64,000 nucleotides of DNA, taken from the NCBI RefSeq assembly GCF_035920445.1, contig NZ_CP109162.1:5828001-5892000 (forward strand), written 5' to 3'. The stretch's first letter is position 1. The number at the start of each line of letters is the position of its first letter. Under the pieces are notes generated by a model, which did not search any database, was not told the DNA's origin, and worked only from the letters and a program-made list of their open reading frames with translations. The DNA is from Nocardia sp. NBC_01730 (lineage in GTDB: Bacteria; Actinomycetota; Actinomycetes; Mycobacteriales; Mycobacteriaceae). This document shows positions 1-64,000 of the stretch, in pieces. The position numbers were made by a program, and so were the translations under genes.

Positions 1-381
1 CTCGAGGCAGATCAGCGCCGTCTCCCCGGCCGACGGCGTGATCGCGAATTCGGCTGCCACGGTGCCGTTCTCGGACAGCGTCGCGGTCACCGGCCCGAGC
101 CCTTCCGCGCGCGCGGGCGCGGCAGGGTCGGCGCTGACCACCAGCAGCACGGCCTCGGCGTCGGCACGCACTTCGGCGAGGGTCACCGTGACCTCGTCGG
201 CGGCCAGCACGACCCCCGCCGTGGCGGGCTGGTTGTAGAAGACGAAATCGTCGCCGGAGAACACCTTCAGGTTCTCCGCGACCACCAGCGCGGAAACATC
301 GAGGGCAGCCCCGGCTTTCGCACTGAACCGAACGACATCGCCGGTCAACGGTATGTTCTGACCGGCCTTCAGCTGAATCAC
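1..381 (-). CDS. TerD-family protein, C-terminus cut by window edge
   Basis: The minus-strand frame opens with GTG at 381, with AAGG about 8 bases upstream, and runs off the left end. The visible 127 residues start VIQLKAGQNIPLTGDVVRFS and contain DDFVFYNQP, the usual TerD-domain signature (compare DFVFFNQP in the next gene). TerD domains are calcium-binding beta-sandwich folds used in chemical stress and tellurite response. It lies 33 bp downstream of the two-domain TerD gene on the same strand, so the two are probably co-transcribed. The missing C-terminus prevents deciding whether this is a single- or multi-domain protein. Confidence 0.8.
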   Translation of the reverse strand, partial: MIQLKAGQNIPLTGDVVRFSAKAGAALDVSALVVAENLKVFSGDDFVFYNQPATAGVVLAADEVTVTLAEVRADAEAVLLVVSADPAAPARAEGLGPVTATLSENGTVAAEFAITPSAGETALICLE

Positions 382-414
382 GTTGTCTGCCTTAGCTGTT
401 CGCGCCGCCCACGG

Positions 415-1797
415 TCAACCGTTCACGAGGAACCGGCCGAGCTGCGGCACCGCCTCACCGGGATGCTTGGCCTGGATGCCCTCGCCGAGCGCCTGCAGTT
501 TCCAGTCGTTGCCCACCCGGAACAGCTTGGCCATCGCCATCCCGGTGAACGGCATGCCGCCCGCCAGCGTGTACCTGGCCAGTTCACCGTTGTTGACGCC
601 GTCGACCAAACGGCAGAACGCATTCTGCACCTGTTCGAAGGTGTGGCCCTTGTAGGAGGTCACGACGAACACCAGCGTGGTCACGTGCGCCGGGATGCGG
701 GTCAGGTCGACCAGGATCACCTCGTCGTCGCCCTCACCCTCACCGGTGAGGTTGTCGCCCTGGTGGCGGATCGAGCCGTCCTTGGAGATCAGCTGGCCGT
801 AGTAGGCGACGTCCACCGGGTTCATGTCGGCGAACAGGATGACCGCCGCGTCGAGGTCGATGTCGACCGTGCGGTTGCCGAACATGCCGCGGCTGCGCAC
901 CGGGTCCCAGCCGAGACCCATCTTGACGAAGGTCAGCGCGTTGCCCTCCTTGCGGAGGGTGACCCGCTGGCCTTTGACCAGGCTGACCGCGCGGTCCTTG
1001 CTCAAACTGACCTCGGCCGGTGGCTGCTGCGGCACAGGCTGACCCGGAGGTGGGTAACCGGCTCCCGAACCCGGCGGCGGCGGGTAACCCGGACCGGGGG
1101 GAGGGTAGCCGGGACCGCCCTGCGGCGGGTGACCGGGACCGGGCGGCGGCGGGTACGCACCGGGCGGCCCGTACTGGGGAGTCTGCTGCTGCGTCGGGTA
1201 AGCCGGGGTGGTCGGCGGCGGGTAGGCCGGCGGCTGCTGCGGAGGCGGCGGGGCCTGCGCGGGCTGCGGGGCCTGCGCGGCCTGCGCGGGTGCGTCGTCG
1301 ACGGATACGCCGTGGTCGGTGACCAGAGCGGCGAACCCACCCGCGTAGCCCTGCCCGACCGCGCGTACCTTCCACGCGCCCTGGCGTCGGTACAGTTCGA
1401 GCGCGATCACGATCGACTCGGCGTTCAGCCCGTCGATCCGGTACTCGTACAACCGATTACCGGCCGCGTCCGACACGATCGCGGTCGGCGCGGGAAAACG
1501 ACCGAAGTTGCTGTTCGTATCGTCCAGCGTGATCACCGCGCGGATCTGGTCGATATCGGCAGGCACCGCGTTCAACGACACCGCGAGCGACGCGGGCTGT
1601 CCGGCGGGCGCGGGCTGCAGGTTCACGCCAGGGCCGGTCGGCTGGTTGAAGAAGACGAAGTCCGCGTCGGAACGGACCTTGCCGCGCTCGGTGACCAATA
1701 GCGCGGACAGATCCGCGGGCGCTGTGAGCTGGATGGAGATCACCACGTCGTTCATGGCCAGCGGACCGTTCTGACCCTTGGCGAGTGTTGCGGACAA
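415..1797 (-). CDS. Two-domain TerD protein with proline-rich linker
   Basis: This 460-residue protein has a TerD domain at about residues 1-170 (SDADFVFFNQP, LYRRQGAWKVRAVGQGY), a Pro/Gly/Tyr/Gln-rich linker at about 175-260 (repeated GYPPPG-like units), and a second TerD domain to the end with DIDLDAAVILF and [12 protein letters not shown], the acidic calcium-binding stretch. I chose TTG at 1797 because GAAGGG lies five bases upstream and the protein then begins LSATLAKGQN, like other TerD N-termini; the open frame extends further but that part is low-quality. The linker resembles those of surface-tethering or low-complexity scaffold proteins. It is divergent from the AIM24 genes and probably shares their promoter region. 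Confidence 0.88.
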   Translation of the reverse strand: MSATLAKGQNGPLAMNDVVISIQLTAPADLSALLVTERGKVRSDADFVFFNQPTGPGVNLQPAPAGQPASLAVSLNAVPADIDQIRAVITLDDTNSNFGRFPAPTAIVSDAAGNRLYEYRIDGLNAESIVIALELYRRQGAWKVRAVGQGYAGGFAALVTDHGVSVDDAPAQAAQAPQPAQAPPPPQQPPAYPPPTTPAYPTQQQTPQYGPPGAYPPPPGPGHPPQGGPGYPPPGPGYPPPPGSGAGYPPPGQPVPQQPPAEVSLSKDRAVSLVKGQRVTLRKEGNALTFVKMGLGWDPVRSRGMFGNRTVDIDLDAAVILFADMNPVDVAYYGQLISKDGSIRHQGDNLTGEGEGDDEVILVDLTRIPAHVTTLVFVVTSYKGHTFEQVQNAFCRLVDGVNNGELARYTLAGGMPFTGMAMAKLFRVGNDWKLQALGEGIQAKHPGEAVPQLGRFLVNG

Positions 1798-1983
1798 GTT
1801 CGACCCTTCGCTTGTCGGTGCGTTCGCCTGACACTCTACGAGAAACGCGCTTCCCGCCGCTCGTAGGTAACGGCCGCGATGGTCGGATACCCGCCGAAAT
1901 GATCGGTTAGTGTGACGGCACGCAGATGCAGTACGGCAATCACATCCGTGTTCGGCGATCGAGACAGAAGGCAAGACACCCTC

Positions 1984-2607
1984 ATGGCGCAATTGTTCGA
2001 ACAATCGAAGAAGGTGATCGAGGCTCACCTTGCCGGAACCAGCCTCCGCGCGATCTCCGGTTCGATGATCGCCTACGAAGGCAATGTGCAGTTCAAGACG
2101 GCCGGTTTCGGCGGAGGCGACGGAGTGCTCGCCGGCCTCAAGCGGCGGGCCACCGGCGAGAAGCTGTCGCTGATGGAGTGCTCCGGCCACGGCAGGGTCT
2201 TCTTCGCGGTGAACGGCCAGCATGTCACGGTGGTCGACCTGAACAACGAGACACTCCAAGTGGAGTCGCAGCAGCTGCTGGCTTTTGTCGGGAATCTACG
2301 CACCGACGTGCGCTTCGCCGGTCTGCGGGGCGCGTCCAGCGGCCAGGGCTTGTTCACCACCACCGTGTCCGGGCAGGGGCAGGTCGCGCTGCTCGCGGCG
2401 GGCGGACCGCTCATCCACCTGGAGGTGTCGCCGCAGTATCCACTGGTGGTGGACCCGGACGCGTTCGTAGCCGCGCGGGGCAACCTCAACCAGTCGTTCG
2501 TCACCGACATCTCGTGGCGGACCGCGATCGGCCAGGGTGCGGGCGAGGCGTTCTCGCTGCGCTGGGACGGTCAGGGTGTGGTGTTGATCCAGCCGGCGGA
2601 ACGGTAG
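1984..2607 (+). CDS. AIM24-family protein (first of three)
   Basis: This 207-residue protein of the AIM24 (formerly DUF124) beta-helix family begins MAQLFEQSKKVIEA. Family features visible are IAYEGNVQFKTAG, the glycine-rich GQGLFTTTVSGQGQVALLA and the terminal SLRWDGQGVVLIQPAER. AIM24 proteins in bacteria commonly sit beside TerD genes, but their biochemical activity is not established. ATG at 1984 is preferred over an upstream extension because homology begins there. The next AIM24 gene starts 8 bp after the stop, so this is the first gene of a three-gene AIM24 operon. Confidence 0.85.
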   Translation: MAQLFEQSKKVIEAHLAGTSLRAISGSMIAYEGNVQFKTAGFGGGDGVLAGLKRRATGEKLSLMECSGHGRVFFAVNGQHVTVVDLNNETLQVESQQLLAFVGNLRTDVRFAGLRGASSGQGLFTTTVSGQGQVALLAAGGPLIHLEVSPQYPLVVDPDAFVAARGNLNQSFVTDISWRTAIGQGAGEAFSLRWDGQGVVLIQPAER

Positions 2608-2615
2608 GGCGAGCG

Positions 2616-3365
2616 ATGTTCGAGAAGGTCAACGGCAAAGTCGTCAAGGTCGACGTCGGGATGGCGGGCGGCGTGGTCGCTCGAAATGGCGCGATGCTCT
2701 TCTACACCGGCGACGTTTCCTTTGCTCCGCATCAGGTGCCGGGCGCCCAGGGGATGGGCGGCATGGGTGGGCTGATGCGGATGGCCGGGCGCGCGATGGC
2801 GGGCGAGCACGAGCGCACCATGCTGGCGCAGGGGACCGGCGAGGTGCATTACGGGTTCGCGGGCCTGGAAGTGCACGTGGTGCATATGCAGCAGGGCGCG
2901 ACGCTGCGTGTCGAGGCCTCGCGACTGTTGGCCAATACTGCCGGGTTGCAGAGTTCGGTTGTCTCCGTGATGAGTTCGGGCGGCGGAGGCGGAGGCGGAG
3001 GCGGAGGCGGAGGCGGAGGCCTGATGGGAGCACTGCGCGGTGCCGCGACCGGTGCGTTGACCGGCCAGGGCATGTTCACCACACAGCTGTCCGGGCCGGG
3101 CGCCGCGGTGCTGCTGGCGCACGGCGGCTTCCTGGAACTGCAAGTGGGCGGTCCGCTCGGCTCATCTGGGGGACACCCCCAGAACCCCGGGCAGATCGTA
3201 GTCGACCCGCAGGCCTTCGTCGCCGCGTACGGCAACGTGCAAACCGAGCTGAAGACGGCCCTCAGCTGGCGCGACGCGGTCGGCCGCGGTTCGGGCGAGG
3301 CGATGCAGTTGCATTGCGCCGGACAGGGCGTCGTCTACGTTCAGGCCTCCGAAGAGAAGTTGTGA
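2616..3365 (+). CDS. AIM24-family protein with polyglycine loop (second of three)
   Basis: This 249-residue AIM24-family protein begins MFEKVNGKVVKVDVGMAGG. Compared with its neighbours it carries two insertions. One is a 14-residue glycine run encoded by GGAGGC hexamers (about 2979-3020). The other is a short SSGGHPQNPG segment encoded by a perfect hairpin (3166-3182). Conserved AIM24 stretches flank both: GQGMFTTQLSGPGAAVLLA before and VVDPQAFVAAYGN after. The start is eight bases after the preceding stop, with GGGCGAGC upstream. It is probably translated as part of the AIM24 operon and may work as a hetero-oligomer with the other two copies; that is inference. Confidence 0.85.
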   Translation: MFEKVNGKVVKVDVGMAGGVVARNGAMLFYTGDVSFAPHQVPGAQGMGGMGGLMRMAGRAMAGEHERTMLAQGTGEVHYGFAGLEVHVVHMQQGATLRVEASRLLANTAGLQSSVVSVMSSGGGGGGGGGGGGGGLMGALRGAATGALTGQGMFTTQLSGPGAAVLLAHGGFLELQVGGPLGSSGGHPQNPGQIVVDPQAFVAAYGNVQTELKTALSWRDAVGRGSGEAMQLHCAGQGVVYVQASEEKL

Positions 3366-3367
3366 CC

Positions 3368-3439
3368 ATGAGTGAGCGAATCATCAACACAGCGCCCATC
3401 GGCATGCCGGCGCCGAGCGTCGGCGAGGCGGAGTCATGA
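3368..3439 (+). CDS. Possible 23-residue short ORF before third AIM24 gene
   Basis: ATG at 3368, two bases after the preceding stop, opens a 23-codon frame (MSERIINTAPIGMPAPSVGE plus three residues). Its TGA overlaps the ATG of the third AIM24 gene in an ATGA arrangement. The tight spacing on both sides suggests translational coupling across what would otherwise be a 70-bp gap. It could be a coupling peptide or an accident of frame. No homology is recognised. Confidence 0.35.
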   Translation: MSERIINTAPIGMPAPSVGEAES

Positions 3440-4200
3440 CCCAGATCCTCAATCCCATGAATCTCGGTGAGAGCGACAACATCCCGGGAAACAGCTACGC
3501 ATATTGCATCGACCTGAACAAACCGTGGTTCATGCGCAAAGGCGCGATGATCGCCTACTACGGCGACATGCGGTTCCAGATGCTCACCCACGGGCTGCAG
3601 GGCGGCCTGCTGCACATGGTGTCGCAACAGTTCTCCGCACCACTGTTCACCGGGGACTACGTCGTCGCCGAGGGGCACGGCAAGCTGATCATCGGCGACC
3701 GCGGCTACGACATCAATTCCTATGACCTGGAGGACAACGGCAACCTGACCATTCGGGCGGCGAACCTGCTCGCGTTCGAGCCGGGCCTGTCGCTGAACCA
3801 GTCCATCGTGCCCGGCTTCCTCACCCTCATCGGCACCGGCAAGTTCCTCGCCTCGTCCAACGGGCCGGTCATATTCGCCGAGCCGCCGCTGCGCGTCGAC
3901 CCGGAATCGCTGGTCGGATGGGCGGATTGCCCCTCTCCCAGCCACCATTACGACCAGCGATGGGTCTCCAACTTCCTGGCCGCGGGTGCGGCGGCCTTCG
4001 GCGCGAACTCCGGCGAGGAGCGCCAGTTCGACTTCACCGGCGCGGGCACCGTGCTGATCCAGTCCAGTGAGAAGGTGCTCAGCGACTCGATGCTGGTGCG
4101 CACCATCGAGGGGCAGATCCAGAGCGGCATCACCGTCGGCGGCCTGCAACGACTGCAAGGGATCATCACCCAGCAGTTGGGTGCGCAGCAGCAGTACTGA
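3436..4200 (+). CDS. AIM24-family protein (third of three)
   Basis: This 254-residue AIM24-family protein begins MTQILNPMNLGESDNIPGNS and includes YCIDLNKPWFMRKGAMIAYYGDM, IIGDRGYDINSYDL and the closing QFDFTGAGTVLIQSSE. It resembles the other two copies most in the terminal beta-strands. It ends the AIM24 operon, followed by about 540 bp without a gene. Three adjacent AIM24 paralogues beside TerD genes is a recurring actinobacterial arrangement, and a membrane- or envelope-stress function is usually inferred. No catalytic residues are evident. Confidence 0.87.
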   Translation: MTQILNPMNLGESDNIPGNSYAYCIDLNKPWFMRKGAMIAYYGDMRFQMLTHGLQGGLLHMVSQQFSAPLFTGDYVVAEGHGKLIIGDRGYDINSYDLEDNGNLTIRAANLLAFEPGLSLNQSIVPGFLTLIGTGKFLASSNGPVIFAEPPLRVDPESLVGWADCPSPSHHYDQRWVSNFLAAGAAAFGANSGEERQFDFTGAGTVLIQSSEKVLSDSMLVRTIEGQIQSGITVGGLQRLQGIITQQLGAQQQY

Positions 4201-4736
4201 TTCCGGCTTAGAACCGCGCCAGCGTATCGCTGGACGGATCACCCACGGACAGCGAAGGGTTCGCGACGACAAGATGAAATCATCTCGACGCGTGCCGGAC
4301 GGAGTCGCGGTCGGCGGAGAATCGAGACATGGCCGACTTGGCGCTTGCGTCGCAGCGTCGCACGGCGCTCACCTCCTATCAGGAGGCGGGCGGCCCCCAT
4401 ATCGCGAGGTCACCGAAATACGTGGGGTTGAGTCGTACCGGAAGCTCGAGCGGCCGCAGGTGAGGAACTGCGGGGTGTAGGGGAAATGTTCCGGATCGCG
4501 CGCAAGCCTCAACCGCAAACGCGCCGATCTGTTGTGGATCTGGTGGCCGAACTCGGCGTGGCGCTGGCTGTGCTGACATCGGTGTGAATCCTTTGGTGAT
4601 GTCTGGTCCTCTCATAGTTGTGCCGACAACCGGGTCGGCACAGATCGAGGAGGTCGTTGTGATCGTTGCCGCTATCGCCGTCGTTGCAGTGTTGCGCGGT
4701 GGGCGTTTCGGTCGCGAGGATCTCCTTGTTGACCTA
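4201..4736. other. Gene-free stretch with two small hairpins
   Basis: I see no convincing gene between the third AIM24 gene and the TetR stop codon. It contains a 6-bp inverted repeat CCTCCT/AGGAGG (4372-4386) and an 8-bp perfect hairpin GTGCCGAC/GTCGGCAC (4620-4641). The latter could act as a terminator for the convergent TetR gene. The longer open frames here lack domain-like sequence. Confidence 0.5.
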
Positions 4737-5375
4737 TTAGGTCGCGGTGATCGTCCCTTGGGAGGCATGGCTGTCGGGCTGGGGATCGCGGAGGTCGGCG
4801 GCGTCGAGGAGGGTGGCGGCGGTTGTGACGGCGAGGCCGTCGAGATCGTGTGCTTGGACGACCGAGCGGGCGCTGGCTCCGTCGAATACGAGGGTGAGTT
4901 GTCGGGCCAGTTCGGTGGGGTCGTGGGCGCCGCCACGCTCGGCCTCATGCTGGAAGAACGAGGTCAGTCCGTCCTTCTGTCGTCGGGCGACCTGACTCGC
5001 CGGGTGCTCGGGTGATTTGAGTTGGACCGACGCCGCGACGTAGGGGCATCCGCGAAAACCCTGGACCGGTTCCAGGACTTCCAATCGTTGGAAGACGTGC
5101 AGGATCCGCGCCCGCGGCCCTCGGGCGTCGTCGTCGGCCGGTAGCAGGGCGGTCCGATAGTCGGGCGCGATGCGTTCCAGGCTGGCGGCCACGAGTTCAT
5201 CTTTGCTGTTGAACAGCTGGTACATCGAACGCTTGGACACACCGGCGGCTTTGCACAAGGTGTCGACGCCGACGTGGACGCCCTGGTCGTAGAACAGTTG
5301 CGCCGCCGCGTCGAGCAAACGGTCGCGGGTCGAGGCAGCACCGGTTGGTGCCGCAGGCGGTGTGGGGTCGGACAT
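4737..5375 (-). CDS. TetR-family transcriptional repressor
   Basis: This 212-residue regulator begins MSDPTPPAAPTGAASTRDRL. The N-terminal helix-turn-helix spans about residues 15-65 (LFYDQGVHVGVDTLCKAAGV, then SKRSMYQLFNSKDELV), typical of TetR proteins. The rest is an all-helical ligand-binding domain with GFRGCPYVAAS, a motif seen in TetR regulators of reactive-carbonyl and short-chain dehydrogenase genes. It is divergent from the SDR gene at 5463, and a long inverted repeat lies between them at 5407-5447. It most likely represses that cassette, and perhaps itself, until an electrophile or lipophilic ligand binds. Confidence 0.92.
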   Translation of the reverse strand: MSDPTPPAAPTGAASTRDRLLDAAAQLFYDQGVHVGVDTLCKAAGVSKRSMYQLFNSKDELVAASLERIAPDYRTALLPADDDARGPRARILHVFQRLEVLEPVQGFRGCPYVAASVQLKSPEHPASQVARRQKDGLTSFFQHEAERGGAHDPTELARQLTLVFDGASARSVVQAHDLDGLAVTTAATLLDAADLRDPQPDSHASQGTITAT

Positions 5376-5406
5376 GAATCTCAGATTACCTACGCCCTTG
5401 CATTTT

Positions 5407-5447
5407 GGAAACCGATCTGTTTATTCTGAGGAAACAGATCAGTTTCC
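5407..5447 (+). promoter_or_regulatory. Putative TetR operator
   Basis: Two 16-bp arms, GGAAACCGATCTGTTT (5407-5422) and AAACAGATCAGTTTCC (5432-5447), form an inverted repeat with one mismatch and a 9-bp spacer. It lies between the TetR start (5375) and the SDR start (5463), immediately upstream of the SDR ribosome binding site, as expected for a repressor site. Confidence 0.75.
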
Positions 5448-5462
5448 GAGGGAGTAGGGCGT

Positions 5463-6173
5463 ATGACCAGCATCAAAGATTCGGTAGCACTTGTGACCGG
5501 CGGCAGCCGCGGCATCGGCAAGGCATTGGTGGAACAGCTCTACGCGCGGGGTGCCGCCAAGGTTTACGCCACCGCCCGCGACCCGCGAACCATCACGCAC
5601 CCGGACGTGATCCCGCTCGCGCTGGAACTCACCGATCCTGCCGCCGCGGCGGCGTTGGCCGAGAAGACACCCGACGTGACGATCCTGATCAACAATGCCG
5701 GTGTCGCGTTCGGCTCCTCGTTCCTCGACTCGCCGATCGCCGATATCCGCCGCGAATTCGACATCAACTTCTTCGGGTCACTGCACGTCACCCGCGCCGT
5801 CGCACCGATCCTGGAACGCAACGGCGGCGGCCACATCCTGACCATTCACTCGGTGCTGTCCTGGCTCGCGGTCCCCGGCACCGACGCCTACGGTGCGTCC
5901 AAGGCGGCACTGTGGTCACAGACCAACGCGCTACGACTGGCACTGCGCCCGCGCGGTATCGGCGTCACCGGATTGCATGTCGGCTACGTCGACACCGACC
6001 TTGCCGCCGGGGTCACCGCCCCCAAGACCTCCCCGTACAGCGTCGCGACCCAAGCCCTGGACGGCATCGAGGCCGACGCCCTCGAAGTCATCGCCGACGA
6101 CCTGACGCAACAGGTCAAAGCCGGACTCGCCGCCGACCCTGCGGTCCTCTACCCCCAAGTCGCCGCCGAGTAG
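5463..6173 (+). CDS. SDR-family oxidoreductase
   Basis: This 236-residue short-chain dehydrogenase/reductase has the NAD(P)-binding TGGSRGIG at residues 14-21, NNAG near 79, a catalytic serine in HSVLSW and the YGASK catalytic Tyr-Lys pair. These are all the elements for an active enzyme. It has a strong GAGGGAG ribosome binding site and follows the TetR operator directly. It heads a cassette with a second SDR and an alpha/beta hydrolase, which points to reduction or oxidation of a small carbonyl/alcohol substrate followed by hydrolysis. Substrate unknown. Confidence 0.9.
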   Translation: MTSIKDSVALVTGGSRGIGKALVEQLYARGAAKVYATARDPRTITHPDVIPLALELTDPAAAAALAEKTPDVTILINNAGVAFGSSFLDSPIADIRREFDINFFGSLHVTRAVAPILERNGGGHILTIHSVLSWLAVPGTDAYGASKAALWSQTNALRLALRPRGIGVTGLHVGYVDTDLAAGVTAPKTSPYSVATQALDGIEADALEVIADDLTQQVKAGLAADPAVLYPQVAAE

Positions 6174-6279
6174 CGGAAGACGGGCAGCCGTCACTACGGC
6201 GGCACAACATGCTGCCCCCAGCCACCGCGGCACACCGACCTCGAGACCTAACCGACAATCCCCCAAATCAGGAGTTTCC

Positions 6280-7092
6280 ATGACCACCACACGCCCCGTA
6301 GCCCTCGTGACCGGCGCATCCTCCGGGATCGGCAAAGCAGCCGCCCTCGCCCTCGTCGACGCCGGATTCCAGGTGATCGGAACCAGTCGCAACACCGCAA
6401 AACTCACCCCACCCGACGGGGTCACCTTCCTCGACCTCGACGTCGCCAGCGACGCATCGGTCACCGCCCTGGTCGGGCAGGTGATCCACCAGTTCGGCCG
6501 GATCGACATCTTGGTCAACAACGCCGGTATCGGCTCCGCGGGCGCGGCCGAGGAAAGCTCGGTGGCCCAAGCGCGCAATGTCTTCGACATCAACGTCTTC
6601 GGCGTCATTCGCATGACGAACGCTGTCCTACCACATATGCGCGCCGCCGGCAGCGGACGCATCGTCAACATCTCCTCCATCGTCGGATTCATGCCGCAGC
6701 CCTATATGGCCGTCTACGCCGCCTCCAAGCATGCGGTCGAGGGCTACTCCGAATCCCTCGACCACGAGGTTCGCGAGTACGGCGTCCGGGTCCTGCTCAT
6801 CGAACCGGCTTGGACCAGTACGGCGTTCGACGCGAACAGCGTGCAACCCGACCAGCCGCTGCAGGTCTACGCCGCGCATCGGCAGGTCTTCGAGGAATAC
6901 ATGGCCGACGCGGTCAAGGGCGGCGACGATCCGGCCCTGGTCGCCAAGGCAGTCGTCGCCGCAGCCACCGACACCAAGCCGAAACTGCGTTATCCCATAG
7001 GCCAGACCGCTCGCGTCAGCACCATGCGCCGAATCGTGCCCGCCCGAATGTTCGACCAGCAGCTGCGCAAGCTCAACCGGCTCCCCGCCTGA
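6280..7092 (+). CDS. SDR-family oxidoreductase
   Basis: This 270-residue classical SDR has TGASSGIGKAAALAL at the N-terminus, NNAGIGSAGAAEESS, NISSIVG and YAASKHAVEGYSESL, so cofactor and catalytic motifs are intact. The AGGAG ribosome binding site ends a few bases before ATG 6280. The gap of about 100 bp from the previous SDR is ORF-free. The sequence type (QVIGTSRN, VLLIEPAW) resembles SDRs annotated as acting on steroids, retinoid-like lipids or long-chain carbonyls, but I cannot assign a substrate. Confidence 0.9.
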   Translation: MTTTRPVALVTGASSGIGKAAALALVDAGFQVIGTSRNTAKLTPPDGVTFLDLDVASDASVTALVGQVIHQFGRIDILVNNAGIGSAGAAEESSVAQARNVFDINVFGVIRMTNAVLPHMRAAGSGRIVNISSIVGFMPQPYMAVYAASKHAVEGYSESLDHEVREYGVRVLLIEPAWTSTAFDANSVQPDQPLQVYAAHRQVFEEYMADAVKGGDDPALVAKAVVAAATDTKPKLRYPIGQTARVSTMRRIVPARMFDQQLRKLNRLPA

Positions 7093-7125
7093 CACGCCCA
7101 TCGCAATCAGAACGTGAGGCTCGCC

Positions 7126-7977
7126 ATGAGCGCCTATCTTTCCGACACCGTCGAGAACTCGACCGTGACCGGTCCCTCGGCCCGGTTCACCTACCGACGC
7201 ACCGGCCCCCACGGCGGTATCCCACTGGTCCTGCTGAACCGCGTGCGCGCAACCATCGACTGGTGGGACCCGCAATTGCTGGACCACCTCGCCGCCGACC
7301 ACGACGTAATCGTGTTCGACGACATCGGCGTCGGCTACACCACTGGTGAACCACGCGACTGCATCGAGGGATTCGCCGACGGCGCAATAGAATTCATCGA
7401 GGCGCTCGGCCTGACCGAGGTCGACCTCCTCGGCTGGACACTGGGCGGCACCATCGCCCAGCGGATGGCCCTGCTGCGCCCCGACCTGGTCCGCAGGCTG
7501 GTACTGGCGGCGAGCAATCCCGGCGGTCAGGTGCCGGGCGCACCCGCCCCGAACGAGAAGGTGCTCGCCACCATGACCAAGCCGGAGGTCACCGGGGACG
7601 ACCTGGTGTATCTGTTCTTCCCAGAGACCGACGCCGGGCGCACTGCCGGGCACGAATACCTCGCCAGGGTCGCCACCCGGTTGACCACCAATAGGCCCGG
7701 CGTATCCGAAGTGGCGGCCAAGGGGCAGCTCACCGCGATCGGCAAGAACACATCGATCCCATTCCACCAGGTGCGAACGGACCTGAAGCAAATCGAGCAA
7801 CCGGTCCTGTATGCCACCGGCCTACGCGACGTAATGACCCCAGCCATGGTGTCCTACACCGCCGCCGAGCACACCGACAACGCCACCCTCCTCGGCTACA
7901 GCGACGCCGGCCACGCCTTCCTGTTCCAACACGCCGAAGCCTTCGCCATCCAGGTGACCAACTTCCTCACCAAGTGA
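7126..7977 (+). CDS. Alpha/beta-hydrolase-fold protein with Thr at the nucleophile position
   Basis: This 283-residue protein of the alpha/beta-hydrolase fold (MSAYLSDTVENSTVTGPSAR) has a nucleophile elbow reading LLGWTLGGTIAQ, where family members normally have GxSxG. A threonine therefore replaces the catalytic serine. The acid (GLRDVMTP) and histidine (DAGHAFLFQH) positions look conserved. ATG 7126 is chosen because GTGAGG lies just upstream; a GTG at 7114 is possible. It ends the TetR-controlled cassette. It may be a slow or non-hydrolytic member, a haloperoxidase-like enzyme, or ligand-binding only. Confidence 0.82.
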   Translation: MSAYLSDTVENSTVTGPSARFTYRRTGPHGGIPLVLLNRVRATIDWWDPQLLDHLAADHDVIVFDDIGVGYTTGEPRDCIEGFADGAIEFIEALGLTEVDLLGWTLGGTIAQRMALLRPDLVRRLVLAASNPGGQVPGAPAPNEKVLATMTKPEVTGDDLVYLFFPETDAGRTAGHEYLARVATRLTTNRPGVSEVAAKGQLTAIGKNTSIPFHQVRTDLKQIEQPVLYATGLRDVMTPAMVSYTAAEHTDNATLLGYSDAGHAFLFQHAEAFAIQVTNFLTK

Positions 7978-8175
7978 CACCACTCGCCCGCACGAGCCAA
8001 TCCATCTCAGCATGAGATCACCTCATTGCCCGGTGAACTGAGGGTTGAACAAGATCCAGTGGGATAGCGGCAAAGTCCTCTGAAGGGCGGGACAGCCCCT
8101 GCCAGGCGGGCGGGGCGGTCGTCCCGATATCGGTCGAATCAGGGACGACCGCCGGGCAGTCGCTTTCCACTCAGG

Positions 8176-8973
8176 TCAGCCGACGCGCTGGAATTCCCAG
8201 GGGTCGTGGGCGCTGATCAGGGTCACCTCGTCGCCGTGATCGCGGTGTAGTTCACGCAGGCGCGCTTGGGTACCCAAGCGCAGGTCATGGTGCACCTCCG
8301 AGGCTGCTTGCACGATATCGAGGATCGGATGTGGCTGCGGGGCGGGATCGAGTTCGCGGTGGTAGTAGTAGGCGTCTCCGCAGTGCAGGAGCCAGCGATC
8401 ACCGTCCCGGACGGCGACTCCGGTATGGCCTGCCGTGTGGCCGCCCAGTGGAATCAGCTGGAAGTCCGCGGAAAGCTCCTTCGGTTGAATCGCGTTGAAG
8501 CCGAACCAGTCTCCGGTCTTCCCCGATGGATAGGTGACCCAGTGCGGGTCATGTGCCCAGTGCGCGGGGCGGTAGCGGAAACTGGGCGCTTCGGCGAGCG
8601 CGGCCTCGAGTTCGGCGGCGAGGACATGAACCCGTGCGTGTGGGAAGTCGGGCAGTCCACCGCAGTGGTCCACATCGAGGTGGGTGAGGATGATGTGCCG
8701 GACGTCGTGGGGGTCGTAGCCGAGCCGCTGGACCTGCCGGATCGCGGTCTCGTCTTCGGAAAGGACCGCCTGGGACATCGCCAACCAGTCCGCGCCGAGG
8801 GTGCCTGCCGGGTCACGGACATCGTCCAGCCCAATGCCCGTCTCGACCAGGACCAGCCCGTCCGATTCGGTCTCGACGAGCAGGCAATGGTTGACGGCGT
8901 GGGCAGGTGGCGGCCCATCGTAGGTCGCCTCGATCTGTCGTACCGATCCGCAATTGAGGTGATGAACTGTCAT
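8176..8973 (-). CDS. Metallo-beta-lactamase-fold hydrolase, lactonase-like
   Basis: This 265-residue protein begins MTVHHLNCGSVRQIEATYDG. Metal-binding signatures are THLDVDHCGG (the HxxxDH motif with Asp in place of the second His), GGHTAGHTG, LLHCGDAYYY and a C-terminal SAHDPWEF. This layout matches the N-acyl-homoserine-lactonase-like branch of the superfamily, though real substrates are often other lactones or esters. It starts 50 bp from the divergent MerR gene, with a perfect palindrome between them, so it is very likely the MerR target. Confidence 0.85.
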   Translation of the reverse strand: MTVHHLNCGSVRQIEATYDGPPPAHAVNHCLLVETESDGLVLVETGIGLDDVRDPAGTLGADWLAMSQAVLSEDETAIRQVQRLGYDPHDVRHIILTHLDVDHCGGLPDFPHARVHVLAAELEAALAEAPSFRYRPAHWAHDPHWVTYPSGKTGDWFGFNAIQPKELSADFQLIPLGGHTAGHTGVAVRDGDRWLLHCGDAYYYHRELDPAPQPHPILDIVQAASEVHHDLRLGTQARLRELHRDHGDEVTLISAHDPWEFQRVG

Positions 8974-8987
8974 GCGAGCTAGTCTTC

Positions 8988-9009
8988 GACTTGAAGCGCG
9001 GTTCAAGTC
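8988..9009. promoter_or_regulatory. MerR-type operator between MBL and MerR genes
   Basis: A perfect palindrome has arms GACTTGAA (8988-8995) and TTCAAGTC (9002-9009) around GCGCGG. It lies between the divergent starts at 8973 and 9023. MerR regulators bind such dyads placed in the promoter spacer, so this is the probable binding site for the adjacent regulator. Confidence 0.75.
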
Positions 9010-9022
9010 AAGGAGACGAGAG

Positions 9023-9424
9023 ATGACCGACGTCCTGCTCGATATCGCCGAGGTGGCCGACCACGCCGCCCTGGCCCCCTCCGCCCTGCGGTTCTATGAG
9101 AAACGCGGCCTCATCACCTCGACCGGCCGTAACGGCCTGCGCCGCGCCTACCACCCCGACGTCCTCGGCCGTCTCGCCCTCATCGCCTGCGCCCGCGGCG
9201 CCGGTTTCACCATCGCCGAGATCGCCCGCTTCCTGCGCGCCACACCCACCGACACCGAACTCCGCGCTCGCATGGCGGAGAAAGCCCGTCAACTCGACGA
9301 GGACATCGCCCGCCTGATCCGCATGCGCGACAGCCTCCACCATGCGTCCACCTGTACCCACGCCCCCCTGGTCGAATGCCCGGACTTCAAGTCCACCTTC
9401 GAACCCGCCGCCGAGCCGGTGTGA
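9023..9424 (+). CDS. MerR-family regulator (SoxR-like)
   Basis: This 133-residue protein has an N-terminal MerR winged helix (DIAEVADHAALAPSALRFYE, KRGLITSTGRNGLRRAYHPD) followed by a dimerisation helix. The C-terminus carries two cysteines (HHASTCTHAPLVECPDF), reminiscent of SoxR-type redox or metal sensing, although the four-Cys iron-sulphur pattern is not complete. The AAGGAGACGAG ribosome binding site selects ATG 9023. It probably controls the divergent metallo-beta-lactamase gene through the palindrome at 8988-9009. The signal is unknown. Confidence 0.88.
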   Translation: MTDVLLDIAEVADHAALAPSALRFYEKRGLITSTGRNGLRRAYHPDVLGRLALIACARGAGFTIAEIARFLRATPTDTELRARMAEKARQLDEDIARLIRMRDSLHHASTCTHAPLVECPDFKSTFEPAAEPV

Positions 9425-9528
9425 TGATCGAAGCACTCGAGGCCATTCGAGAAACGCGCTATGCGAGCTCGGAATCGAAGCGATCGCACAACCGCAAGTA
9501 CACGGATGCGGTGCTGGCTGATCGAACT

Positions 9529-10368
9529 CTATGCCGGGGCGGACTCGAGGAACCAGTTGATGATCTCTTCGCCCGCGAGGATGCCGGTGGCGCGGGTGAT
9601 GGTGAGGTTAGGGTGAGTCCAGTTGAGTTGTTCCAGTTCACCGTGCCGGGGGCGGATGGCGAAGTCCGCGGAGCGCAGCATCTCGGCGTCGAGGGCGCCG
9701 TCACCCGCGGCGAAGGTTTTCGCGGCACCGGCGAGTTCACCGGTTTCCCAGAGACGGCGGCGCACCTCGGCAACCGCGCGACTCTTGCAGACAGCCAGCG
9801 GCATGGTGTAGATTTTGCGGCCCTGCTGGGACGCGGACCAGCCGCGTTGACGACACCAGGCATCCCAGTCGCTGAGGAAACCCGCAGGGACAGCCTTGGG
9901 TTTCACCACCAGATAGCAGAACAGGTGGTCGGCGAGGCGGAACTTGGTGACCCACGAATCATCGATGCGCGCACGCAGTTCCGCGCTCACCTCCGACAGC
10001 GCCGCGCCGCCCGCACGAACCTCGGCATCGACGTCGATGCGCCAGCGCACGTCGGGAACGCCGTCGACGAGGATGTTTCCTCCGTTGCTTGTGACCGCGT
10101 AACGCCAAGGCGCACCGGGCAATTGGATGCGCCCGAACTGTTTGATGGTGCGAGTGGTGGTGGGAATGACGGCGGCCGGTTCGGTCAGGGACTGCATCCG
10201 CAGCGCCGCCGCGGTGGTCATGAACGACAGCGGCGCCCCCTCGAGATGCTCCACACAGACCATCGGCACCTCACCGGCGGCGCTGAAGGCGTTGCGCGAG
10301 TAGATCATCGTGCGGTCCAGGTCGGTCGCGATCAGTGCCCGTCTTCGTGGTCTTCGGGCCAGGTTCAC
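9529..10368 (-). CDS. HAD-superfamily phosphatase of the Ter operon
   Basis: This 279-residue HAD hydrolase has motif I near the N-terminus (ALIATDLDRTMIYS), a cap region with TSNGGNILVDG, and the late motif FAAGDGALDAEML typical of Cof/sucrose-phosphatase-like HADs. The GTG start at 10368 overlaps the TGA stop of the preceding StiP fusion (GTGA), indicating translational coupling. HAD phosphatases recur in Ter-associated operons with PRTase and PELOTA proteins, where they are proposed to dephosphorylate a nucleotide- or sugar-phosphate intermediate. That role is inference from family context. Confidence 0.88.
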   Translation of the reverse strand: MNLARRPRRRALIATDLDRTMIYSRNAFSAAGEVPMVCVEHLEGAPLSFMTTAAALRMQSLTEPAAVIPTTTRTIKQFGRIQLPGAPWRYAVTSNGGNILVDGVPDVRWRIDVDAEVRAGGAALSEVSAELRARIDDSWVTKFRLADHLFCYLVVKPKAVPAGFLSDWDAWCRQRGWSASQQGRKIYTMPLAVCKSRAVAEVRRRLWETGELAGAAKTFAAGDGALDAEMLRSADFAIRPRHGELEQLNWTHPNLTITRATGILAGEEIINWFLESAPA

Positions 10369-12956
10369 TGCTGTACGTCCTTGATCAATCCCATGCATGA
10401 ATAGGCCAGGTCGGCGACGACCTCCACCGGAACGCCTCGGGCGGCGGCGAGCATTCTGATGTGCGCGTGCTCCGGCGCGTCCGCCTCTCGGACCAGCACC
10501 CGCCACGGTACCCGCCGCAGCAGCACCCTGGTGGTCTCGCCGACACCTGGTTTCACAAAGTTCACGCTCGCGATGCCGTACTGTGCGCGCACGTTCTCCA
10601 CCGATGCCCATCCGGCCCAAGTCGGCGTCCGGTCACTCGCGCGGAGCGCGGCGACTTCGGTGGCGACCCGGTCGCGGACCGCGTCGAAGGCGCCGCTCAC
10701 GGTGTCGAGCAGCCGCCCGGACACGTCGACGCCGATCAACTCCCGGTAGAACTTGGCGCCGTGGAAATCATCGGGACCGATCAGCGCGTCGTTCAGTACG
10801 GTGCGCGAAATCAGCCCGGACACAGTCGAATTCAGGCAGGCCGAGGCGATGAGGAAGTCGTCACGGGTGCCATAGGTGCGCACACAATGTCCCGGATCGG
10901 CCAGCACCGCCAGCTCGTCGTCGAACCGCGCACCACCGGCCGCGTGATACGCGTCGAGCGCTTCGGTGAGCTCGCGGGTGATCGCGCCCTTGCCGGTCCA
11001 TCCGTCCACGAACACGACCGAAGCCGGATCATGGTGCTCGGCCAAATAGTCCAGAGCCACCGCATCGATGCCCCGATCCCGCACGATCGACACCGCGTAG
11101 TGCGGCACCTCGATACTCTGCCGCCGCGACCGCAGCCAGCGGCGCATCAGAACGCCGACCGGTGTCCCGGCCCTGGCCAGCGACACCAGCACGATGTCCT
11201 CGCCGCGTTCGGCGACGACGAGTTCCGACACCGTCGCCACGGCGAGCGCGAGCCGCTCGGCGCTAGCCGCGAGCACCTCGTCGAACAGCATCCGATACGA
11301 CGCGTCCGGCTGGTACTCGATCGGCAGCGACTCGGCGTAATGGGCCTTCCCGGCCTGGATCTTCCGCTCCCGCTCGGCCACGTCGGCCTCGAGGTCGACA
11401 TCGGACAGATCCGTCAGCAACCAGCTGACCTCCTCGGCCGCGTAGGACCCGAACTCCGGACCGTGCAACGGCACAGCACGCCCCGCTTTCGACGTAGCGA
11501 CAGACTCGGACAGGTCGGCGACGCCTGACCGCCCGGCGTGCAGCTGCCGTGGGTCGGCCTCCGGCAGCACCGCGAGCAGCACATCCGCGCCGGAGGCGGT
11601 CAGCACATCGATCAAGCCGCCGTCCGCGACCAGTTCGGGGGTGTCCGCGGGGGAATCGATCACCAAGAGCAACACCGGCTCGCCTGAACCGAAATCCAAC
11701 TCTCCGGAGAAGGACTCGACATCGCGCGTATCGGTGCCCATCGATGCGGAATCGGCGGCCCGCGGTTCGGCGACAACGTCACCTGTCGCCCCCGCGAACC
11801 CGGGGGACCACCGCGCGTTGTACAGGTACCGCGGCTGCCCGGGGTCGGGCTCTGGAGCGTGGAACCGGAAGCCGCGGCGCAGCGGATATCCCGGCTCGTC
11901 CAGCACGTACGCGGGCGATCGAGTGGTCGTCTGGAATCGGGTCGGAGTCCCGGATTCGGCGAGTTCCGCCGCGATCCGCAGCGGCAGGTACATCAATTCC
12001 TCGTGCCCGAGCACGATGACCGGCCGCCCCGCGAAATCCGCCGCGAGCCAATCGCGCACCGTGGCGGCGGCGTCGGCGAGCGCCGATTCGAACGCCGTCG
12101 CGTCCGAGGAAAGGATGCCGTGCCTGCCTCCCTCCGGCACCGATCCCGGCCACGGAAGCATCCCGCGTACGAACACACCGGGCTGCGCGGCGACCGGATT
12201 GAGCTCCGGTTCGGGTAGCTCCGCGACCGCCTTCGGCAGACCGTCCGGCAAGACGGTGCGGCCGGACGCCAGGCAGACCGTGTCGATCGTGGCGCCGAGT
12301 TCGGCGGCGACAGTGTCGAAGACGGCGCGATCGGCCGCGGTGCGCATGTCGACCAGTGCGGCGAGCACGTAGTGCGCCCGGGGAGCGAACGCGTGCAGCG
12401 CGCGCACCGCGTCTATCGCCGTCGCGCCGGTGGAGATCTCGTCATCCACCAGCACCAGCGGCAGATCGTTGACGAAGATGCCTGCGGGCACCGGTTGCAG
12501 CAGGTGGGAGGTGGCGTGCGAATGCCCCTCCTCGAATCCGGTGAGCGTGTCCGCGGCGGCGACCGCACGGCGCGTCGAGTGCAGGTAGCAGTCCGCCCCG
12601 ATCCGTGCGGCGACGGTGTGCCCGAGTCCCGTCGCGGTTTCGGCGAATCCGAGCACTACCGCGCCGCGTTCGCCGAGTATGGCACGGACCAGATCGCCCA
12701 AGCGGTCGCCCGCGTCGAGCACCACGCGCGGATCGGTCGGCAGATGCTTGCCGAGGACCGTCGACACCAACAGATGCGCCCGCCGCGGATTGCACCGCAA
12801 ACCGGGCTGGATCAGCGCGGAAATCGACGACACGGCAGGTAGCGCCCGCTCCGATCCGGCATCGCCGTGCGACTGCTCGTGGTGGAGTTCGATACCTAAA
12901 GTTCTTGTGGCCCAAGGAATTCTATGCAAGCTGAGCTCGGCCGCGGTCTGGCTCAT
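10365..12956 (-). CDS. PRTase-TRSP-StiP-PELOTA fusion protein
   Basis: This 863-residue protein joins modules that are usually encoded separately. Residues about 1-260 are a phosphoribosyltransferase with the PRPP loop LVDDEISTGATAIDAV. Residues about 270-410 form a TRSP domain, including the eponymous motif in TTTRSPAYVL. Residues about 450-760 are the StiP (predicted cysteine protease/PRTase-like) region with FVDGWTGKGAI. The C-terminal ~90 residues are a PELOTA-type, L30e-like RNA-binding domain. It is coupled on both sides: ATGA with the lyase upstream and GTGA with the HAD gene downstream. Anantharaman, Iyer and Aravind proposed that such Ter-linked sets make a nucleoside-like stress metabolite; the activity here is unproven. 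Confidence 0.85.
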   Translation of the reverse strand: MSQTAAELSLHRIPWATRTLGIELHHEQSHGDAGSERALPAVSSISALIQPGLRCNPRRAHLLVSTVLGKHLPTDPRVVLDAGDRLGDLVRAILGERGAVVLGFAETATGLGHTVAARIGADCYLHSTRRAVAAADTLTGFEEGHSHATSHLLQPVPAGIFVNDLPLVLVDDEISTGATAIDAVRALHAFAPRAHYVLAALVDMRTAADRAVFDTVAAELGATIDTVCLASGRTVLPDGLPKAVAELPEPELNPVAAQPGVFVRGMLPWPGSVPEGGRHGILSSDATAFESALADAAATVRDWLAADFAGRPVIVLGHEELMYLPLRIAAELAESGTPTRFQTTTRSPAYVLDEPGYPLRRGFRFHAPEPDPGQPRYLYNARWSPGFAGATGDVVAEPRAADSASMGTDTRDVESFSGELDFGSGEPVLLLVIDSPADTPELVADGGLIDVLTASGADVLLAVLPEADPRQLHAGRSGVADLSESVATSKAGRAVPLHGPEFGSYAAEEVSWLLTDLSDVDLEADVAERERKIQAGKAHYAESLPIEYQPDASYRMLFDEVLAASAERLALAVATVSELVVAERGEDIVLVSLARAGTPVGVLMRRWLRSRRQSIEVPHYAVSIVRDRGIDAVALDYLAEHHDPASVVFVDGWTGKGAITRELTEALDAYHAAGGARFDDELAVLADPGHCVRTYGTRDDFLIASACLNSTVSGLISRTVLNDALIGPDDFHGAKFYRELIGVDVSGRLLDTVSGAFDAVRDRVATEVAALRASDRTPTWAGWASVENVRAQYGIASVNFVKPGVGETTRVLLRRVPWRVLVREADAPEHAHIRMLAAARGVPVEVVADLAYSCMGLIKDVQQ

Positions 12957-14167
12957 ACGGTGACCGACGCCTGCAACAAGTCCACGAACGACACTCCTTT
13001 GTTCGCCACGCCGAACACCCTGGCGCGCAACAGGGTTTGCCGGGCCCAGCTGCGGTGCGGCCGCATCTCATTCATCTTGTTCCGGTAACCCGAGGCCGCG
13101 ACACCGCCGACGTCGGCCCGCAGGATGTCCAGGGCATCCGAGTACTCCTCGTGCGACACCACCGACAGCGCGTGCACGGCAGCCACATGCGACGGATGGA
13201 TCACCGTCTTGCCCTGGATGCCGTTGGCGCGGTCCAGGGTTATCTCGCGTAGCAGTCCGTCCAGATCCCGGCTGACCAGGTACTGACGGAACGGGACCGC
13301 GTCCGATTCCTCGAACGGCGCGGTGCGCAGCTGCGGGCGGAACATCCGCTCGTGGTCGGCGAAGTACTCCCACACCGGCCCGGTGATGACGAAACCGGTC
13401 CCGTCCGCGCGCCCCAGATAGTTCACGATGTCGGCGATCACGTCGGCGACCACCCGCACGTCGTAGATAGTCAGGTCGCGATCACGCCGGATACCGAACG
13501 TCGAGCACATGTCGGTCGCACCGACCCGCACCGCCAACACCCGCTCCCGATGCGCGGCAAGCAGCGCCGCGATCTGGACGAGCTCGCCATCGCGGGTCTC
13601 CCGGTGCACCAGGCCCGCGGATTCGAGCACCGGCATCCCGTACAGGGGCCGGTCCAGTCGCTGCGCGGCCGCATTCAGGGCGTTCAGGTACTTCGATCCC
13701 GAAATGCTGTCGAACTTCGGCAATACGAACCCGGTCAGCACTTTGGCGCCGGGGCCGAGTTGTTCGATGATCTCGGTGATCGTGTCCGCGTCGCGGACCC
13801 GCACGAACAGCAGCGGTTTGGCGTCCGGGCTCGCCGCGAGCAGATCGAGCACCGCGACGGTCTGTCTTTTGGCGTACTCCACCTCGTGATCGGCGACGGC
13901 GTCCTCGAGGTCTATCACCATCGAGCACACGCCGCGCTCGGCGCGTTTGCTGATCGTCAGCGCGAGGTCCGGTCTCGTCGCGGGCGCGTACAGGGTTGCG
14001 CCGAGCCCGATCGCCAACAGCTCTCGGTCGGTGTAGTCGTCACCGAACGGTTCGGGCTGCCGGTGGAAAAGACGCCTCGCCTCTTGGCCGTGCAACTGCC
14101 GGAAGTGGCGCAGCGGCATTCGCTTCCGCAGGGAAACCTCCTGCTGGACGGCGATGCCTGCGGTCAT
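12953..14167 (-). CDS. HpcH/HpaI aldolase / citrate-lyase-beta-like protein
   Basis: This 404-residue protein has the TIM-barrel citE/HpcH-type metal-binding motif VIDLEDAV (about residues 92-99). It also has LLFVRVRD, GFVLPKFDS and GKTVIHPSHVAAV, all typical of citrate-lyase-beta/malyl-CoA-lyase-like enzymes. An N-terminal ~45-residue basic extension precedes the barrel. It is the second gene of the minus-strand Ter operon, starting 13 bp after the helical-protein gene and overlapping the StiP fusion by four bases. Such lyases recur in Ter operons, presumably cleaving or forming a C-C bond in the proposed metabolite. Substrate unknown. Confidence 0.88.
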   Translation of the reverse strand: MTAGIAVQQEVSLRKRMPLRHFRQLHGQEARRLFHRQPEPFGDDYTDRELLAIGLGATLYAPATRPDLALTISKRAERGVCSMVIDLEDAVADHEVEYAKRQTVAVLDLLAASPDAKPLLFVRVRDADTITEIIEQLGPGAKVLTGFVLPKFDSISGSKYLNALNAAAQRLDRPLYGMPVLESAGLVHRETRDGELVQIAALLAAHRERVLAVRVGATDMCSTFGIRRDRDLTIYDVRVVADVIADIVNYLGRADGTGFVITGPVWEYFADHERMFRPQLRTAPFEESDAVPFRQYLVSRDLDGLLREITLDRANGIQGKTVIHPSHVAAVHALSVVSHEEYSDALDILRADVGGVAASGYRNKMNEMRPHRSWARQTLLRARVFGVANKGVSFVDLLQASVTV

Positions 14168-14180
14168 CCTTGCCCCATCC

Positions 14181-15398
14181 TCATTCTCGTCGTGGTCCTG
14201 CTTGTTTTCTCATTCGATCCACTACCCCGGCTATGAATTGTCTGACGGCATCGAGTTCCGCCATATAGGCCCAGTAGTCGGGGTGACGCCCCGACAGTGT
14301 TTCGCTGATTCTGTCGATCCGTGCGGCCTGTGCGTCGAGCACCGATCCCCATTCGGCGACGAGCCCGCGGCTCACCGCGAGCATTTGCGCATCCCGCAGC
14401 CGGAATCGTACGGCCTTCGCCTGTTCTTGCGGGTTGGACCGGACGTCGCGCAGCACCGCGAGCCGTTTGGTGACGGCATCGACCTTCTGCTCGGCCTCGG
14501 CCAGGAACCCGCGCGCGGATGTGGTCAGATCAAGTGCAAACTCCGGGTTGGTCTCCGCCGCTGCCGCGCGCGCCCTGCCGAGAGCCGCGTCCGCGGCATC
14601 GATGGCTCGCTGACTTTCCCGCTCATTGTCAGCCAGATCGGCCGAACTCGCAGCATTGAACTCACGAAGCAGCGCCGAGAACGCGGGCGCGATCCCCTCC
14701 GCCCTGGTCCGGACAGCGGCGATGCGGGTGCTCACCGAGGAGATCGCGGTGTTCGCCGCAGCGGCCCGCGATGGGGCATGCGCCAAGGCGTCCGCGAGTT
14801 CTTTGGCGGCCGCCTCCAGCCGGTTCGCGGCCTCGCGCAGCGTCCCCGCCTGCGCGCCGGAGCCTGCCGATTCCAAGGCGACCACAGCGTCGTCCACCGC
14901 GGCCGCACGGTCGCGCACCGAGGGATAGTTCGCGAACTCGGATTCGGCGGCCTGCCCACGCACCGTCGCCGCGGCGATCTTCACCTGCCGCACCAGCTGC
15001 GGCACCGTGCCGAGCACGGCGACCGCGTGTTCGAGCTGAGACTGATTTCCGCGGTAGAACTCGTCGACGGCCCGGGCCGCGTCGGCCAGCTGCCGCACCA
15101 CGGCATCGGTGCGCTGCGGGCCGTGTTGCACCGGTGTGCCGTCGCGCTGCGCTGCCTCCAACTCCTCGGTCAGCGCCAGGTATACGCCCGCGGCCTCATA
15201 GCACCTGTCGCGCACCGGTTCCCAGCGCGCGCCCATCCGCCGCTCGGGGAAAACCTGGTCGGAGGCAAGCACCGCCGCGTCGGCCGCGCTCTGGCGTCGA
15301 TCCATGTCGAGAAACGCCGATGCCAGCGCCGTACGGGCCTGTTCGATCCACTCGTCGTCCCCGGACGAGCGGAACCATCCACGCCTTCGGCCTGCCAC
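14181..15398 (-). CDS. Helical (coiled-coil) protein of the Ter operon
   Basis: This 405-residue protein starts with GTG (AGRRRGWFRSSGDDEWIEQA). From about residue 20 it is almost entirely Ala/Glu/Arg/Leu-rich helix with heptad-like repeats and no predicted membrane segment. It begins with a basic tryptophan-containing stretch that could touch membrane or RNA. I do not recognise an enzyme domain. It is the first gene of the operon leading into the lyase, StiP fusion and HAD genes and is divergent from terD at 15543. A structural or TelA-like accessory role is possible, but sequence identity to TelA is not apparent. Confidence 0.75.
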   Translation of the reverse strand: MAGRRRGWFRSSGDDEWIEQARTALASAFLDMDRRQSAADAAVLASDQVFPERRMGARWEPVRDRCYEAAGVYLALTEELEAAQRDGTPVQHGPQRTDAVVRQLADAARAVDEFYRGNQSQLEHAVAVLGTVPQLVRQVKIAAATVRGQAAESEFANYPSVRDRAAAVDDAVVALESAGSGAQAGTLREAANRLEAAAKELADALAHAPSRAAAANTAISSVSTRIAAVRTRAEGIAPAFSALLREFNAASSADLADNERESQRAIDAADAALGRARAAAAETNPEFALDLTTSARGFLAEAEQKVDAVTKRLAVLRDVRSNPQEQAKAVRFRLRDAQMLAVSRGLVAEWGSVLDAQAARIDRISETLSGRHPDYWAYMAELDAVRQFIAGVVDRMRKQAGPRRE

Positions 15399-15542
15399 GC
15401 CCCGATGGTAGGAGATGTTCCTGTTTGCCGAGGGTTACGCCGGTTCTTACGAAAGTTCGCGGAAACCTACTACTGTCGTATGGCGTACCCGGCGATTCGG
15501 ACATGCTGGGACCAATGACGGACTATTGAAAGGGAATCCCGC

Positions 15543-16118
15543 ATGGGTGTCAGTTTGTCCAAGGGCGGCAATGTCTCGCTGACCAAGGCGGCGCCTAACC
15601 TGACCGCTGTATCTGTCGGCCTGGGGTGGGATGTGCGGACCACCACCGGCACCGACTTCGACCTCGACGCGAGCGCCATCGCCACCGGCGCGGACAAGAA
15701 GGTCGTGTCGGACCAGCACTTCGTCTTCTTCAACAACCTGCGTTCGCCCGAGGGTTCGATCGAGCACGTGGGTGACAACCGGACCGGCGAGGGCGAAGGC
15801 GACGACGAGGTCATCAACGTCGACCTGTCCGGCACCCCGCCCACGATCGAGAGCATCTTCTTCCCGGTCTCGATCTACGACGCCGACTCCCGGTCGCAGT
15901 CGTTCGGCCAGGTGCGCAACGCCTACATCCGCGTTGTGGACCGCAGCAACGGAGAGGAGCTCGCCCGCTACGACCTCTCCGAGGACGCCTCGACCGAGAC
16001 CGCCATGGTCTTCGGCGAGCTGTACCGCAACGGTGCGGAATGGAAGTTCCGCGCGGTCGGCCAGGGCTACGCCTCCGGCCTGGCCGGCATCGCCCGTGAC
16101 TACGGCGTGAACGTCTGA
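15543..16118 (+). CDS. terD: Tellurium resistance protein TerD
   Basis: This 191-residue single-domain TerD begins [20 protein letters not shown]. It shows all calcium-site acidic elements: [30 protein letters not shown] and [15 protein letters not shown]. It ends with [20 protein letters not shown], the standard TerD terminus. GAAAGGG lies nine bases before ATG. It is divergent from the helical-protein operon, and a perfect 10-bp-arm hairpin follows the stop. This is the canonical member of the locus and likely a cytoplasmic calcium-binding partner of TerC-type membrane proteins. Confidence 0.97.
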
Positions 16119-16137
16119 GGAACATCTAGCTATTCGC

Positions 16138-16161
16138 AGGGGGCCCGGCGACGGGCCCCCT
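16138..16161 (+). terminator. Hairpin after terD
   Basis: AGGGGGCCCG and CGGGCCCCCT pair perfectly across a GCGA loop, 20 bp after the terD stop. There is no U-tract, as is common for actinobacterial terminators. Confidence 0.7.
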
Positions 16162-16278
16162 GGTCATGTGGCCGGGCATGTCGGCGGCCCGGAAGTAGCG
16201 TTGGACAACCGGCGGTTCAGCGGCCACGCTGGTAGCAACCGTCGCCGACTCGTTTTTCACTTCACGAAAGGTCCCAGC

Positions 16279-17376
16279 GTGGTCCTGCGCATATTCGGCA
16301 TGTCCTTACTCGTCACGGTGGTCTCGCTCGTCGCGGCACTGCTGTACGGCGGGCCGACCGCCCTCGCGCTCGCCGCGATCCTCGGCATCCTCGAGGTGTC
16401 GCTGTCGTTCGACAATGCCGTCATCAACGCCACCATCCTGCAGCGGATGAGCGATTTCTGGCAGCGAATCTTCCTCACCATCGGCGTGTTGATCGCCGTC
16501 TTCGGCATGCGCCTGGTCTTCCCCCTCGCGATCGTGTGGATCACGGCCGGGCTGGATCCGGTGCGGGCCTTCGACCTCGCGCTCAACCCGCCCGCGAACG
16601 ACGCGCTGACCTTCCCGGACGGCAGCCCGAGCTACGAGAAACTGCTCACCGACGCGCACCCGCAGATCGCGGCGTTCGGTGGCATGTTCCTCGCGCTGCT
16701 GTTCCTCAACTTCATCTTCGAAGAGCGCGACATCACCTGGCTCGGCGGACTGGAGCGGGCGCTGGCCAAGGCGGGCAAGCTGGACATGCTCTCGGTTGTC
16801 GTCGCGGGCGCCGGCCTGATCCTCACCGCCGAGTACATCTCCGACGAAGCGCACCGCTCGACCGTCCTGGTTGCGGGCCTGCTCGGCATGATCACCTACA
16901 TCGCGGTCGACGGGCTCGGCTCGATGTTCCACACCGAGGAACACACCGGCGGACCGTCCGAGCTGGTCAAGGCCACCGGTAAGGCCGGCTTCTTCCTGTT
17001 CCTGTATCTGGAGGTGCTCGACGCGTCGTTCTCCTTCGACGGTGTGATCGGTGCGTTCGCCATCACCTCCGACCCCATCATCATCGCGCTCGGCCTCGGC
17101 CTGATCGGCGCCATGTTCGTACGGTCGATCACGGTGTACCTGGTGCGCAAAGGCACCCTCGCGGAGTACGTCTACCTGGAGCACGGCGCGCACTGGGCGA
17201 TCGGCGCGCTGGCACTGATCCTGCTCATCTCGATCGGCGTGCACGTCAATGAGCTCGTCACCGGCATGGTCGGCGTCGCGTTCATCGGCGCGGCATTCAT
17301 CACCAGCATCATCCGCAACCGGCGCGAGGACGACGAGGAACTTGCCAGCGAACGGGAACCGACGCCGGTAGGCTGA
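16279..17376 (+). CDS. TerC-family / DUF475 integral membrane protein
   Basis: This 365-residue protein has about nine hydrophobic segments. It carries the paired TerC-type motifs with acidic residues inside membrane helices: EVSLSFDNAVINATIL near the N-terminus and EVLDASFSFDGVIGAFAIT about 200 residues later. EERDITWLGG and a charged C-terminal tail are also visible. GTG 16279 is chosen because GAAAGG lies eight bases upstream and a membrane segment begins immediately; an upstream extension to 16168 would be non-conserved. TerC proteins are linked to metal ion (often manganese) export and tellurite resistance and may form a membrane complex with TerD. Confidence 0.9.
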   Translation: MVLRIFGMSLLVTVVSLVAALLYGGPTALALAAILGILEVSLSFDNAVINATILQRMSDFWQRIFLTIGVLIAVFGMRLVFPLAIVWITAGLDPVRAFDLALNPPANDALTFPDGSPSYEKLLTDAHPQIAAFGGMFLALLFLNFIFEERDITWLGGLERALAKAGKLDMLSVVVAGAGLILTAEYISDEAHRSTVLVAGLLGMITYIAVDGLGSMFHTEEHTGGPSELVKATGKAGFFLFLYLEVLDASFSFDGVIGAFAITSDPIIIALGLGLIGAMFVRSITVYLVRKGTLAEYVYLEHGAHWAIGALALILLISIGVHVNELVTGMVGVAFIGAAFITSIIRNRREDDEELASEREPTPVG

Positions 17377-17403
17377 TTCCCGGCATGTAGCCGAAGACCC
17401 TTT

Positions 17404-17441
17404 GCGGCAGCGGCCCCATCCCATGGGATGGCCGCTGCCGC
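17404..17441 (+). terminator. Hairpin between terC-like and terA-like genes
   Basis: GCGGCAGCGGCC (17404-17415) pairs perfectly with GGCCGCTGCCGC (17430-17441), and the loop itself contains a palindrome. It is followed by CTCTCGTTTC. This is a probable terminator for the TerC-like gene, or an attenuator for the gene at 17471. Confidence 0.65.
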
Positions 17442-17470
17442 TCTCGTTTCAATTGAGGGGGGATCGCGCC

Positions 17471-18094
17471 ATGGCGATCGACCACAATCCCAGCGACGTC
17501 AACCTGCCCAAGGTGACCTTGTCGAAGGCAACACCCAGCATCAACGTCACCAAGCCTGGTGAGCAGCAGGGAACCATGCGGGTGAACCTGAACTGGTCGA
17601 GCGGATCCAAGGGATTCTTCCGCCGGTCCAAGCCCGTCGACCTGGACCTCGGCTGCTTCTACGAGCTGTCCAACGGCGCGAAGGGCGTCGTGCAGGCGAT
17701 CGGCGACAACTTCGGCGCATTGGAGGCCGAACCCTACATCCAGCTGGACGGCGACGACCGCAGCGGTTCCGTCGAAGGCGGCGAGAACATGCGCATCAAC
17801 CTCGCCCGCCCCGAGCTGTTCCGCCGCATCCTGATCTTCGCCCTCATCTACGAGGGCGTGCCGAACTGGGCCGCCGCCGATGGTGTGGTCACGCTGCACC
17901 CCACCGCGGGCCCGCGGATCGAGGTCCGCCTGGACTCTCCGGTGGCAGGCGCCCGCTCGTGTGCGATCGCGCTGCTGCAGAACCAGGGGCCCGGAATCAC
18001 CGTGTACCGGGAGATGCAGTACGTCAACGGCGCCCAGGCCGAGATCGACCAGGCGTACCGCTGGGGCATGCAGTGGCACAGCGCACGCAAGTAG
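17471..18094 (+). CDS. TerA-like tellurium resistance protein
   Basis: This 207-residue TerD-superfamily protein is of the TerA-like type. LNWSSGSKGFFRRSKPVDLD, LGCFYELSNGAKGVVQAIGD and YIQLDGDDRSGS form the acidic core, and the C-terminus (YREMQYVNGAQAEIDQAYRW) is characteristic of TerA rather than TerD. ATG 17471 follows GGGGGGATCGCGCC. It closes the plus-strand Ter group terD-terC-terA and converges on the truncated DMT exporter with only one base between their stops. Confidence 0.88.
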   Translation: MAIDHNPSDVNLPKVTLSKATPSINVTKPGEQQGTMRVNLNWSSGSKGFFRRSKPVDLDLGCFYELSNGAKGVVQAIGDNFGALEAEPYIQLDGDDRSGSVEGGENMRINLARPELFRRILIFALIYEGVPNWAAADGVVTLHPTAGPRIEVRLDSPVAGARSCAIALLQNQGPGITVYREMQYVNGAQAEIDQAYRWGMQWHSARK

Positions 18095-18095
18095 G

Positions 18096-18851
18096 TCAGC
18101 GGGCCGCGACCGCGGGCCGCCGCGCCGCGACCGAGGCGGAGGGAGCCGAGGGCTTGCGTGCGGCGAACACCAGACCGACGAGGCCGACACTCAGCCCTGT
18201 GATCGTGAGCGGCCGCAACGGCTGATCGATCAGCAGCCAGGCCAGGATCGCGGTGACCGCGGGCGTCGCGAAGAACAGCCTGCCCACCCTGGTCGCGTCC
18301 CAGCGCCGCAGCATCGCGTTCAGCAGCAGGAATGCCGCCATCGAGTTCACGAGCACCATCCAGGTGACCGATCCGGCGAACCGGCCGACGTCCGACACGT
18401 GGATCTGACCGGTCAGCCAGGCCAGCAACCCGGCGATGGGCGCGCTCACCAGCACATGCAGCGTTGTGGACGCCCGCGGATCGATCGTGGGGGTGAACCG
18501 CTTCTGGTACACCGTGCCGATGCTCAGGCCGAGCAAACCGACCACGCACAGCAGCAACCCGACCGGCGAGAGGGGGGATCGGTCGATCACCGCCAGCGCG
18601 ACCCCGATTCCGCCGATGCCGAAGCCGAACCACTGACGCGCCGTAACGGTTTCGCCGAGAACCCCGGCGAACAGCGCGATGACCACCGGGTTCAACCCCT
18701 GCACCAGCGCGATCACCGCGGCCGAGACATGATCGCTCATCGCCGTGTAGAAAGCGCCGAACTGCACGATCTGCATCAGTAGCCCGGCGACGAGCACGTG
18801 CCCTAATCGGCTGCCGCGCGGCCAGGTGGCTCGCACCGCGCAGGCGTACAC
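18096..18851 (-). pseudogene. DMT/EamA exporter lacking its N-terminal quarter
   Basis: The reading frame encodes the last ~250 residues of an EamA-type drug/metabolite exporter: about eight hydrophobic segments with ALVQGLNPVVIALFAGVLGE and the second EamA repeat FATPAVTAILAWLLIDQPL. EamA proteins are normally about 300 residues with ten helices. The first two helices and the start codon are absent, and the frame begins abruptly at ACAVRATWPRGSRLGH, exactly where the coding frame of the divergent CGNR regulator begins on the other strand. The nominal first codon is GTG at 18851, without a ribosome binding site. I infer a deletion that removed the shared divergent promoter region. Confidence 0.72.
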
Positions 18852-19369
18852 CGTGAGCTCGCACTGGACTTCGCAGGCACCGTCAAGGCCCGATCGACCA
18901 CGTTCGACGACCTGCTCGACACCCCGGTCGCGCTCGCCGGTTGGATCGTCGCCGCCGAACTGCTCGACGCCGCCCCGCGCTGCGACGCGGACACGCTCGC
19001 TCGCGCGGTGCGGCTGCGCGAGGCCGCCTACCGCATGGCGCTGGCCGCGGCGGACGACAAACCGTTTGCCGACGCGGACCGCCGGGTGGTGAACGATATG
19101 GCCGATGGCGACCTTCCTTCGGTCGCCCTGCGGGCTGACGGCACGATGACCCGAACCGGCGACGCGGGCGCCGCACTCACCGCGATCGCCCGCTCCGCGG
19201 TCGAACTGCTCGGCGGTGCGGGGCGCTGATCAAGGAGTGCGGCCGCGCCGAATGCACTCGCCTGTACCTGGACACCTCTCGCGGCGGTTCCCGCCGCTGG
19301 TGCGACATGACACTGTGCGGCAACCGCGCCAAGAGCGCCGCGTTCCGCGCCCGCCGGAGCGGACCCTAG
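18852..19369 (+). pseudogene. CGNR zinc-finger regulator, start missing and frameshifted
   Basis: From about 18855 a plus frame reads ELALDFAGTVKARSTTFDD, the start of the ABATE (stress-induced transcription regulator) domain, but there is no start codon or upstream family sequence. The frame hits TGA at 19227. Shifting by one base restores LIKECGRAECTRLYLDTSRG, SRRWCDMTLCGNRAKSAAF and a stop at 19367-19369, which is the CGNR zinc finger with its four cysteines. A single-base loss near 19224-19227 explains this. CGNR regulators are often divergent from EamA exporters, so the pair was probably one functional unit now lost. A sequencing error could mimic the frameshift but not the missing start. 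Confidence 0.75.
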
Positions 19370-20757
19370 ACCACTGGGACCAGATCGCCAGGCTCATACC
19401 GCGGCACCGGCGGCGGCGCCGGGCGATACCCGCGCGGCAGCGCCCACAGGAACACGAAGAACAGCACTACCAGCAGGCTCGCCCTGCCCCACACCCCGAA
19501 CTGGACGATGTTCTCCATCAGATCCACGGAGGTGCCTTGCCCCATCGAGTAGAAGTACCGGAACACACCGATCCCGATGGCCGCGTCGGCGACGAGATAG
19601 CTGCCGATCTGCCACCACGGCACCTCGAGCAGCACGAGGAACGGCACCAGCCACAGTGTGTACTGCGGCGAATGCACCTTGTGGAACAACAGGAATCCAC
19701 ACAGCATCGCACCGCTCACCCCGACCCAGGGGAAGACGCCGGTCGTCAGGTACCGCCGCCAACCGAGCCACATGGCCAGCGCGAACGCGGCGATCACCAG
19801 CATCGGGGAGGCGACCGACACCACCTGCTGGAATATCGCCTCACTCTGGACGTCCTGGCCGAACATCGGCCGGAGCCCCCAGTACCAAATGGAATTCGTG
19901 GTGATGTCGGCCTGACGCAGCTGCTGAAAGGTGATCGACGCGCGCCAACCTTCGTAACCTGCCAGCGCGAACGGCAGGTTCACCGCGACGACGGTGCCGG
20001 CGGCCGCCGCGGCGGCGAGCAGTGCGCCGCGGATGTCGAAATCACGATCCGACTGATCCCGATCGCGTTCGACGCCCCCGGTGAGCACATACGCCACCAG
20101 TGGCAACACGAAAATCCCCGGGTACAGCTTGAGGCAGAAGCCGAGACCGAGCAGCACCGCTGCCAGAATTCCCCTGGTGCGCAACGAGTATCGGGTCAGG
20201 ACACCCATCACGTAGACGGCCGCGACCGCCGTGCACACCACCGGGAGTTCCCAATTGTGGAAGGCGTAGAGCACCAGCGGCGGTCCCGCCGCCCACAGCA
20301 GCGCGGCGCGCCCGGCGAGCCGGGCCAGCATCCATGCGGTCAGCAGTGCGAACGGCGCGAGCAACAGCGCGGAGTGCAGCAGGAACTCGGCGTCGTTGTC
20401 CGCGCCGACCGCGCCGAGCCACATCAGCAGACCGCTGAGCACCGGATATTCCACCGCGCCTCCGACCAGCGCACCGTCGTCGGTGATGCCGCCGCCCAGA
20501 TAGGGAAAGACGTGCTCGTTGATATCGCGGCCGAGCCAGAGAAACTGGATGTCGGAATAGCAGACGTCCGAATCCTTGGCGATGTCGAAGACGATGCTGC
20601 GACCGTCCGCGTCGAACGGCGCGCCCGCACACCGGGCCTTGTTCACGTATGCCAGCGCGAGGGTCAGACCGCACAGCAGCACAACCACCGCGGCCAGCGC
20701 CGCGCTACGTCGCACGCGCCCTGCGAGCAGATCGCTGGCGGCGAGTCCGGTCGGCAT
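19366..20757 (-). CDS. GT87/DUF2029-type membrane glycosyltransferase
   Basis: This 463-residue polytopic protein begins MPTGLAASDLLAGRVRRSAA. It has about ten hydrophobic segments and a large early extracytoplasmic loop with CYSDIQFLWLGRDINEHVFPY and the EYPVLSGLLMW motif. GLGFCLKLYPGIFVLPLVA is typical of polyprenyl-phosphate-mannose-dependent alpha-mannosyltransferases (GT87). The gene lies upstream of rpsF on the opposite strand; in Mycobacterium tuberculosis a comparable membrane protein (Rv0051) precedes rpsF. Probable role: mannosylation of lipoglycans or glycolipids in the envelope. An in-frame upstream extension lacks family similarity. Confidence 0.8.
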   Translation of the reverse strand: MPTGLAASDLLAGRVRRSAALAAVVVLLCGLTLALAYVNKARCAGAPFDADGRSIVFDIAKDSDVCYSDIQFLWLGRDINEHVFPYLGGGITDDGALVGGAVEYPVLSGLLMWLGAVGADNDAEFLLHSALLLAPFALLTAWMLARLAGRAALLWAAGPPLVLYAFHNWELPVVCTAVAAVYVMGVLTRYSLRTRGILAAVLLGLGFCLKLYPGIFVLPLVAYVLTGGVERDRDQSDRDFDIRGALLAAAAAAGTVVAVNLPFALAGYEGWRASITFQQLRQADITTNSIWYWGLRPMFGQDVQSEAIFQQVVSVASPMLVIAAFALAMWLGWRRYLTTGVFPWVGVSGAMLCGFLLFHKVHSPQYTLWLVPFLVLLEVPWWQIGSYLVADAAIGIGVFRYFYSMGQGTSVDLMENIVQFGVWGRASLLVVLFFVFLWALPRGYRPAPPPVPRYEPGDLVPVV

Positions 20758-21040
20758 GCCAACCACCCTAAGCGGCACGACCAGACCATGCCGATGTTCC
20801 CCCCACCGCAACGACTGATTTCGTACGCACATGGCTAACTCGCCGAGCACCGGCTGACTCGCCCGCCACCTCACCGCCAGCCGCCGACGCCACCACCGCG
20901 GCTGCCGAGTCCGGCCTGAATACTCGGAGAGGCGGAGGAGCGAGGCGGAGCAGCGAGGCGGAGGAGTGGGGCGGAGGAGTGGGGCGTTTCGTTGCGCACC
21001 GCCCGCTCATGTAGCCTTGTCGGGTTGCTGACGCAACGAC
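20758..21040 (+). repeat. Upstream region of rpsF with dispersed repeat and 13-bp tandem repeats
   Basis: A 31-bp motif with core TTCGTACGCAC (20815-20845) and, 115 bp after its start, four 13-bp tandem units of the form AGGCGGAGGAGCG (20930-20981) occupy this non-coding stretch. Both parts recur in the same order and spacing upstream of the gene at 41303. The rpsF promoter must also lie here. No gene is evident. Confidence 0.6.
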
Positions 21041-21086
21041 CCTCCTGCCACGGACCGTCCGTGGCCGTTTCCTAGTCCACAGGAGG
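21041..21086 (+). promoter_or_regulatory. S6:S18-type leader RNA sequestering the rpsF Shine-Dalgarno
   Basis: CCTCCTG (21041-21047) pairs perfectly with CAGGAGG (21080-21086), which is the rpsF Shine-Dalgarno. Inside is a second perfect hairpin CCACGGAC/GTCCGTGG (21048-21064) followed by an asymmetric bulge starting CCG. This matches the published S6:S18 operator layout (inner hairpin, CCG-containing bulge, outer stem hiding the ribosome binding site) by which the S6-S18 complex represses its own operon. Confidence 0.75.
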
Positions 21087-21096
21087 TGATTGGTCC

Positions 21097-21384
21097 GTGC
21101 GTCATTACGAAGTGATGGTCATCCTCGATCCAAGCCTGGACGAGCGCACTGTTGGTCCGTCGCTGGACAACCTGCTCAGTGTCGTTCGCACCGATGGCGG
21201 CAAGATCGACAAGGTCGACATCTGGGGCCGCCGCAGGCTCGCCTACGAGATCGCCAAGCAGGCCGAGGGCATCTACGCCGTGGTCGATCTGACCGCCGAG
21301 CCCGCCACCGTGAGCGAGCTCGACCGGCAGCTCGGTCTCAACGAGTCGGTGCTGCGCACCAAGGTTCTGCGCCACGACAAGTAG
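21097..21384 (+). CDS. rpsF: 30S ribosomal protein S6
   Basis: This 95-residue S6 begins with [23 protein letters not shown]. It contains the conserved [20 protein letters not shown] of bS6, which binds 16S rRNA as a heterodimer with S18. AGGAGGTGATTGGTCC precedes the start. It heads the rpsF-ssb-rpsR-rplI operon. The leader structure at 21041-21086 should give autogenous translational control by S6:S18. Confidence 0.98.
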
Positions 21385-21476
21385 TTCCGCAACCCTCGTT
21401 TGCGTCAGAGCCTGTGCCTAGGCTCTAGCGCAACAGCGAGACGCGAACTGCACACCGAGCAGGAGGAACCAACCAC

Positions 21477-22022
21477 ATGGCAGGCGACACGGTCATCACC
21501 GTCATCGGAAACTTGACGGCCGACCCCGAGCTTCGATTCACGCCGGCGGGACAGGCGGTGGCGAATTTCACCGTCGCGTCGACACCCCGTGTTTTCGACC
21601 GTAATTCGAACGAATGGAAAGACGGCGAAGCGCTGTTCTTGCGCTGCAATATCTGGCGCGAAGCCGCGGAGAATGTTGCCGAAAGCCTGACCAGGGGTTC
21701 CCGCGTCATCGTGAGCGGACGGCTCAAGCAGCGCTCCTACGAAACCCGCGAGGGTGAGAAGCGCACGGTCGTCGAGCTCGAGGTCGACGAGGTCGGTCCC
21801 TCGCTGCGCTATGCCACCGCGAAGGTCAACAAGGCCAGCCGTGGCGGTGGCGGCGGCGGCTTCGGGTCCGGCGGTAGTGGCGGTGGCGGTGGCGGTAACT
21901 ACGCCTCCTCCGGTGGTGGCGGTGGGCGTTCCGGCGGTGCCGAGGACGACCCTTGGGGCAGTGCGCCCGCGGCGGGCTCCTTCGGGGGCGGCAGCCGCAT
22001 GGATGACGAACCGCCGTTCTGA
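21477..22022 (+). CDS. ssb: Single-stranded DNA-binding protein
   Basis: This 181-residue SSB has an N-terminal OB fold (residues about 1-115, beginning [20 protein letters not shown], with [18 protein letters not shown] and [14 protein letters not shown]). A long Gly-rich low-complexity linker follows (about 120-170), ending in the acidic tip MDDEPPF that recruits replication and repair partners. It is encoded between rpsF and rpsR, as usual in Actinobacteria. A CGAGCAGGAGG ribosome binding site precedes ATG 21477. Confidence 0.98.
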
Positions 22023-22079
22023 GAACGGACACATCGGCCCGCATGATCCGGGCCATCAATGATTACGGAGTACACGACC

Positions 22080-22331
22080 ATGCCTAAAGCGCCCGCGCGC
22101 GAAAAGGTGCTCAAGAAGAAGGCTTGCGCGTTCTGCAAAGAAAGCAAGACCGGAACCGTTTCGATCGATTACAAGGACACGACGCTGCTGCGAAAGTACG
22201 TCAGCGACCGCGGCAAGATCCGCGCCCGCCGTGTCACCGGCAACTGCGTGCAGCACCAGCGTGATATCGCGGTTGCGGTCAAGAACTCGCGTGAGGTGGC
22301 TCTGCTGCCTTACGTGTCGACGGCTCGCTGA
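22080..22331 (+). CDS. rpsR: 30S ribosomal protein S18 (zinc-type)
   Basis: This 83-residue bS18 begins [20 protein letters not shown] and ends [20 protein letters not shown] plus five residues. The CAFC pair plus the cysteine in [10 protein letters not shown] makes this a C+ (cysteine-containing, zinc-binding) form rather than the zinc-independent paralogue that Actinobacteria often keep elsewhere. ATG 22080 gives the family N-terminus; an upstream in-frame ATG at 22059 would add seven residues. S18 partners with S6 both in the ribosome and on the rpsF leader. Confidence 0.97.
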
Positions 22332-22348
22332 GAAAGGGAGGCACACAA

Positions 22349-22801
22349 ATGAAGTTGATTCTGACTGCTGATGTGGACAACCTCGGTGCCCCTGGCGACA
22401 CGGTGGAGGTGAAGGACGGCTACGGCCGCAACTACCTCCTGCCGCGCGGCTTGGCGATCGCGGCCAGCCGCGGCGCGCAGAAGCAGGTCGAAGGCATCCG
22501 CAGGGCGCAGGACGCCCGTCGGGTTCGCGACCTGGACCACGCCAACGAGCTGAAGCAGGCCATCGAGGGCCTGGAGTCGGTCTCGCTGACCGTGAAGACC
22601 GCGGGCACCGGCAAACTGTTCGGCTCGGTGACCCAAGCGGACGTCGCCGCGTCCATCAAGTCGGCGGGCGGCCCCGTCGTCGACAAGCGCAGTATCGATC
22701 TGCCGAAGGCGCACATCAAGACGACCGGGAAGCACGGCATCGTCGTGCACCTGCACCCGGATGTGGTGGCCAAGTTCGACCTGACGGTCACCGCCAGCTG
22801 A
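22349..22801 (+). CDS. rplI: 50S ribosomal protein L9
   Basis: This 150-residue bL9 begins [20 protein letters not shown]. It has the N-terminal rRNA-binding domain with [20 protein letters not shown], a connecting helix, and the C-terminal domain with [31 protein letters not shown] precedes ATG, 17 bp after rpsR. A hairpin terminator follows. Confidence 0.98.
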
Positions 22802-22820
22802 TTCAGGCTTTACGTCGAAG

Positions 22821-22852
22821 GACCACTCCCGTGCCCCCGCACAGGAGTGGTC
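22821..22852 (+). terminator. Terminator hairpin after rplI
   Basis: GACCACTCC (22821-22829) pairs with GGAGTGGTC (22844-22852), with additional GTGC/GCAC pairing inside, about 20 bp after the rplI stop and followed by TTC. It separates the ribosomal-protein operon from dnaB. Confidence 0.8.
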
Positions 22853-23429
22853 TTCAGCTGCGCGGTGATATTCCACAGCGCCAGTTAGCTGTCCGCTTGC
22901 TCACGTCAGACATTTCGCTCGGAAAATTCTCAGCGAATCGGTTGCCGTCCGCCGGACCTCCGGTTATTCGACCTGTGGATTACTGGCGAAACCAGCCGGG
23001 AGCAATGTGATACAAGTCATACTCCGCTTACGTGCTGTTCACTCAACACGCCCGGCTGTTCAACTTGGTCGACACGCCGATACTTGATTCATCCACACAT
23101 CGAGTGATGCGGAAATCCATGTCTATCTGGATGTTTATCCGCAGCGACGTGGGTTTTCCCCAAGTTGTACACAGGGGGTGCACAACACCGGGTAAACAGT
23201 CCCCAACTTATCCACAGCTATGTGCACAGCCCGGTTTGGCGGACGGCTGTCGGGTCACCTAGGTTCGTCGCATTGCCGTGTGCGAGCCGCCTCCCGACCG
23301 AAGTCAACCGGCAGGCCATGGCGGTAGCTGGAACACAGTCGACCGAGGCAAAGTGTCGGTGCCCGGGAGTACAACGAGTCATCAATAGGGCAGAACCCGG
23401 TCGTGGGGTAGAGAGGACGGTCGAGTCTG
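22853..23429. promoter_or_regulatory. Long non-coding region before dnaB with DnaA-box cluster
   Basis: No gene is evident in 577 bp. A perfect DnaA box TTATCCACA lies at 23208-23216. Near matches are TGTGGATTA at 22974-22982 (minus), TCATCCACA at 23089-23097, TTATCCGCA at 23135-23143 and TTGTACACA at 23165-23173. The region is AT-richer than its surroundings. It may be a DnaA-controlled dnaB promoter or a DnaA-titrating site. Confidence 0.65.
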
Positions 23430-26027
23430 GTGACAGCCACTGATGACCGCCGCGAGCACACGAATTTTCCGCCCGAACCCCCCGGTGAAGACTTCGGCCG
23501 CCAGCCCCCGCACGACATGGCGGCCGAGCAGTCGGTCCTCGGGGGCATGCTCTTGAGCAAAGACGCGATCGCCGATGTCGTCGAGGTGATCCGCCCCGGC
23601 GATTTCTACCGTCCGGCTCATCAAGCCGTCTACGACACCATCCTCGATCTCTACGGCCGCGGTGAACCCGCCGACCCGGTGACCGTCGCCGCGGGCCTGG
23701 ACCGCCGCGGTGAGCTCAAGCGCATCGGCGGCGCGCCCTATCTGGTCACGCTCACTCAGACCGTGCCCACCGCCGCCAACGCTGGCTACTACGCCGAGAT
23801 CGTCGCCGAGAAGGCGATCCTGCGCCGTCTGGTCGAAGCGGGCACCCGCATCGTCCAGTACGGCTACGCGGGCGCCGACGGCCAGGACATCGCCGAGGTG
23901 GTCGATCGCGCCCAGGCCGAGGTCTACGAGGTCACCGAGCGCCGCACCACCGAGGACTTCCTCCCGCTCGAGGAACTCCTGCAACCGACGATGGACGAAA
24001 TCGACTCCATCGCCAGCCGCGGCGGCATCTCCCTCGGCGTTCCCACCGGCTTCACCGAACTCGACGAAGTCACCAACGGCCTCCATCCCGGCCAGATGAT
24101 CATCGTCGCGGCGCGACCCGGCGTAGGCAAAGCGCTTGCCCTCGACACCCGGCTGCCCACGCCCACCGGCTGGACCACCCTGGGTGAAGTCCGGGTCGGC
24201 GACGAATTGCTCGATGCCGAGGGCTTTCCCACTCGTGTGGTGGCAGCTACCGATGTCATGTCCGGACGCCCCTGCTACGAAGTCGAGTTCTCCGACGGCA
24301 GCGTGCTCGTCGCGGACGAACAGCACCAATGGCTCACCGAGACCAGGTCATCCCGGCGATCGAAGCGAACCTTCGCCCAGGTGCGGACCACCGGCGAGAT
24401 CGCGAGCACGCTGCGGTGCGAGACGGCCGATCGCAGGCTCAATCACTCGGTCACCAACGCCGGCCCGCTGCAGCTGCCCGCACGCACCTTGCCGGTGCCG
24501 CCTTACACACTGGGCGCTTGGCTCGGCGACAGAACATCCGCGGCCGCACAGCTGACGTGTGCCGATCCGGAGATTGTCGCGCGCATCGAAGCTGAGGGAA
24601 TCGTCGCCGTGCCATCGCCGTCGGCGCGGTCGCGCTATCAACTCCGGTTGCCTGCCGACGAGCCGATCACCGCTCGCGAGTGCGCGGTCTGTGGAAAGGA
24701 ATTCGTTCCTTTCACGAACGAGGTCCGCACCTGTGGGCGGTCCTGCGGCGGAAAGGCGCCGTTCCGCTCCACTTCGGTCCCCGCGCCATGCTGCCCGAAT
24801 TGCGGCGGGCGGTCGATCGGTCTGCGCCTGTGCGAGAAGTGCCGAAACACCGTCGGCAGCGTGCAGGCGCGTCTCCGGACGCTCGGCGTCCTCGGGAACA
24901 AGCACATCCCCATCGACTACCTGCGGGCGTCCGAACGGCAACGTCGTGCGCTCCTGGCAGGTCTGCTGGACACCGACGGCACCGTGACGCACAGCGGCTC
25001 GGTGCAGTTCTGCGCCACCAACTCACAACTCGTTCGGGACGTGCAGGAGCTGATCGTCAGCCTCGGCTACCGCTGCCACAGCTCCACCAGAAGCGTCCGC
25101 GGTCGGTCCGAAGAATCATCCACCGCGTATACCATCACGTTCGCTACCGACGACGAGGTATTCGGCCTGCATCGAAAGGTCGTCCTGCACAAAGAGCGGC
25201 GCGCGAGCCGCAGCACTGTGCGATGGAACGCACGGTTCGTCGTGGACGTGCGCCGGGTCGACAGCGTTCCGGTACGTTGCGTCGAAGTGGACAACGCCGA
25301 CCATCTGTATTTGGCCGGAAGCTCGATGATTCCCACGCACAATTCCACGCTGGGCATGGATTTCATGCGTAGTTGCTCGATCAAGCACGGACTCGCCAGT
25401 GTCATTTTCTCGCTGGAAATGAGCCGCACCGAGATCGTCATGCGCCTGCTCTCCGCCGAAGCGAAGATCAAGCTGGGCGATATGCGCTCCGGGCGAATGA
25501 GCGACGATGACTGGACCAAACTGGCGCGGAGGATGAGCGAGATCAGCGAAGCACCACTGTTCGTGGACGATTCGCCGAACCTCACCATGATGGAGATCCG
25601 CGCGAAGGCACGGCGACTCAAGCAACGCCACGATCTGAAGCTCGTTGTGGTGGACTACCTCCAGCTGATGACCTCCGGCAAAAAGGTCGAATCCCGCCAG
25701 CAGGAAGTCTCGGACTTCTCCCGAAACCTGAAGTTGCTGGCGAAGGAGCTCGAAGTCCCGGTGGTCGCGATCAGTCAGCTGAACCGTGGTCCCGAACAGC
25801 GAACCGACAAGCGCCCCATGGTGTCCGATTTGCGCGAGTCCGGCTCGCTGGAACAAGATGCCGACATGGTCATCCTGTTGCACCGCCCCGACGCTTTCGA
25901 GCGCGATGACCCGCGTGGCGGTGAAGCCGACCTGATTCTCGGCAAGCATCGTAACGGCCCGACAGCGACGATCACCGTCGCACACCAGCTGCACCTCTCG
26001 CGGTTCGTGGATATGGCTCGCGGCTGA
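23430..26027 (+). CDS. dnaB: Replicative DNA helicase DnaB, interrupted by an intein
   Basis: This 865-codon frame starts with GTG at 23430, the start matching the extein N-terminus (TATDDRREHTNFPPEPPGED). Extein parts total 461 residues, the normal DnaB length. They comprise the N-terminal primase-interacting domain (AAEQSVLGGMLLSKDAIADV) and, after splicing, the RecA-like hexameric helicase core with a Walker A loop (GVGK joined to STLG), SLEMSRTEIVMRLLS, a Walker B VVVDYLQLM, and QLNRGPEQR. The intein occupies 24132-25343. Without splicing the ATPase site would be destroyed. It follows rplI after a terminator and a DnaA-box-rich region. A GC hairpin at 26204-26220 may terminate it. Confidence 0.97.
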   Translation: MTATDDRREHTNFPPEPPGEDFGRQPPHDMAAEQSVLGGMLLSKDAIADVVEVIRPGDFYRPAHQAVYDTILDLYGRGEPADPVTVAAGLDRRGELKRIGGAPYLVTLTQTVPTAANAGYYAEIVAEKAILRRLVEAGTRIVQYGYAGADGQDIAEVVDRAQAEVYEVTERRTTEDFLPLEELLQPTMDEIDSIASRGGISLGVPTGFTELDEVTNGLHPGQMIIVAARPGVGKALALDTRLPTPTGWTTLGEVRVGDELLDAEGFPTRVVAATDVMSGRPCYEVEFSDGSVLVADEQHQWLTETRSSRRSKRTFAQVRTTGEIASTLRCETADRRLNHSVTNAGPLQLPARTLPVPPYTLGAWLGDRTSAAAQLTCADPEIVARIEAEGIVAVPSPSARSRYQLRLPADEPITARECAVCGKEFVPFTNEVRTCGRSCGGKAPFRSTSVPAPCCPNCGGRSIGLRLCEKCRNTVGSVQARLRTLGVLGNKHIPIDYLRASERQRRALLAGLLDTDGTVTHSGSVQFCATNSQLVRDVQELIVSLGYRCHSSTRSVRGRSEESSTAYTITFATDDEVFGLHRKVVLHKERRASRSTVRWNARFVVDVRRVDSVPVRCVEVDNADHLYLAGSSMIPTHNSTLGMDFMRSCSIKHGLASVIFSLEMSRTEIVMRLLSAEAKIKLGDMRSGRMSDDDWTKLARRMSEISEAPLFVDDSPNLTMMEIRAKARRLKQRHDLKLVVVDYLQLMTSGKKVESRQQEVSDFSRNLKLLAKELEVPVVAISQLNRGPEQRTDKRPMVSDLRESGSLEQDADMVILLHRPDAFERDDPRGGEADLILGKHRNGPTATITVAHQLHLSRFVDMARG
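24132..25343 (+). mobile_element. Class 3 intein with LAGLIDADG endonuclease and cysteine-rich insert, in DnaB P-loop
   Basis: This 404-residue intein begins ALALDTRLPTPTGWTTLGEV and ends AGSSMIPTHN, followed by Ser as the +1 residue. It lacks an N-terminal Cys/Ser nucleophile (Ala1). It has instead the class 3 WCT set: Trp after the block B His (ADEQHQWL), Cys at block F position 4 (PVRCVEVDN), and Thr before the terminal His-Asn (PTHN). An endonuclease motif LAGLLDTDG lies at about residue 275-283. Between block B and the endonuclease is a cluster of four CxxC-like pairs (ECAVC, TCGRSC, CCPNC, CEKC), probably two zinc ribbons. Insertion is between Lys and Ser of the Walker A motif. Confidence 0.92.
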
Positions 26028-26203
26028 GGCTGTGATATCGATCCCACAGTGGTCGGCTTCGGCGGTCCCGATCGTCGTCCGATGAATCCGGCAGCACGCG
26101 TTGATCGGGAAATCAACAACGCGTTGTACCCCCTGATCAAGATCAACAAACAAACTGATCAGTAACATTCGACCTCCCAGCCACGAAGTCCTCGGTGACG
26201 CGT

Positions 26204-26220
26204 GGCCCTTCGGGGGGGCC
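26204..26220 (+). terminator. Probable dnaB terminator hairpin
   Basis: GGCCC and GGGGCC-type arms around a TTCG tetraloop (GGCCCTTCGGGGGGGCC) lie about 180 bp after the dnaB stop and 40 bp before the cutinase gene. This is a stable UUCG-capped hairpin. Confidence 0.55.
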
Positions 26221-26258
26221 TATCCGTCCACTTGTCGGTTATGGATAGGGATCAGGGC

Positions 26259-27986
26259 ATGGCTCTTCGCGAGTTCTTTGTACGGCATCGCATCGCTTCG
26301 GCTGCTGCTGCGCCGGCAGTGTTGGGGGTGGTGGCGGTCGTCGCTGCCTCGTGGGCACTGACATCAACGCCGCAAACCAGGAATACGCAGCTCACGGCAT
26401 CCGTTACGGAATGCCACGACATGGTGACCATCTCGGTGGCCGGCCGCAACGACACTCCTGTCGCGGGGACCACGAAGATGCTTGTCGGGCCCAACGGTGA
26501 AGAATTGCCCGCAGCGCTGTCCGGTGACCATCGCAGCGATTGGGTCGATCCGGTCGTCAACGCACCGGCCGATGCCGTCGACCCCGGCTCGTACGCCGCC
26601 GTCTACATCGCGTATCCGGCGAACATGGCCACCTACGAAGACGCCGTCACCACCGGTGTCGCGAATACGCAACAGGTGATGCGGGAGATCGCGAAGGCAT
26701 GCCCCGACACCAAGTTCTCGATCGTCGGATACAGCGAGGGCGCCGATGTCGTCCGCCGCGTCGCGATGAATGTCGGACATCAGGAGGCCGACCGGGACGG
26801 TGGATACGGGATCGTCGATCCGGCCGATGTCGTCGGTGTCGTCATCCTCGCCGACGCAGGTCGCACGGCGGGAGAGGGACCGTTCCCCGGCGCAGAGGAT
26901 CCGTTCGGCAGTCCTGACGGCTTCGACCAGCAATATCAGAACGGGACGAAACCGGCGCCTGGTCAGGGTGCGCTGCCGGGCACCAGCGGTGACTTCGGTG
27001 CGCTGAACGGCAAAATCGCGTCGTTCTGCTCCGATGGCGATCTCACCTGTGCGGCACCGGAGAATATTTCACTGCTGCAGTTGGCGGTCAATGTGGGCCG
27101 ACAGTTGAACGTCGACGCGCTCGAACGAGACGGCCTCACGCCGGCCACAGGGCAGGATGTCGCCGTTGCCCTCAGCCGTATCGCGCTTGCGGCGTTCGCG
27201 GACATTCAGTCGCAACCGAACTGGGTGCAGAGCGACGAGACCTTTCTCCAGGTACTGCTGAGGGTGTCGGACCCGGCATACAAGCCAGGTGAGACGCCGA
27301 AGGCTCCGGCGAAGTCGGAGTCGATCTCGACCAACGAGATGTCGCCGCTGGCCTACCTGCCGCAGAAGGTGCTGAACGAGATCATCGGTCTCATCGTGAC
27401 GAATCAGAACACGATCCCCGTGATCATGAGCGACCCGTACCAGCTCACGCTCGGGCCGAACGGAACCGGTCACCACTTCGACTACTGGCGTGACGCCAAT
27501 CCTTCCGACGGCAAGCCACTGACATCCGCCGAGTATGCGGCCGCCTGGCTCACACACCTGGCAAAGCAGGCGCAGGCTGGTGAGCCGGTCGATACGACTG
27601 CCAAGCCGGAAGCGGCCGACCTCGCCGCCGCGTACAAGGCGGTGGCGGCCACCTCGGCAGCGGCGACGAGCGAACCGACCAAGGACGCGGCCTCGTCACC
27701 GAAGACCACCAGCACCACCCCCACGAAGACAACCACAACCGCCCCAACGAAGACCACCGGTGCCGCCGCCACGAAGACCGCTACCAGTAGCGAACCGACG
27801 ACCCCGGTGCCGACGACTTCGGCGTCGCCGTCCCAGACCACGAGCACGGCAGTCACACCGAAGGTGGCAACCCCGCCGACTCCGTCTTCGGTCGCGGCGC
27901 CCACTGAGACTACGAAGCCGACCACCACCACGCCGACCACCACGACAACGGAATCCGCAGTGCCAACCACCACCAGTGCGCGGTGA
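26259..27986 (+). CDS. Exported cutinase-family serine esterase with Thr/Pro-rich tail
   Basis: This 575-residue protein has an N-terminal membrane segment at about residues 15-35 (AAAPAVLGVVAVVAASWAL). The cutinase domain includes YIAYPANMATYEDAVTTGVA, the nucleophile motif GYSEGADV and GIVDPADVVGVVILAD. A helical region with HHFDYWRDA follows, then a ~110-residue Thr/Ser/Pro/Ala tail that looks like a cell-wall-spanning or glycosylated stalk. ATG 26259 with AGGG eight bases upstream is preferred; ATG 26241 is possible. Cutinase-like proteins of mycolate bacteria are lipases/esterases or mycolate-ester hydrolases. It stands alone, after dnaB. Confidence 0.85.
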   Translation: MALREFFVRHRIASAAAAPAVLGVVAVVAASWALTSTPQTRNTQLTASVTECHDMVTISVAGRNDTPVAGTTKMLVGPNGEELPAALSGDHRSDWVDPVVNAPADAVDPGSYAAVYIAYPANMATYEDAVTTGVANTQQVMREIAKACPDTKFSIVGYSEGADVVRRVAMNVGHQEADRDGGYGIVDPADVVGVVILADAGRTAGEGPFPGAEDPFGSPDGFDQQYQNGTKPAPGQGALPGTSGDFGALNGKIASFCSDGDLTCAAPENISLLQLAVNVGRQLNVDALERDGLTPATGQDVAVALSRIALAAFADIQSQPNWVQSDETFLQVLLRVSDPAYKPGETPKAPAKSESISTNEMSPLAYLPQKVLNEIIGLIVTNQNTIPVIMSDPYQLTLGPNGTGHHFDYWRDANPSDGKPLTSAEYAAAWLTHLAKQAQAGEPVDTTAKPEAADLAAAYKAVAATSAAATSEPTKDAASSPKTTSTTPTKTTTTAPTKTTGAAATKTATSSEPTTPVPTTSASPSQTTSTAVTPKVATPPTPSSVAAPTETTKPTTTTPTTTTTESAVPTTTSAR

Positions 27987-28301
27987 GGACAGCACATCAA
28001 TTGACTCGACCGACAATGCCGCCTGATCCCGACACCTGAGCCGAATAGCCGATGAAGACCCCGCTTGCGGCGAACACCTACTCGGCTCGGGCCAAGTCGG
28101 CCGATCACGTCGACCAGGCATGTCCCATTGCCCCGGCGGGCCGAGTCCGAAAACCCGCAGCTCCGTGGACAATTCAGCCGAAGCGGATGTTCGCCGGGCG
28201 CGGCAGCAGGCGCGAAAGTGGCCTTCTTCCCGCCGAGAACTGGATCTGTCGGATCATCGGATCGCCTGTCTAAGCTCCACTTGATCGAAAGTGAGTGGAG
28301 C
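27987..28301. other. Gene-free stretch after the cutinase gene
   Basis: About 315 bp with no supported gene. Open frames here have low-complexity Arg/Ser/Pro translations. I see no clear hairpin or operator. Confidence 0.5.
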
Positions 28302-28358
28302 ATGTCAGACACCGAGATCGTTCCCCGTCATCCGTGCGAATCGGTGGTCGCGCGATGA
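28302..28358 (+). CDS. Possible 18-residue leader ORF before DMT exporter
   Basis: ATG 28302, preceded by GAGTGGAGC, opens an 18-codon frame (MSDTEIVPRHPCESVVAR). Its TGA overlaps the exporter ATG (ATGA). The exporter itself has no good Shine-Dalgarno, so coupled translation from this leader is plausible. No homology is recognised. Confidence 0.4.
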   Translation: MSDTEIVPRHPCESVVAR

Positions 28359-29266
28359 CGCGACGCGGGTGGGCGCTGTTCTTGGCGATGGGTGTGATCT
28401 GGGGCGTGCCGTACGCGATGATCCGGATCGCGGTGGAGGATCTCGACCCGATCGTCGTCGCATTCGGGCGCACCCTGATCGGCGGGTTGCTCTTGTTGCC
28501 GATCGCGCTGTACACCAAGGCGCTCGCACCCGTGTTCCGCCGCTGGCGGCCGCTACTGCTCTACACGCTGGTGGAGATCACCGGGCCGTGGTTCCTGATC
28601 GGGTACGCCGAGACCACGCTCAACAGCTCGACCGTAGGGCTGCTGATCGCGGCGGTTCCGCTGATCACCGTGGTGATCGTGACCAAACTCGGCCACGAGC
28701 GGTTCGATGCGCGCCGGGTGGCTGGGCTGTTGGTCGGGTTCGCGGGCGTCGCCACGCTCGTCGGCCTGGACATCGATCTGTCGAATCCGGCTGCCATCGG
28801 CGCGATCGGGCTGACGACGATCGGGTACGCGGTCGGCCCGATCGTCATCAACCGCGCGCTGGCCGACCTGCCTCCGATGGGCGTGGTAGCCGGCTCGCTG
28901 CTGCTCGCCGCGGCGATCTATGCCCCGTTCGCGGGCTGGCTGTGGCCGTCGCGCATCACCGCCGACTCGGCCTGGTCGGTGCTCGGCCTCGCCGTCGTCT
29001 GCACGGCCTCGGCGTTCCTGTTCTTCTTCGCACTGATCGCCGAGGTCGGACCGGCGCGCGCGACGGTTGTCACCTACATCAATCCGGCGGTGGCGATCCT
29101 GCTCGGCGTCACGGCGCTCGACGAGCCGCTGACCGCGGGCATGCTGATCGGCTTCCCGCTGGTTGTCCTCGGCTCGTTCTTCGGCACCGCCCGCAGCCGC
29201 GACAAGGCAGGACCGGACGCGGTCCCCACCGCGCCGAAGGCCGTCGCTGGATTACCCGAGAGGTAA
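28355..29266 (+). CDS. DMT/EamA-family transporter
   Basis: This 303-residue protein has about ten hydrophobic segments in two EamA repeats, beginning MTRRGWALFLAMGVIWGVPY. The first repeat has FGRTLIGGLLLLPIAL and the second TYINPAVAILLGVTALDEPL, the classic EamA signature with its acidic residue. It is full length, unlike the truncated paralogue at 18096. The start overlaps the stop of an 18-codon ORF. Probable proton-driven exporter of a small metabolite; substrate unknown. Confidence 0.9.
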   Translation: MTRRGWALFLAMGVIWGVPYAMIRIAVEDLDPIVVAFGRTLIGGLLLLPIALYTKALAPVFRRWRPLLLYTLVEITGPWFLIGYAETTLNSSTVGLLIAAVPLITVVIVTKLGHERFDARRVAGLLVGFAGVATLVGLDIDLSNPAAIGAIGLTTIGYAVGPIVINRALADLPPMGVVAGSLLLAAAIYAPFAGWLWPSRITADSAWSVLGLAVVCTASAFLFFFALIAEVGPARATVVTYINPAVAILLGVTALDEPLTAGMLIGFPLVVLGSFFGTARSRDKAGPDAVPTAPKAVAGLPER

Positions 29267-29338
29267 TTGCCCTCCGACGCGGACGTGGCGAGAATAAGAG
29301 GGCGCCGCGGATCGACGGGGCGCGCACTTCGAGAGGAC

Positions 29339-29785
29339 ATGCCGTTGTCGTCAGTCACGTCGCAGACTACCCGCGTGGTAGTCGAGGAGCTGTTGCGCCG
29401 CATCGGTTCCGGCGATCCGGAAGCGATCGCCGAGCTGTACGCCGAGGACTCGGACTGGAAGCTGGACTGGCCGCAGGCCGAACACGGTCGTACGGCGACA
29501 CCGTGGATCAGACACCGTTCGACCAGGGCGGACGCTGCCGCGCACTACCGCTCGCTCGCCGAGCACCATGTGCCGGAGGAGGCTGCGACGCGCGTCGACC
29601 GGATACTCGTCGACGGCGACGACGCTGTAGTACTGGGGGAGATCCGGCAGACCGCGCGCCCCACCGGACGCGCCTACCGTGCACGCTTCGCACTGCACCT
29701 CACGGTCGAGCACGGCCTGATCACCCGCCACCACATATACGAGGACAGTCTGGCCGTCGCCCAAGCTTTTGGTCCGACGGCGTAA
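29339..29785 (+). CDS. SnoaL/NTF2-like protein
   Basis: This 148-residue protein begins MPLSSVTSQTTRVVVEELLR, with RIGSGDPEAIAELYAEDSDW and FALHLTVEHGLITRHHIYED, the alpha+beta cone pattern of the SnoaL/NTF2-like superfamily. The GAGAGGAC ribosome binding site selects ATG 29339. Members include ketosteroid isomerase-like enzymes and ligand-binding proteins; His-His near the C-terminus could be functional. It lies between the exporter and a methyltransferase, 13 bp from the latter, so these two may be co-transcribed. Confidence 0.8.
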   Translation: MPLSSVTSQTTRVVVEELLRRIGSGDPEAIAELYAEDSDWKLDWPQAEHGRTATPWIRHRSTRADAAAHYRSLAEHHVPEEAATRVDRILVDGDDAVVLGEIRQTARPTGRAYRARFALHLTVEHGLITRHHIYEDSLAVAQAFGPTA

Positions 29786-29798
29786 TACCCTCCACAGG

Positions 29799-30467
29799 GT
29801 GCCTTATTCCACCGAGGATCCCGCGGCCACCGAGCTTGCCGACGTAACGACGACCCGCGCCGCCTATGACGACATCGCTGACCTTTATGCCGACCTTTTC
29901 AAGCACCAGCTCGAACGTCAAGCGCTCGACCGGGCGATCCTCGCCGTGTTCGCGGAGTCGGTGGCGGACAACGGTTCCGGGCCGGTGGCAGACCTCGGTT
30001 GCGGCCCGGGCAGGGTGACCGCGCACCTCGCGACGCTGGGTGCGGAAGTCTTCGGCATCGATCTCTCGGCCCGCATGGTCGCGCTCGCACGGGCGGAATT
30101 TCCACACCTGTCGTTCGACCAGGGTTCGCTAGAGCAGCTAGCGATCGGCAGCGGCGCACTCGGCGGCATCGTCGCCTGGTACTCGCTGATCCACATTCCG
30201 CCCGCTCGCGTCCCGCGGGTGTTGCGCGAGTTTCATCGGGTACTCGCAGCTGAAGGCCACGTGCTGCTGGCATTCCAGACGGCCGACCTGCCCGACGCGG
30301 TGGAGGCCTTCGACCACAAAGTGACTCGCGCCTACCGGTGGGCGCCGAAAAGGCTCGCGCGTCTGCTGACCGAAGCCGGGTTCACCATGATCGCCCGCAT
30401 GGTCCGCGAGCCGGTTCCCGGCGAGCGGTTCGGCCAGGCCTACCTGCTGGCGTCGAAGGTTCGGTGA
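29799..30467 (+). CDS. Class I SAM-dependent methyltransferase
   Basis: This 222-residue protein has the SAM-binding motif I VADLGCGPGRVTAHLATLGA (about residues 67-86) and motif II EVFGIDLSARMVALARAEF. A later GIVAWYSLIHIPPARVP and HVLLAFQTAD are typical of ubiE/Methyltransf_11-type enzymes. The GTG start at 29799 is chosen because the family N-terminus (YDDIADLYADLF) follows and it comes after the NTF2-like stop; an earlier start would overlap it. Substrate unknown. Confidence 0.85.
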   Translation: MPYSTEDPAATELADVTTTRAAYDDIADLYADLFKHQLERQALDRAILAVFAESVADNGSGPVADLGCGPGRVTAHLATLGAEVFGIDLSARMVALARAEFPHLSFDQGSLEQLAIGSGALGGIVAWYSLIHIPPARVPRVLREFHRVLAAEGHVLLAFQTADLPDAVEAFDHKVTRAYRWAPKRLARLLTEAGFTMIARMVREPVPGERFGQAYLLASKVR

Positions 30468-30602
30468 TTCACCGAACACGGTTCATCCGGTCCGGGTAGG
30501 TTGATTGTGTCGCGCTGGTTCCTGACCGCGCGGGCCCGCCGACAACGTGGTCGATCTGAAATTCCAACGCTTTTCACCACTGTCGTCAGGGGGCGACTCA
30601 CT

Positions 30603-31955
30603 ATGGAATTCATCGCGCCTGCCGATGCCGTCTTTCTTCTCGCCGAATCCCGCGAACACCCGATGCATGTCGGTTCACTGCAACTCTTCGAACCGCCGGA
30701 AGAGGCGGGCCCCGATTTCGCCAGGAAGACCTACGAAAAACTACTGGGCCGCAAGGACATCGATTCCACCTTCCGCAAGCGTCCGGCAACAATTCTCGGG
30801 GCGCCGCAGCTGGCGTGGACGCACGACCGGGCCGTCGAGCTCGACTATCACGTCCGGCGGCTGGCCGTTCCCGGTCCCGGACGGATCGATCAACTGGTCG
30901 AGTTGGCCTCTGGGCTGCACAGCACACTGCTGGATCGGCATCGCCCGCTGTGGGAGATCCATCTGATCGAAGGTCTGACCGACGGGCGGTTCGCGGTGTA
31001 CTCGAAGATGCATCACGCGTTGATCGACGGCGTCTCCGCCCAGCGCCTCCTACAGCGCACGCTGACCAGCGACCAGTCCTCGGCCGTGACCCGGGTGCCG
31101 TGGGACCTGCCCCGCGCACCGCGCAAGCACGCGGCGGAGGCGTCGGGTGCGCGCGACACGGCACGAAATCTGTTGTCGGCGGCGGCTTCCGGCACGTCGC
31201 TGCTGCGCGCCGCCCGCGCTGCACTGCTCCAGCAGCAGTTGACCCTGCCGTTCGAGGCCCCGCGCACCATGTTCAATGTGCCGATCGGGGGCGCGCGCCG
31301 ATCGGCGGTCCGGTCCTGGTCGCTGGAGCGGCTCCAGCAGGTGAAGAAGGCAACCCGCTCGACGGTCAACGATGTCGCGCTCACCATGTCGGCGGGGGCG
31401 CTGCGCAGGTATCTGATCGAACGAGATGCTTTGCCGGACAAGCCGTTGATCGCGATGGTGCCGATATCGCTGCGGTCCGACGAGGACCACGAGACCAACG
31501 GTGTCAAGGTCGGCGCCGTCCTGTGCAATCTCGGCACGGACGTCGCCGATCCGCTGGATCGGCTGCGTGTCATCGGCGAATCGATGCGCAAGAGCAAGGA
31601 GGTCTACCGCTCGTTGTCGAGCATCCAGGCGATGGCGCTGTCCGGACTGATGCTCAGTCCCCTCGCCGTCAATCTCGTGCCCGCACTCATCCCGTGGGCC
31701 AACCCGACGTTCAACGTCGTCATCTCGAATGTGCCGGGCCAGCGCGAGCCCATGTACTGGAACGGCGCGCGCCTCGACGCCAACTACCCGTTGTCGATCC
31801 CGTTCGACGGCCAAGCCGTGAACATCACGCTGACCTCCACCGCGGGCAATCTTGACTTCGGTCTAGTCGGCTGCCGCCGCAGCGTGCCGCAGCTGCACCG
31901 GCTGCTCGATCACCTGGAGGACTCCCTCGCCGAACTGGAGCACGCCGCCGCCTGA
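30603..31955 (+). CDS. Wax ester synthase/diacylglycerol acyltransferase (WS/DGAT)
   Basis: This 450-residue protein begins MEFIAPADAVFLLAESREHP, with PMHVGSLQLFEPP as in bacterial WS/DGATs. The condensing motif HHxxxDG is present as MHHALIDG at about residues 136-143, and the second conserved region includes FNVVISNVPGQREPMYWNGA. Such enzymes esterify fatty acyl-CoA to diacylglycerol or alcohols for storage lipid, typical of Nocardia, Rhodococcus and mycobacteria. AGGGGGCGACTCACT precedes ATG 30603. It is a single gene followed by a GGGGGATCCCCC palindrome (31984-31995). Confidence 0.93.
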   Translation: MEFIAPADAVFLLAESREHPMHVGSLQLFEPPEEAGPDFARKTYEKLLGRKDIDSTFRKRPATILGAPQLAWTHDRAVELDYHVRRLAVPGPGRIDQLVELASGLHSTLLDRHRPLWEIHLIEGLTDGRFAVYSKMHHALIDGVSAQRLLQRTLTSDQSSAVTRVPWDLPRAPRKHAAEASGARDTARNLLSAAASGTSLLRAARAALLQQQLTLPFEAPRTMFNVPIGGARRSAVRSWSLERLQQVKKATRSTVNDVALTMSAGALRRYLIERDALPDKPLIAMVPISLRSDEDHETNGVKVGAVLCNLGTDVADPLDRLRVIGESMRKSKEVYRSLSSIQAMALSGLMLSPLAVNLVPALIPWANPTFNVVISNVPGQREPMYWNGARLDANYPLSIPFDGQAVNITLTSTAGNLDFGLVGCRRSVPQLHRLLDHLEDSLAELEHAAA

Positions 31956-32002
31956 GCGGGCCGATGGGAAGTCGCGACCGAACGGGGGATCCCCCAGAAA
32001 AC

Positions 32003-32016
32003 TAGAACGTGTTACT
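32003..32016 (+). promoter_or_regulatory. KstR-like site, one mismatch
   Basis: TAGAACGTGTTACT fits the published KstR consensus TnnAACnnGTTnnA except for its last base. It lies about 190 bp upstream of the flavoprotein gene at 32196. Confidence 0.45.
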
Positions 32017-32128
32017 GTCGATGCATGGTGCGTAAGCCAGTCGAGGAAGCCGCGGCCGCGTCATGGCGATATCTGCGGCTTGCGGCGGATTCGACCCGGC
32101 GTGGCCACCGCAGAACACGCGACAATTA

Positions 32129-32142
32129 TGCAACTCGTTCTA
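32129..32142 (+). promoter_or_regulatory. KstR-like operator, full match
   Basis: TGCAACTCGTTCTA matches TnnAACnnGTTnnA at all fixed positions. It is 54 bp upstream of the start codon at 32196, a normal position for a repressor site. KstR controls cholesterol and steroid side-chain and ring catabolism genes in mycolate actinomycetes. Confidence 0.65.
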
Positions 32143-32195
32143 GGACATCTGCGCCGCGCGGTTCGCGGCGGAGCAGTTAGGGAGATCAGCACGCC

Positions 32196-33320
32196 ATGCG
32201 TACCGAAATCTGCGAACGACTCGGGATCGAATTCCCCATCTTCGCGTTCACCCATTGCCGCGACGTGGCGGCCGCGGTCAGCAACGCCGGCGGTCTCGGC
32301 GTGCTCGGTGCGGTCGGCTTCACCGCCGAGGAGCTGGAGGTCGAGCTGGCCTGGCTCGACGAGCACGTGCAGGGCGTCTACGGCGTCGACCTGGTAATTC
32401 CCTCCAAGTACGAGGGCAAGGGTGTCGACGGCCTCACCCCCGAGCAGTTGGAAGCCAAGCTGGCCGAACTGGTTCCGCAGGGACACCGCGACTTCGCCGA
32501 GAAGATCCTCGCCGACCACGGCGTCCCCCGGCTGCCCGATGGCGAGCATCACAACCAGCTGCTCGGCTGGACCGCGACCACCGCGGGCCCACAGGTGGAG
32601 GTGATCCTGCGGCATCCGAAGGCGAAACTGGTCGCCAACGCACTCGGCACCCCACCTGATGACGTGATCGAGCAGGTACAGGACTCCGGCAGGCTGATCG
32701 GCGCGCTGTGCGGTTCGGTCAAGCACGCGCTCAACCACAAGAACGCCGGCCTAGATTTCATTGTCTGCCAGGGCACCGAGGGCGGCGGGCACTGCGGCGA
32801 GATCTCCTCCCTGGTGCTGTGGCCGCAGGTGATCGACGCCGTCGGCGACCTGCCGGTGCTCGCCGCGGGCGGCATCGGCAACGGCAGGCAAGTCGCCGCC
32901 GCGATGGCGATGGGCGCGGCGGGCGCATGGACCGGCTCGCTGTGGCTGACCGTCGAGGAGGCGAATGTGCCGCCGGCGCAGATGCAGACCTACATCGACG
33001 CCAGCAGCCACGACACCGTGCGTTCCCGTGCCTGGACCGGCAAGCCGGCCCGCATGCTGCGCAACGACTGGACCGAGGCATGGGAGCAGGCCGACAGTCC
33101 GGACCCGCTGCCGATGCCGCTGCAGATGATGGTCGCGCTGGACGGTGTGAAGCGCGGGCACCGTTACCCGGAGGCCGCCAAGGACGTCAATTTCAATCCG
33201 GTCGGCCAGATCGTCGGCATGATGAACCGGGTGGAGCGCTCCGCCGACGTGATCAACCGGCTCATCGAGGAGTACGTCGAGGCCTGCGACCGTCTCAACA
33301 AGCTCAACGGCGGGCTCTGA
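32196..33320 (+). CDS. Nitronate monooxygenase-like FMN-dependent oxidoreductase
   Basis: This 374-residue TIM-barrel flavoprotein begins MRTEICERLGIEFPIFAFTH. FMN/phosphate-binding elements are SNAGGLGVLGAVGF, VCQGTEGGGHCGEISSLVL, VLAAGGIGNGRQVAAAMAMG and GAWTGSLWLTVEEA. In mycolate actinomycetes several such paralogues exist; one (IpdC) works in steroid C/D-ring degradation, but I cannot say this is IpdC. The KstR-type operator at 32129-32142 suggests a steroid-catabolic role. The TTAGGGAG ribosome binding site lies 13 bases upstream. It has no operon partners. Confidence 0.88.
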   Translation: MRTEICERLGIEFPIFAFTHCRDVAAAVSNAGGLGVLGAVGFTAEELEVELAWLDEHVQGVYGVDLVIPSKYEGKGVDGLTPEQLEAKLAELVPQGHRDFAEKILADHGVPRLPDGEHHNQLLGWTATTAGPQVEVILRHPKAKLVANALGTPPDDVIEQVQDSGRLIGALCGSVKHALNHKNAGLDFIVCQGTEGGGHCGEISSLVLWPQVIDAVGDLPVLAAGGIGNGRQVAAAMAMGAAGAWTGSLWLTVEEANVPPAQMQTYIDASSHDTVRSRAWTGKPARMLRNDWTEAWEQADSPDPLPMPLQMMVALDGVKRGHRYPEAAKDVNFNPVGQIVGMMNRVERSADVINRLIEEYVEACDRLNKLNGGL

Positions 33321-33706
33321 CTCGGGTCGACCGCTCGACCGGGTCGGCGATGCCGCAGCGGACCAGCTACCCGGCATCCCACCCGGCGAGTTCGGATCCG
33401 ATCCCTATGCGACAAAAGCTAATTCGCGAGCGGATCCGTCGAACTGCCGCCCCAATGGACTATCGCAGACCGCGATGCGCCCGAATCCGTCTACCACCGA
33501 GGCATATGCGTATCCGCGCGGACCGATGACTATCAGATGGCCGCGGAGGACGCATGCAGCGCGATGAAGGCATTGCCTCAATTTTGTCTGAGACAACCTT
33601 TCATCCAGAAGGCCGTGGCAGCTTCCCGCCCGAGCGATGACAGTGAACAACGCTCAGCGCGTGATTCATTCGCGACTCAGACAGATTGTGCAGTGTACGA
33701 AAGCAG
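33321..33706. other. Gene-free stretch with a 13-bp palindrome
   Basis: Between convergent genes I see no credible coding region. It contains the perfect palindrome TTGTCTGAGACAA (33584-33596), which resembles a GntR-type operator but lies downstream of the neighbouring GntR gene. An 81-codon minus frame (33405-33650) has no recognisable domain. Confidence 0.4.
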
Positions 33707-34483
33707 CTATGCCAGCAGAGCGTGCGGCCCGCGCGACTGCTCATCGACCACGCCGACGAGTTCCTCGAACCGCAGGACCACCTTCTCGTGGTACCTGCCG
33801 AGCAGGTCCTCGAACAGGGCGATCTGCGCGTCGGACGGTCCCGAGCCGGAGTCCCACACCGCGGCGAGCGCCCGCCAGACCAGCACGTGCAGATCTGGAG
33901 CGCCTGCGAAGAACGCCTCGACCGCCTCCGGAACCTCGAGCACCAGCTCGCCGATCGAGTTCAAGATCGCCCGCTGCATGGTGTGCCCGAGTGCGGTAAG
34001 CAGCCTGCGCACCAGCATGACCTCGATGGCCAAAATCCGCCGAAGATCCGGATCATCCTGGCGCACAGTCAATTCGAGTTCGTCGATCGAAGCCTTCAGC
34101 TCGGCCGAATCTACCTGCCGCTCGCTGCCGGTGTACGCGAGCAGCGCCTCCCGCACAAGGTTGCGCTCGACGTCGACGATGTCGCGGAACATTTCGACCG
34201 CGATGCCCGGCATCGGAATAGCGAACCGGAACAGCTGGCGGTACACGTCGACGCCACCCACCTCGCGGACGTCACGGATCGTGAATCCCTTGCCACGCCG
34301 AGCCTCGACGAAGCCGTACGACTCCAGCCGACCGAGGGTCAGCTGCGCAGTCGCCCGGTTCATGTCGAACTCCTCGGCCACCCGACGCACCGACGGCATC
34401 AGATCCCCCGGCTGATATTCCCCTGCGGCAACCCTGCGCGCCAGCTCATCGGCAACGTCGGCGACCACCGTCTGGGATCCCAT
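33707..34483 (-). CDS. GntR-family (FCD-type) transcriptional regulator
   Basis: This 258-residue regulator has an N-terminal winged helix-turn-helix at about residues 5-75 (PGDLMPSVRRVAEEFDMNRA, LTLGRLESYGFVEARRGKGF) and a helical C-terminal FCD-like effector domain. ATG 34483 with AGAGG upstream is preferred; GTG 34495 is an alternative. No obvious target is adjacent: the upstream side is a 420-bp non-coding stretch followed by the VanX-like gene. FCD regulators usually sense organic acids or sugars. Confidence 0.85.
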   Translation of the reverse strand: MGSQTVVADVADELARRVAAGEYQPGDLMPSVRRVAEEFDMNRATAQLTLGRLESYGFVEARRGKGFTIRDVREVGGVDVYRQLFRFAIPMPGIAVEMFRDIVDVERNLVREALLAYTGSERQVDSAELKASIDELELTVRQDDPDLRRILAIEVMLVRRLLTALGHTMQRAILNSIGELVLEVPEAVEAFFAGAPDLHVLVWRALAAVWDSGSGPSDAQIALFEDLLGRYHEKVVLRFEELVGVVDEQSRGPHALLA

Positions 34484-34907
34484 CTCGGTTGGCACCTCTC
34501 GAGTACTTTCGAAACAACGTCCCAGACAGCCTAACAGCGCGTCTGAGAACTCCGTGGGGAGCCTGTGACGCAGTCCTTTTCGGACGTCCGATGTCCGAAC
34601 TGTTGAGGTGTGGTCACCGGTTCCCGCGTCGTCCAGGCTGGTTTCACACCCGTGAGAGAGGTTACGGCGCAGGAGGTCTATACGGTCCCCGGTATGCCGA
34701 ATGCAAGCAAGTGATCCTGGGCGACGGCATCTTCATCTCCGGCGACGGCGTCAATCCCATCGCCAACCTCCTGTCCCGCGGAGCCGCGCGCGACAGCGCA
34801 TGCCGACGGTAGCGTTCTCGCACAACACTGATTGTGACGTGCGCGTCCTCATCGGGACGCCACGTTCTGAAAGTAGTTGAGCCCAAGCCTGAATCGCGAG
34901 GAGAAAC
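34484..34907. other. Non-coding region between GntR and VanX-like genes with inverted repeat
   Basis: No credible gene is seen. An inverted repeat TTCGGAC/GTCCGAA with a 7-bp spacer (34579-34599), embedding the palindrome CGGACGTCCG, lies in the divergent promoter region and is a candidate operator for the GntR protein. Confidence 0.4.
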
Positions 34908-35699
34908 ATGAGTTCTGTTCGGTCGTTCCAGCGCCTCGGCTCGTTGGCGCTCGCCTGTTCGGTGGCGGTGATGATCTCGGCTTGCGGGGAGGATCGTCAT
35001 GCCGATGCGCCGGTGACGGGTGCGGCGGCATTCGTTTCGATCACAGATGTCGATCCGACGATCATGGTCGAGACTCGCTATTTCGGGCAGCACAACTTCA
35101 TCGGCGCCAGAGTGACCGGCTACGAGGCACCCCACTGTCTGTTGACTCGGCAGGCGGCGGCAGCTCTGGCGCGGGTGCAGCAGGAATTGCGGCCGATGAA
35201 CCTCACGCTGAAGACCTACGACTGTTACCGCCCGCAGCGTGCCGTCGATCAATTCGTGGCGTGGGCAAAAGATCTCGGTGATGTGAAGATGCAGAAGGAG
35301 TTCTACCCCACCGTGGAGAAGGCGAACCTGCTCCGGGACGGCTACATCGCCAAGAAGTCCGGTCACAGTAGAGGAAGCACGGTGGATCTCGCAATCGTCG
35401 CACTGCCCGCGGCCGCACCCGAACAGTATCGAGACGGTGATCCGCTACGCGAATGCTTCCTCCCTGCCGATCAGCGGTTCCACGACAATATCCTCGATTT
35501 CGGCACCGGCTACGACTGCTTCGACCCCTCGGCACACACCGCAGCCTGGGCCGTCGGCGGCACCCAACGAGCACTCCGCACGCTCCTGACGAATCTGATG
35601 GACGAGCATGGATTCGCCAACCTCGCCGAGGAATGGTGGCATTTCACCCTGAAGGAAGAGCCCTTCCCGCAGACCTACTTCGACTTCCCCGTGCGCTGA
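34908..35699 (+). CDS. VanX-like D-Ala-D-Ala dipeptidase lipoprotein
   Basis: This 263-residue M15D-family peptidase has an N-terminal signal sequence ending in a lipobox (VAVMISAC, Cys about residue 26), so it should be membrane-anchored outside the cell. Zinc/catalytic elements are SGHSRGSTVDLAI (SxHxxGxxxD) and EEWWHF (ExxH). CYRPQRAVDQFV is also typical. Cytoplasmic VanX gives vancomycin resistance, but exported lipoprotein forms more likely hydrolyse D-Ala-D-Ala released in the envelope. The GAGGAGAAAC ribosome binding site precedes ATG 34908. No vanH/vanA neighbours are present. Confidence 0.9.
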   Translation: MSSVRSFQRLGSLALACSVAVMISACGEDRHADAPVTGAAAFVSITDVDPTIMVETRYFGQHNFIGARVTGYEAPHCLLTRQAAAALARVQQELRPMNLTLKTYDCYRPQRAVDQFVAWAKDLGDVKMQKEFYPTVEKANLLRDGYIAKKSGHSRGSTVDLAIVALPAAAPEQYRDGDPLRECFLPADQRFHDNILDFGTGYDCFDPSAHTAAWAVGGTQRALRTLLTNLMDEHGFANLAEEWWHFTLKEEPFPQTYFDFPVR

Positions 35700-35707
35700 T
35701 GGGTGCG

Positions 35708-36109
35708 TCAGTAGAAGCTGCGGCCGCCGGGTCCGCCGGATACCGACCAGACCTCGGTGATCACACCGTTGAGTGTGCGTAGGATGTCGGTTCCGCTGAC
35801 GGCTACGGGTGTGCCGCCTGTGCCGGTGAACTGTGCTCCGTAAGGGCGGGCGACGAAACCTGTTCGGGTGTCGTCCATCTCGATGACCGCGTCACCCTGA
35901 GGGGCGAATCGGAGGTCGGGTGTCGATTCACGCGAAGTGGCGATCTGGGCGGCGAGAGCCTGCGGATGGTGGATGTCGTCGTAGACGGTGGCGCCGGGCT
36001 GGGCGTAGCGCAGGGTGAACTCGGGGGCCATGATCTGGTCGGCGAGCGCTAGGTCGCCGTTCCACATCGCGGTCCATCGGTCGAATAGGTCGATGCCGAA
36101 ATCGCGCAT
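35708..36109 (-). CDS. SnoaL/NTF2-like protein under PadR control
   Basis: This ~133-residue protein begins MRDFGIDLFDRWTAMWNGDL and contains MAPEFTLRYAQPG and TDILRTLNGVITEVWSVSGG, typical of the SnoaL-like/NTF2 superfamily. The start is one of three consecutive codons (GTG 36115, ATG 36112, ATG 36109) after AGGGAG; the last has the best spacing. It is divergent from the PadR gene across a short region rich in repeats, so it is the likely regulated gene. Function unknown; polyketide cyclase-like or binding. Confidence 0.8.
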   Translation of the reverse strand: MRDFGIDLFDRWTAMWNGDLALADQIMAPEFTLRYAQPGATVYDDIHHPQALAAQIATSRESTPDLRFAPQGDAVIEMDDTRTGFVARPYGAQFTGTGGTPVAVSGTDILRTLNGVITEVWSVSGGPGGRSFY

Positions 36110-36125
36110 CATCACTCCCTAATGC

Positions 36126-36179
36126 TATCAGTGATACGGTCTCGCTGACACTAATTTATAGTCTCAGCGATACGGTGTC
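36126..36179. promoter_or_regulatory. Operator repeats between NTF2-like and padR genes
   Basis: Two direct repeats, TCAGTGATACGGTCTC (36128-36143) and TCAGCGATACGGTGTC (36164-36179), match at 14 of 16 positions and lie 36 bp apart. The first overlaps the palindrome TATCAGTGATA (36126-36136). An inverted pair TCGCTGA/TCAGCGA lies between. Probable PadR binding sites. Confidence 0.6.
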
Positions 36180-36198
36180 AACGGGAGCGAGGGGCAAG

Positions 36199-36750
36199 AT
36201 GCCGGAACTCGGGCCGCAGGACCACATCGTGCTCGGGTTGATCGCCCGGCATGGGCCGCTCACCCCGTACGAGCTCAAGGCCAAACTCGAGGAGAGCGTC
36301 GACTACTTCTGGCCCGTGCCGCATGCGCAGCTGTATCGAATTCCCGTACGTCTGGCCGAGCATGGCCTGCTCGACGAGGAGGCCGAGCAGGGAGGGCGGC
36401 GGCGGCGACTCTTCCATCTGACCGACATGGGCCGGGCCGAACTGAAGCGTTGGCTCGCCGATCCACAGAGTCCGCCCGCGGAGACCCGCGACCCCGCGCA
36501 GCTCAAACTCTTCTTCGCCGATCTCGGCGCCCCACGTGATGTGGTGGCGCTCGCGGAAAGCCAGGCCGCAGAGCATCGCCGCCTGCTCGATCTCTATCGA
36601 TCACTGCACGCCGAGATAGATCGGGCCGACCAGATCCGGGCGGCCTCGCGCGCACGCGTCCTCCGGCTCGGCATCCTGCACGAGCAGGCATATGTCGAGT
36701 TCTGGGAAGACCTCGCCGCCGACCCCGCCGAACACGGCAGGCGGAGGTAG
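36199..36750 (+). CDS. PadR-family transcriptional regulator
   Basis: This 183-residue protein has a PadR winged helix at residues about 5-85 (MPELGPQDHIVLGLIARHGP, LTPYELKAKLEESVDYFWPV, QLYRIPVRLAEHGLLDEEAE, RRRRLFHLTDMGRAELKRWL). A helical Vir-like C-terminal domain (AESQAAEHRRLLDLYRSLH) follows. GGGAGCGAGGGGC precedes ATG 36199. It is divergent from the SnoaL-like gene, with operator-like repeats between them, suggesting autoregulation and control of that gene. Confidence 0.9.
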   Translation: MPELGPQDHIVLGLIARHGPLTPYELKAKLEESVDYFWPVPHAQLYRIPVRLAEHGLLDEEAEQGGRRRRLFHLTDMGRAELKRWLADPQSPPAETRDPAQLKLFFADLGAPRDVVALAESQAAEHRRLLDLYRSLHAEIDRADQIRAASRARVLRLGILHEQAYVEFWEDLAADPAEHGRRR

Positions 36751-36986
36751 CCGCGGAGCCTCGTGTCAGGCACTCGATTAGCGTCACCCCGGCATGGACT
36801 TCGAACGCACATGGCGCAGACGAAGGCATCTTGGTCTCGCACGGAGTGCCGCTGCCCCATCAGCGGCGACGCCGGCGACCGAGGCCGGGGTACTCCAGCC
36901 GTGCTTGCTGCACTGCGCACGACCGTCGGCGACCGGTCGGCCGACATAGGCGCACGGGTACCCGGGGCCGGTAATCGTCGGAAAGG

Positions 36987-37586
36987 TCAGCGCGACAGCC
37001 ACTCCCGCCACCGCGGTGCGATCAGCGCCGTCACCTCCTCGTAGCCCGCCGCGCCCGGATGTGCGCCGTCACCTGCGCGTACCTCGGCAGCCCACACCGC
37101 GTTGTCGCACAGGGGTTGGTGGACGCGCACGTACGGCACCTCCGCCGTCGCGCAGGTCCGCGCGAACCGCTCGTCGAGCGCCTCGGTGCGGACATTGTGC
37201 TCGGCGTCGTCGATCGGCGGCGGCGCGACCATCAGCACCGGCCAGCCGTGCTCGGCGGTCTGCGCGAGCAATTTCGCCAGATTGGCCACCGACTCCTCCG
37301 GAGTGGTACGTGGACGGCCGTTCTCATGCATGGCGTCGTTCACGCCGAACGACAGCACCACCCTGGCGTCTACGCCTTTGGGGAGTCTGGGAGCGCACTC
37401 GGCGTGCCAGCGAGCGAGGATCTCGACTGATGTCTGTCTGCGCACCCCAAGGTTGTAGTACGTGAGCGGCACACCCTCCTCGTGGGACGTGACGGCGAGA
37501 CGACCCGCCCAACCGAGGCAGCGTGGGTCGCCGACACCGGCGACGAACGAATCTCCGATGAAACACACACGCAGGTCACCACTCAC
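36987..37586 (-). CDS. SGNH/GDSL-type hydrolase
   Basis: This 199-residue SGNH hydrolase has block I FIGDSFVAGVGD (nucleophile Ser), block III SFGVNDAM (Asn in GVND), and block V GDGAHPGAAGY with the catalytic Asp-x-x-His. No signal peptide is seen, so a cytoplasmic esterase or lipase is likely. The GTG start at 37586 places block I close to the N-terminus as in the family; the upstream frame is low-complexity. It is divergent from the 2OG oxygenase gene by about 80 bp. Confidence 0.85.
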   Translation of the reverse strand: MSGDLRVCFIGDSFVAGVGDPRCLGWAGRLAVTSHEEGVPLTYYNLGVRRQTSVEILARWHAECAPRLPKGVDARVVLSFGVNDAMHENGRPRTTPEESVANLAKLLAQTAEHGWPVLMVAPPPIDDAEHNVRTEALDERFARTCATAEVPYVRVHQPLCDNAVWAAEVRAGDGAHPGAAGYEEVTALIAPRWREWLSR

Positions 37587-37671
37587 CCCACGATCTTCGC
37601 AGCGCGGATGCCCGCCCGCACGTCCCCGGGTGCGGGCAATATGATCCGAGGGGTTCGACTGGGAGGGAGTG

Positions 37672-38460
37672 ATGGTGGTGGTGGTGGTGACAACCGACTC
37701 GGCGCCGCAGTGGTTCGCGGAGTTGTTCGCGCATCGGCGCTGGATTCGCCGCATTCAGCCGTTCCCGCACGTGTACGCCCGCGACGTGTTCGTTCCCGAG
37801 TTCTATCAGCGGCTGACCGACGAGCTGGACCGGGTGCGCCGCGAGCGCCCCGAACTGTTCGGGGCGATCGCCGAGGGCTACAGCGCCGACGGAGTCCAGC
37901 TGGCTGAACTGCGCGACGGCCCGCTCGCGGTATTCACCTCACGGGAGTGGCACGACCTGGTCGCCCAGGTCGGCGGGGTCGAGGCGACCGGCGATATCGA
38001 GGGGTCGGTGCACCATCACGCGCCCGGCAGCCCGTTCGGCTGGCCGCACAACGACTTGAATCCAGCCTGGTTCCCCGGAGAACCGCCGGGCCCCGACGAG
38101 GTGCGGGTGCCGGACGACACGGTGGATACCAAGACCGGTGCTCGCGCCCCGGATGTGGTCGCACGGGAGACCGTGCGCGCCGTCGCGGTGCTGTTCTATC
38201 TCGGCAATCCGGGGTGGGCACCGGGTGACGGCGGCGAGACCGCCCTCTATGACCATGTCGCGGACGGGAATGCGCTGCCTTCGGTGACCCTCGTTCCGCC
38301 GCTGGACAATTCGCTCGTTCTGTTCGAGGTCACGCCGCGCAGCTGGCACACCTTCGCGGGCAACAACGCCAAAGACCGCAACAGCGTGGTGATGTGGGTC
38401 CACCGCACACGGGCGGACGCCGAGCAGCGCTGGGGAGGAGATCGGATTGTCCACTGGTGA
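37672..38460 (+). CDS. 2-oxoglutarate/Fe(II)-dependent oxygenase-like protein
   Basis: This ~262-residue protein has a jelly-roll 2OG-Fe(II) pattern. The HxD metal pair is in GWPHNDLNPAWFPG, the distal His in TPRSWHTFAGNNA, and a 2OG-binding Arg follows about ten residues later in VVMWVHRTRA. GDGGETALYDH is also family-like. The start lies in a run of GTG codons after an ATG (MVVVVVTTDS), so the exact initiation codon is unclear; GGGAGGGAG is just upstream. Its last 14 bases overlap the SDR gene, implying that the two enzymes act in sequence on one substrate, perhaps hydroxylation then oxidation. Confidence 0.8.
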   Translation: MVVVVVTTDSAPQWFAELFAHRRWIRRIQPFPHVYARDVFVPEFYQRLTDELDRVRRERPELFGAIAEGYSADGVQLAELRDGPLAVFTSREWHDLVAQVGGVEATGDIEGSVHHHAPGSPFGWPHNDLNPAWFPGEPPGPDEVRVPDDTVDTKTGARAPDVVARETVRAVAVLFYLGNPGWAPGDGGETALYDHVADGNALPSVTLVPPLDNSLVLFEVTPRSWHTFAGNNAKDRNSVVMWVHRTRADAEQRWGGDRIVHW

Positions 38461-39220
38461 ACGCCGCGTCTGCCTGCTAACCGGCGCGAGCGGGACACTG
38501 GGCGACGCCTTCTGCCGCGCCTACTATCAGGACTACGACATCGTGGCCGTGTGCCGCACGCGCACACCCGACACACCGTCGCAGTTGAAGTGGTATGTAG
38601 ATCCACTGGCGCCGAAAACACCGGTGCCGGACAACGAGTCACGCGTCTTCGTGGTTCGCGCCGACCTGACCCAGCCGGGCGAGGTCGAGCGCGTGGTGGA
38701 CTTGGCGCTGGCCCGGTTCGGCCAGGTCGACCTGCTGGTGAACAATGCCGCGCAGGTCCGGCTGCACCCGCGCGGCATCGTCGACGGCGACGCCGCGCTG
38801 GAACAGTTCGATCCGCACTTCGCGCTGAATGTGAGTGTGCCGCTGCGTTTTTCGGCGCGCCTCGCGCAACGATCCTGGCTACACGCAGGCGACGAGAACC
38901 GCTCGCGCAACCGCAATATCGTCAACGTCTCCAGCATCTCCGGCTCCGAGGTGTACCCCGGACAGACGGTGTACTCGGCGTCGAAGGCCGCGCTCGATCA
39001 CCTGACCCGCGGTATCGCCGCCGAGTTCGCGGAGTTCGGTGTGCGGGCGAATGCCATCGCGCCCAATAGCTTTCCCGCGCTGGTGCCCACGGAGCGGGTC
39101 GCCCAGGCGATCGCCGAGCTGGACGCAAGCAGCCTGTCCGGTGGTGTCTTCGGGGTCGGCGTCGAGCCGGAGGAGCTGGCCGGCAGCCGCCGAGTCGGGC
39201 TCGACGCCGAATCGTACTGA
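38447..39220 (+). CDS. SDR oxidoreductase coupled to 2OG oxygenase
   Basis: This 257-residue SDR begins with TTG at 38447, inside the preceding gene. It has LLTGASGTLGDAFCRAYY (cofactor site), LLVNNAAQVRLHPRGI, NVSSISGSEVYPGQ and VYSASKAALDHLTRG (Tyr-Lys catalytic pair). The GGAGGAGA ribosome binding site lies within the upstream gene. An unusual insertion after beta-2 (SQLKWYVDPLAPKTPVPDNE) is not typical of SDRs. Together with the 2OG oxygenase it forms an isolated two-gene operon. Substrate unknown. Confidence 0.85.
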   Translation: MSTGERRVCLLTGASGTLGDAFCRAYYQDYDIVAVCRTRTPDTPSQLKWYVDPLAPKTPVPDNESRVFVVRADLTQPGEVERVVDLALARFGQVDLLVNNAAQVRLHPRGIVDGDAALEQFDPHFALNVSVPLRFSARLAQRSWLHAGDENRSRNRNIVNVSSISGSEVYPGQTVYSASKAALDHLTRGIAAEFAEFGVRANAIAPNSFPALVPTERVAQAIAELDASSLSGGVFGVGVEPEELAGSRRVGLDAESY

Positions 39221-39233
39221 GCGAATTCGGCTG

Positions 39234-40091
39234 TTACCCGACCGATCCGATGCCCGTGACCTGCTCGGACAGTGTCCATAGCCGCTGCGCGAGATCCGGG
39301 TCTACAGCCAGCTTGTTACGCGGCGGCTCCAGCTCGAGGCGGTGGAAGTACCGGCCGTTGATCGCCGCGTCGTTCTCGGTGGTGGCCAGGTACACCAGCG
39401 GCTCGGCGCCCTTGTCGGGGCGGATGAAGATGGGGCGCGACAGCGGAGACCGGATGAACCAGCGGAGACCGAACGGCGCGGTGTCGTAAACGCGGGTGGC
39501 GACCACACCGGGATGGAAGGCCGCGGTGGTGAGGCCGGTGCCCTCGGTACGCCGGGCCAGCTCCCTGGTGAACAGGATGTTGGCCAGCTTCGTCGCGCCG
39601 TACTCGCCGAGTTGCTTGAACGAACCGGTCGGCGCGTTGATCGTGTCCAAGTTCAGCTTCGCCGTCCGGTAGGTCATGCTCGCGGTGTTGACCACCCTGG
39701 CGTGCGACTGCAGCAAACGCTCCAGCAGCAGGTTGGTCAGCAGAAACGGCGACAGGTGATTGACCTGGAAGGTGAGTTCGTTGCCGTCGTCGGTGACGGT
39801 GCGCTCGGGCCAGGTGCCGCCCGCGTTGTTGGCGAGCACGTCGATGCGCGAGTAGCGGGCCAGCAGCCGGGCGGCCAGCTCACGCACGTCGTCGAAGCGG
39901 GCGAAGTCGGCCACGAACGGCTCCGCGCTGACCTGCGCGGCGACCTCCGCCGTGCGTTCCGGCGATCGCCCGACCACCGCGACCGACGCCCCGCGGGCCG
40001 CGAGCTGCGCCGCCGCCGCGGCGCCGATGCCCGAGCTTGCGCCGGTCACCACCACCGTCTTCCCGGTCAGATCCGTGTCCTGCACTGCCAT
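39234..40091 (-). CDS. SDR oxidoreductase (retinol dehydrogenase/protochlorophyllide reductase-like)
   Basis: This 285-residue SDR begins MAVQDTDLTGKTVVVTGASS. It has the cofactor motif TGASSGIG, NNAGGTWPER, TASMTYRTAKLNLDTINAPT and the catalytic YGATKLANILFT. The long C-terminal part (RPDKGAEPLVYLATTENDAA) matches SDRs annotated as retinol dehydrogenase-like. It converges on the gene at 38447 and is followed on the same strand... upstream by the deacetylase gene at 40112-41011, 20 bp away, so those two may form an operon. Confidence 0.9.
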   Translation of the reverse strand: MAVQDTDLTGKTVVVTGASSGIGAAAAAQLAARGASVAVVGRSPERTAEVAAQVSAEPFVADFARFDDVRELAARLLARYSRIDVLANNAGGTWPERTVTDDGNELTFQVNHLSPFLLTNLLLERLLQSHARVVNTASMTYRTAKLNLDTINAPTGSFKQLGEYGATKLANILFTRELARRTEGTGLTTAAFHPGVVATRVYDTAPFGLRWFIRSPLSRPIFIRPDKGAEPLVYLATTENDAAINGRYFHRLELEPPRNKLAVDPDLAQRLWTLSEQVTGIGSVG

Positions 40092-40111
40092 CCCTGCCTC
40101 CCGAGCATCGG

Positions 40112-41011
40112 CTAACTGAACCGATGATCATCGGATCGCGCGGATTGGGCAAGACCCGACACGACCGCGTAGTGTTCGGCGATCTCGTCGCTGGTCGTCA
40201 ACCAGACGCCGGGATGGTTCGCCACGGCCCCGAGCGCCTGGTCGAGGTATTTGATCCGGAATGCCTGTCCGATCACGAACGGGTGCAGGGCAAGAGCCAT
40301 CACGCGGCCGCTGTCAGCGGACTCGGCGTAGAGCTGGTCGAGCTGGTCTTCGACGATCCGCACGAAATCCGGGCCGCTGGTCGCCTTGCCCAGAAACAAC
40401 GTGTTGTCGTTCAGCTCCACCGAGTAGGGAACGCTGAGCACACCCGGCACATTCAGTCGGTACGGCTGGTCGTCGTTGGTCCAGTCGAGCACGTAGTTCA
40501 ACCCGAGTTCGGCAAGCAGCCGCGGGGTGTGGAAGGTCTCGGTGAGCGCGGGCCCCATCCAGCCACGCGGCCTGCGGCCGGTCGCCCGTTCGATGGTGGC
40601 GACGAGGTCGGCGAGATAGGCGCGTTCGTCGTCCACCGACATGTCGGCCTGGAAGATCGAGTTATTCTTGCCGTGCGCCAGCCACGCCCAGTTCCGCCGC
40701 ACGCCTGCCGCGATGATCTGCGGATTGCGCTCGGCAACATCGGAATTGAGCAGTGCACTGGCTCGGATGCCATGCCGGTCGAGCGCCTCGATCACCCGCC
40801 AGATGCCGACCCGCGGTCCGTAGTCGCGCCAACCGTAGTTCAACGGATCGGGTGCGAGTCCCGCGGTGCCGGAAAAAATGCTCGTGGACGGGCGGTCCAC
40901 CTGGTAGTGCTCGACGTTGAGACCGACATAGAACGCCACCCTGGCGCCGCTGGGCCAGTGCAGCGGCGCGCGGTCGACGATCGGGCTGTAGTCGAAAAGT
41001 TCGTTGTCCAT
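40112..41011 (-). CDS. Polysaccharide deacetylase / PuuE-like (carbohydrate esterase 4 fold)
   Basis: This 299-residue protein begins MDNELFDYSPIVDRAPLHWP and has the NodB-fold pattern (WPSGARVAFYVGLNVEHYQV, DYGPRVGIWRVIEALDRHGI, ALLNSDVAERNPQIIAAGV). RGWMGPALTETFHTPRLLAE follows, and a late MALALHPFVIGQAFRIKYL resembles PuuE allantoinases. The usual metal-binding Asp-Asp/His-x3-His pattern is only partly recognisable. It could act on an N-acyl/amide metabolite rather than a polysaccharide. It lies 20 bp upstream of the SDR gene on the same strand. Confidence 0.82.
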   Translation of the reverse strand: MDNELFDYSPIVDRAPLHWPSGARVAFYVGLNVEHYQVDRPSTSIFSGTAGLAPDPLNYGWRDYGPRVGIWRVIEALDRHGIRASALLNSDVAERNPQIIAAGVRRNWAWLAHGKNNSIFQADMSVDDERAYLADLVATIERATGRRPRGWMGPALTETFHTPRLLAELGLNYVLDWTNDDQPYRLNVPGVLSVPYSVELNDNTLFLGKATSGPDFVRIVEDQLDQLYAESADSGRVMALALHPFVIGQAFRIKYLDQALGAVANHPGVWLTTSDEIAEHYAVVSGLAQSARSDDHRFS

Positions 41012-41160
41012 GCCCCATGCTCAAACCTCACACCGATGTGAGGATCAACCTCGGGCGTGAGTGACGTCGGACACAATGTGCCGTCGATCCGTGGCACCCA
41101 GCTGGATTTACGAAACCTCGCCGAAGTGTGCTGGCCTGGCTCGTGCAGTGAACGTAACAA

Positions 41161-41300
41161 CTGATCTCGTACGCACCTGGGTAACTCGTCGGGTACGCCC
41201 AGAACTCGGCCACGCCGTAATCCGCCAGCCCGCAACGGTACGTTAGCCCCACCCACGACCGGCAAAAGGCGCGGAGAGGCGGAACAGAGAGGCGGAACAG
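41161..41300 (+). repeat. Second copy of the two-part dispersed repeat
   Basis: The 31-bp motif at 41161-41191 matches 20815-20845 at about 27 positions, including TCGTACGCAC and GTAACTCG-like blocks. After 114 bp come two 13-bp tandem units AGAGGCGGAACAG (41275-41300), ending two bases before the start codon at 41303. Copy one upstream of rpsF has the same order and a 115-bp offset. Confidence 0.65.
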
Positions 41301-41302
41301 AC

Positions 41303-43675
41303 ATGCGAGTCGACGGGCGGGAGATCCCGGTCACGGGTAACCTGCTGCAGCCGCTGATCCGTCGGACAAGTGACATCGTCCGTGTCGTCATCGCGGCGCT
41401 GTGGGTCGCGGTCGTCATCGCGGCGTCGCTGATCACGCGGCCGGAATGGCTGGCCCTGGAGCGCTCGGTCTCCAATATCGTCGGTTTCCTCAATCCCGAC
41501 CAGTCGAACCTGGTGTATCTGGTCTACGGCATGGCGATCCTGGCCTTGCCGTTCGCGATCCTGATCGAGCTGGTCATCGGCCGGCAGTGGAAACTGCTGG
41601 CAGGCTATGCCGCGGCCGGGCTGGTCGCCGGGCTGCTGCTGTCCATCACCGGCACCGGGCTGTCCACCCCGAGGTGGCACCTGCAGGTGCCGGACCGGTT
41701 GGACACGTTCCTCTCTCAGTTCCTGGACGATCCGCGCTGGATCGCGATGCTCGCGGCCGTGCTCACCGTCTCCAGCCCGTGGCTGCCTACTCGACCGCGG
41801 CGCTGGCTGTGGTTCCTGCTGCTCGCGTTCGCGCCGATCCACCTAGTGGTCAGCACCGTGGTGCCCGCGCGGGCGATGTTCGGTCTCGCGGTCGGCTGGC
41901 TGGTCGGCGCGGTGATCGTGCTCGTGGTCGGCACGCCCGCGCTGGAGGTCCCGCTCGCCGCCGCCGCCCGGGTGCTCGCGGAGCGCGGGCACACGGTGAT
42001 CGGGTTCACTGTCTTGCATCCGGCGGGTCGCGGACCGCTGGTGCTCGTGGCGGCCATCGATGGCCCGGAACGCGAGCTGATCGTCGAGATGTACGGCAAG
42101 AACCAGCGCAGCTTCGGCGCGCTGCACCAGCTGTGGCGCTGGCTCACCTTCCGTACCAGCGAAACCGCCGCGCTGCACGGGTCCATGCACCGCGCGGTCG
42201 AGCATCGCGCGCTGATGGCGATCGCCATCGGCGACCTCGGACTGGCCAGCTGCACCCAGGTTGCGGTCGCGGCGCTCTCGCGCGGCTGGGTGCTCTTCGC
42301 GCACACCCAACCGCAGGGCACGCCGATCGCCGAAGTATCCGGCGACCTGCTGCCCGGCGTGTGGCAGGCGCTGGACACCCTGCACCGGGGCCAGATCTCA
42401 CACGGCGACCTCCGACCGACCGATATTCGAATCGCGGACGGCGCAGCCGTGTTCAGCGGCTTCGGCAGCGCCGAGTTCGGCGCGTCGGACAAGCAGATGC
42501 AGTCGGACGTCGCACAGTTGCTCGTGACGACCACCGCGGTCTTCGGCAAGGAACCCGCCGTGCGCGCGGCCATTGATGCGCTCGGTGAGCAGCGAGTACT
42601 CACCGCGGCGAGCCGATTGACCAAGTCCGCCATACCGCTCGGGATCCGCAAGGCGGTCCCGGAGTGGAAGGCCGCGCTGTCCGCGGCCCGCGACGAAGTC
42701 CGCAAGCAGACCGGACAGGACCGGATCGAGGCCGAGCAGATCACCCGTTTCTCCCGCAACCAGATCATCCAACTGGTGCTGCTGATCGGCCTCGTGTACG
42801 TCGCCTACCCGTTCATCAGCGCGGTTCCGACCTTCTTCACCCAGCTGACGACGGCGAACTGGTGGTGGGCACTACTCGGGCTCGCGGTCTCGGGGCTGAC
42901 CTATCTCGGTGCGGCGGCGGCGCTGTGGGCCTGCGCATCCGGCGCGGTGAGCTTCCGGAATCTGGTGATCATGCAGATCGCCAACACCTTCGCCGCGACA
43001 ACCACCCCGGCTCGCGTCGGCGGGCTCGCGTTGAGCGTGCGCTTCCTGCAGAAGGGCGGCATCGGTGCGGTGCGGGCCACCGCCGCCGTCGCGCTGCAGC
43101 AAGCGGTGCAGGTGATCACCCACGTCAGCCTGCTCGTCGTATTCAGCATCGCGGCGGGCACCTCGACGGATCTCTCGCACTTCGTCCCCGACGCCACGGT
43201 GCTGTATCTGCTCGCCGGTGTCGGCGTCGGCATTGTCGGCACCTTCATGTTCGTGCCGAAATTGCGCCGGTGGCTGAACAATTCTGTCCGCCCGCAATTG
43301 CAGGAGGTGCTCGGCGAACTCGCCGAGCTGGCGCGCGATCCCAAACGGTTCTCGGTGATCATCCTCGGCGGCGCGGCGGTCACACTCGGCCTCGCCGGCG
43401 CACTGTGGGCCAGTGTGCAGGCGTTCGGCGGCGGCACGACCTTCGTCACCGTCACCATCGTCACCATGATCGGCGGCACGCTGGCCTCGGCGGCACCCAC
43501 CCCCGGCGGTGTTGGCGCGGTCGAGGCCGCGCTGATCGGTGGTCTCGGCGCCTTCGGCCTGCCAGTGGGCATCGCGGTACCCGCCGTGCTGCTGTACCGC
43601 GTGCTCACCTGTTGGCTTCCGGTGTTCTGCGGCTGGCCGACCATGCGCTGGCTGGCGTCGAAGAATCTGATCTAG
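41303..43675 (+). CDS. Flippase-like membrane protein with embedded pseudokinase
   Basis: This 790-residue protein has three parts. The N-terminal ~215 residues form about six membrane segments. A soluble middle region (about 220-460) resembles a protein-kinase fold: ELIVEMYGKNQRSFG (beta-3-like Lys), HGDLRPTDIRIADG in the catalytic-loop position and SGFGSAEFG where DFG belongs. The C-terminal ~300 residues are an LPG-synthase/UPF0104-type flippase domain (TTTPARVGGLALSVRFLQKG, AAPTPGGVGAVEAALIGGLG). The altered loops suggest a pseudokinase that binds ATP or lipid-phosphate as a regulator. Related proteins occur across Actinobacteria with unknown substrates. Confidence 0.85.
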   Translation: MRVDGREIPVTGNLLQPLIRRTSDIVRVVIAALWVAVVIAASLITRPEWLALERSVSNIVGFLNPDQSNLVYLVYGMAILALPFAILIELVIGRQWKLLAGYAAAGLVAGLLLSITGTGLSTPRWHLQVPDRLDTFLSQFLDDPRWIAMLAAVLTVSSPWLPTRPRRWLWFLLLAFAPIHLVVSTVVPARAMFGLAVGWLVGAVIVLVVGTPALEVPLAAAARVLAERGHTVIGFTVLHPAGRGPLVLVAAIDGPERELIVEMYGKNQRSFGALHQLWRWLTFRTSETAALHGSMHRAVEHRALMAIAIGDLGLASCTQVAVAALSRGWVLFAHTQPQGTPIAEVSGDLLPGVWQALDTLHRGQISHGDLRPTDIRIADGAAVFSGFGSAEFGASDKQMQSDVAQLLVTTTAVFGKEPAVRAAIDALGEQRVLTAASRLTKSAIPLGIRKAVPEWKAALSAARDEVRKQTGQDRIEAEQITRFSRNQIIQLVLLIGLVYVAYPFISAVPTFFTQLTTANWWWALLGLAVSGLTYLGAAAALWACASGAVSFRNLVIMQIANTFAATTTPARVGGLALSVRFLQKGGIGAVRATAAVALQQAVQVITHVSLLVVFSIAAGTSTDLSHFVPDATVLYLLAGVGVGIVGTFMFVPKLRRWLNNSVRPQLQEVLGELAELARDPKRFSVIILGGAAVTLGLAGALWASVQAFGGGTTFVTVTIVTMIGGTLASAAPTPGGVGAVEAALIGGLGAFGLPVGIAVPAVLLYRVLTCWLPVFCGWPTMRWLASKNLI

Positions 43676-43846
43676 TTTCCGCACCAGGGTCTCGGTCCGC
43701 TCGATCAGGAGCACATGCGCGGTGTCCTCGACGACCGGTCGACGCCTCACCCCTTCGGAACCACGAACAGCTCGCCCGTCGAGCGCGCGGCCCGCACTCG
43801 CTATCCAGCCGCGTCGATGACGCAGACGACCAGCAGCCGGCGGGCG
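43676..43846 (-). pseudogene. Possible remnant of a hydrolase C-terminus
   Basis: On the minus strand a fragment reads VVEDTAHVLLIERTETLVRK, resembling the C-terminal His-loop of alpha/beta hydrolases (GHVLLIE-type). In-frame stops interrupt the sequence on both sides and no upstream domain remains. It overlaps the flippase stop region slightly. Weak evidence; it may be coincidence. Confidence 0.3.
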
Positions 43847-44452
43847 TCAGCGACCTCCGGCGATCTCCAGCGCGTGCGCCGCGGTCACATTGCCCGCCGT
43901 GACGAGTTCGAGATTGGTCAAGGCGGCTTCGTGCGCTTCCACGCCGGCCGCGGCCACGCAGTCGGCCACCGGATGCACCGTGAACCCTAGGTCGGTGCCG
44001 TGCCTCGCGGTCTGCTCGACAGTCAGATTGGTCGCCACTCCCGTGACGAAAAGCGTCTCGATACCCCTATCCGCCAACCACTCCGGAAGTTTGCTGCCCG
44101 CCAGCCCGGACAGCTTCTGGTTGTCGAATACTTCCGTCGGCTGTGCCGCCATCTCCGAAATAATCGCGGTACCGGGGGAATCGGGCCGGAACTCGGTCTG
44201 CGCCGCACCGACCGAGCGCATGAAGCCGGTGTTGCGCACGAGTTCACCCTCGCCGACGGGGATGGTGAACCGGGTGAAGACCACCGGCAGCGCAAGCGCG
44301 CGAGCCGCGGCATGAAAGTCCGTAGCGCAGGTCACAACGCCACTGGCCGCGACCGGGGCAGCCAGCATCGGACCGAAAAAGCCCTCCGGCCGAATGACAT
44401 TCACCTGCCAGTGCAGCGCCAGCACGGCGGCGGGGATACCTGGGATCGCCAT
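43847..44452 (-). CDS. Isochorismatase-like hydrolase lacking the catalytic Cys
   Basis: This 201-residue protein has the cysteine-hydrolase/isochorismatase fold: LPVVFTRFTIPVGEGELVRN, VFDNQKLSGLAGSKLPEWLA (conserved Lys) and TLFVTGVATNLTVEQTARHG. The catalytic Cys expected in the last motif (usually NVCVE) is Thr, and the catalytic Asp of the first strand (usually LLVIDMQ) is His in AVLALHWQVN. Nicotinamidase-type chemistry is therefore unlikely. True isochorismatases also lack the Cys but keep the Asp. It may be a binding protein. It stands alone. Confidence 0.78.
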   Translation of the reverse strand: MAIPGIPAAVLALHWQVNVIRPEGFFGPMLAAPVAASGVVTCATDFHAAARALALPVVFTRFTIPVGEGELVRNTGFMRSVGAAQTEFRPDSPGTAIISEMAAQPTEVFDNQKLSGLAGSKLPEWLADRGIETLFVTGVATNLTVEQTARHGTDLGFTVHPVADCVAAAGVEAHEAALTNLELVTAGNVTAAHALEIAGGR

Positions 44453-44514
44453 ATGCCGACCTTACGCATCCACGGCCGCTCACTCGGTTCGATTCACGTG
44501 AAACAAACCAGCGA

Positions 44515-46086
44515 TCAGGACGAATAGTCCTTGCGCAGCCGCACTTTCATCACTTTTCCGCTCGCGTTGCGGGGCAGCTCGGGCACCAGCACCAGATCTT
44601 TGGGGTGCTTGTAGCGGGCCAGGTTCTCGTTGAGGAACGGCTCCAACTCGGCCAGGGTCAGCTCGTCGTCCGGGTCGCGCAGTGCGACGACCGCGACCGG
44701 CACCTCACCCCACTTCTCGTGCGAGCGGCCCACCACCGCGGCCTCCCGAATCTTCGGGTGCGCGAAGAGCACGTTCTCCACCTCGGCACAGTAGATGTTC
44801 TCGCCGCCGGAGATGATCATGTCCTTCTTGCGGTCCACCACATAGACGAAGCCATCCTCATCCTGGCGGACCAGGTCGCCGGAATGGAACCAGCCGCCCG
44901 CGAACGCCTGCGCGGTGTCCTCAGGCTTGTTCCAGTAGCCCTGCATGAGAGTCGGTCCGCGGTAGACGATTTCGCCCACCTCGCCCGGCGGAACGTCATT
45001 CGTCTCGTCGTCCACGATGCGCGCCTGGATGGTCGGGATGGGTTTCCCGACCGAACCGGACTTGCGGATCGCGTCCTTGCCCTCCAGCACGCAGGTAATA
45101 GGCGACATCTCGGTCTGGCCGAACACCGCGACGTTGAACGCGTTCGGAAAGCAGTCCGCCATGGCGCGCAGCACGGTATCCGACGCGGGCGCCGCGCCCC
45201 AGCTGAGCACCTCGAGGGCGAGCTTGCGGTCTTTCACGGTCGGGTGATCGCACACCAGCTGCCACTGCGCGGGCACGCAGAACGCCGAGGTGGCCTGCTC
45301 TCGCTCCAATGCGTCGAGGAACTGACCGGCGTCGAACGCACCGAGCGGGTGCAGCACGGTTTTCGAGCCGAGCAGGAAAGCCGGTGCGAGACTGCCGAGT
45401 CCGGCGATGTGGAACAGCGGCGAGCTGCACAGCACGACCGAATCCGGTTCCATCGCGAGGGCCCGGATGCAGGTGAGCGCCTGGGCGTTCATGTTCGCGT
45501 AGGTCAGCACCGCGCCCTTCGGGCTGCCCGTGGTGCCCGAGGTGTACATGATCAGGCTCGGGGTGTCCTCGGGAATGTCCAGCGGAGTGTGCAGTTCACC
45601 CGCTTCGGCGAGCAGGTCGTCGAAGCCGATCACGCCGTCGCCGGACTTGCCGCCGATCACCACGCAGGTCGTCAGGGTCGGCGCTTGCGCCCGCACCGCG
45701 GTGGCCAGCGGCCGCAGCAGAGTGTCGGTAACGACCGACTTGGCGCCACTGTCGCTCACGATGTAGGCGACCTCGGGTGGCGTGAGCCGGAAGTTGACCG
45801 GGACTGCGATGGCGCCGAGTGCGTTGATGCCGAACACCGCCTCGAGGTATTCGGGGTAGTTCAGCGCGAGGATCAGCACGCGGTCGCCGAAGCCGACGCC
45901 GCGGCGCGCGAGCCCATCGGCGAATTTCAGCGACCGCTCGCGCAGCTGCCGCCAGGTGGTATCCACACCCCGGAATCGCACCGCGACCGCGTCCGGGCGC
46001 ATCTGCGCGTGCACCGCGATCTGGTTGTTCCAATGGTTACGCCGCGACCTGATCGGTTCATCGAGCGCTGCCGCACCGGTGGTCAT
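44515..46086 (-). CDS. Long-chain acyl-CoA synthetase (FadD-type, AMP-forming)
   Basis: This 523-residue ANL-family ligase has the P-loop MYTSGTTGSPKGAVLTYANM, an A5 region NVAVFGQTEMSPITC, the A7 aspartate in GGWFHSGDLVRQDEDGFVYV, and A8 VDRKKDMIISGGENIYCAEV. The invariant A10 lysine is in RNASGKVMKVRLRK. All residues for adenylation and CoA ligation are present. The sequence resembles mycobacterial FadD-type acyl-CoA synthetases. ATG 46086 follows GAGAGGAG. It is probably monocistronic; the upstream 360 bp has no gene. Confidence 0.92.
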   Translation of the reverse strand: MTTGAAALDEPIRSRRNHWNNQIAVHAQMRPDAVAVRFRGVDTTWRQLRERSLKFADGLARRGVGFGDRVLILALNYPEYLEAVFGINALGAIAVPVNFRLTPPEVAYIVSDSGAKSVVTDTLLRPLATAVRAQAPTLTTCVVIGGKSGDGVIGFDDLLAEAGELHTPLDIPEDTPSLIMYTSGTTGSPKGAVLTYANMNAQALTCIRALAMEPDSVVLCSSPLFHIAGLGSLAPAFLLGSKTVLHPLGAFDAGQFLDALEREQATSAFCVPAQWQLVCDHPTVKDRKLALEVLSWGAAPASDTVLRAMADCFPNAFNVAVFGQTEMSPITCVLEGKDAIRKSGSVGKPIPTIQARIVDDETNDVPPGEVGEIVYRGPTLMQGYWNKPEDTAQAFAGGWFHSGDLVRQDEDGFVYVVDRKKDMIISGGENIYCAEVENVLFAHPKIREAAVVGRSHEKWGEVPVAVVALRDPDDELTLAELEPFLNENLARYKHPKDLVLVPELPRNASGKVMKVRLRKDYSS

Positions 46087-46450
46087 GCCACGAACTCCTC
46101 TCGGACCGCCACCGAGGCCGTCGGGACATCCGACGGCGGTGACAGGCTGAACCGAGAACAGAATAACAACTAACTTAATTGTCCATCAAGAGATCGGGCA
46201 ATGAATCCGTGTTGATCAACCTGACTGATCTCGGCGAGTACATCGAACTCCAACTGGGATTTCATCGAAATCTACGCTATACCGACGCGAAGACAATGCC
46301 AGAATTGGCTCAAAGTATATGCGAACCTTGGCTTACATATGAGTTGTATGCGTGGCGACCCTCGTGTCACCATCGAGGACCGACGGGTGGACCGGCGCGC
46401 CGCGCGAAGGCGGCGTCCTCGCCGAAACCGTCGTCAGCTGACGGCTCCGC
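46087..46450. other. AT-richer stretch with a doubtful small ORF
   Basis: The segment around 46150-46350 is distinctly richer in A/T than the surroundings. A plus frame from TTG 46179 reads SIKRSGNESVLINLTDLGEY then IELQLGFHRNLRYTDAKTMP, an ordinary-looking peptide composition for about 60 residues, before degenerating into GC-rich sequence. It could be the remnant of an acquired gene. No ribosome binding site or domain is recognised. Confidence 0.35.
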
Positions 46451-47422
46451 TTACCTGGCCGCGCGCGCGGTGACTGCCGCGTAGTCGTGACCAGCGATCA
46501 GTTCGATGCCGTCAGGCAGCGCGTGCAGGCGGTGGATCGTGGCGAAGGCGGCGTCCCGGTCGGCGTCGAACAGCCGGCCGGGCATCGGCGCCTTCTCGCG
46601 CAGCAGATCGACCTGCAGCTTGCTCCAGACGGCGTCGCCCGCGAACAGCACCCGGCTGCCGTCGTCCACCGCGAGCAACACGCCGATGCTGCCCGGGGTA
46701 TGGCCCGCGAGATCCACCAGCAGCACCGAACCGTCGCCGAACAGATCCTTGCTGCGCGGAAAACTCAGCACCGGTGGGCCGTCCAATTCGAAGCGGTCGA
46801 AGGACCGATTCCGCAGCGGGCCGCGCGCCACGCCGATCGGGGCGTGCGGCCCACCCATCGCCCAGTCGTATTCCACTGCGGGCAAACGGATTTCGACCGA
46901 CGACGGCAGCTCCAGTAGGCCTGACACGTGATCCCAGTGCAGATGGGTAGGCACCACGAAATCGATATCGGAGCCCGCGATATCGCGCGCGGCGAGCGCG
47001 TCGGACAGGCCGAGTACCGGCTTGTCCGGAGCGACGAGCAGCGGAACCGGGAACGGAAGTTCGGGAAGCACCCGGTCGTGCACGCCCGAGCACAACGCGG
47101 GATCGACCAGGAAGCGCGCCTCGGGATGCTCGATCAGGAACGCCCCCATCGACAGCCGCATCTCACGCAGGCTGCGCACGCCCTCGGCAACGATGGTGGT
47201 CGGTACGGACATGGTGGCCTGCGTCAGCACGGTCAGCCGTACGGCTGCGCTCGCCGAGGGGAGCGGCGTCACCTCGAGGTTTGCCAGCAGTGCGGTGTCT
47301 GGGCGGCGCGGGCGCAGCAACCGGCCCGGCATTGCGGCCAGCGCGGCGCAGCAGCGCAGCACGGTGGGCAGGGTCGGGGTGCGCTCGGCGCGGGCATCGG
47401 CGCCGCTGTCCGGTTCGGTCAC
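46451..47422 (-). CDS. Metallo-beta-lactamase-fold hydrolase beside the PKS operon
   Basis: This 323-residue protein has the metal motif PTHLHWDHVSGLLEL (HxHxDH), VDLAGHTPGSIGVLL, VLFAGDAVWSK and a terminal IAGHDYAAV, so the dinuclear site is complete. An N-terminal ~60-residue segment contains a hydrophobic stretch. GTG 47422 is chosen as the first start before the conserved part. It is divergent from the ACP-PKS-FAAL operon across a 150-bp region with a 30-bp imperfect palindrome. A role as a hydrolase or thioesterase releasing or tailoring the product is possible but inferred only from position. Confidence 0.85.
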   Translation of the reverse strand: MTEPDSGADARAERTPTLPTVLRCCAALAAMPGRLLRPRRPDTALLANLEVTPLPSASAAVRLTVLTQATMSVPTTIVAEGVRSLREMRLSMGAFLIEHPEARFLVDPALCSGVHDRVLPELPFPVPLLVAPDKPVLGLSDALAARDIAGSDIDFVVPTHLHWDHVSGLLELPSSVEIRLPAVEYDWAMGGPHAPIGVARGPLRNRSFDRFELDGPPVLSFPRSKDLFGDGSVLLVDLAGHTPGSIGVLLAVDDGSRVLFAGDAVWSKLQVDLLREKAPMPGRLFDADRDAAFATIHRLHALPDGIELIAGHDYAAVTARAAR

Positions 47423-47462
47423 GGTGCCACCGTAAGCGATCACCGCAGTTCGGGAAAGGGCC

Positions 47463-47492
47463 GGGCAGGCAGCGCAAATGCGTTCCTTGCCC
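47463..47492. promoter_or_regulatory. Imperfect 30-bp palindrome between MBL and PKS operons
   Basis: Arms beginning GGGCAGG and ending CCTTGCCC, with central GCGCA/TGCG, pair with a few mismatches. Its position midway in the divergent promoter region suggests an operator for both transcription units. No regulator gene lies next to it. Confidence 0.4.
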
Positions 47493-47572
47493 CGAGGGAT
47501 TTCTCCGGCATAATCGCGTGGGTACCGTTCTCTGTGGACAACAGCAACCGGGAGACGGGTAGGGAGGACGCG

Positions 47573-47869
47573 ATGCGGCCCAGTCTGCCGGACGGGCGTA
47601 GTGGTGCGACGGAAAAAGACGGTTCGCTCGGCTGTCGCCGACGCACCGCGCTGACCTGTACCACCGTCTCGGCCGTCGCTGACCAACTCGGCGTCGACGC
47701 CGCGATGGTGTCGACGAATTCGCCCTTCACCGATCTCGGCCTGAGCTCCACCCAGCTGGCCAGGCTGACCGCCCATCTCGAAGACGCCATGGGAGTGGAG
47801 GTTCCACTGACCGCGATCTACGACCATCCGGACATCGAACAGCTTGTCGAGTATCTCGCGATGCGATGA
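47573..47869 (+). CDS. Acyl carrier protein of the FAAL-PKS operon
   Basis: This 98-residue protein has a C-terminal carrier fold. The phosphopantetheine site is in FTDLGLSSTQLARLTAHLED (first Ser of the SS pair), followed by PLTAIYDHPDIEQLVEYLAM. A ~25-residue N-terminal extension rich in basic residues precedes it. GGGAGGACGCG precedes ATG 47573. The TGA stop overlaps the PKS ATG (ATGA). A free-standing ACP before a FAAL-dependent PKS is expected to receive the fatty acyl chain from the FAAL and pass it to the ketosynthase. Confidence 0.93.
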   Translation: MRPSLPDGRSGATEKDGSLGCRRRTALTCTTVSAVADQLGVDAAMVSTNSPFTDLGLSSTQLARLTAHLEDAMGVEVPLTAIYDHPDIEQLVEYLAMR

Positions 47870-50800
47870 GCACCGCGACCTCTGATTCCGCCGGCCCGCA
47901 TCCGCCCGTCTCCATCATCGGCATCGGCTGTCGAGTGCCAGGAGCGGCGCGTGTCACCGACTTCTGGCGGCTGCTACTCGACGGCCACGACGCCACCACC
48001 CCACCGCCGGCCGGGCGACGCGGCCACCGGCACGGCGGCTACCTCGATGATGTCGAGTCGTTCGACAACGACTGGTTCGCCATCTCCGATCGGGAGAGCG
48101 CCGTGATGGATCCGCAGCAGCGGCTCGCGATGGAGGTCGCGGTGGAGGCACTCGATGACGCCGGGATCGGTTACCGTGCACGGGGTTCCGGCGCGGCGGT
48201 GGTGTTCGGGGCATCCGGTTACGACCACGGCATCGCTGTGCTCGGCCGGGCGGGCCACGACGCACCGTATGCGGTCACCGGTTCCGCGCTCAGCATCATC
48301 GCCAACCGGTTGTCCTATGTGCTCGATCTGCACGGGCCGAGCCTGGTGCTCGACAGTGCCTGCTCGTCCTCGCTCGCCGCGGTAGACCTCGCGGTCCGAC
48401 TGCTCGCCGACGGCACGGTACCCTTCGCGATCGTCGGCGGCGTCAATCTCGTACTGCTGGAGCACACCTCGAACTACCTCGCCGAAAGCGGTTTTCTGGC
48501 GGCGGGCGGCCGGGCAGCACCGTTCGACGCCGCTGCCGACGGCTACACCCGCGGCGACGGCTGCGCGGTGGTGATCCTGCAGCGCACCGCGGACGCGCTG
48601 CGCGAGGGCAACCGGGTGTACGCGGAGATCGTCGGCACGGCCGTCGGATCGGACGGACGCTCGAACGGCCTGTACGCGCCGAACGGCCGCGCGCAGCAGG
48701 AGACGCTGCGCACCGCTTGGTCACGCGCCGGACTCGCACCGCGCAGTGCCCACTACATCGAATGCCACGGCACCGGAACAGCTTTGGGCGATGCGGTGGA
48801 GGTCGGCGCGCTCGCCGAGGTGCTCGGCGGCGATGCAGGAGATCCGATCTGGATCGGATCGGTGAAATCCAACATAGGGCATCTCGAGGCCGCCGCCGGG
48901 GTCACCGGAATGGTGAAGACCGCGCTGTCCATCTACCACGGGGTGATCGCACCGACGATCCATTTCCGGACCGAGCACCCGCTGCTGAAACTGGCCGAGC
49001 GTGGACTGCGGGTGCCGACCGAACCGGTGGACTGGACCGACGTACCCGTAGCCGAGCGCGCTGCGGGCGTCAGCTCGTTCGGATTCGGCGGCACGAACGC
49101 GCACGTCGTGCTGCGCGGGCTCGAGGCGGTGCGGCCCAACCGTGGCGACCAGCCGCCGGTGCTGATCCCGCTGACCGCCCGGGACGACGCGGAGTTGCGT
49201 GAGCGCGCACTGCGGCTGGCAGATGAGCTGGACGCGGACACCACCGTTGGTCCGGCATTGTGCGATTTCGCCTCGGCCACAGCGCGATTGCTTCCGGAGT
49301 CGACCCGTGCCGCCGTGCTGGTGAGCGACCGCCGCGATGCGGCGGATCGGCTGCGCGCCGTCGGCCGCGGCGACGCCGATGCGGCGCTCGGTCCCGTGCC
49401 GAACCGCCGCCGCGGCGGCGTGCTCTTCTTGTTCTCCGGGCAGGGCAGCCAGCATCCGAAAATGGGCCGATCACTGGCGGCAAGGTATCCGGTGTTCGCC
49501 GGCGCACTCGCCGACGCCGCCGATGCCATCGTCGCGGCGGGCGGACCACGAATCTGGACTCCGCGGTACGGCTTCGCGCTCGCACCGTCGGGCGCCGCAG
49601 GCGCGCATGCCACCGATCTGGTGCACCCCGCCCTCTTCGCGTTTCAGGTTGCGCTGGCGAAACTGCTGGCGGCGTGGGGAATTCGGCCGGACGCGGTCGT
49701 CGGACACAGTCTCGGCGAGATCGCGGGTGCGGTCGTCAGCGGCGCATTGTCCCTCGCCGATGCGGCACGTGTCGTGGTGCTGCGCAGCGCGGCCCTGGCG
49801 CACCTGGACGGCCACGGCGCGATGGCGGTGCTGGAGGTGGGCCCGGATGAGGCGGCGAAACTGGTCGAGCCGATGCACACAGAGGTTGGCATCGCGGCGG
49901 TCAACGGCCCCCGGTCGGTGGTCGTCTCCGGCACACCACGCTATATCGACATCTTGGTGCGACGGGCCAAGCGCCGCAATATGTTCGCGCGCACTATCGC
50001 GGTCGACTTCGCCGCGCACAGTCCGCAGGTCGCCGCCGTGCTCCCATCGTTCGTCGCGGCAATGAGTGAACTCACCCCGCTGGCACCGCGCGTCCCGGTG
50101 TACTCCACCGCCCGGCGCGGCGAGAAGATCACCGGCGCGGTCATGGACCGCGACTACTGGGCCGACAATGTCGTCGGCACGGTGGAGCTCGCCGCCGCGA
50201 TGGAACGCGCGGCCGCGGACGGGATCTCGACCGTACTCGAAGTCGCTCCGCATCCGGTGCTGATCTCCGCACTGCGGGAGTATCCGGACTTTCGCGATGC
50301 CGCGCACCCCGCGGCGCTCCGCGAGGACGAGGCCGGCGGGTTCCTCACCTGTCTGGCGCGGCTGTACCTGGAGGGACGGCCGGTCGACTGGTCGGCGCTC
50401 GGCCCTTTCGCCGTGCCGTCGCCACGACAGTGGCGCAAGCGGCGGTTTCCCCTTCTGGTCTCGATGACCCCACACGCGAAAACGGCCGAAACCGTTTTCG
50501 CCGCCGAGGATCTCACCGATCACATGGTGCAGGGCCTCGCCGCGGTACCCGCCGTGTTCTGGCTGCGCAGGCTGCTGCGCCTGGCCCGCGAGACGGCCGC
50601 GGCGGCCACGCTCGTCGACTTCGTCGTGCACGAGCGGACCGATCCGAGCGCACTGCCCGAGGTCACCTATCGTGGCGGCGGAGCAGACGCAAGCGTACGG
50701 GCGGAGGTCACAGGCACCGGAACGCTGGCTTCGGCCCGGCCCGCCGGTGACCCCACACCCGCGGATATCGTCGCATGGATGCGGGTGGTGGACGCAAATC

Positions 50801-52965
50801 GGGCCGCCCGGCACCGGATGCGAGTCATCGCCACCGGCTCCTTCTACGAAGAACTGCGCCGTAGACAGCTGGAGTACGGTCCGCGTTTCCGTGCACTGCG
50901 CGGCATCGCGGCGGGCAGCGAGCGGGCCATCGGTCTGCTCGACGCCGCCGAATTGCTCAACACCGCGACTCTGGACGCTTGTCTGCAGCTGCTCGCCGCC
51001 GTGGTGGTCGATGAGCTGCCCGCCGCGGCGGTCCCGCTGCCGATCGGCGTGGACTCCGCCTGGCTGTCGAGCGAACCGAATCGCGTTGTGCTCGAGGTGC
51101 ACGCGCTGATCCTGGAGCGGACCGGAACCGGACTGGTCGGCGACGTCATCGGCACCGACCAATACGGCGTTCCCTGCCTCGCCTTCTCCGGCGTGCGCAT
51201 CCGTTACACGGACCCCGGCACCACGGAGGGTGTCGGCACGCAATGGGAAACGCGCGACGAGCGGCCCGCGCCGTTCCGGCAGGAAACGTGGGAGCCGTGC
51301 GATCCGGAGTCGCTCGGGCTCGGCGCGGCGCGCGAGGTTCTCGCGCAGCGTGCGTTGGTGATCGGCGCCTCCGACCTCGCGGTCCGGCTGGCCAGGGCGC
51401 TGGACGCTGACATGCCGACCGAGCGGATCGCACGTGAACCCGACGCAGCGATGGCGATCGCCACCGCCGTGCTGACCGGCCGTGGTGGCGCCGCTCCCAC
51501 CGCGGTGGTGGTGGTCTGGCCGCCGGATGCCGAGGCGACCGAACCGATAGGCGCCGCCACGTCGGTCGGACGGGTACTCGATCTGCTACAGCGTGTCCAT
51601 TCCGAGGACGGGACAGCATCCGTGACGATCGTGCTGCCGGACCCCGGCGGCACCCGCACACTGCCCGACGAAGCCCGCTCGCGAGCGGCGGTCGCACCGG
51701 CGGCGATCGCGGGCCTGGTGCGTTCGTTGCAGCTCGAGACGGGCCGGGCGGTACGCCTGGTCTGGGCGGATGCCGACACGAGAAATTTGCCGCCGCTGTG
51801 CCGCCTGGTGACTGCCGGGGACCTGGCGATTCCCGACGAACTGCGTCTGCACTCAGGTGATGTCGCCGTTCGGCGCTTCACGCCCGCACGACCGCGCGCG
51901 CTGCCCGTCGCCGCCATCGACGCAGGCGGAACCTATGTCGTCATCGGCGGGCTTGGGTTGCTGGGCTCGGTCGCTGTGCGCTGGCTGCTCGATGCGGGAG
52001 CGCGAGACGTCGTGGTGCTGACGCGCGCGCCTCGCCCGGTGCCCGCGCTGCTCGACGGCCTGGAGGATCGCATCGTCGTAGTTCGCTGCGATGCCGCCGA
52101 CCCGAACGATCTGGCCAACGCGCTGCACGATATCCGCGAATGCGGCTCGACCATCCGTGGCGTCGTGCACGCCGCGGGCGCGCTGGAGGGTGCGGCGTTC
52201 GATACGGTCACGGCGGGCCAGCTGACCAGGATGCTCTCGCCCAAGGCGACCGCGGCGGACAATCTGATCGAGCTCACCGCAACCGATCCCACCGACTTCG
52301 TTCTGCTGTTCTCCTCGGCGGCCGGTGCACTCGGCGCCCCTGGTCAGGGCGCCTACGCCGCCGCGAACGCAGCCATGGACTCGTTGGCGTCGACCGCTCC
52401 GGGCCGGCGGATTCTCAGCATCGGCTGGGGCGTCTGGCATTCCGGTCTCGCCGCGGCCGCGGGCGGTGCGAGCCATCTGCGCCGGGCGGGCATCGCGGCG
52501 TTCGACGTGCGCCGCGGGATGACCGTGCTGTCCGAAGCCATGCGCTATGACGGCCCGTACCTGCTCGCGCTGGACTACGCCCCAACCGCCGACCTATCAC
52601 CGGTGGCACTCCGTCTGATGAATCTCCTTGCCCCGAGTGGAGATTCGATTCGGACGCGGAGTCAAGACGGCAGGACCGACTTCGAGCGGGCGCGGACAGC
52701 ACCGGACATCGCCGAACCACTGACCAGCACCATCCGCCGCGTCCTCGCGAGCACGCTGGATCTTCCCGCCGAGCACATCGACCCCGCCGCGGACTTCAAC
52801 GACCTCGGGCTGAGCTCGCTGCTCGCGATCGAGATGCGCCGCAACCTGGAAGCCCGGCTGCGCATTCGGATCTCCACCGCCGAGCTCTTCAAGCACCCAA
52901 CCATCACCGCCCTCGGCGCCGCCCTGCTGGATCGGTTCGCCGCGAACACCAGCGGGGCATCGTGA
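47866..52965 (+). CDS. Type I polyketide synthase, KS-AT-DH-KR-ACP
   Basis: This 1699-residue single-module PKS has these domains. KS (about 12-425): active Cys in LDSACSSSLA, His in ECHGTGTALGD and NIGHLEAAAG. AT (about 518-820): GHSLGEIAGA; the extender-selecting site reads FAAH. DH (about 860-1130): DHMVQGLAAVP and LDACLQ. KR (about 1350-1530): VIGGLGLLGS, LFSSAAGALG and GAYAAANA. ACP (about 1610-1699): DFNDLGLSSLLAIEMR. No ER or thioesterase is present. One extension round should add a two-carbon unit to an acyl starter, leaving an alpha,beta-unsaturated product. Start and stop codons overlap ACP and FAAL genes. Confidence 0.95.
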   Translation: MSTATSDSAGPHPPVSIIGIGCRVPGAARVTDFWRLLLDGHDATTPPPAGRRGHRHGGYLDDVESFDNDWFAISDRESAVMDPQQRLAMEVAVEALDDAGIGYRARGSGAAVVFGASGYDHGIAVLGRAGHDAPYAVTGSALSIIANRLSYVLDLHGPSLVLDSACSSSLAAVDLAVRLLADGTVPFAIVGGVNLVLLEHTSNYLAESGFLAAGGRAAPFDAAADGYTRGDGCAVVILQRTADALREGNRVYAEIVGTAVGSDGRSNGLYAPNGRAQQETLRTAWSRAGLAPRSAHYIECHGTGTALGDAVEVGALAEVLGGDAGDPIWIGSVKSNIGHLEAAAGVTGMVKTALSIYHGVIAPTIHFRTEHPLLKLAERGLRVPTEPVDWTDVPVAERAAGVSSFGFGGTNAHVVLRGLEAVRPNRGDQPPVLIPLTARDDAELRERALRLADELDADTTVGPALCDFASATARLLPESTRAAVLVSDRRDAADRLRAVGRGDADAALGPVPNRRRGGVLFLFSGQGSQHPKMGRSLAARYPVFAGALADAADAIVAAGGPRIWTPRYGFALAPSGAAGAHATDLVHPALFAFQVALAKLLAAWGIRPDAVVGHSLGEIAGAVVSGALSLADAARVVVLRSAALAHLDGHGAMAVLEVGPDEAAKLVEPMHTEVGIAAVNGPRSVVVSGTPRYIDILVRRAKRRNMFARTIAVDFAAHSPQVAAVLPSFVAAMSELTPLAPRVPVYSTARRGEKITGAVMDRDYWADNVVGTVELAAAMERAAADGISTVLEVAPHPVLISALREYPDFRDAAHPAALREDEAGGFLTCLARLYLEGRPVDWSALGPFAVPSPRQWRKRRFPLLVSMTPHAKTAETVFAAEDLTDHMVQGLAAVPAVFWLRRLLRLARETAAAATLVDFVVHERTDPSALPEVTYRGGGADASVRAEVTGTGTLASARPAGDPTPADIVAWMRVVDANRAARHRMRVIATGSFYEELRRRQLEYGPRFRALRGIAAGSERAIGLLDAAELLNTATLDACLQLLAAVVVDELPAAAVPLPIGVDSAWLSSEPNRVVLEVHALILERTGTGLVGDVIGTDQYGVPCLAFSGVRIRYTDPGTTEGVGTQWETRDERPAPFRQETWEPCDPESLGLGAAREVLAQRALVIGASDLAVRLARALDADMPTERIAREPDAAMAIATAVLTGRGGAAPTAVVVVWPPDAEATEPIGAATSVGRVLDLLQRVHSEDGTASVTIVLPDPGGTRTLPDEARSRAAVAPAAIAGLVRSLQLETGRAVRLVWADADTRNLPPLCRLVTAGDLAIPDELRLHSGDVAVRRFTPARPRALPVAAIDAGGTYVVIGGLGLLGSVAVRWLLDAGARDVVVLTRAPRPVPALLDGLEDRIVVVRCDAADPNDLANALHDIRECGSTIRGVVHAAGALEGAAFDTVTAGQLTRMLSPKATAADNLIELTATDPTDFVLLFSSAAGALGAPGQGAYAAANAAMDSLASTAPGRRILSIGWGVWHSGLAAAAGGASHLRRAGIAAFDVRRGMTVLSEAMRYDGPYLLALDYAPTADLSPVALRLMNLLAPSGDSIRTRSQDGRTDFERARTAPDIAEPLTSTIRRVLASTLDLPAEHIDPAADFNDLGLSSLLAIEMRRNLEARLRIRISTAELFKHPTITALGAALLDRFAANTSGAS

Positions 52966-54698
52966 CCGCGACCGACTCGCCTCTCAGCAACATCCTCGCG
53001 ACCCGCGTGGCCGAATGGGCCGCGGCCCGGCCGGACGAAGACGCCTTCACCGAACTGCGCTTCCGCATGCAGGAACATGTGCCGGTCACGCTGACCTACG
53101 CCAGTCTGCACGCCGCCGCGGGCACGCTCGCCGCACGCTTGCGGCAGGAGAGCGTGCCCGGCGACCGGGTGGCAATTCTCTGCGCGCACGGAATCGACTA
53201 CGCCGTCGCCTTTCTCGCCTGCCTGTACAGCAATCGCGTCGCGGTGCCGCTGTTTCCAGCCACGGGCGAACGCAATCGAGAGCGGCTGCAAGCGGTGCTC
53301 GCCGACACCCGGCCCGCGCTCACGCTGCTGTCGGCGCACGATGAAGTCAGCGCTCCGACGCTCGGGCAGGCAACCGGGCGCCTACTGGTGTTGCCACCGG
53401 ATGTGACCGTCTCGGTGGCGGATGCGGTTGAGCCGGTTATCGACCCGGTATGCGACGACCTCGCCTACCTGCAATACACCTCCGGTTCGACCAAATCCCC
53501 CACCGGGGTCCGCGTGACGCACGCGAATCTGGCGACGGCGCTCGTGCAGCTGCGGCACGCCTTGTCCGCAGCAAGGGACCGGCCGATCGTGACCTGGCTG
53601 CCGTTCTTTCACGACATGGGCCTGATCTTCGGCCTGTCCCTGCCGCTCTCGCTCGGCGTCCACGGCGTCACCCTGGCGCCCGCGGAGTTCGTCAAGCGCC
53701 CCATCCGCTGGCTGCGCGCGATCGGCGACTACCGCGCCGGCTTGACCGGCTGCCCCAGTTTCGGGCTGACACTGGCGGTTTCGGGCACTACGCCCGAGGA
53801 GCGGACCGGCCTCGACCTGTCCGGGCTTGCGATCCTGCTCAACGGCGCCGAGCCGGTCCGTGCCGACGCGCTGAACGAGTTCACCAGAATCTTCGGCCCG
53901 TACGGCTTCCGCCATCACGCGCACACCCCCGGCTTCGGCCTGGCCGAGGCCACCCTGACGGTCACCCTCTGCGACCAGCGGGACGAACCGGTGGGGCACT
54001 ACTTCGAGCGCGGCGCACTCGCCGAGGGGCGTGTTGTCGCGATGCCCACCAGCGACGCCGCCGAAATCCAGGACGGTGTGCCGCTCGTCGGCTGCGGCAC
54101 ACCCGCGGGACAGGCGGTGCGGGTGGTCGACCCGATCGCACGGACGGTGCTGCCACCGGGGCGAGTCGGCGAGATCTGGGTGATGGGCAGCAATGTGTGC
54201 GACGGCTATTTCGGCAGGCCCGACGCTACCGAGGAAACCTTCGGCGCCACCCTGGCCTGCGGCGGCGGCCGCTGGCTGCGCACCGGCGACCTCGGCTTCC
54301 AGCACGAGGGCCAGCTCTACCTCGCGGGACGCCGCAAGGACGTCATCGTGGTCGACGGGCGCAACCACTATCCCGCCGACATCGAGATGACCGTGGAGGC
54401 CTGCGCCCGGGAGATCAGGCCAGGCCACGTGACGGTGTTCGGACATGATGACGGTCGGCGCGAAGATCTGGTCGTGGTCGCCGAAATCACCACCGCGGTC
54501 GACACCGAGCCCGCCGAGCTCTTCGTGCTTGCACGTCGCATCCGCACCGCCGTCGCCACTACGCACGAGGTGATGCCGGGCGCGGTGATGCTGGTCGAGC
54601 CGGGTCGGATTCCCAAGACCAGCAGTGGAAAGCTACGCCGCGGCGAGTGCAGGGCCCGCTACCTCGCGGGCCGGCTTCGGCCGGTCGCGATGATCTGA
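52962..54698 (+). CDS. Fatty acyl-AMP ligase (FAAL)
   Basis: This 578-residue ANL-family ligase starts with GTG overlapping the PKS stop (GTGA). It has YLQYTSGSTKSPTGVRVTHA (P-loop), the FAAL-type WLPFFHDMGLIFGLSLPLSL, TPGFGLAEATLTVTL, WLRTGDLGFQHEGQLYLAG and RIPKTSSGKLRRGECRARYL. The divergence of its core motifs from FadD-type CoA ligases matches FAALs, which hand acyl-AMP directly to an ACP rather than CoA. It should activate a fatty acid for the free ACP at 47573. It is the last gene of the operon. Confidence 0.93.
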   Translation: MTATDSPLSNILATRVAEWAAARPDEDAFTELRFRMQEHVPVTLTYASLHAAAGTLAARLRQESVPGDRVAILCAHGIDYAVAFLACLYSNRVAVPLFPATGERNRERLQAVLADTRPALTLLSAHDEVSAPTLGQATGRLLVLPPDVTVSVADAVEPVIDPVCDDLAYLQYTSGSTKSPTGVRVTHANLATALVQLRHALSAARDRPIVTWLPFFHDMGLIFGLSLPLSLGVHGVTLAPAEFVKRPIRWLRAIGDYRAGLTGCPSFGLTLAVSGTTPEERTGLDLSGLAILLNGAEPVRADALNEFTRIFGPYGFRHHAHTPGFGLAEATLTVTLCDQRDEPVGHYFERGALAEGRVVAMPTSDAAEIQDGVPLVGCGTPAGQAVRVVDPIARTVLPPGRVGEIWVMGSNVCDGYFGRPDATEETFGATLACGGGRWLRTGDLGFQHEGQLYLAGRRKDVIVVDGRNHYPADIEMTVEACAREIRPGHVTVFGHDDGRREDLVVVAEITTAVDTEPAELFVLARRIRTAVATTHEVMPGAVMLVEPGRIPKTSSGKLRRGECRARYLAGRLRPVAMI

Positions 54699-54834
54699 CC
54701 GGGGCGCCGGCGGCGACGCGGATCGGCATTGCCGGTCGGGGCTGATCGCTGTCGGCTCGTAGCGCACATGCTGGAGCCGGGAAGTCGTCGGTGTGCCATC
54801 GGCAAGCGGTAAGGCGAATGCGGTGCGTACGAAT

Positions 54835-55239
54835 TCAGGGCTCGGCTCGGCCCAAGAGCCGATCGGTCTCGCGGCGCTCACGCTTGGTCGGCCGTCCTGC
54901 CCCGCGATCTCTACGCGGCATGGTCGCCGTGATCTCCCGCGGGGGAGGCGGCGGGCTGCGGTCGATCAGGGACTGCGCCGCGATCGGAGCGCCGACCCGC
55001 TTGGTGACGATCCGTTCCACGATGACGATGCGCTCGAGACCGCCCGCGCGAATACGGACCTCATCGCCGACACGAACCGGCTGCGCGGGCTTAGCCGTCG
55101 ATCCGTTTACGCGAACATGTCCGCCGCGACAGGCTTCCGCGGCAGCGGATCTGGTCTTGAACAGACGCACCGCCCAGGTCCACGAGTCGACTCGGGCCTG
55201 TGTCGCGCTGTTCTGGGTGCCGTGTTCGGCGCGAGCCAC
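54835..55239 (-). CDS. S4-domain RNA-binding protein (Hsp15/RqcP-like)
   Basis: This 134-residue protein has an S4 domain at about residues 15-75: VDSWTWAVRLFKTRSAAAEA, GGHVRVNGSTAKPAQPVRVG and DEVRIRAG. A basic, proline-containing tail follows (PRRDRGAGRPTKRERRETDR). This is the layout of Hsp15/HslR-type proteins, which bind 50S-peptidyl-tRNA complexes during ribosome rescue. GTG start at 55239, only 4 bp after the NlpC gene stop (TAA/CTA region), on the same strand; partial readthrough from the riboswitch-controlled gene is possible. Confidence 0.9.
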   Translation of the reverse strand: MARAEHGTQNSATQARVDSWTWAVRLFKTRSAAAEACRGGHVRVNGSTAKPAQPVRVGDEVRIRAGGLERIVIVERIVTKRVGAPIAAQSLIDRSPPPPPREITATMPRRDRGAGRPTKRERRETDRLLGRAEP

Positions 55240-55242
55240 TCG

Positions 55243-55890
55243 TTACACGATACGGCGTGCGGTGACCACCATGTCGGGGCGCAGCGGGGTGTAGGACACC
55301 GGCGTACCCGACTGCACCGCGTTCAGCAGCTTGCCGTCGCCCGCGTAGATACCGACATGGCCGCCGTTGGCGGTGACAACGATATCGCCCGGCTCCAGGT
55401 TCTGGAACGCCACCGGAGCGCCGACGTGCGACTGCTCGAAGCTGGTACGGGGCAGTTCGACTCCCGCCTGGCGGAACGCCCACTGGACGAGTCCGGAGCA
55501 GTCGAAGGACCTGGGTCCCGCGGCGCCCCAGGAGTACTGGGCGCCGACCTTGCTCTTGGCGGCGTCGAGGGCGATGTCACCCGGGCTGCTCGGCTGGGAG
55601 AACAGATCCGGCAGCAGCGGTGCGAAGGCGGGAGGCTGGGGAGCTGCCTGCGGCGCGGCGGGGGCGGCTGGGACAGCCGCAAGCGCCTGCTGGATCTGCT
55701 GGCTGAGCTGCTGGGCCGGCTGCTCGTATTCCTGCGGGATGTCGAAGTTGCCGACACCGGGAACGTTGATAGTCGCGGCCATCGCCGGAATCGCGGGCAT
55801 CGCGCCAGTCGCGGCAACCGCACCCATGACAATGGCGCCCTTGACGGAATTCGGAACCCGAGAATCCCGCTGCAAGCTGTGTTTACCCAC
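55243..55890 (-). CDS. NlpC/P60 peptidoglycan endopeptidase, exported
   Basis: This 215-residue protein begins with GTG (GKHSLQRDSRVPNSVKGAIV). It has an N-terminal signal peptide (GAIVMGAVAATGAMPAIPAM, cleavage near AMAA), a Pro/Ala/Gln-rich linker and a C-terminal NlpC/P60 domain. The catalytic Cys is in SFDCSGLVQWAF, His in GGHVGIYAGDG, and a polar third residue near the C-terminus. It should cleave stem peptides in peptidoglycan during growth or division. A c-di-AMP riboswitch lies directly upstream, linking expression to osmotic/cell-wall state. Confidence 0.92.
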   Translation of the reverse strand: MGKHSLQRDSRVPNSVKGAIVMGAVAATGAMPAIPAMAATINVPGVGNFDIPQEYEQPAQQLSQQIQQALAAVPAAPAAPQAAPQPPAFAPLLPDLFSQPSSPGDIALDAAKSKVGAQYSWGAAGPRSFDCSGLVQWAFRQAGVELPRTSFEQSHVGAPVAFQNLEPGDIVVTANGGHVGIYAGDGKLLNAVQSGTPVSYTPLRPDMVVTARRIV

Positions 55891-55920
55891 CGAGCTACGT
55901 CTCCGATCTTGCTGCTCTAC

Positions 55921-56085
55921 CGCCGACCGGGTTAGCTGACGGGTTCGGGCCGGGAGAACGGCCCTACCTCGCGACCGAAATGGCCGCAAGGATTCACCCC
56001 AGACAAACCTGTGGGTCCCCGGCACGACAGCCGAGACTGATTGGTCTCGACAGCCGTTTAGGCGGTAACTAGTGGCGCCGTTTCT
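55921..56085 (-). ncRNA. ydaO-yuaA c-di-AMP riboswitch
   Basis: Read on the minus strand the leader contains CCGCCTAAACGG, GGGGACCCACAGG, GGGGTGAATCC, GGTAGGGC and the highly conserved closing segment CCCGAACCCGTCAGCTAAC, in the order of the ydaO consensus. Actinobacterial NlpC/P60 and Rpf genes are typical targets. Binding of c-di-AMP normally turns expression off. Boundaries are approximate; the RNA ends about 30 bases before the GTG start. Confidence 0.92.
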
Positions 56086-56294
56086 CTTACGAAGCGACTG
56101 ACTCCACTAAGTCACGAAGAGATTACGGCGCGAACGCGGTGTTGTCCAGCGCACAGAGCTGCGTTTTTCCATCAACACCGAAACCCCTGGATGATCACCC
56201 GAAAACCGGACACCCCCGATGGTCACGACTCGATCTCGACCTTCGGCACTTGATCACCGAACGGACAACTGCCTGCCGAATCGCGGTCATGCGA

Positions 56295-56558
56295 TCAGGA
56301 TTCCGCGCGGCGTGTCCTGAGCGCGCGCTCGAGCTCATCAATCCTGCGCCGCGCGTCGGCCAGCTCGACCTCGAGTCTGCCCAGCGCCATGACCAGCGGG
56401 CCGACCGCGAGGTCCGCGACGAGCTGGGGGTCGTCGTAGCCGCGTTCGATCGCGACGAGGATGTTGGACCTGATGCGCTGCGCCACCGTGGCGCCCGCCG
56501 GAACGTTCCACGACTCGACCACCTCTGCGGTGGATTCCGTGATGGGTTCGTCGGACAT
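56295..56558 (-). CDS. Small helical protein of unknown function
   Basis: This 87-residue protein begins MSDEPITESTAEVVESWNVP, with PAGATVAQRIRSNILVAIER and a C-terminal amphipathic coiled coil (VMALGRLEVELADARRRIDE). CGGAGGGGC gives a strong ribosome binding site for ATG 56558. It is divergent from the AAA ATPase gene at 56726. I do not recognise the family; conserved short coiled-coil proteins like this occur in Nocardia. Confidence 0.7.
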   Translation of the reverse strand: MSDEPITESTAEVVESWNVPAGATVAQRIRSNILVAIERGYDDPQLVADLAVGPLVMALGRLEVELADARRRIDELERALRTRRAES

Positions 56559-56725
56559 GCCCCTCCGTTCCCGCGCGCGGTACCGCGCGACCATTCTGGC
56601 CGAACCGCCACCAGCCTAGAAGTTCGGCGGCGCGAGCAATAGTGCAATACGGCCCGCTAAGCCTCTCTAGGACACGCCGTAGAAACACCCAGATATGGGG
56701 ACAAGACGCGCTACGGTGTCAGGGC

Positions 56726-57907
56726 ATGGACCCCGTGCGGAATCCGTATGCACCCGGAGCGGGACAGCGCCCACCCGAATTAGCCGGACGCGACAAGCAA
56801 CTCACGGCGTTCGACATTGTGCTCGAACGTGTCGCGCGCGGGCGTCCGGAACGGAGCGTCATGCTCACCGGCCTGCGCGGTGTCGGAAAGACCGTGCTGC
56901 TCAACCAACTTCGTTCCACCGCGATCTCGCGCGGCTGGGGCACCGGGAAGATCGAGGCGCGACCGGACCAGGAACTGCGCCGCCCACTGTCCTCGGCGCT
57001 GCACATGGCCGTGCGCGCGATCGCCATGGCGCACCGCCATCCGGAGCGGGTCGACGACTTCCTCGGCATCCTCAAGGCGTTCGCGTTGCGGGCCACCGCC
57101 GACAAGGGCATGCGGGAACGCTGGCAACCCGGCATCGACGTGCCCGCCGTGACCGGTCGGGCCGATTCCGGCGACATCGAGATCGATCTGGTGGAACTTC
57201 TGATCGAGGCCGCCGCGCTGGCCGGCGACATCGGTGTCGGCATCGCGGTCTTCATCGACGAGATGCAGGATCTCGGCGCCGCCGACATCTCCGCGATCTG
57301 CGGCGCCTGCCACGAGCTGAGCCAGGACGCGGCGCCGCTGATCGTGGTCGGCGCAGGCCTCCCGCACCTGCCCGCGGTACTGTCCGCCTCGAAGAGCTAC
57401 TCCGAGCGACTCTTCAGCTATCATCGCATCGACCGACTCGACCGACAATCCGCGGACCAGGCTCTGATCGCGCCTGCCCTGCGCGAAGACGTGAAGTTCA
57501 CCGACGAAGCGCTCGATGCTCTCTATCACAAGGCGGACGGCTACCCCTATTTCGTGCAGGCGTACGGGAAGGCTGCCTGGGACCAGGCGCCGGAGAGTCC
57601 GATCGGCGCCGAAGATGTCGAGGTGGCCGCGCCGTCAGCGGAGGAGGAGTTGGCGGTCGGCTTCTTCGGTTCCCGCTATGAGCGCGCAACCCCCGCGGAG
57701 CGGGAGTACATGCGCGCCATGGCCGACCTGGCCGGCGACGACGGCCCGGTGGCGACCGCGGCGGTGGCCAACGAGCTTCGGCGCAAACCCGCCTCGCTGT
57801 CCCCGGCGCGCGACGGCTTGATCAAGAAGGGCCTCATCTACTCGGCCGAACGCGGCACGATCGGATTCACCGTGCCGCACTTCGGCCGCTACCTGCGCTC
57901 GGTCTGA
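56726..57907 (+). CDS. AAA+/STAND-like ATPase with C-terminal winged helix
   Basis: This 393-residue protein begins MDPVRNPYAPGAGQRPPELA. It has Walker A LTGLRGVGKTVLLNQL (about residues 46-61) and Walker B IGVGIAVFIDEMQDLGAADI (about 170-190). A sensor region LIVVGAGLPHLPAVLS and an ORC1/Cdc6-like lid follow, then a C-terminal winged helix (VANELRRKPASLSPARDGLI, KKGLIYSAERGTIGF). This layout occurs in archaeal-type ATPases and in STAND-like signalling proteins. ATG 56726 gives the family N-terminus. Role unknown; adjacent divergent small protein may be a partner. Confidence 0.82.
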   Translation: MDPVRNPYAPGAGQRPPELAGRDKQLTAFDIVLERVARGRPERSVMLTGLRGVGKTVLLNQLRSTAISRGWGTGKIEARPDQELRRPLSSALHMAVRAIAMAHRHPERVDDFLGILKAFALRATADKGMRERWQPGIDVPAVTGRADSGDIEIDLVELLIEAAALAGDIGVGIAVFIDEMQDLGAADISAICGACHELSQDAAPLIVVGAGLPHLPAVLSASKSYSERLFSYHRIDRLDRQSADQALIAPALREDVKFTDEALDALYHKADGYPYFVQAYGKAAWDQAPESPIGAEDVEVAAPSAEEELAVGFFGSRYERATPAEREYMRAMADLAGDDGPVATAAVANELRRKPASLSPARDGLIKKGLIYSAERGTIGFTVPHFGRYLRSV

Positions 57908-58038
57908 TGACGGAGGCCGCAGCCGATGACCGTTTGAATCAGCCGTATATTTGCCTCTCTCGCGAAAGAAGTAGAGATTCGTAGATTTCTCTCGACCGGA
58001 AGACCTACCAGCGAGTAACAATCCCTCCTACACTTGTA

Positions 58039-58054
58039 TGTGATCCCGATCACG
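58039..58054 (+). promoter_or_regulatory. CRP-like site before fadE10
   Basis: TGTGATCCCGATCACG matches TGTGAnnnnnnTCACA except for the last base and contains the perfect dyad GTGATC/GATCAC. It lies 16 bp before the start codon, so binding there would more likely repress than activate. Confidence 0.55.
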
Positions 58055-58069
58055 TCCTAGGAGGGCATC

Positions 58070-60025
58070 ATGGCGACAGCCGCGAAAGTCGACGCGACCG
58101 AAGAACAGGCTCGCGCACTAGTCGAGGAGTCCCGCGAAACCAGCTGGGCCAAGCCATCGTTCGCCAAGGAGATGTTTCTGGGACGATTCCGGCTCGATCT
58201 GATCCACCCCTATCCACAGCCCGGCCCCGAGGACGCCGCGCGCACCGAGGCGTACCTGGCCCGACTGCGGCAGTACTGCGAGACCATCGACGGATCGGTG
58301 ATCGAATCCGAAGGCCGAATCCCGGACGACTACGTGAAAGGTCTTGCCGAACTCGGCTGCTTCGGCCTGAAGATCCCGGAATCCTATGGCGGCCAGGGCC
58401 TTTCCCAGTTCGGATACAACAGGGCGCTGATGCTGATCGGTTCCGCACACCCGAGCCTGGGTGTGCTGCTCTCGGCGCACCAGTCCATCGGGGTACCGGA
58501 ACCGCTGAAGCTGGCCGGCACCCCCGAGCAGAAATCCGAGTTCCTGCCCCGCTGCGCGGCGGGCGCGGTGAGCGCGTTCCTGCTCACCGAGCCCGACGTG
58601 GGCTCCGACCCGGCCCGCATGGCCAGCACCGCGACGCCGATCGAAGACGGCGAGTTCTACGAGCTCAACGGCGTCAAGCTGTGGACGACGAACGGCGTAG
58701 TCGCCGAACTGCTGGTCGTGATGGCGCGCGTGCCCAAGAGCGAGGGACATCGCGGCGGCATCTCGGCGTTCGTGGTCGAAGCCGATTCGCCGGGCGTCAC
58801 GGTGGAGCGGCGCAACGCGTTCATGGGCCTGCGCGGCATCGAGAACGGCCTCACCCGGATGCACAACGTCCGGGTGCCAAGGCGCAATCTGATCGGCCGC
58901 GAGGGCGACGGCCTCAAGATCGCACTCACCACCCTGAACGCGGGCAGACTCGCCATTCCCGCCCTGTGTACCGGGGCAGCGAAGTGGTCGCTGAAGATCG
59001 CACGGGAGTGGAGCACGCAGCGGGTGCAGTGGGGCAGGCCGGTCGGCGAGCACGCCGCTGTCGGCGCGAAGATCTCGTTCATCGCGGCCACCACCTTCGC
59101 GCTGGAGGCGACGCTCGATTTGTCGGCGGCCATGTGCGACGAGGCGCGCAACGACATCCGGATCGAGGCGGCGCTGGCCAAGCTGTGGGCCAGCGAGATG
59201 AGCTGCCGGATCGCCGACGAACTCGTGCAGATCCGCGGCGGTCGCGGATACGAGACGGCGGCCTCACTCGCCGCGCGTGGCGAGCGCGCCGTCGGCGCCG
59301 AGCAGCTGGTGCGCGACCTGCGGATCAACCGCATCTTCGAAGGTTCCAGCGAAATCATGCGGCTGCTGATCGCCAGGGAGATGGCCGACGCGCACATGGC
59401 GGCCGCAGGCGCGCTGGTCGACCGCAAGGCCGAGTTGAAGGACAAGGCGAAGGCGGCGGTCGGCGCGACCGGGTTCTACGCCAAGTGGTTCCCGCAGCTG
59501 GCCGTCGGGGCGGGCACGGTGCCGGCGGCATATCCCGAATTCGGCCCGCTGGCACGTCATTTGCGGTTCGTCGAGCGTAGTTCGCGCAAGCAGGCCAGAT
59601 CGCTGATGTACGCGATGGGCCGCTGGCAGGCGGGCCTCGAGTACCGGCAGAACTTCCTCGGCCGGATCGTCGACATCGGCGCCGAGTTGTTCGCGATGTC
59701 GGCAGTCTGCGTGCGTGCGCAGTCGCTGCGCGGCGCGGGGGCGCCGGAAGGCAAGTCCGCCGAGGAGTTGGCGGATGTCTTCTGCAAGCAGTCGCGGGTG
59801 CGCGTGCGCAAGCTGTTCGATGCGCTGTGGGACAACACCGACGACGACGATGGCACCCTCACCCGCGGCGTGCTCGACAGTCGCTACCAGTGGCTGGAGG
59901 AGGGCGTGCTGGATCCGAGCGAGGGGACCGGGCCGTGGATCGCCGAATGGCAGGTCGGTCCGTCAACCGAGGCGAACCTGCTGCGCCCGTTCCTGCCCTC
60001 GACCCGTAGCCACGCAGGCACCTAG
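58070..60025 (+). CDS. fadE10: Acyl-CoA dehydrogenase FadE10-type
   Basis: This 651-residue protein has the acyl-CoA dehydrogenase core: LGCFGLKIPESYGGQGLSQF, the FAD/substrate region AFLLTEPDVGSDPARMASTA, LWTTNGVVAELLVVM and the C-terminal QIRGGRGYETAASLAARGER with RINRIFEGSSEIMRLLIA. A ~230-residue extra C-terminal domain matches the long FadE10/FadE5-like class of mycolate bacteria; length and sequence closely resemble M. tuberculosis FadE10 (650 residues, from memory). AGGAGGGCATC precedes ATG 58070. A CRP-like palindrome overlaps the leader. Role: beta-oxidation of an unknown acyl-CoA. Confidence 0.9.
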   Translation: MATAAKVDATEEQARALVEESRETSWAKPSFAKEMFLGRFRLDLIHPYPQPGPEDAARTEAYLARLRQYCETIDGSVIESEGRIPDDYVKGLAELGCFGLKIPESYGGQGLSQFGYNRALMLIGSAHPSLGVLLSAHQSIGVPEPLKLAGTPEQKSEFLPRCAAGAVSAFLLTEPDVGSDPARMASTATPIEDGEFYELNGVKLWTTNGVVAELLVVMARVPKSEGHRGGISAFVVEADSPGVTVERRNAFMGLRGIENGLTRMHNVRVPRRNLIGREGDGLKIALTTLNAGRLAIPALCTGAAKWSLKIAREWSTQRVQWGRPVGEHAAVGAKISFIAATTFALEATLDLSAAMCDEARNDIRIEAALAKLWASEMSCRIADELVQIRGGRGYETAASLAARGERAVGAEQLVRDLRINRIFEGSSEIMRLLIAREMADAHMAAAGALVDRKAELKDKAKAAVGATGFYAKWFPQLAVGAGTVPAAYPEFGPLARHLRFVERSSRKQARSLMYAMGRWQAGLEYRQNFLGRIVDIGAELFAMSAVCVRAQSLRGAGAPEGKSAEELADVFCKQSRVRVRKLFDALWDNTDDDDGTLTRGVLDSRYQWLEEGVLDPSEGTGPWIAEWQVGPSTEANLLRPFLPSTRSHAGT

Positions 60026-60519
60026 GAGTCGCTCGGCCCGCAGCCCGCGGCCGCCCTTGGCCTTCGCTCGGCCGCCCGCGGGCTGCGGCGGACTTCGTCC
60101 GGCTGCGCACAATAGGCGAGGACGTTTGTCACGTTCGGGGCGCGGCACCCGGACGTGCCGCCGCCGGGTTCGACGCTCGCACGCTATTCGGCCATATCGG
60201 GATATTTGTAGAGAGGCGCAGACTTCCCGACCACTGGCTACGGCCCATCGGATAACAAAATCTAGCGGACTCTAGGAAAATCACTCGACTGGGCGATAAA
60301 GAGGCGAGCGACGGATTCCCGGACTACGCACAGGATGTCGGCATCCGGCCCACATTCTCGGATCCCTCGGCTAGCACGGCGGCGGGTCGCCGTGTCGTTC
60401 ACCGTCTCCCGTTGGACAACGGGCGCATAACAGCGGGCATGCGTCGTTAACGGCACCGAAATCCGGATCGACAAGCAGGCAAGAAGCTCCGATCAGGTGC
60501 TCGCCCTCAGGAGGGTGTC
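60026..60519. terminator. Gene-free stretch with a strong hairpin after fadE10
   Basis: CCGCAGCCCGCGG (60038-60050) and CCGCGGGCTGCGG (60076-60088) are perfect inverted arms, 12 bp after fadE10, and probably terminate it. The remaining ~430 bp, including an AT-richer part near 60200-60300, shows no convincing gene; a 70-codon minus frame at 60262-60474 has no recognisable domain. Confidence 0.6.
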
Positions 60520-61482
60520 ATGTCCACGACGATCGCTCGCCGCGCCGCCGATTACGACGGCCACCGTGTCACGGTGTCGGCCGATGACGGTGTCCCTCTC
60601 GCGGTCCGCGTCTTCGGCGCCGAGAACGCTCCCGCGACTGTCGTCTTCGTGCATGGTCACTGCCTGCGCATCGAATCCTGGTCCTTTCTGCGTGATCAGC
60701 TGCTCCGGCAGTGGGGCAGCGACACCAGGATGGTGTTCTACGACCACCGGGGCCACGGCGAGTCGGGAATGGCGGATCCGTCGACCTACACGATCGACCA
60801 GCTCGGACACGACTTGGACGCGGTGCTGCGGACGGTCGCTCCGACCGGTCCGGTGATCCTGGTCGGGCACTCGATGGGCGCGATGGTGGCGCTCGCCTAC
60901 GCTCGGCTGTTCCCGGAGGCCATCGGCACACGTGTCGTTGGCGTCGGACTGCTCGCGGGAGCAGCCAACGGCGTCACCGAGGTCGGGCTCGGCCGCTTCC
61001 TGAGCCGCCGCGCGGTGACTTCACTGCAAGCCGCCGTCACCCACGCGCCCCGCGCGACACGGGCGTCCAAGCGACTGTCGCGGCGGTTGTTCGCGCCGAT
61101 CATCCGCGAGGCCAACTTCGGTACCAGGAAGGTGAATCCGCGCATCGTCGCGCTCGCCACCGCGATGCTCAACGACACGTCACTGCTGACGATGTCCAGC
61201 TTCCTGCACTCGTTGATCACCTTCGACGAGACAGCGACGCTGCACCGCCTCGGCACCATCCCCGCGCTGGTCCTCGCGGGCTCCGCTGACATCGTCATTC
61301 CGTTCGCGCACTCCGTGGTGCTGGCCTCCCAGCTGGCGAGTTCGGAGCTGGTGCGCCTGGAAGGGGCAGGACACAGCGTGATGCTGGAGAGGGCCGAAGA
61401 GGTCGCGCTGTCCATCGTCGGACTCGCCGAGCGAGCCTTCGGCGCGGTGCGCGAGGGATCCGGATACGCGGCCGCGGGCTGA
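60520..61482 (+). CDS. Alpha/beta hydrolase
   Basis: This 320-residue hydrolase begins MSTTIARRAADYDGHRVTVS. It has the oxyanion strand VVFVHGHCLRIESW, the nucleophile motif LVGHSMGAMVAL, an acidic residue in VLAGSADIVIPF and the catalytic His in LEGAGHSVMLERAE, so the triad is intact. AGGAGGGTGTC precedes ATG. No signal peptide. It is monocistronic, upstream of the sdh1 operon. Lipid or small ester substrate is likely; not assignable further. Confidence 0.9.
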   Translation: MSTTIARRAADYDGHRVTVSADDGVPLAVRVFGAENAPATVVFVHGHCLRIESWSFLRDQLLRQWGSDTRMVFYDHRGHGESGMADPSTYTIDQLGHDLDAVLRTVAPTGPVILVGHSMGAMVALAYARLFPEAIGTRVVGVGLLAGAANGVTEVGLGRFLSRRAVTSLQAAVTHAPRATRASKRLSRRLFAPIIREANFGTRKVNPRIVALATAMLNDTSLLTMSSFLHSLITFDETATLHRLGTIPALVLAGSADIVIPFAHSVVLASQLASSELVRLEGAGHSVMLERAEEVALSIVGLAERAFGAVREGSGYAAAG

Positions 61483-61557
61483 TCGGAGACACCAGGAAAA
61501 CCCGGCACAAGCGGCGGAATCGACATCCAGCGAGCCAGAATCGAAATCATTCGGTAC

Positions 61558-61590
61558 TGTGTTATAGATCACGTTGTGTGGTGGGTCACA
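61558..61590 (+). promoter_or_regulatory. Tandem CRP-like sites upstream of the sdh1 operon
   Basis: TGTGTTATAGATCACG (61558-61573) and TGTGTGGTGGGTCACA (61575-61590) each resemble the mycobacterial CRP consensus TGTGAnnnnnnTCACA, with two and one mismatches. They lie about 90-120 bp upstream of the first gene of the operon (61679). Confidence 0.6.
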
Positions 61591-61678
61591 CAACTCGGTG
61601 GAGCACGGTTCGAGACAGGCAGAAACCACGCACTACCCGCCGAGTTCGACTGTCCGCCAAGGAACAGAGGAGGCATCA

Positions 61679-61966
61679 ATGACACGCAGCGAATTTGCGG
61701 AACTCCGCTACGCGGTCGGCCAGCTCCGGCAATCCATCGGCGCACTGCGCACCCACTATGGCGACGCCAATACGGTGCGCCGACTGGAGAACGATCTCGA
61801 ACGGCTCGTCATCGACGCCGACGAACTCGAGCAGTCGCCACCCCCGGAAGTGCCGCACCGACCGCAGGACACGATCTACGTTCCGGACAGCAAGTCCGAC
61901 GAGGCCGCATGGATGGGCGCACAGGACGAGGGGCTCGGCTTCCACTCCCGCCCTCGGACCAAGTAG
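61679..61966 (+). CDS. Conserved small protein preceding the sdh1 operon
   Basis: This 95-residue protein begins MTRSEFAELRYAVGQLRQSI and has an N-terminal amphipathic helix pair (NTVRRLENDLERLVIDADEL) followed by a proline-rich, flexible tail. GAGGAGGCATCA precedes ATG. In mycobacteria a similar-sized protein (Rv0250c) precedes the Sdh1 genes, so this is the likely counterpart, although the sequence relationship is not verified. Possibly a small assembly or regulatory factor for the succinate dehydrogenase complex. Confidence 0.75.
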   Translation: MTRSEFAELRYAVGQLRQSIGALRTHYGDANTVRRLENDLERLVIDADELEQSPPPEVPHRPQDTIYVPDSKSDEAAWMGAQDEGLGFHSRPRTK

Positions 61967-62765
61967 CCCCGTAACGCAAGTACTTCGCGGGCCTGCCCAT
62001 CACCGACCAGGCCCGTGCTGCGGTGCGCGGGGCAGAACAACAAACGCCCCGCGCCGAGCCCGCCGCCGACTCGAACAGGGCCGTGTTGCCGCGATCGTGA
62101 CCAAATGCGATCGCTTCCAGCTCATGCGCCCCCGAGCCCCTCTGCAGGTGATCGGTATGAGCCCGGCACCGCGAACGGCAGACCCGCCCTACGCGGCAAG
62201 CCCGCTCAGTTCCCGAGCGGTTGCCGGCCCCCGTTGACGGGGAGACCACGGCGCGTCGTTGATGCGCACCGGATCGTTCCAGACCGCTCGATCACCACTG
62301 ACCGGACAGTGGTGGCGAGCGATCCCGGGCTACCAGACGGCGCGTCTCCTACCACGCTGATCGGGGTGCGGATCGGCTCGACTGCCGAGGCTCGTCGCAT
62401 ACGTGACGCCGTTCTCGTCACTCGGTGCCCCCTTCCCGGCCGAGCCAGGTCAACGCCGAATCAGCGCACGTCAGCGGGTACATCTCCGGGAAAGACAGCG
62501 ACACTTTCGTTGCCCCGCGTATCGCGTGCCGACATGATATTTCGGCCTCGAGTTTCCTTGGCGCGTTCGCACGCCGGACACGTTCCATTCGGTCGAGTTC
62601 CAAGTGTTTGCGGTCTGTTCACCGACCTCGGCGACTCGGTGACGCGACGTCGAATGTGGCGCAAATCACGGACATACGGCCGGGTGGGTATTGCCGGGAC
62701 CCCGCTCGCTCGATAGCACGTGTGTCGTATGGTGCTCAGCATCACATTCGATTGCGGAGGTAACG
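61967..62765. other. 800-bp stretch without a supported gene
   Basis: Open frames on both strands (for example 62015-62716 plus and 62461-62814 minus) translate to Arg/Ser/Pro-rich sequence without domain features. The minus frame 62418-62603 has more balanced composition (MELDRMERVRRANAPRKLEA) but no ribosome binding site. The promoter for the downstream sdh genes could lie here. Possibly a decayed gene. Confidence 0.45.
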
Positions 62766-63632
62766 ATGACCACCCGCACAGCAGATCAGCGAGGCATCCA
62801 AGTGAGTGCCGCACCGACCGCCGCCCCGGAGACGGGCACCGGCGTCTTCAGCAGAACAAGGGCCCGAATCTCCGAACGCAGTTTGCGCACTGACCGATGG
62901 TGGGTCCCCCCACTTGTCACGGTGCTCGGGCTAGCCGCGTTCCTTCTCTACGCGACGATCAGATCGTATGTGCGCACGGCATATTGGGTTTCGGAATACC
63001 ACTATCTGACACCGTTCTACTCGCCGTGCCTGAGCACCTCTTGTGTCGAGGGTTCGAGCCACTTCGGCACACCGTTCGGCGAGCTGCCCGTGGTCTTGCC
63101 GCTCGGCTTCGTGGTGCTGCCTTTCCTGCTCGGCTTCCGGCTGACCTGCTACTACTACCGTAAGGCCTACTACCGTGCGGTGTGGTTCTCCCCGCCCGCC
63201 TGCGCCGTAGCCGAGCCGCACGCCACCTACACCGGCGAGACAAGGCTGCCGCTGATCATCCAGAACGTGCACCGCTACTTCTTCTATGTGGCCGTGGTGG
63301 TTTCGGTGATCAATACCTACGACGCGATCGTCGCGTTCCACGGCAAAACCGGCGGTTTCGGTTTCGGCCTCGGCAATATCGTGCTGCTGGTCAACGTGAT
63401 CCTGCTGTGGGCCTACACGCTGTCGTGCCATTCCTGCAGGCATATCGCGGGCGGACGGCTCAAGCACTTCTCCGCGCATCCGGTGCGCTACTGGTTCTGG
63501 ACCCAGATCTCCAAGCTCAACACGCGGCACATGGCGCTGGCCTGGACCACCCTCGGCACGCTCGTACTGACCGACTTCTACGTCATGTTGGTTGCCAGCA
63601 AGACGATTTCGGACCTGCGGTTCATCAACTGA
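62766..63632 (+). CDS. Sdh1-type succinate dehydrogenase membrane anchor
   Basis: This 288-residue protein begins MTTRTADQRGIQVSAAPTAA. It has about five membrane segments: VPPLVTVLGLAAFLLYATIR, VVLPLGFVVLPFLLGFRLTC, FYVAVVVSVINTYDAIVAFH, GNIVLLVNVILLWAYTLSCH and MALAWTTLGTLVLTDFYVML. Conserved histidines in IIQNVHRYFFY and SCHSCRHIAGGR are candidate haem ligands. Length and position match the membrane anchor of mycobacterial Sdh1 (Rv0249c). GGAGGTAACG precedes ATG. SdhA follows 25 bp later. Confidence 0.88.
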   Translation: MTTRTADQRGIQVSAAPTAAPETGTGVFSRTRARISERSLRTDRWWVPPLVTVLGLAAFLLYATIRSYVRTAYWVSEYHYLTPFYSPCLSTSCVEGSSHFGTPFGELPVVLPLGFVVLPFLLGFRLTCYYYRKAYYRAVWFSPPACAVAEPHATYTGETRLPLIIQNVHRYFFYVAVVVSVINTYDAIVAFHGKTGGFGFGLGNIVLLVNVILLWAYTLSCHSCRHIAGGRLKHFSAHPVRYWFWTQISKLNTRHMALAWTTLGTLVLTDFYVMLVASKTISDLRFIN

Positions 63633-63657
63633 CCGCCTCACTGAGGAGTTTCTCTGC

Positions 63658-64000
63658 ATGGCAGAAGTGGAACGGCACAACTACGACGTCGTCGTGATCG
63701 GAGCGGGTGGCGCCGGATTGCGGGCGGTGATCGAGGCAAGGGAACACGGTCTGTCCGTCGCGGTGGTGTGCAAGTCGCTGTTCGGCAAGGCACACACCGT
63801 GATGGCCGAGGGCGGCTGCGCCGCGTCCATGGGCAACGCCAATGAAAAGGACAGCTGGCAAACCCATTTCAGGGACACGATGCGCGGTGGCAAGTTCCTG
63901 AACAACTGGCGCATGGCCGAATTGCATGCCCAGGAGGCGCCCGATCGGGTGTGGGAACTGGAAACCTATGGGGCGCTGTTCGATCGGACCCCGGACGGCC
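63658..64000 (+). CDS. sdhA: Succinate dehydrogenase flavoprotein subunit, truncated by window edge
   Basis: The visible 114 residues begin MAEVERHNYDVVVIGAGGAG. They include the FAD-binding GxGxxG motif, KSLFGKAHTVMAEGGCAASM (flavinylation/His region as in SdhA/FrdA) and WQTHFRDTMRGGKFLNNWRM. Together with the upstream anchor this is the Sdh1-type complex (flavoprotein, iron-sulphur protein and membrane anchor). ATG 63658 follows CTGAGGAGTTTCTCTGC. The rest, and presumably sdhB, lie beyond the window. Confidence 0.93.
   Translation, partial: MAEVERHNYDVVVIGAGGAGLRAVIEAREHGLSVAVVCKSLFGKAHTVMAEGGCAASMGNANEKDSWQTHFRDTMRGGKFLNNWRMAELHAQEAPDRVWELETYGALFDRTPDG

Follow-up and report, generated by a model that had tools for sequence, protein, structure and literature searches.

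The dnaB gene of Nocardia sp. NBC_01730 carries in its P-loop a class 3 intein of 404 aa that joins a full set of splicing residues to two LAGLIDADG motifs and, between these motifs, a module of eight conserved cysteines. This is probably a mobile intein in which the module, as a two-zinc element set between the repeats of the homing endonuclease, acts in accessory recognition of DNA by that endonuclease and not as a switch of splicing.

The host gene is a single open reading frame of 865 aa (23430-26027 of the window, the 64,000-nucleotide stretch of DNA analysed here; this and all features of the gene lie on the + strand) in a genome of 8.68 Mb in one contig, and both flanks of the insert match DnaB. 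The N-extein (23430..24131) ends in ARPGVGK, the first part of the Walker A motif, the intein (24132-25343) is translated without a stop from ALALDT to MIPTHN, and the C-extein (25344..26027) begins with STLGMDF, which provides Ser+1 and the rest of Walker A (locus L001). The insert therefore occupies the DnaB-b (P-loop) site between Lys and Ser of GVGK-ST, and the GVGK and STLG flanks confirm the break in Walker A described in an earlier note on this DNA. The N-terminal splicing part (blocks A and B, residues 1-76, 24132..24359) contains Ala1 (24132-24134), Cys48 (24273-24275), His65 (24324-24326) and Trp67 (24330-24332), while the C-terminal part (blocks F and G, residues 361-404, 25212..25343) contains Cys383 (25278-25280) and closes with Thr402-His403-Asn404. 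Position 1 thus offers no Cys, Ser or Thr nucleophile and is alanine in 120 of 120 aligned sequences (the best 120 of 7899, at 69-100 percent identity, with the Nocardia copy itself as P0002), and W67, C383 and T402 form the Trp-Cys-Thr (WCT) triplet of blocks B, F and G. The class 3 signature that had been claimed from HQW, VRCVEV, THN and Ser+1 is present in every part and agrees with the alignment to solved class 3 DnaB inteins, which the splicing part matches with E ~1e-42 (aligned with 6BS8 and 6RIX); sequence and fold matches place it in the same family as 6BS8, 6RIX and 6RIY. The Bethlehem intein was reportedly the subject of a study by Tori in 2010. Among the matches listed, the nearest named relatives of the intein-bearing DnaB are Nocardia proteins and contigs.

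Judged by its sequence, 24132-25343 is an endonuclease-bearing relative of the Mycobacterium smegmatis DnaBi1 mini-intein. DnaBi1 has no endonuclease (PMC6195587), whereas the Nocardia intein has endonuclease motifs, and the solved chains of M. smegmatis DnaBi1 and M. chimaera DnaB1 (PDB 6BS8, 6OWN, 6RIX, 6RIY; the M. chimaera structure is covered by PMC7664689) comprise 139-146 aa against 404 aa here. The block F cysteine of DnaBi1, C118, is the initiating nucleophile (PMC6195587, PMC7360933), and Cys48, its partner in the redox disulphide of M. smegmatis, is kept in the Nocardia intein. Since its splicing residues are identical to those of this relative, for which the route is described in print, the Nocardia copy would be expected to splice in the same way: the splicing domain (residues 1 to ~110 plus 361-404) would excise the intein through attack of Cys383 on the bond ahead of Ala1, transfer of the N-extein to Ser+1 and cyclisation of Asn404, and GVGK-STLG would be rejoined, so that Walker A of the helicase would be whole only once splicing has taken place.

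The first LAGLIDADG motif, LGAWLGDR, occupies residues 127-134 (24510..24533), with a model helix at 124-132, and the second, LAGLLDTDG, residues 275-283 (24954..24980; Pfam LAGLIDADG_3, E 1.9e-6); a motif in the LAGLLDTDG region was found in all of the best 120 of 7899 aligned sequences. The two repeats carry D133 and D282, which from knowledge of the family we take to be the catalytic acids, and the best whole-chain fold match of the intein is PI-SceI. The predicted LAGLIDADG homing endonuclease would cut dnaB alleles whose P-loop is free of the intein.

The cysteine-rich module (residues ~160-241, 24609..24854) is a stretch absent from module-less relatives, its boundaries being set by L059, in which residues 1-159 and 242-404 of the query were matched, and by similar loci. 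Its first cluster, C184-C205 (CAVC...CGRSC; 24681..24746), is spaced as C184-x2-C187-x13-C201-x3-C205 and its second, C221-C237 (CPNC...CEKC; 24792..24842), as C221-x2-C224-x9-C234-x2-C237, which gives three CxxC and one CxxxC across 54 residues, that is, two sets of four conserved cysteines in CxxC-like pairs, the pattern of a zinc ribbon or treble clef. The four CxxC-like pairs of the earlier note are thus borne out, one of them as CxxxC; its placing of them between the splicing block and the LAGLLDTDG endonuclease has to be revised, because the first motif precedes the cysteines and the module therefore lies between the two endonuclease motifs. C184, C187, C221, C224, C234 and C237 are found in every one of the best 120 of 7899 aligned sequences and C201 and C205 in 119 each (the exceptions are P0009 and P0097), a near-invariance that argues against a chance pattern; the cysteines at 143, 220 and 294, elsewhere in the intein, are not conserved. 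All eight are invariant in a 19-row alignment extending to 60 percent identity, and the full pattern recurs in 79 of 80 genome-contig loci (the best 80 of at least 486), L177 being without the first Cys. The probable metal-binding module that had been proposed for the homing endonuclease is supported by this conserved eight-Cys pattern. Its conservation in the 120 sequences rules out a module peculiar to the Nocardia copy; far from being unusual, as had been thought, it is normal for the family, and among the close full-length relatives listed nearly every one has it. The module is constrained, slightly less than the rest of the intein: over 15 pairs among six copies, dN/dS was 0.06-0.23 in the module, against 0.08-0.15 in the remainder of the endonuclease and 0.04-0.17 in the splicing part.

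Most of the sub-threshold matches of the module are zinc domains. The lowest Pfam E-value for Cys-rich pieces was 0.00035 (GRXCR1-2_C, with the one-ribbon piece of L089), under the family cut-off, the best match in a PDB sequence search was ribosomal L32 (E 0.12), and a fold search with the module alone identified no fold. A search of 5.8 billion proteins yielded only 35 candidates, of ~222-707 aa; the module region had 22 matches, the Nocardia copy included, all of them with DnaB or LAGLIDADG domains. The PHROG family phrog_1333 matches intein residues 157-241 (E 3.7e-7); of its own positions, 72-159 are matched by the intein in the Nocardia genome, stretches within 9-98 by five other places and 15-138 by one.

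The module was set against the splicing and endonuclease residues in 92 DnaB P-loop inteins, which came from one search of 60 genomes and another of 298, with some overlap between the two, after 26 of 118 loci had been excluded (three unresolved, two duplicates and 21 in other host genes). The loci were hand-picked from match lists to span module-bearing, module-less and mini forms, so that the frequencies of the states (both clusters in 45, a single cluster in 10, no intact module in 26 longer inteins, and 11 minis) are not population estimates. C48, W67, C383, T402 and N404 are present in all 92 and H403 in 91; the 37 inteins that have no intact module keep the checked splicing residues, one with Arg for His403. 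Both catalytic Asps, by comparison, are found in 52 of 55 inteins with the module and in 5 of 26 without it (Fisher p 7.6e-12), the discordant cases being L052, L072 and L073, with the module but not both Asps, and L059, L060, L067, L097 and L098, with both Asps but no intact module. As the rows are related by descent, independent pairs on the extein tree were also used (n=9), giving a mean of 5.5 concordant pairs, 0.0 opposite and 3.5 with no difference (sign test, median p 0.031, range 0.016-0.25). Because presence or absence of the module makes no difference to the splicing residues, while the module tracks the intact catalytic Asps, the module most likely serves the endonuclease and not splicing. 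On the same tree, a quick one in which 39 of 84 inner branches are open, the two-cluster state changes at least 10 times on well-supported branches and 22 times on the best tree; the module has therefore been gained or lost many times, through loss or homing, between which the count of changes does not discriminate. L098 and L089 share an identical stretch of DnaB extein, and their inteins are very similar except that the ribbon is gone from L098; on comparison of the two sequences this looks like a clean deletion.

Within the genus (this genome and 35 others) the dnaB P-loop is uninterrupted in 19 genomes and holds a full intein in 10 and a mini-intein in five; the remaining genomes have a decayed intein (G021) and a truncated contig (G032). 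Such a mosaic is expected from gain by homing, decay and loss. Once selection for homing stops, the module and the catalytic Asps would be lost, leaving mini-inteins such as M. smegmatis DnaBi1. Distances between inteins correlate with those between exteins (r 0.886; 44 inteins, with L083, on a long branch, excluded), and the intein has therefore spread mostly among near relatives or vertically. One of the 19 genomes, G026, has beside its empty dnaB P-loop a divergent second DnaB-like gene (L021) with a mini-intein that ends in TRN and not THN.

The position between the two LAGLIDADG repeats is occupied in various ways in other class 3 inteins. Those of FtsK (L084-L088; WCT in 5 of 5) hold a helix-turn-helix there (HTH_23, E 1.5e-7 and 0.036 in the two tested), and those of two further hosts, which from our own reading of the flanks appear to be PhoH and a Dcd-like protein, read as dCTP deaminase, have a shorter slot with both motifs present. 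Among the DnaB inteins of the genus we label g15, L089-L096 (471-473 aa) have a single ribbon, of which L097 has lost one Cys, and L079-L082 (508-509 aa) have both clusters. On viral contigs the WCT triplet is found in 80 of 80 loci (L199-L278, the best 80 of at least 547); of the 71 slots parsed from these, 26 contain CxxC, 25 of them as CxxGH...CxxC, and the distance from motif to motif is 133-157 aa with CxxC and 86-113 aa in the 45 without, two wholly separate ranges, as a discrete cassette would give. In the viral intein L229 two Cys clusters are spaced differently and fall outside the eight-Cys pattern. The variety of contents (short, single ribbon, CxxGH-CxxC cassette, double four-Cys module, helix-turn-helix) suggests that the slot of class 3 inteins is an exchange site. 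We are evenly balanced on the wider reading that it is a natural plug-in site, in which different DNA-recognition modules would each add to the target specificity of the endonuclease towards the gene that hosts it; on this reading the inteins would be meganucleases that are modular by nature, and no splicing intein with a zinc module would have been described before them. Another variable stretch, ~100 aa long, is inserted right after block B in the FtsK inteins L084-L088, in the g15 DnaB inteins L079-L083 and L089-L098 and in the viral L229; a Pfam search with three pieces of it gave no match, and this insert, too, could be an accessory domain.

The module could serve as a strut, a zinc-stabilised long linker that holds the LAGLIDADG halves without touching DNA; zinc clusters often have a structural role. 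Its location in the linker between the repeats agrees with such a role, and structure alone would explain why its loss coincides with decay of the endonuclease; we nevertheless find this distinctly unlikely, given that the FtsK inteins hold in the same slot a helix-turn-helix, a fold that usually binds DNA, and that the slot is short although both motifs are present in the PhoH and Dcd-like hosts and in 45 of the 71 viral cases (from the best 80 of at least 547). As these short-slot relatives retain both motifs, no strut is needed in general. A separate matter is whether the Nocardia copy is already a decaying endonuclease, which still splices but has lost cutting through G134R, with the module as a relic. 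This is unlikely, though to be taken seriously: Asp133 is kept, but the adjacent Gly134 is replaced by Arg (codon 24531-24533) where, among the best 120 of 7899 aligned sequences, 117 have Gly, two Arg (the Nocardia copy and P0034) and one Ser, and in the module R210P alters a residue that 118 of the same 120 retain; three of these 120 lack Asp133. Against decay, all eight module cysteines, both Asps and the reading frame are intact, dN/dS in the five pairs that include the Nocardia copy is 0.10-0.23 for endonuclease and module, and conserved sites are altered at two positions of the endonuclease, which ranks the copy 18 of 120, and at one position of the module, where it ranks 11 of 120 (ties included in both).

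A role of the module in sensing metal or redox state to govern the splicing of DnaB is very unlikely, even though zinc and oxidation block splicing of the M. smegmatis relative (PMC6195587, PMC7360933) and both cysteines of the redox switch, C48 and C383, occur in 92 of 92 inteins. An influence of metal or redox state on splicing, which the earlier note proposed to test, is already documented for DnaBi1, where the direct targets are C118, the catalytic residue, and C48, and no zinc module is involved (PMC6195587, PMC7360933). The known switch operates in a mini-intein devoid of any module, and a splicing switch in the module was rejected on the 37 of 92 DnaB inteins that keep their splicing residues without it. 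The idea that the eight cysteines bind iron-sulphur clusters in place of zinc, making the endonuclease redox-sensitive, starts from a search of annotated phages in which the module alone matched a single record, the C-terminal part of a WhiB-family protein of mycobacteriophage Juniper1 (35 percent identity, E 7e-3; two similar Cys clusters in the C-terminal tail, L286:200-694). WhiB proteins carry an iron-sulphur cluster. By our own reading, however, the matched part has CxxC and CSxxC clusters of its own after the WhiB-like part (a literature search on a phage WhiB zinc finger found none), and the predominance of zinc domains among the sub-threshold matches again points to zinc; we give iron-sulphur binding hardly any credence. 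The eight-Cys module would most likely bind two zinc ions and assist the endonuclease in recognizing DNA.

PI-SceI, PI-PfuI, PI-TkoII and TliVMA are class 1 in splicing, and the Nocardia intein is class 3. They resemble it in combining a splicing fold and a two-repeat LAGLIDADG endonuclease with a variable accessory domain, a helix-turn-helix in TliVMA and PI-TkoII, but their accessory domains stand at the junction of splicing and endonuclease parts and not between the repeats, and their function is called unclear (PMC8966425). Yeast HO/WHO, named in a 2020 eLife paper as the only known intein-zinc finger fusions, likewise join an intein-type LAGLIDADG endonuclease to a CxxC zinc domain (zinc being predicted in Nocardia), and HO cleavage requires zinc and the zinc-finger residues (PMC7282813). 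Their zinc domain is C-terminal, they have no exteins and HO does not splice (PMC7282813), whereas the Nocardia intein has an internal module, exteins, the THN end and all splicing residues, and is thus not of the HO/WHO type. Closer in splicing class are the related mycobacteriophage TerL inteins, which reside in phage terminases; Bethlehem TerL1-c, whose endonuclease has been shown to be active, groups with mycobacterial DnaB-b inteins, and the DnaB-b inteins studied there are stated to have no endonucleases, unlike that of Nocardia (PMC5050341). The word zinc has 0 occurrences in PMC5050341, and a search of the open-access literature, with subscription papers mostly outside its coverage, did not turn up any splicing intein described as carrying a zinc module.

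LAGLIDADG endonucleases are the hardest of the targetable nucleases to re-engineer (PMC8966425), and a slot naturally filled with different modules would be a convenient place to examine how such enzymes gain specificity, and would open the role of accessory domains to direct tests. The Nocardia form may represent the ancestral, endonuclease-bearing state of the redox- and zinc-sensing mycobacterial DnaB mini-inteins, and such a mobile form lets the idea of mini-inteins as host regulators be tested. Elsewhere in the window, 10365-12956 (- strand) is a single frame of 863 aa with PRTase_2, TRSP, StiP and PELOTA_1 domains, a fused protein of stress-resistance type, and 47866-54698 (+ strand) holds a polyketide synthase frame (KS, AT, DH, KR, ACP) followed by an AMP-binding enzyme.
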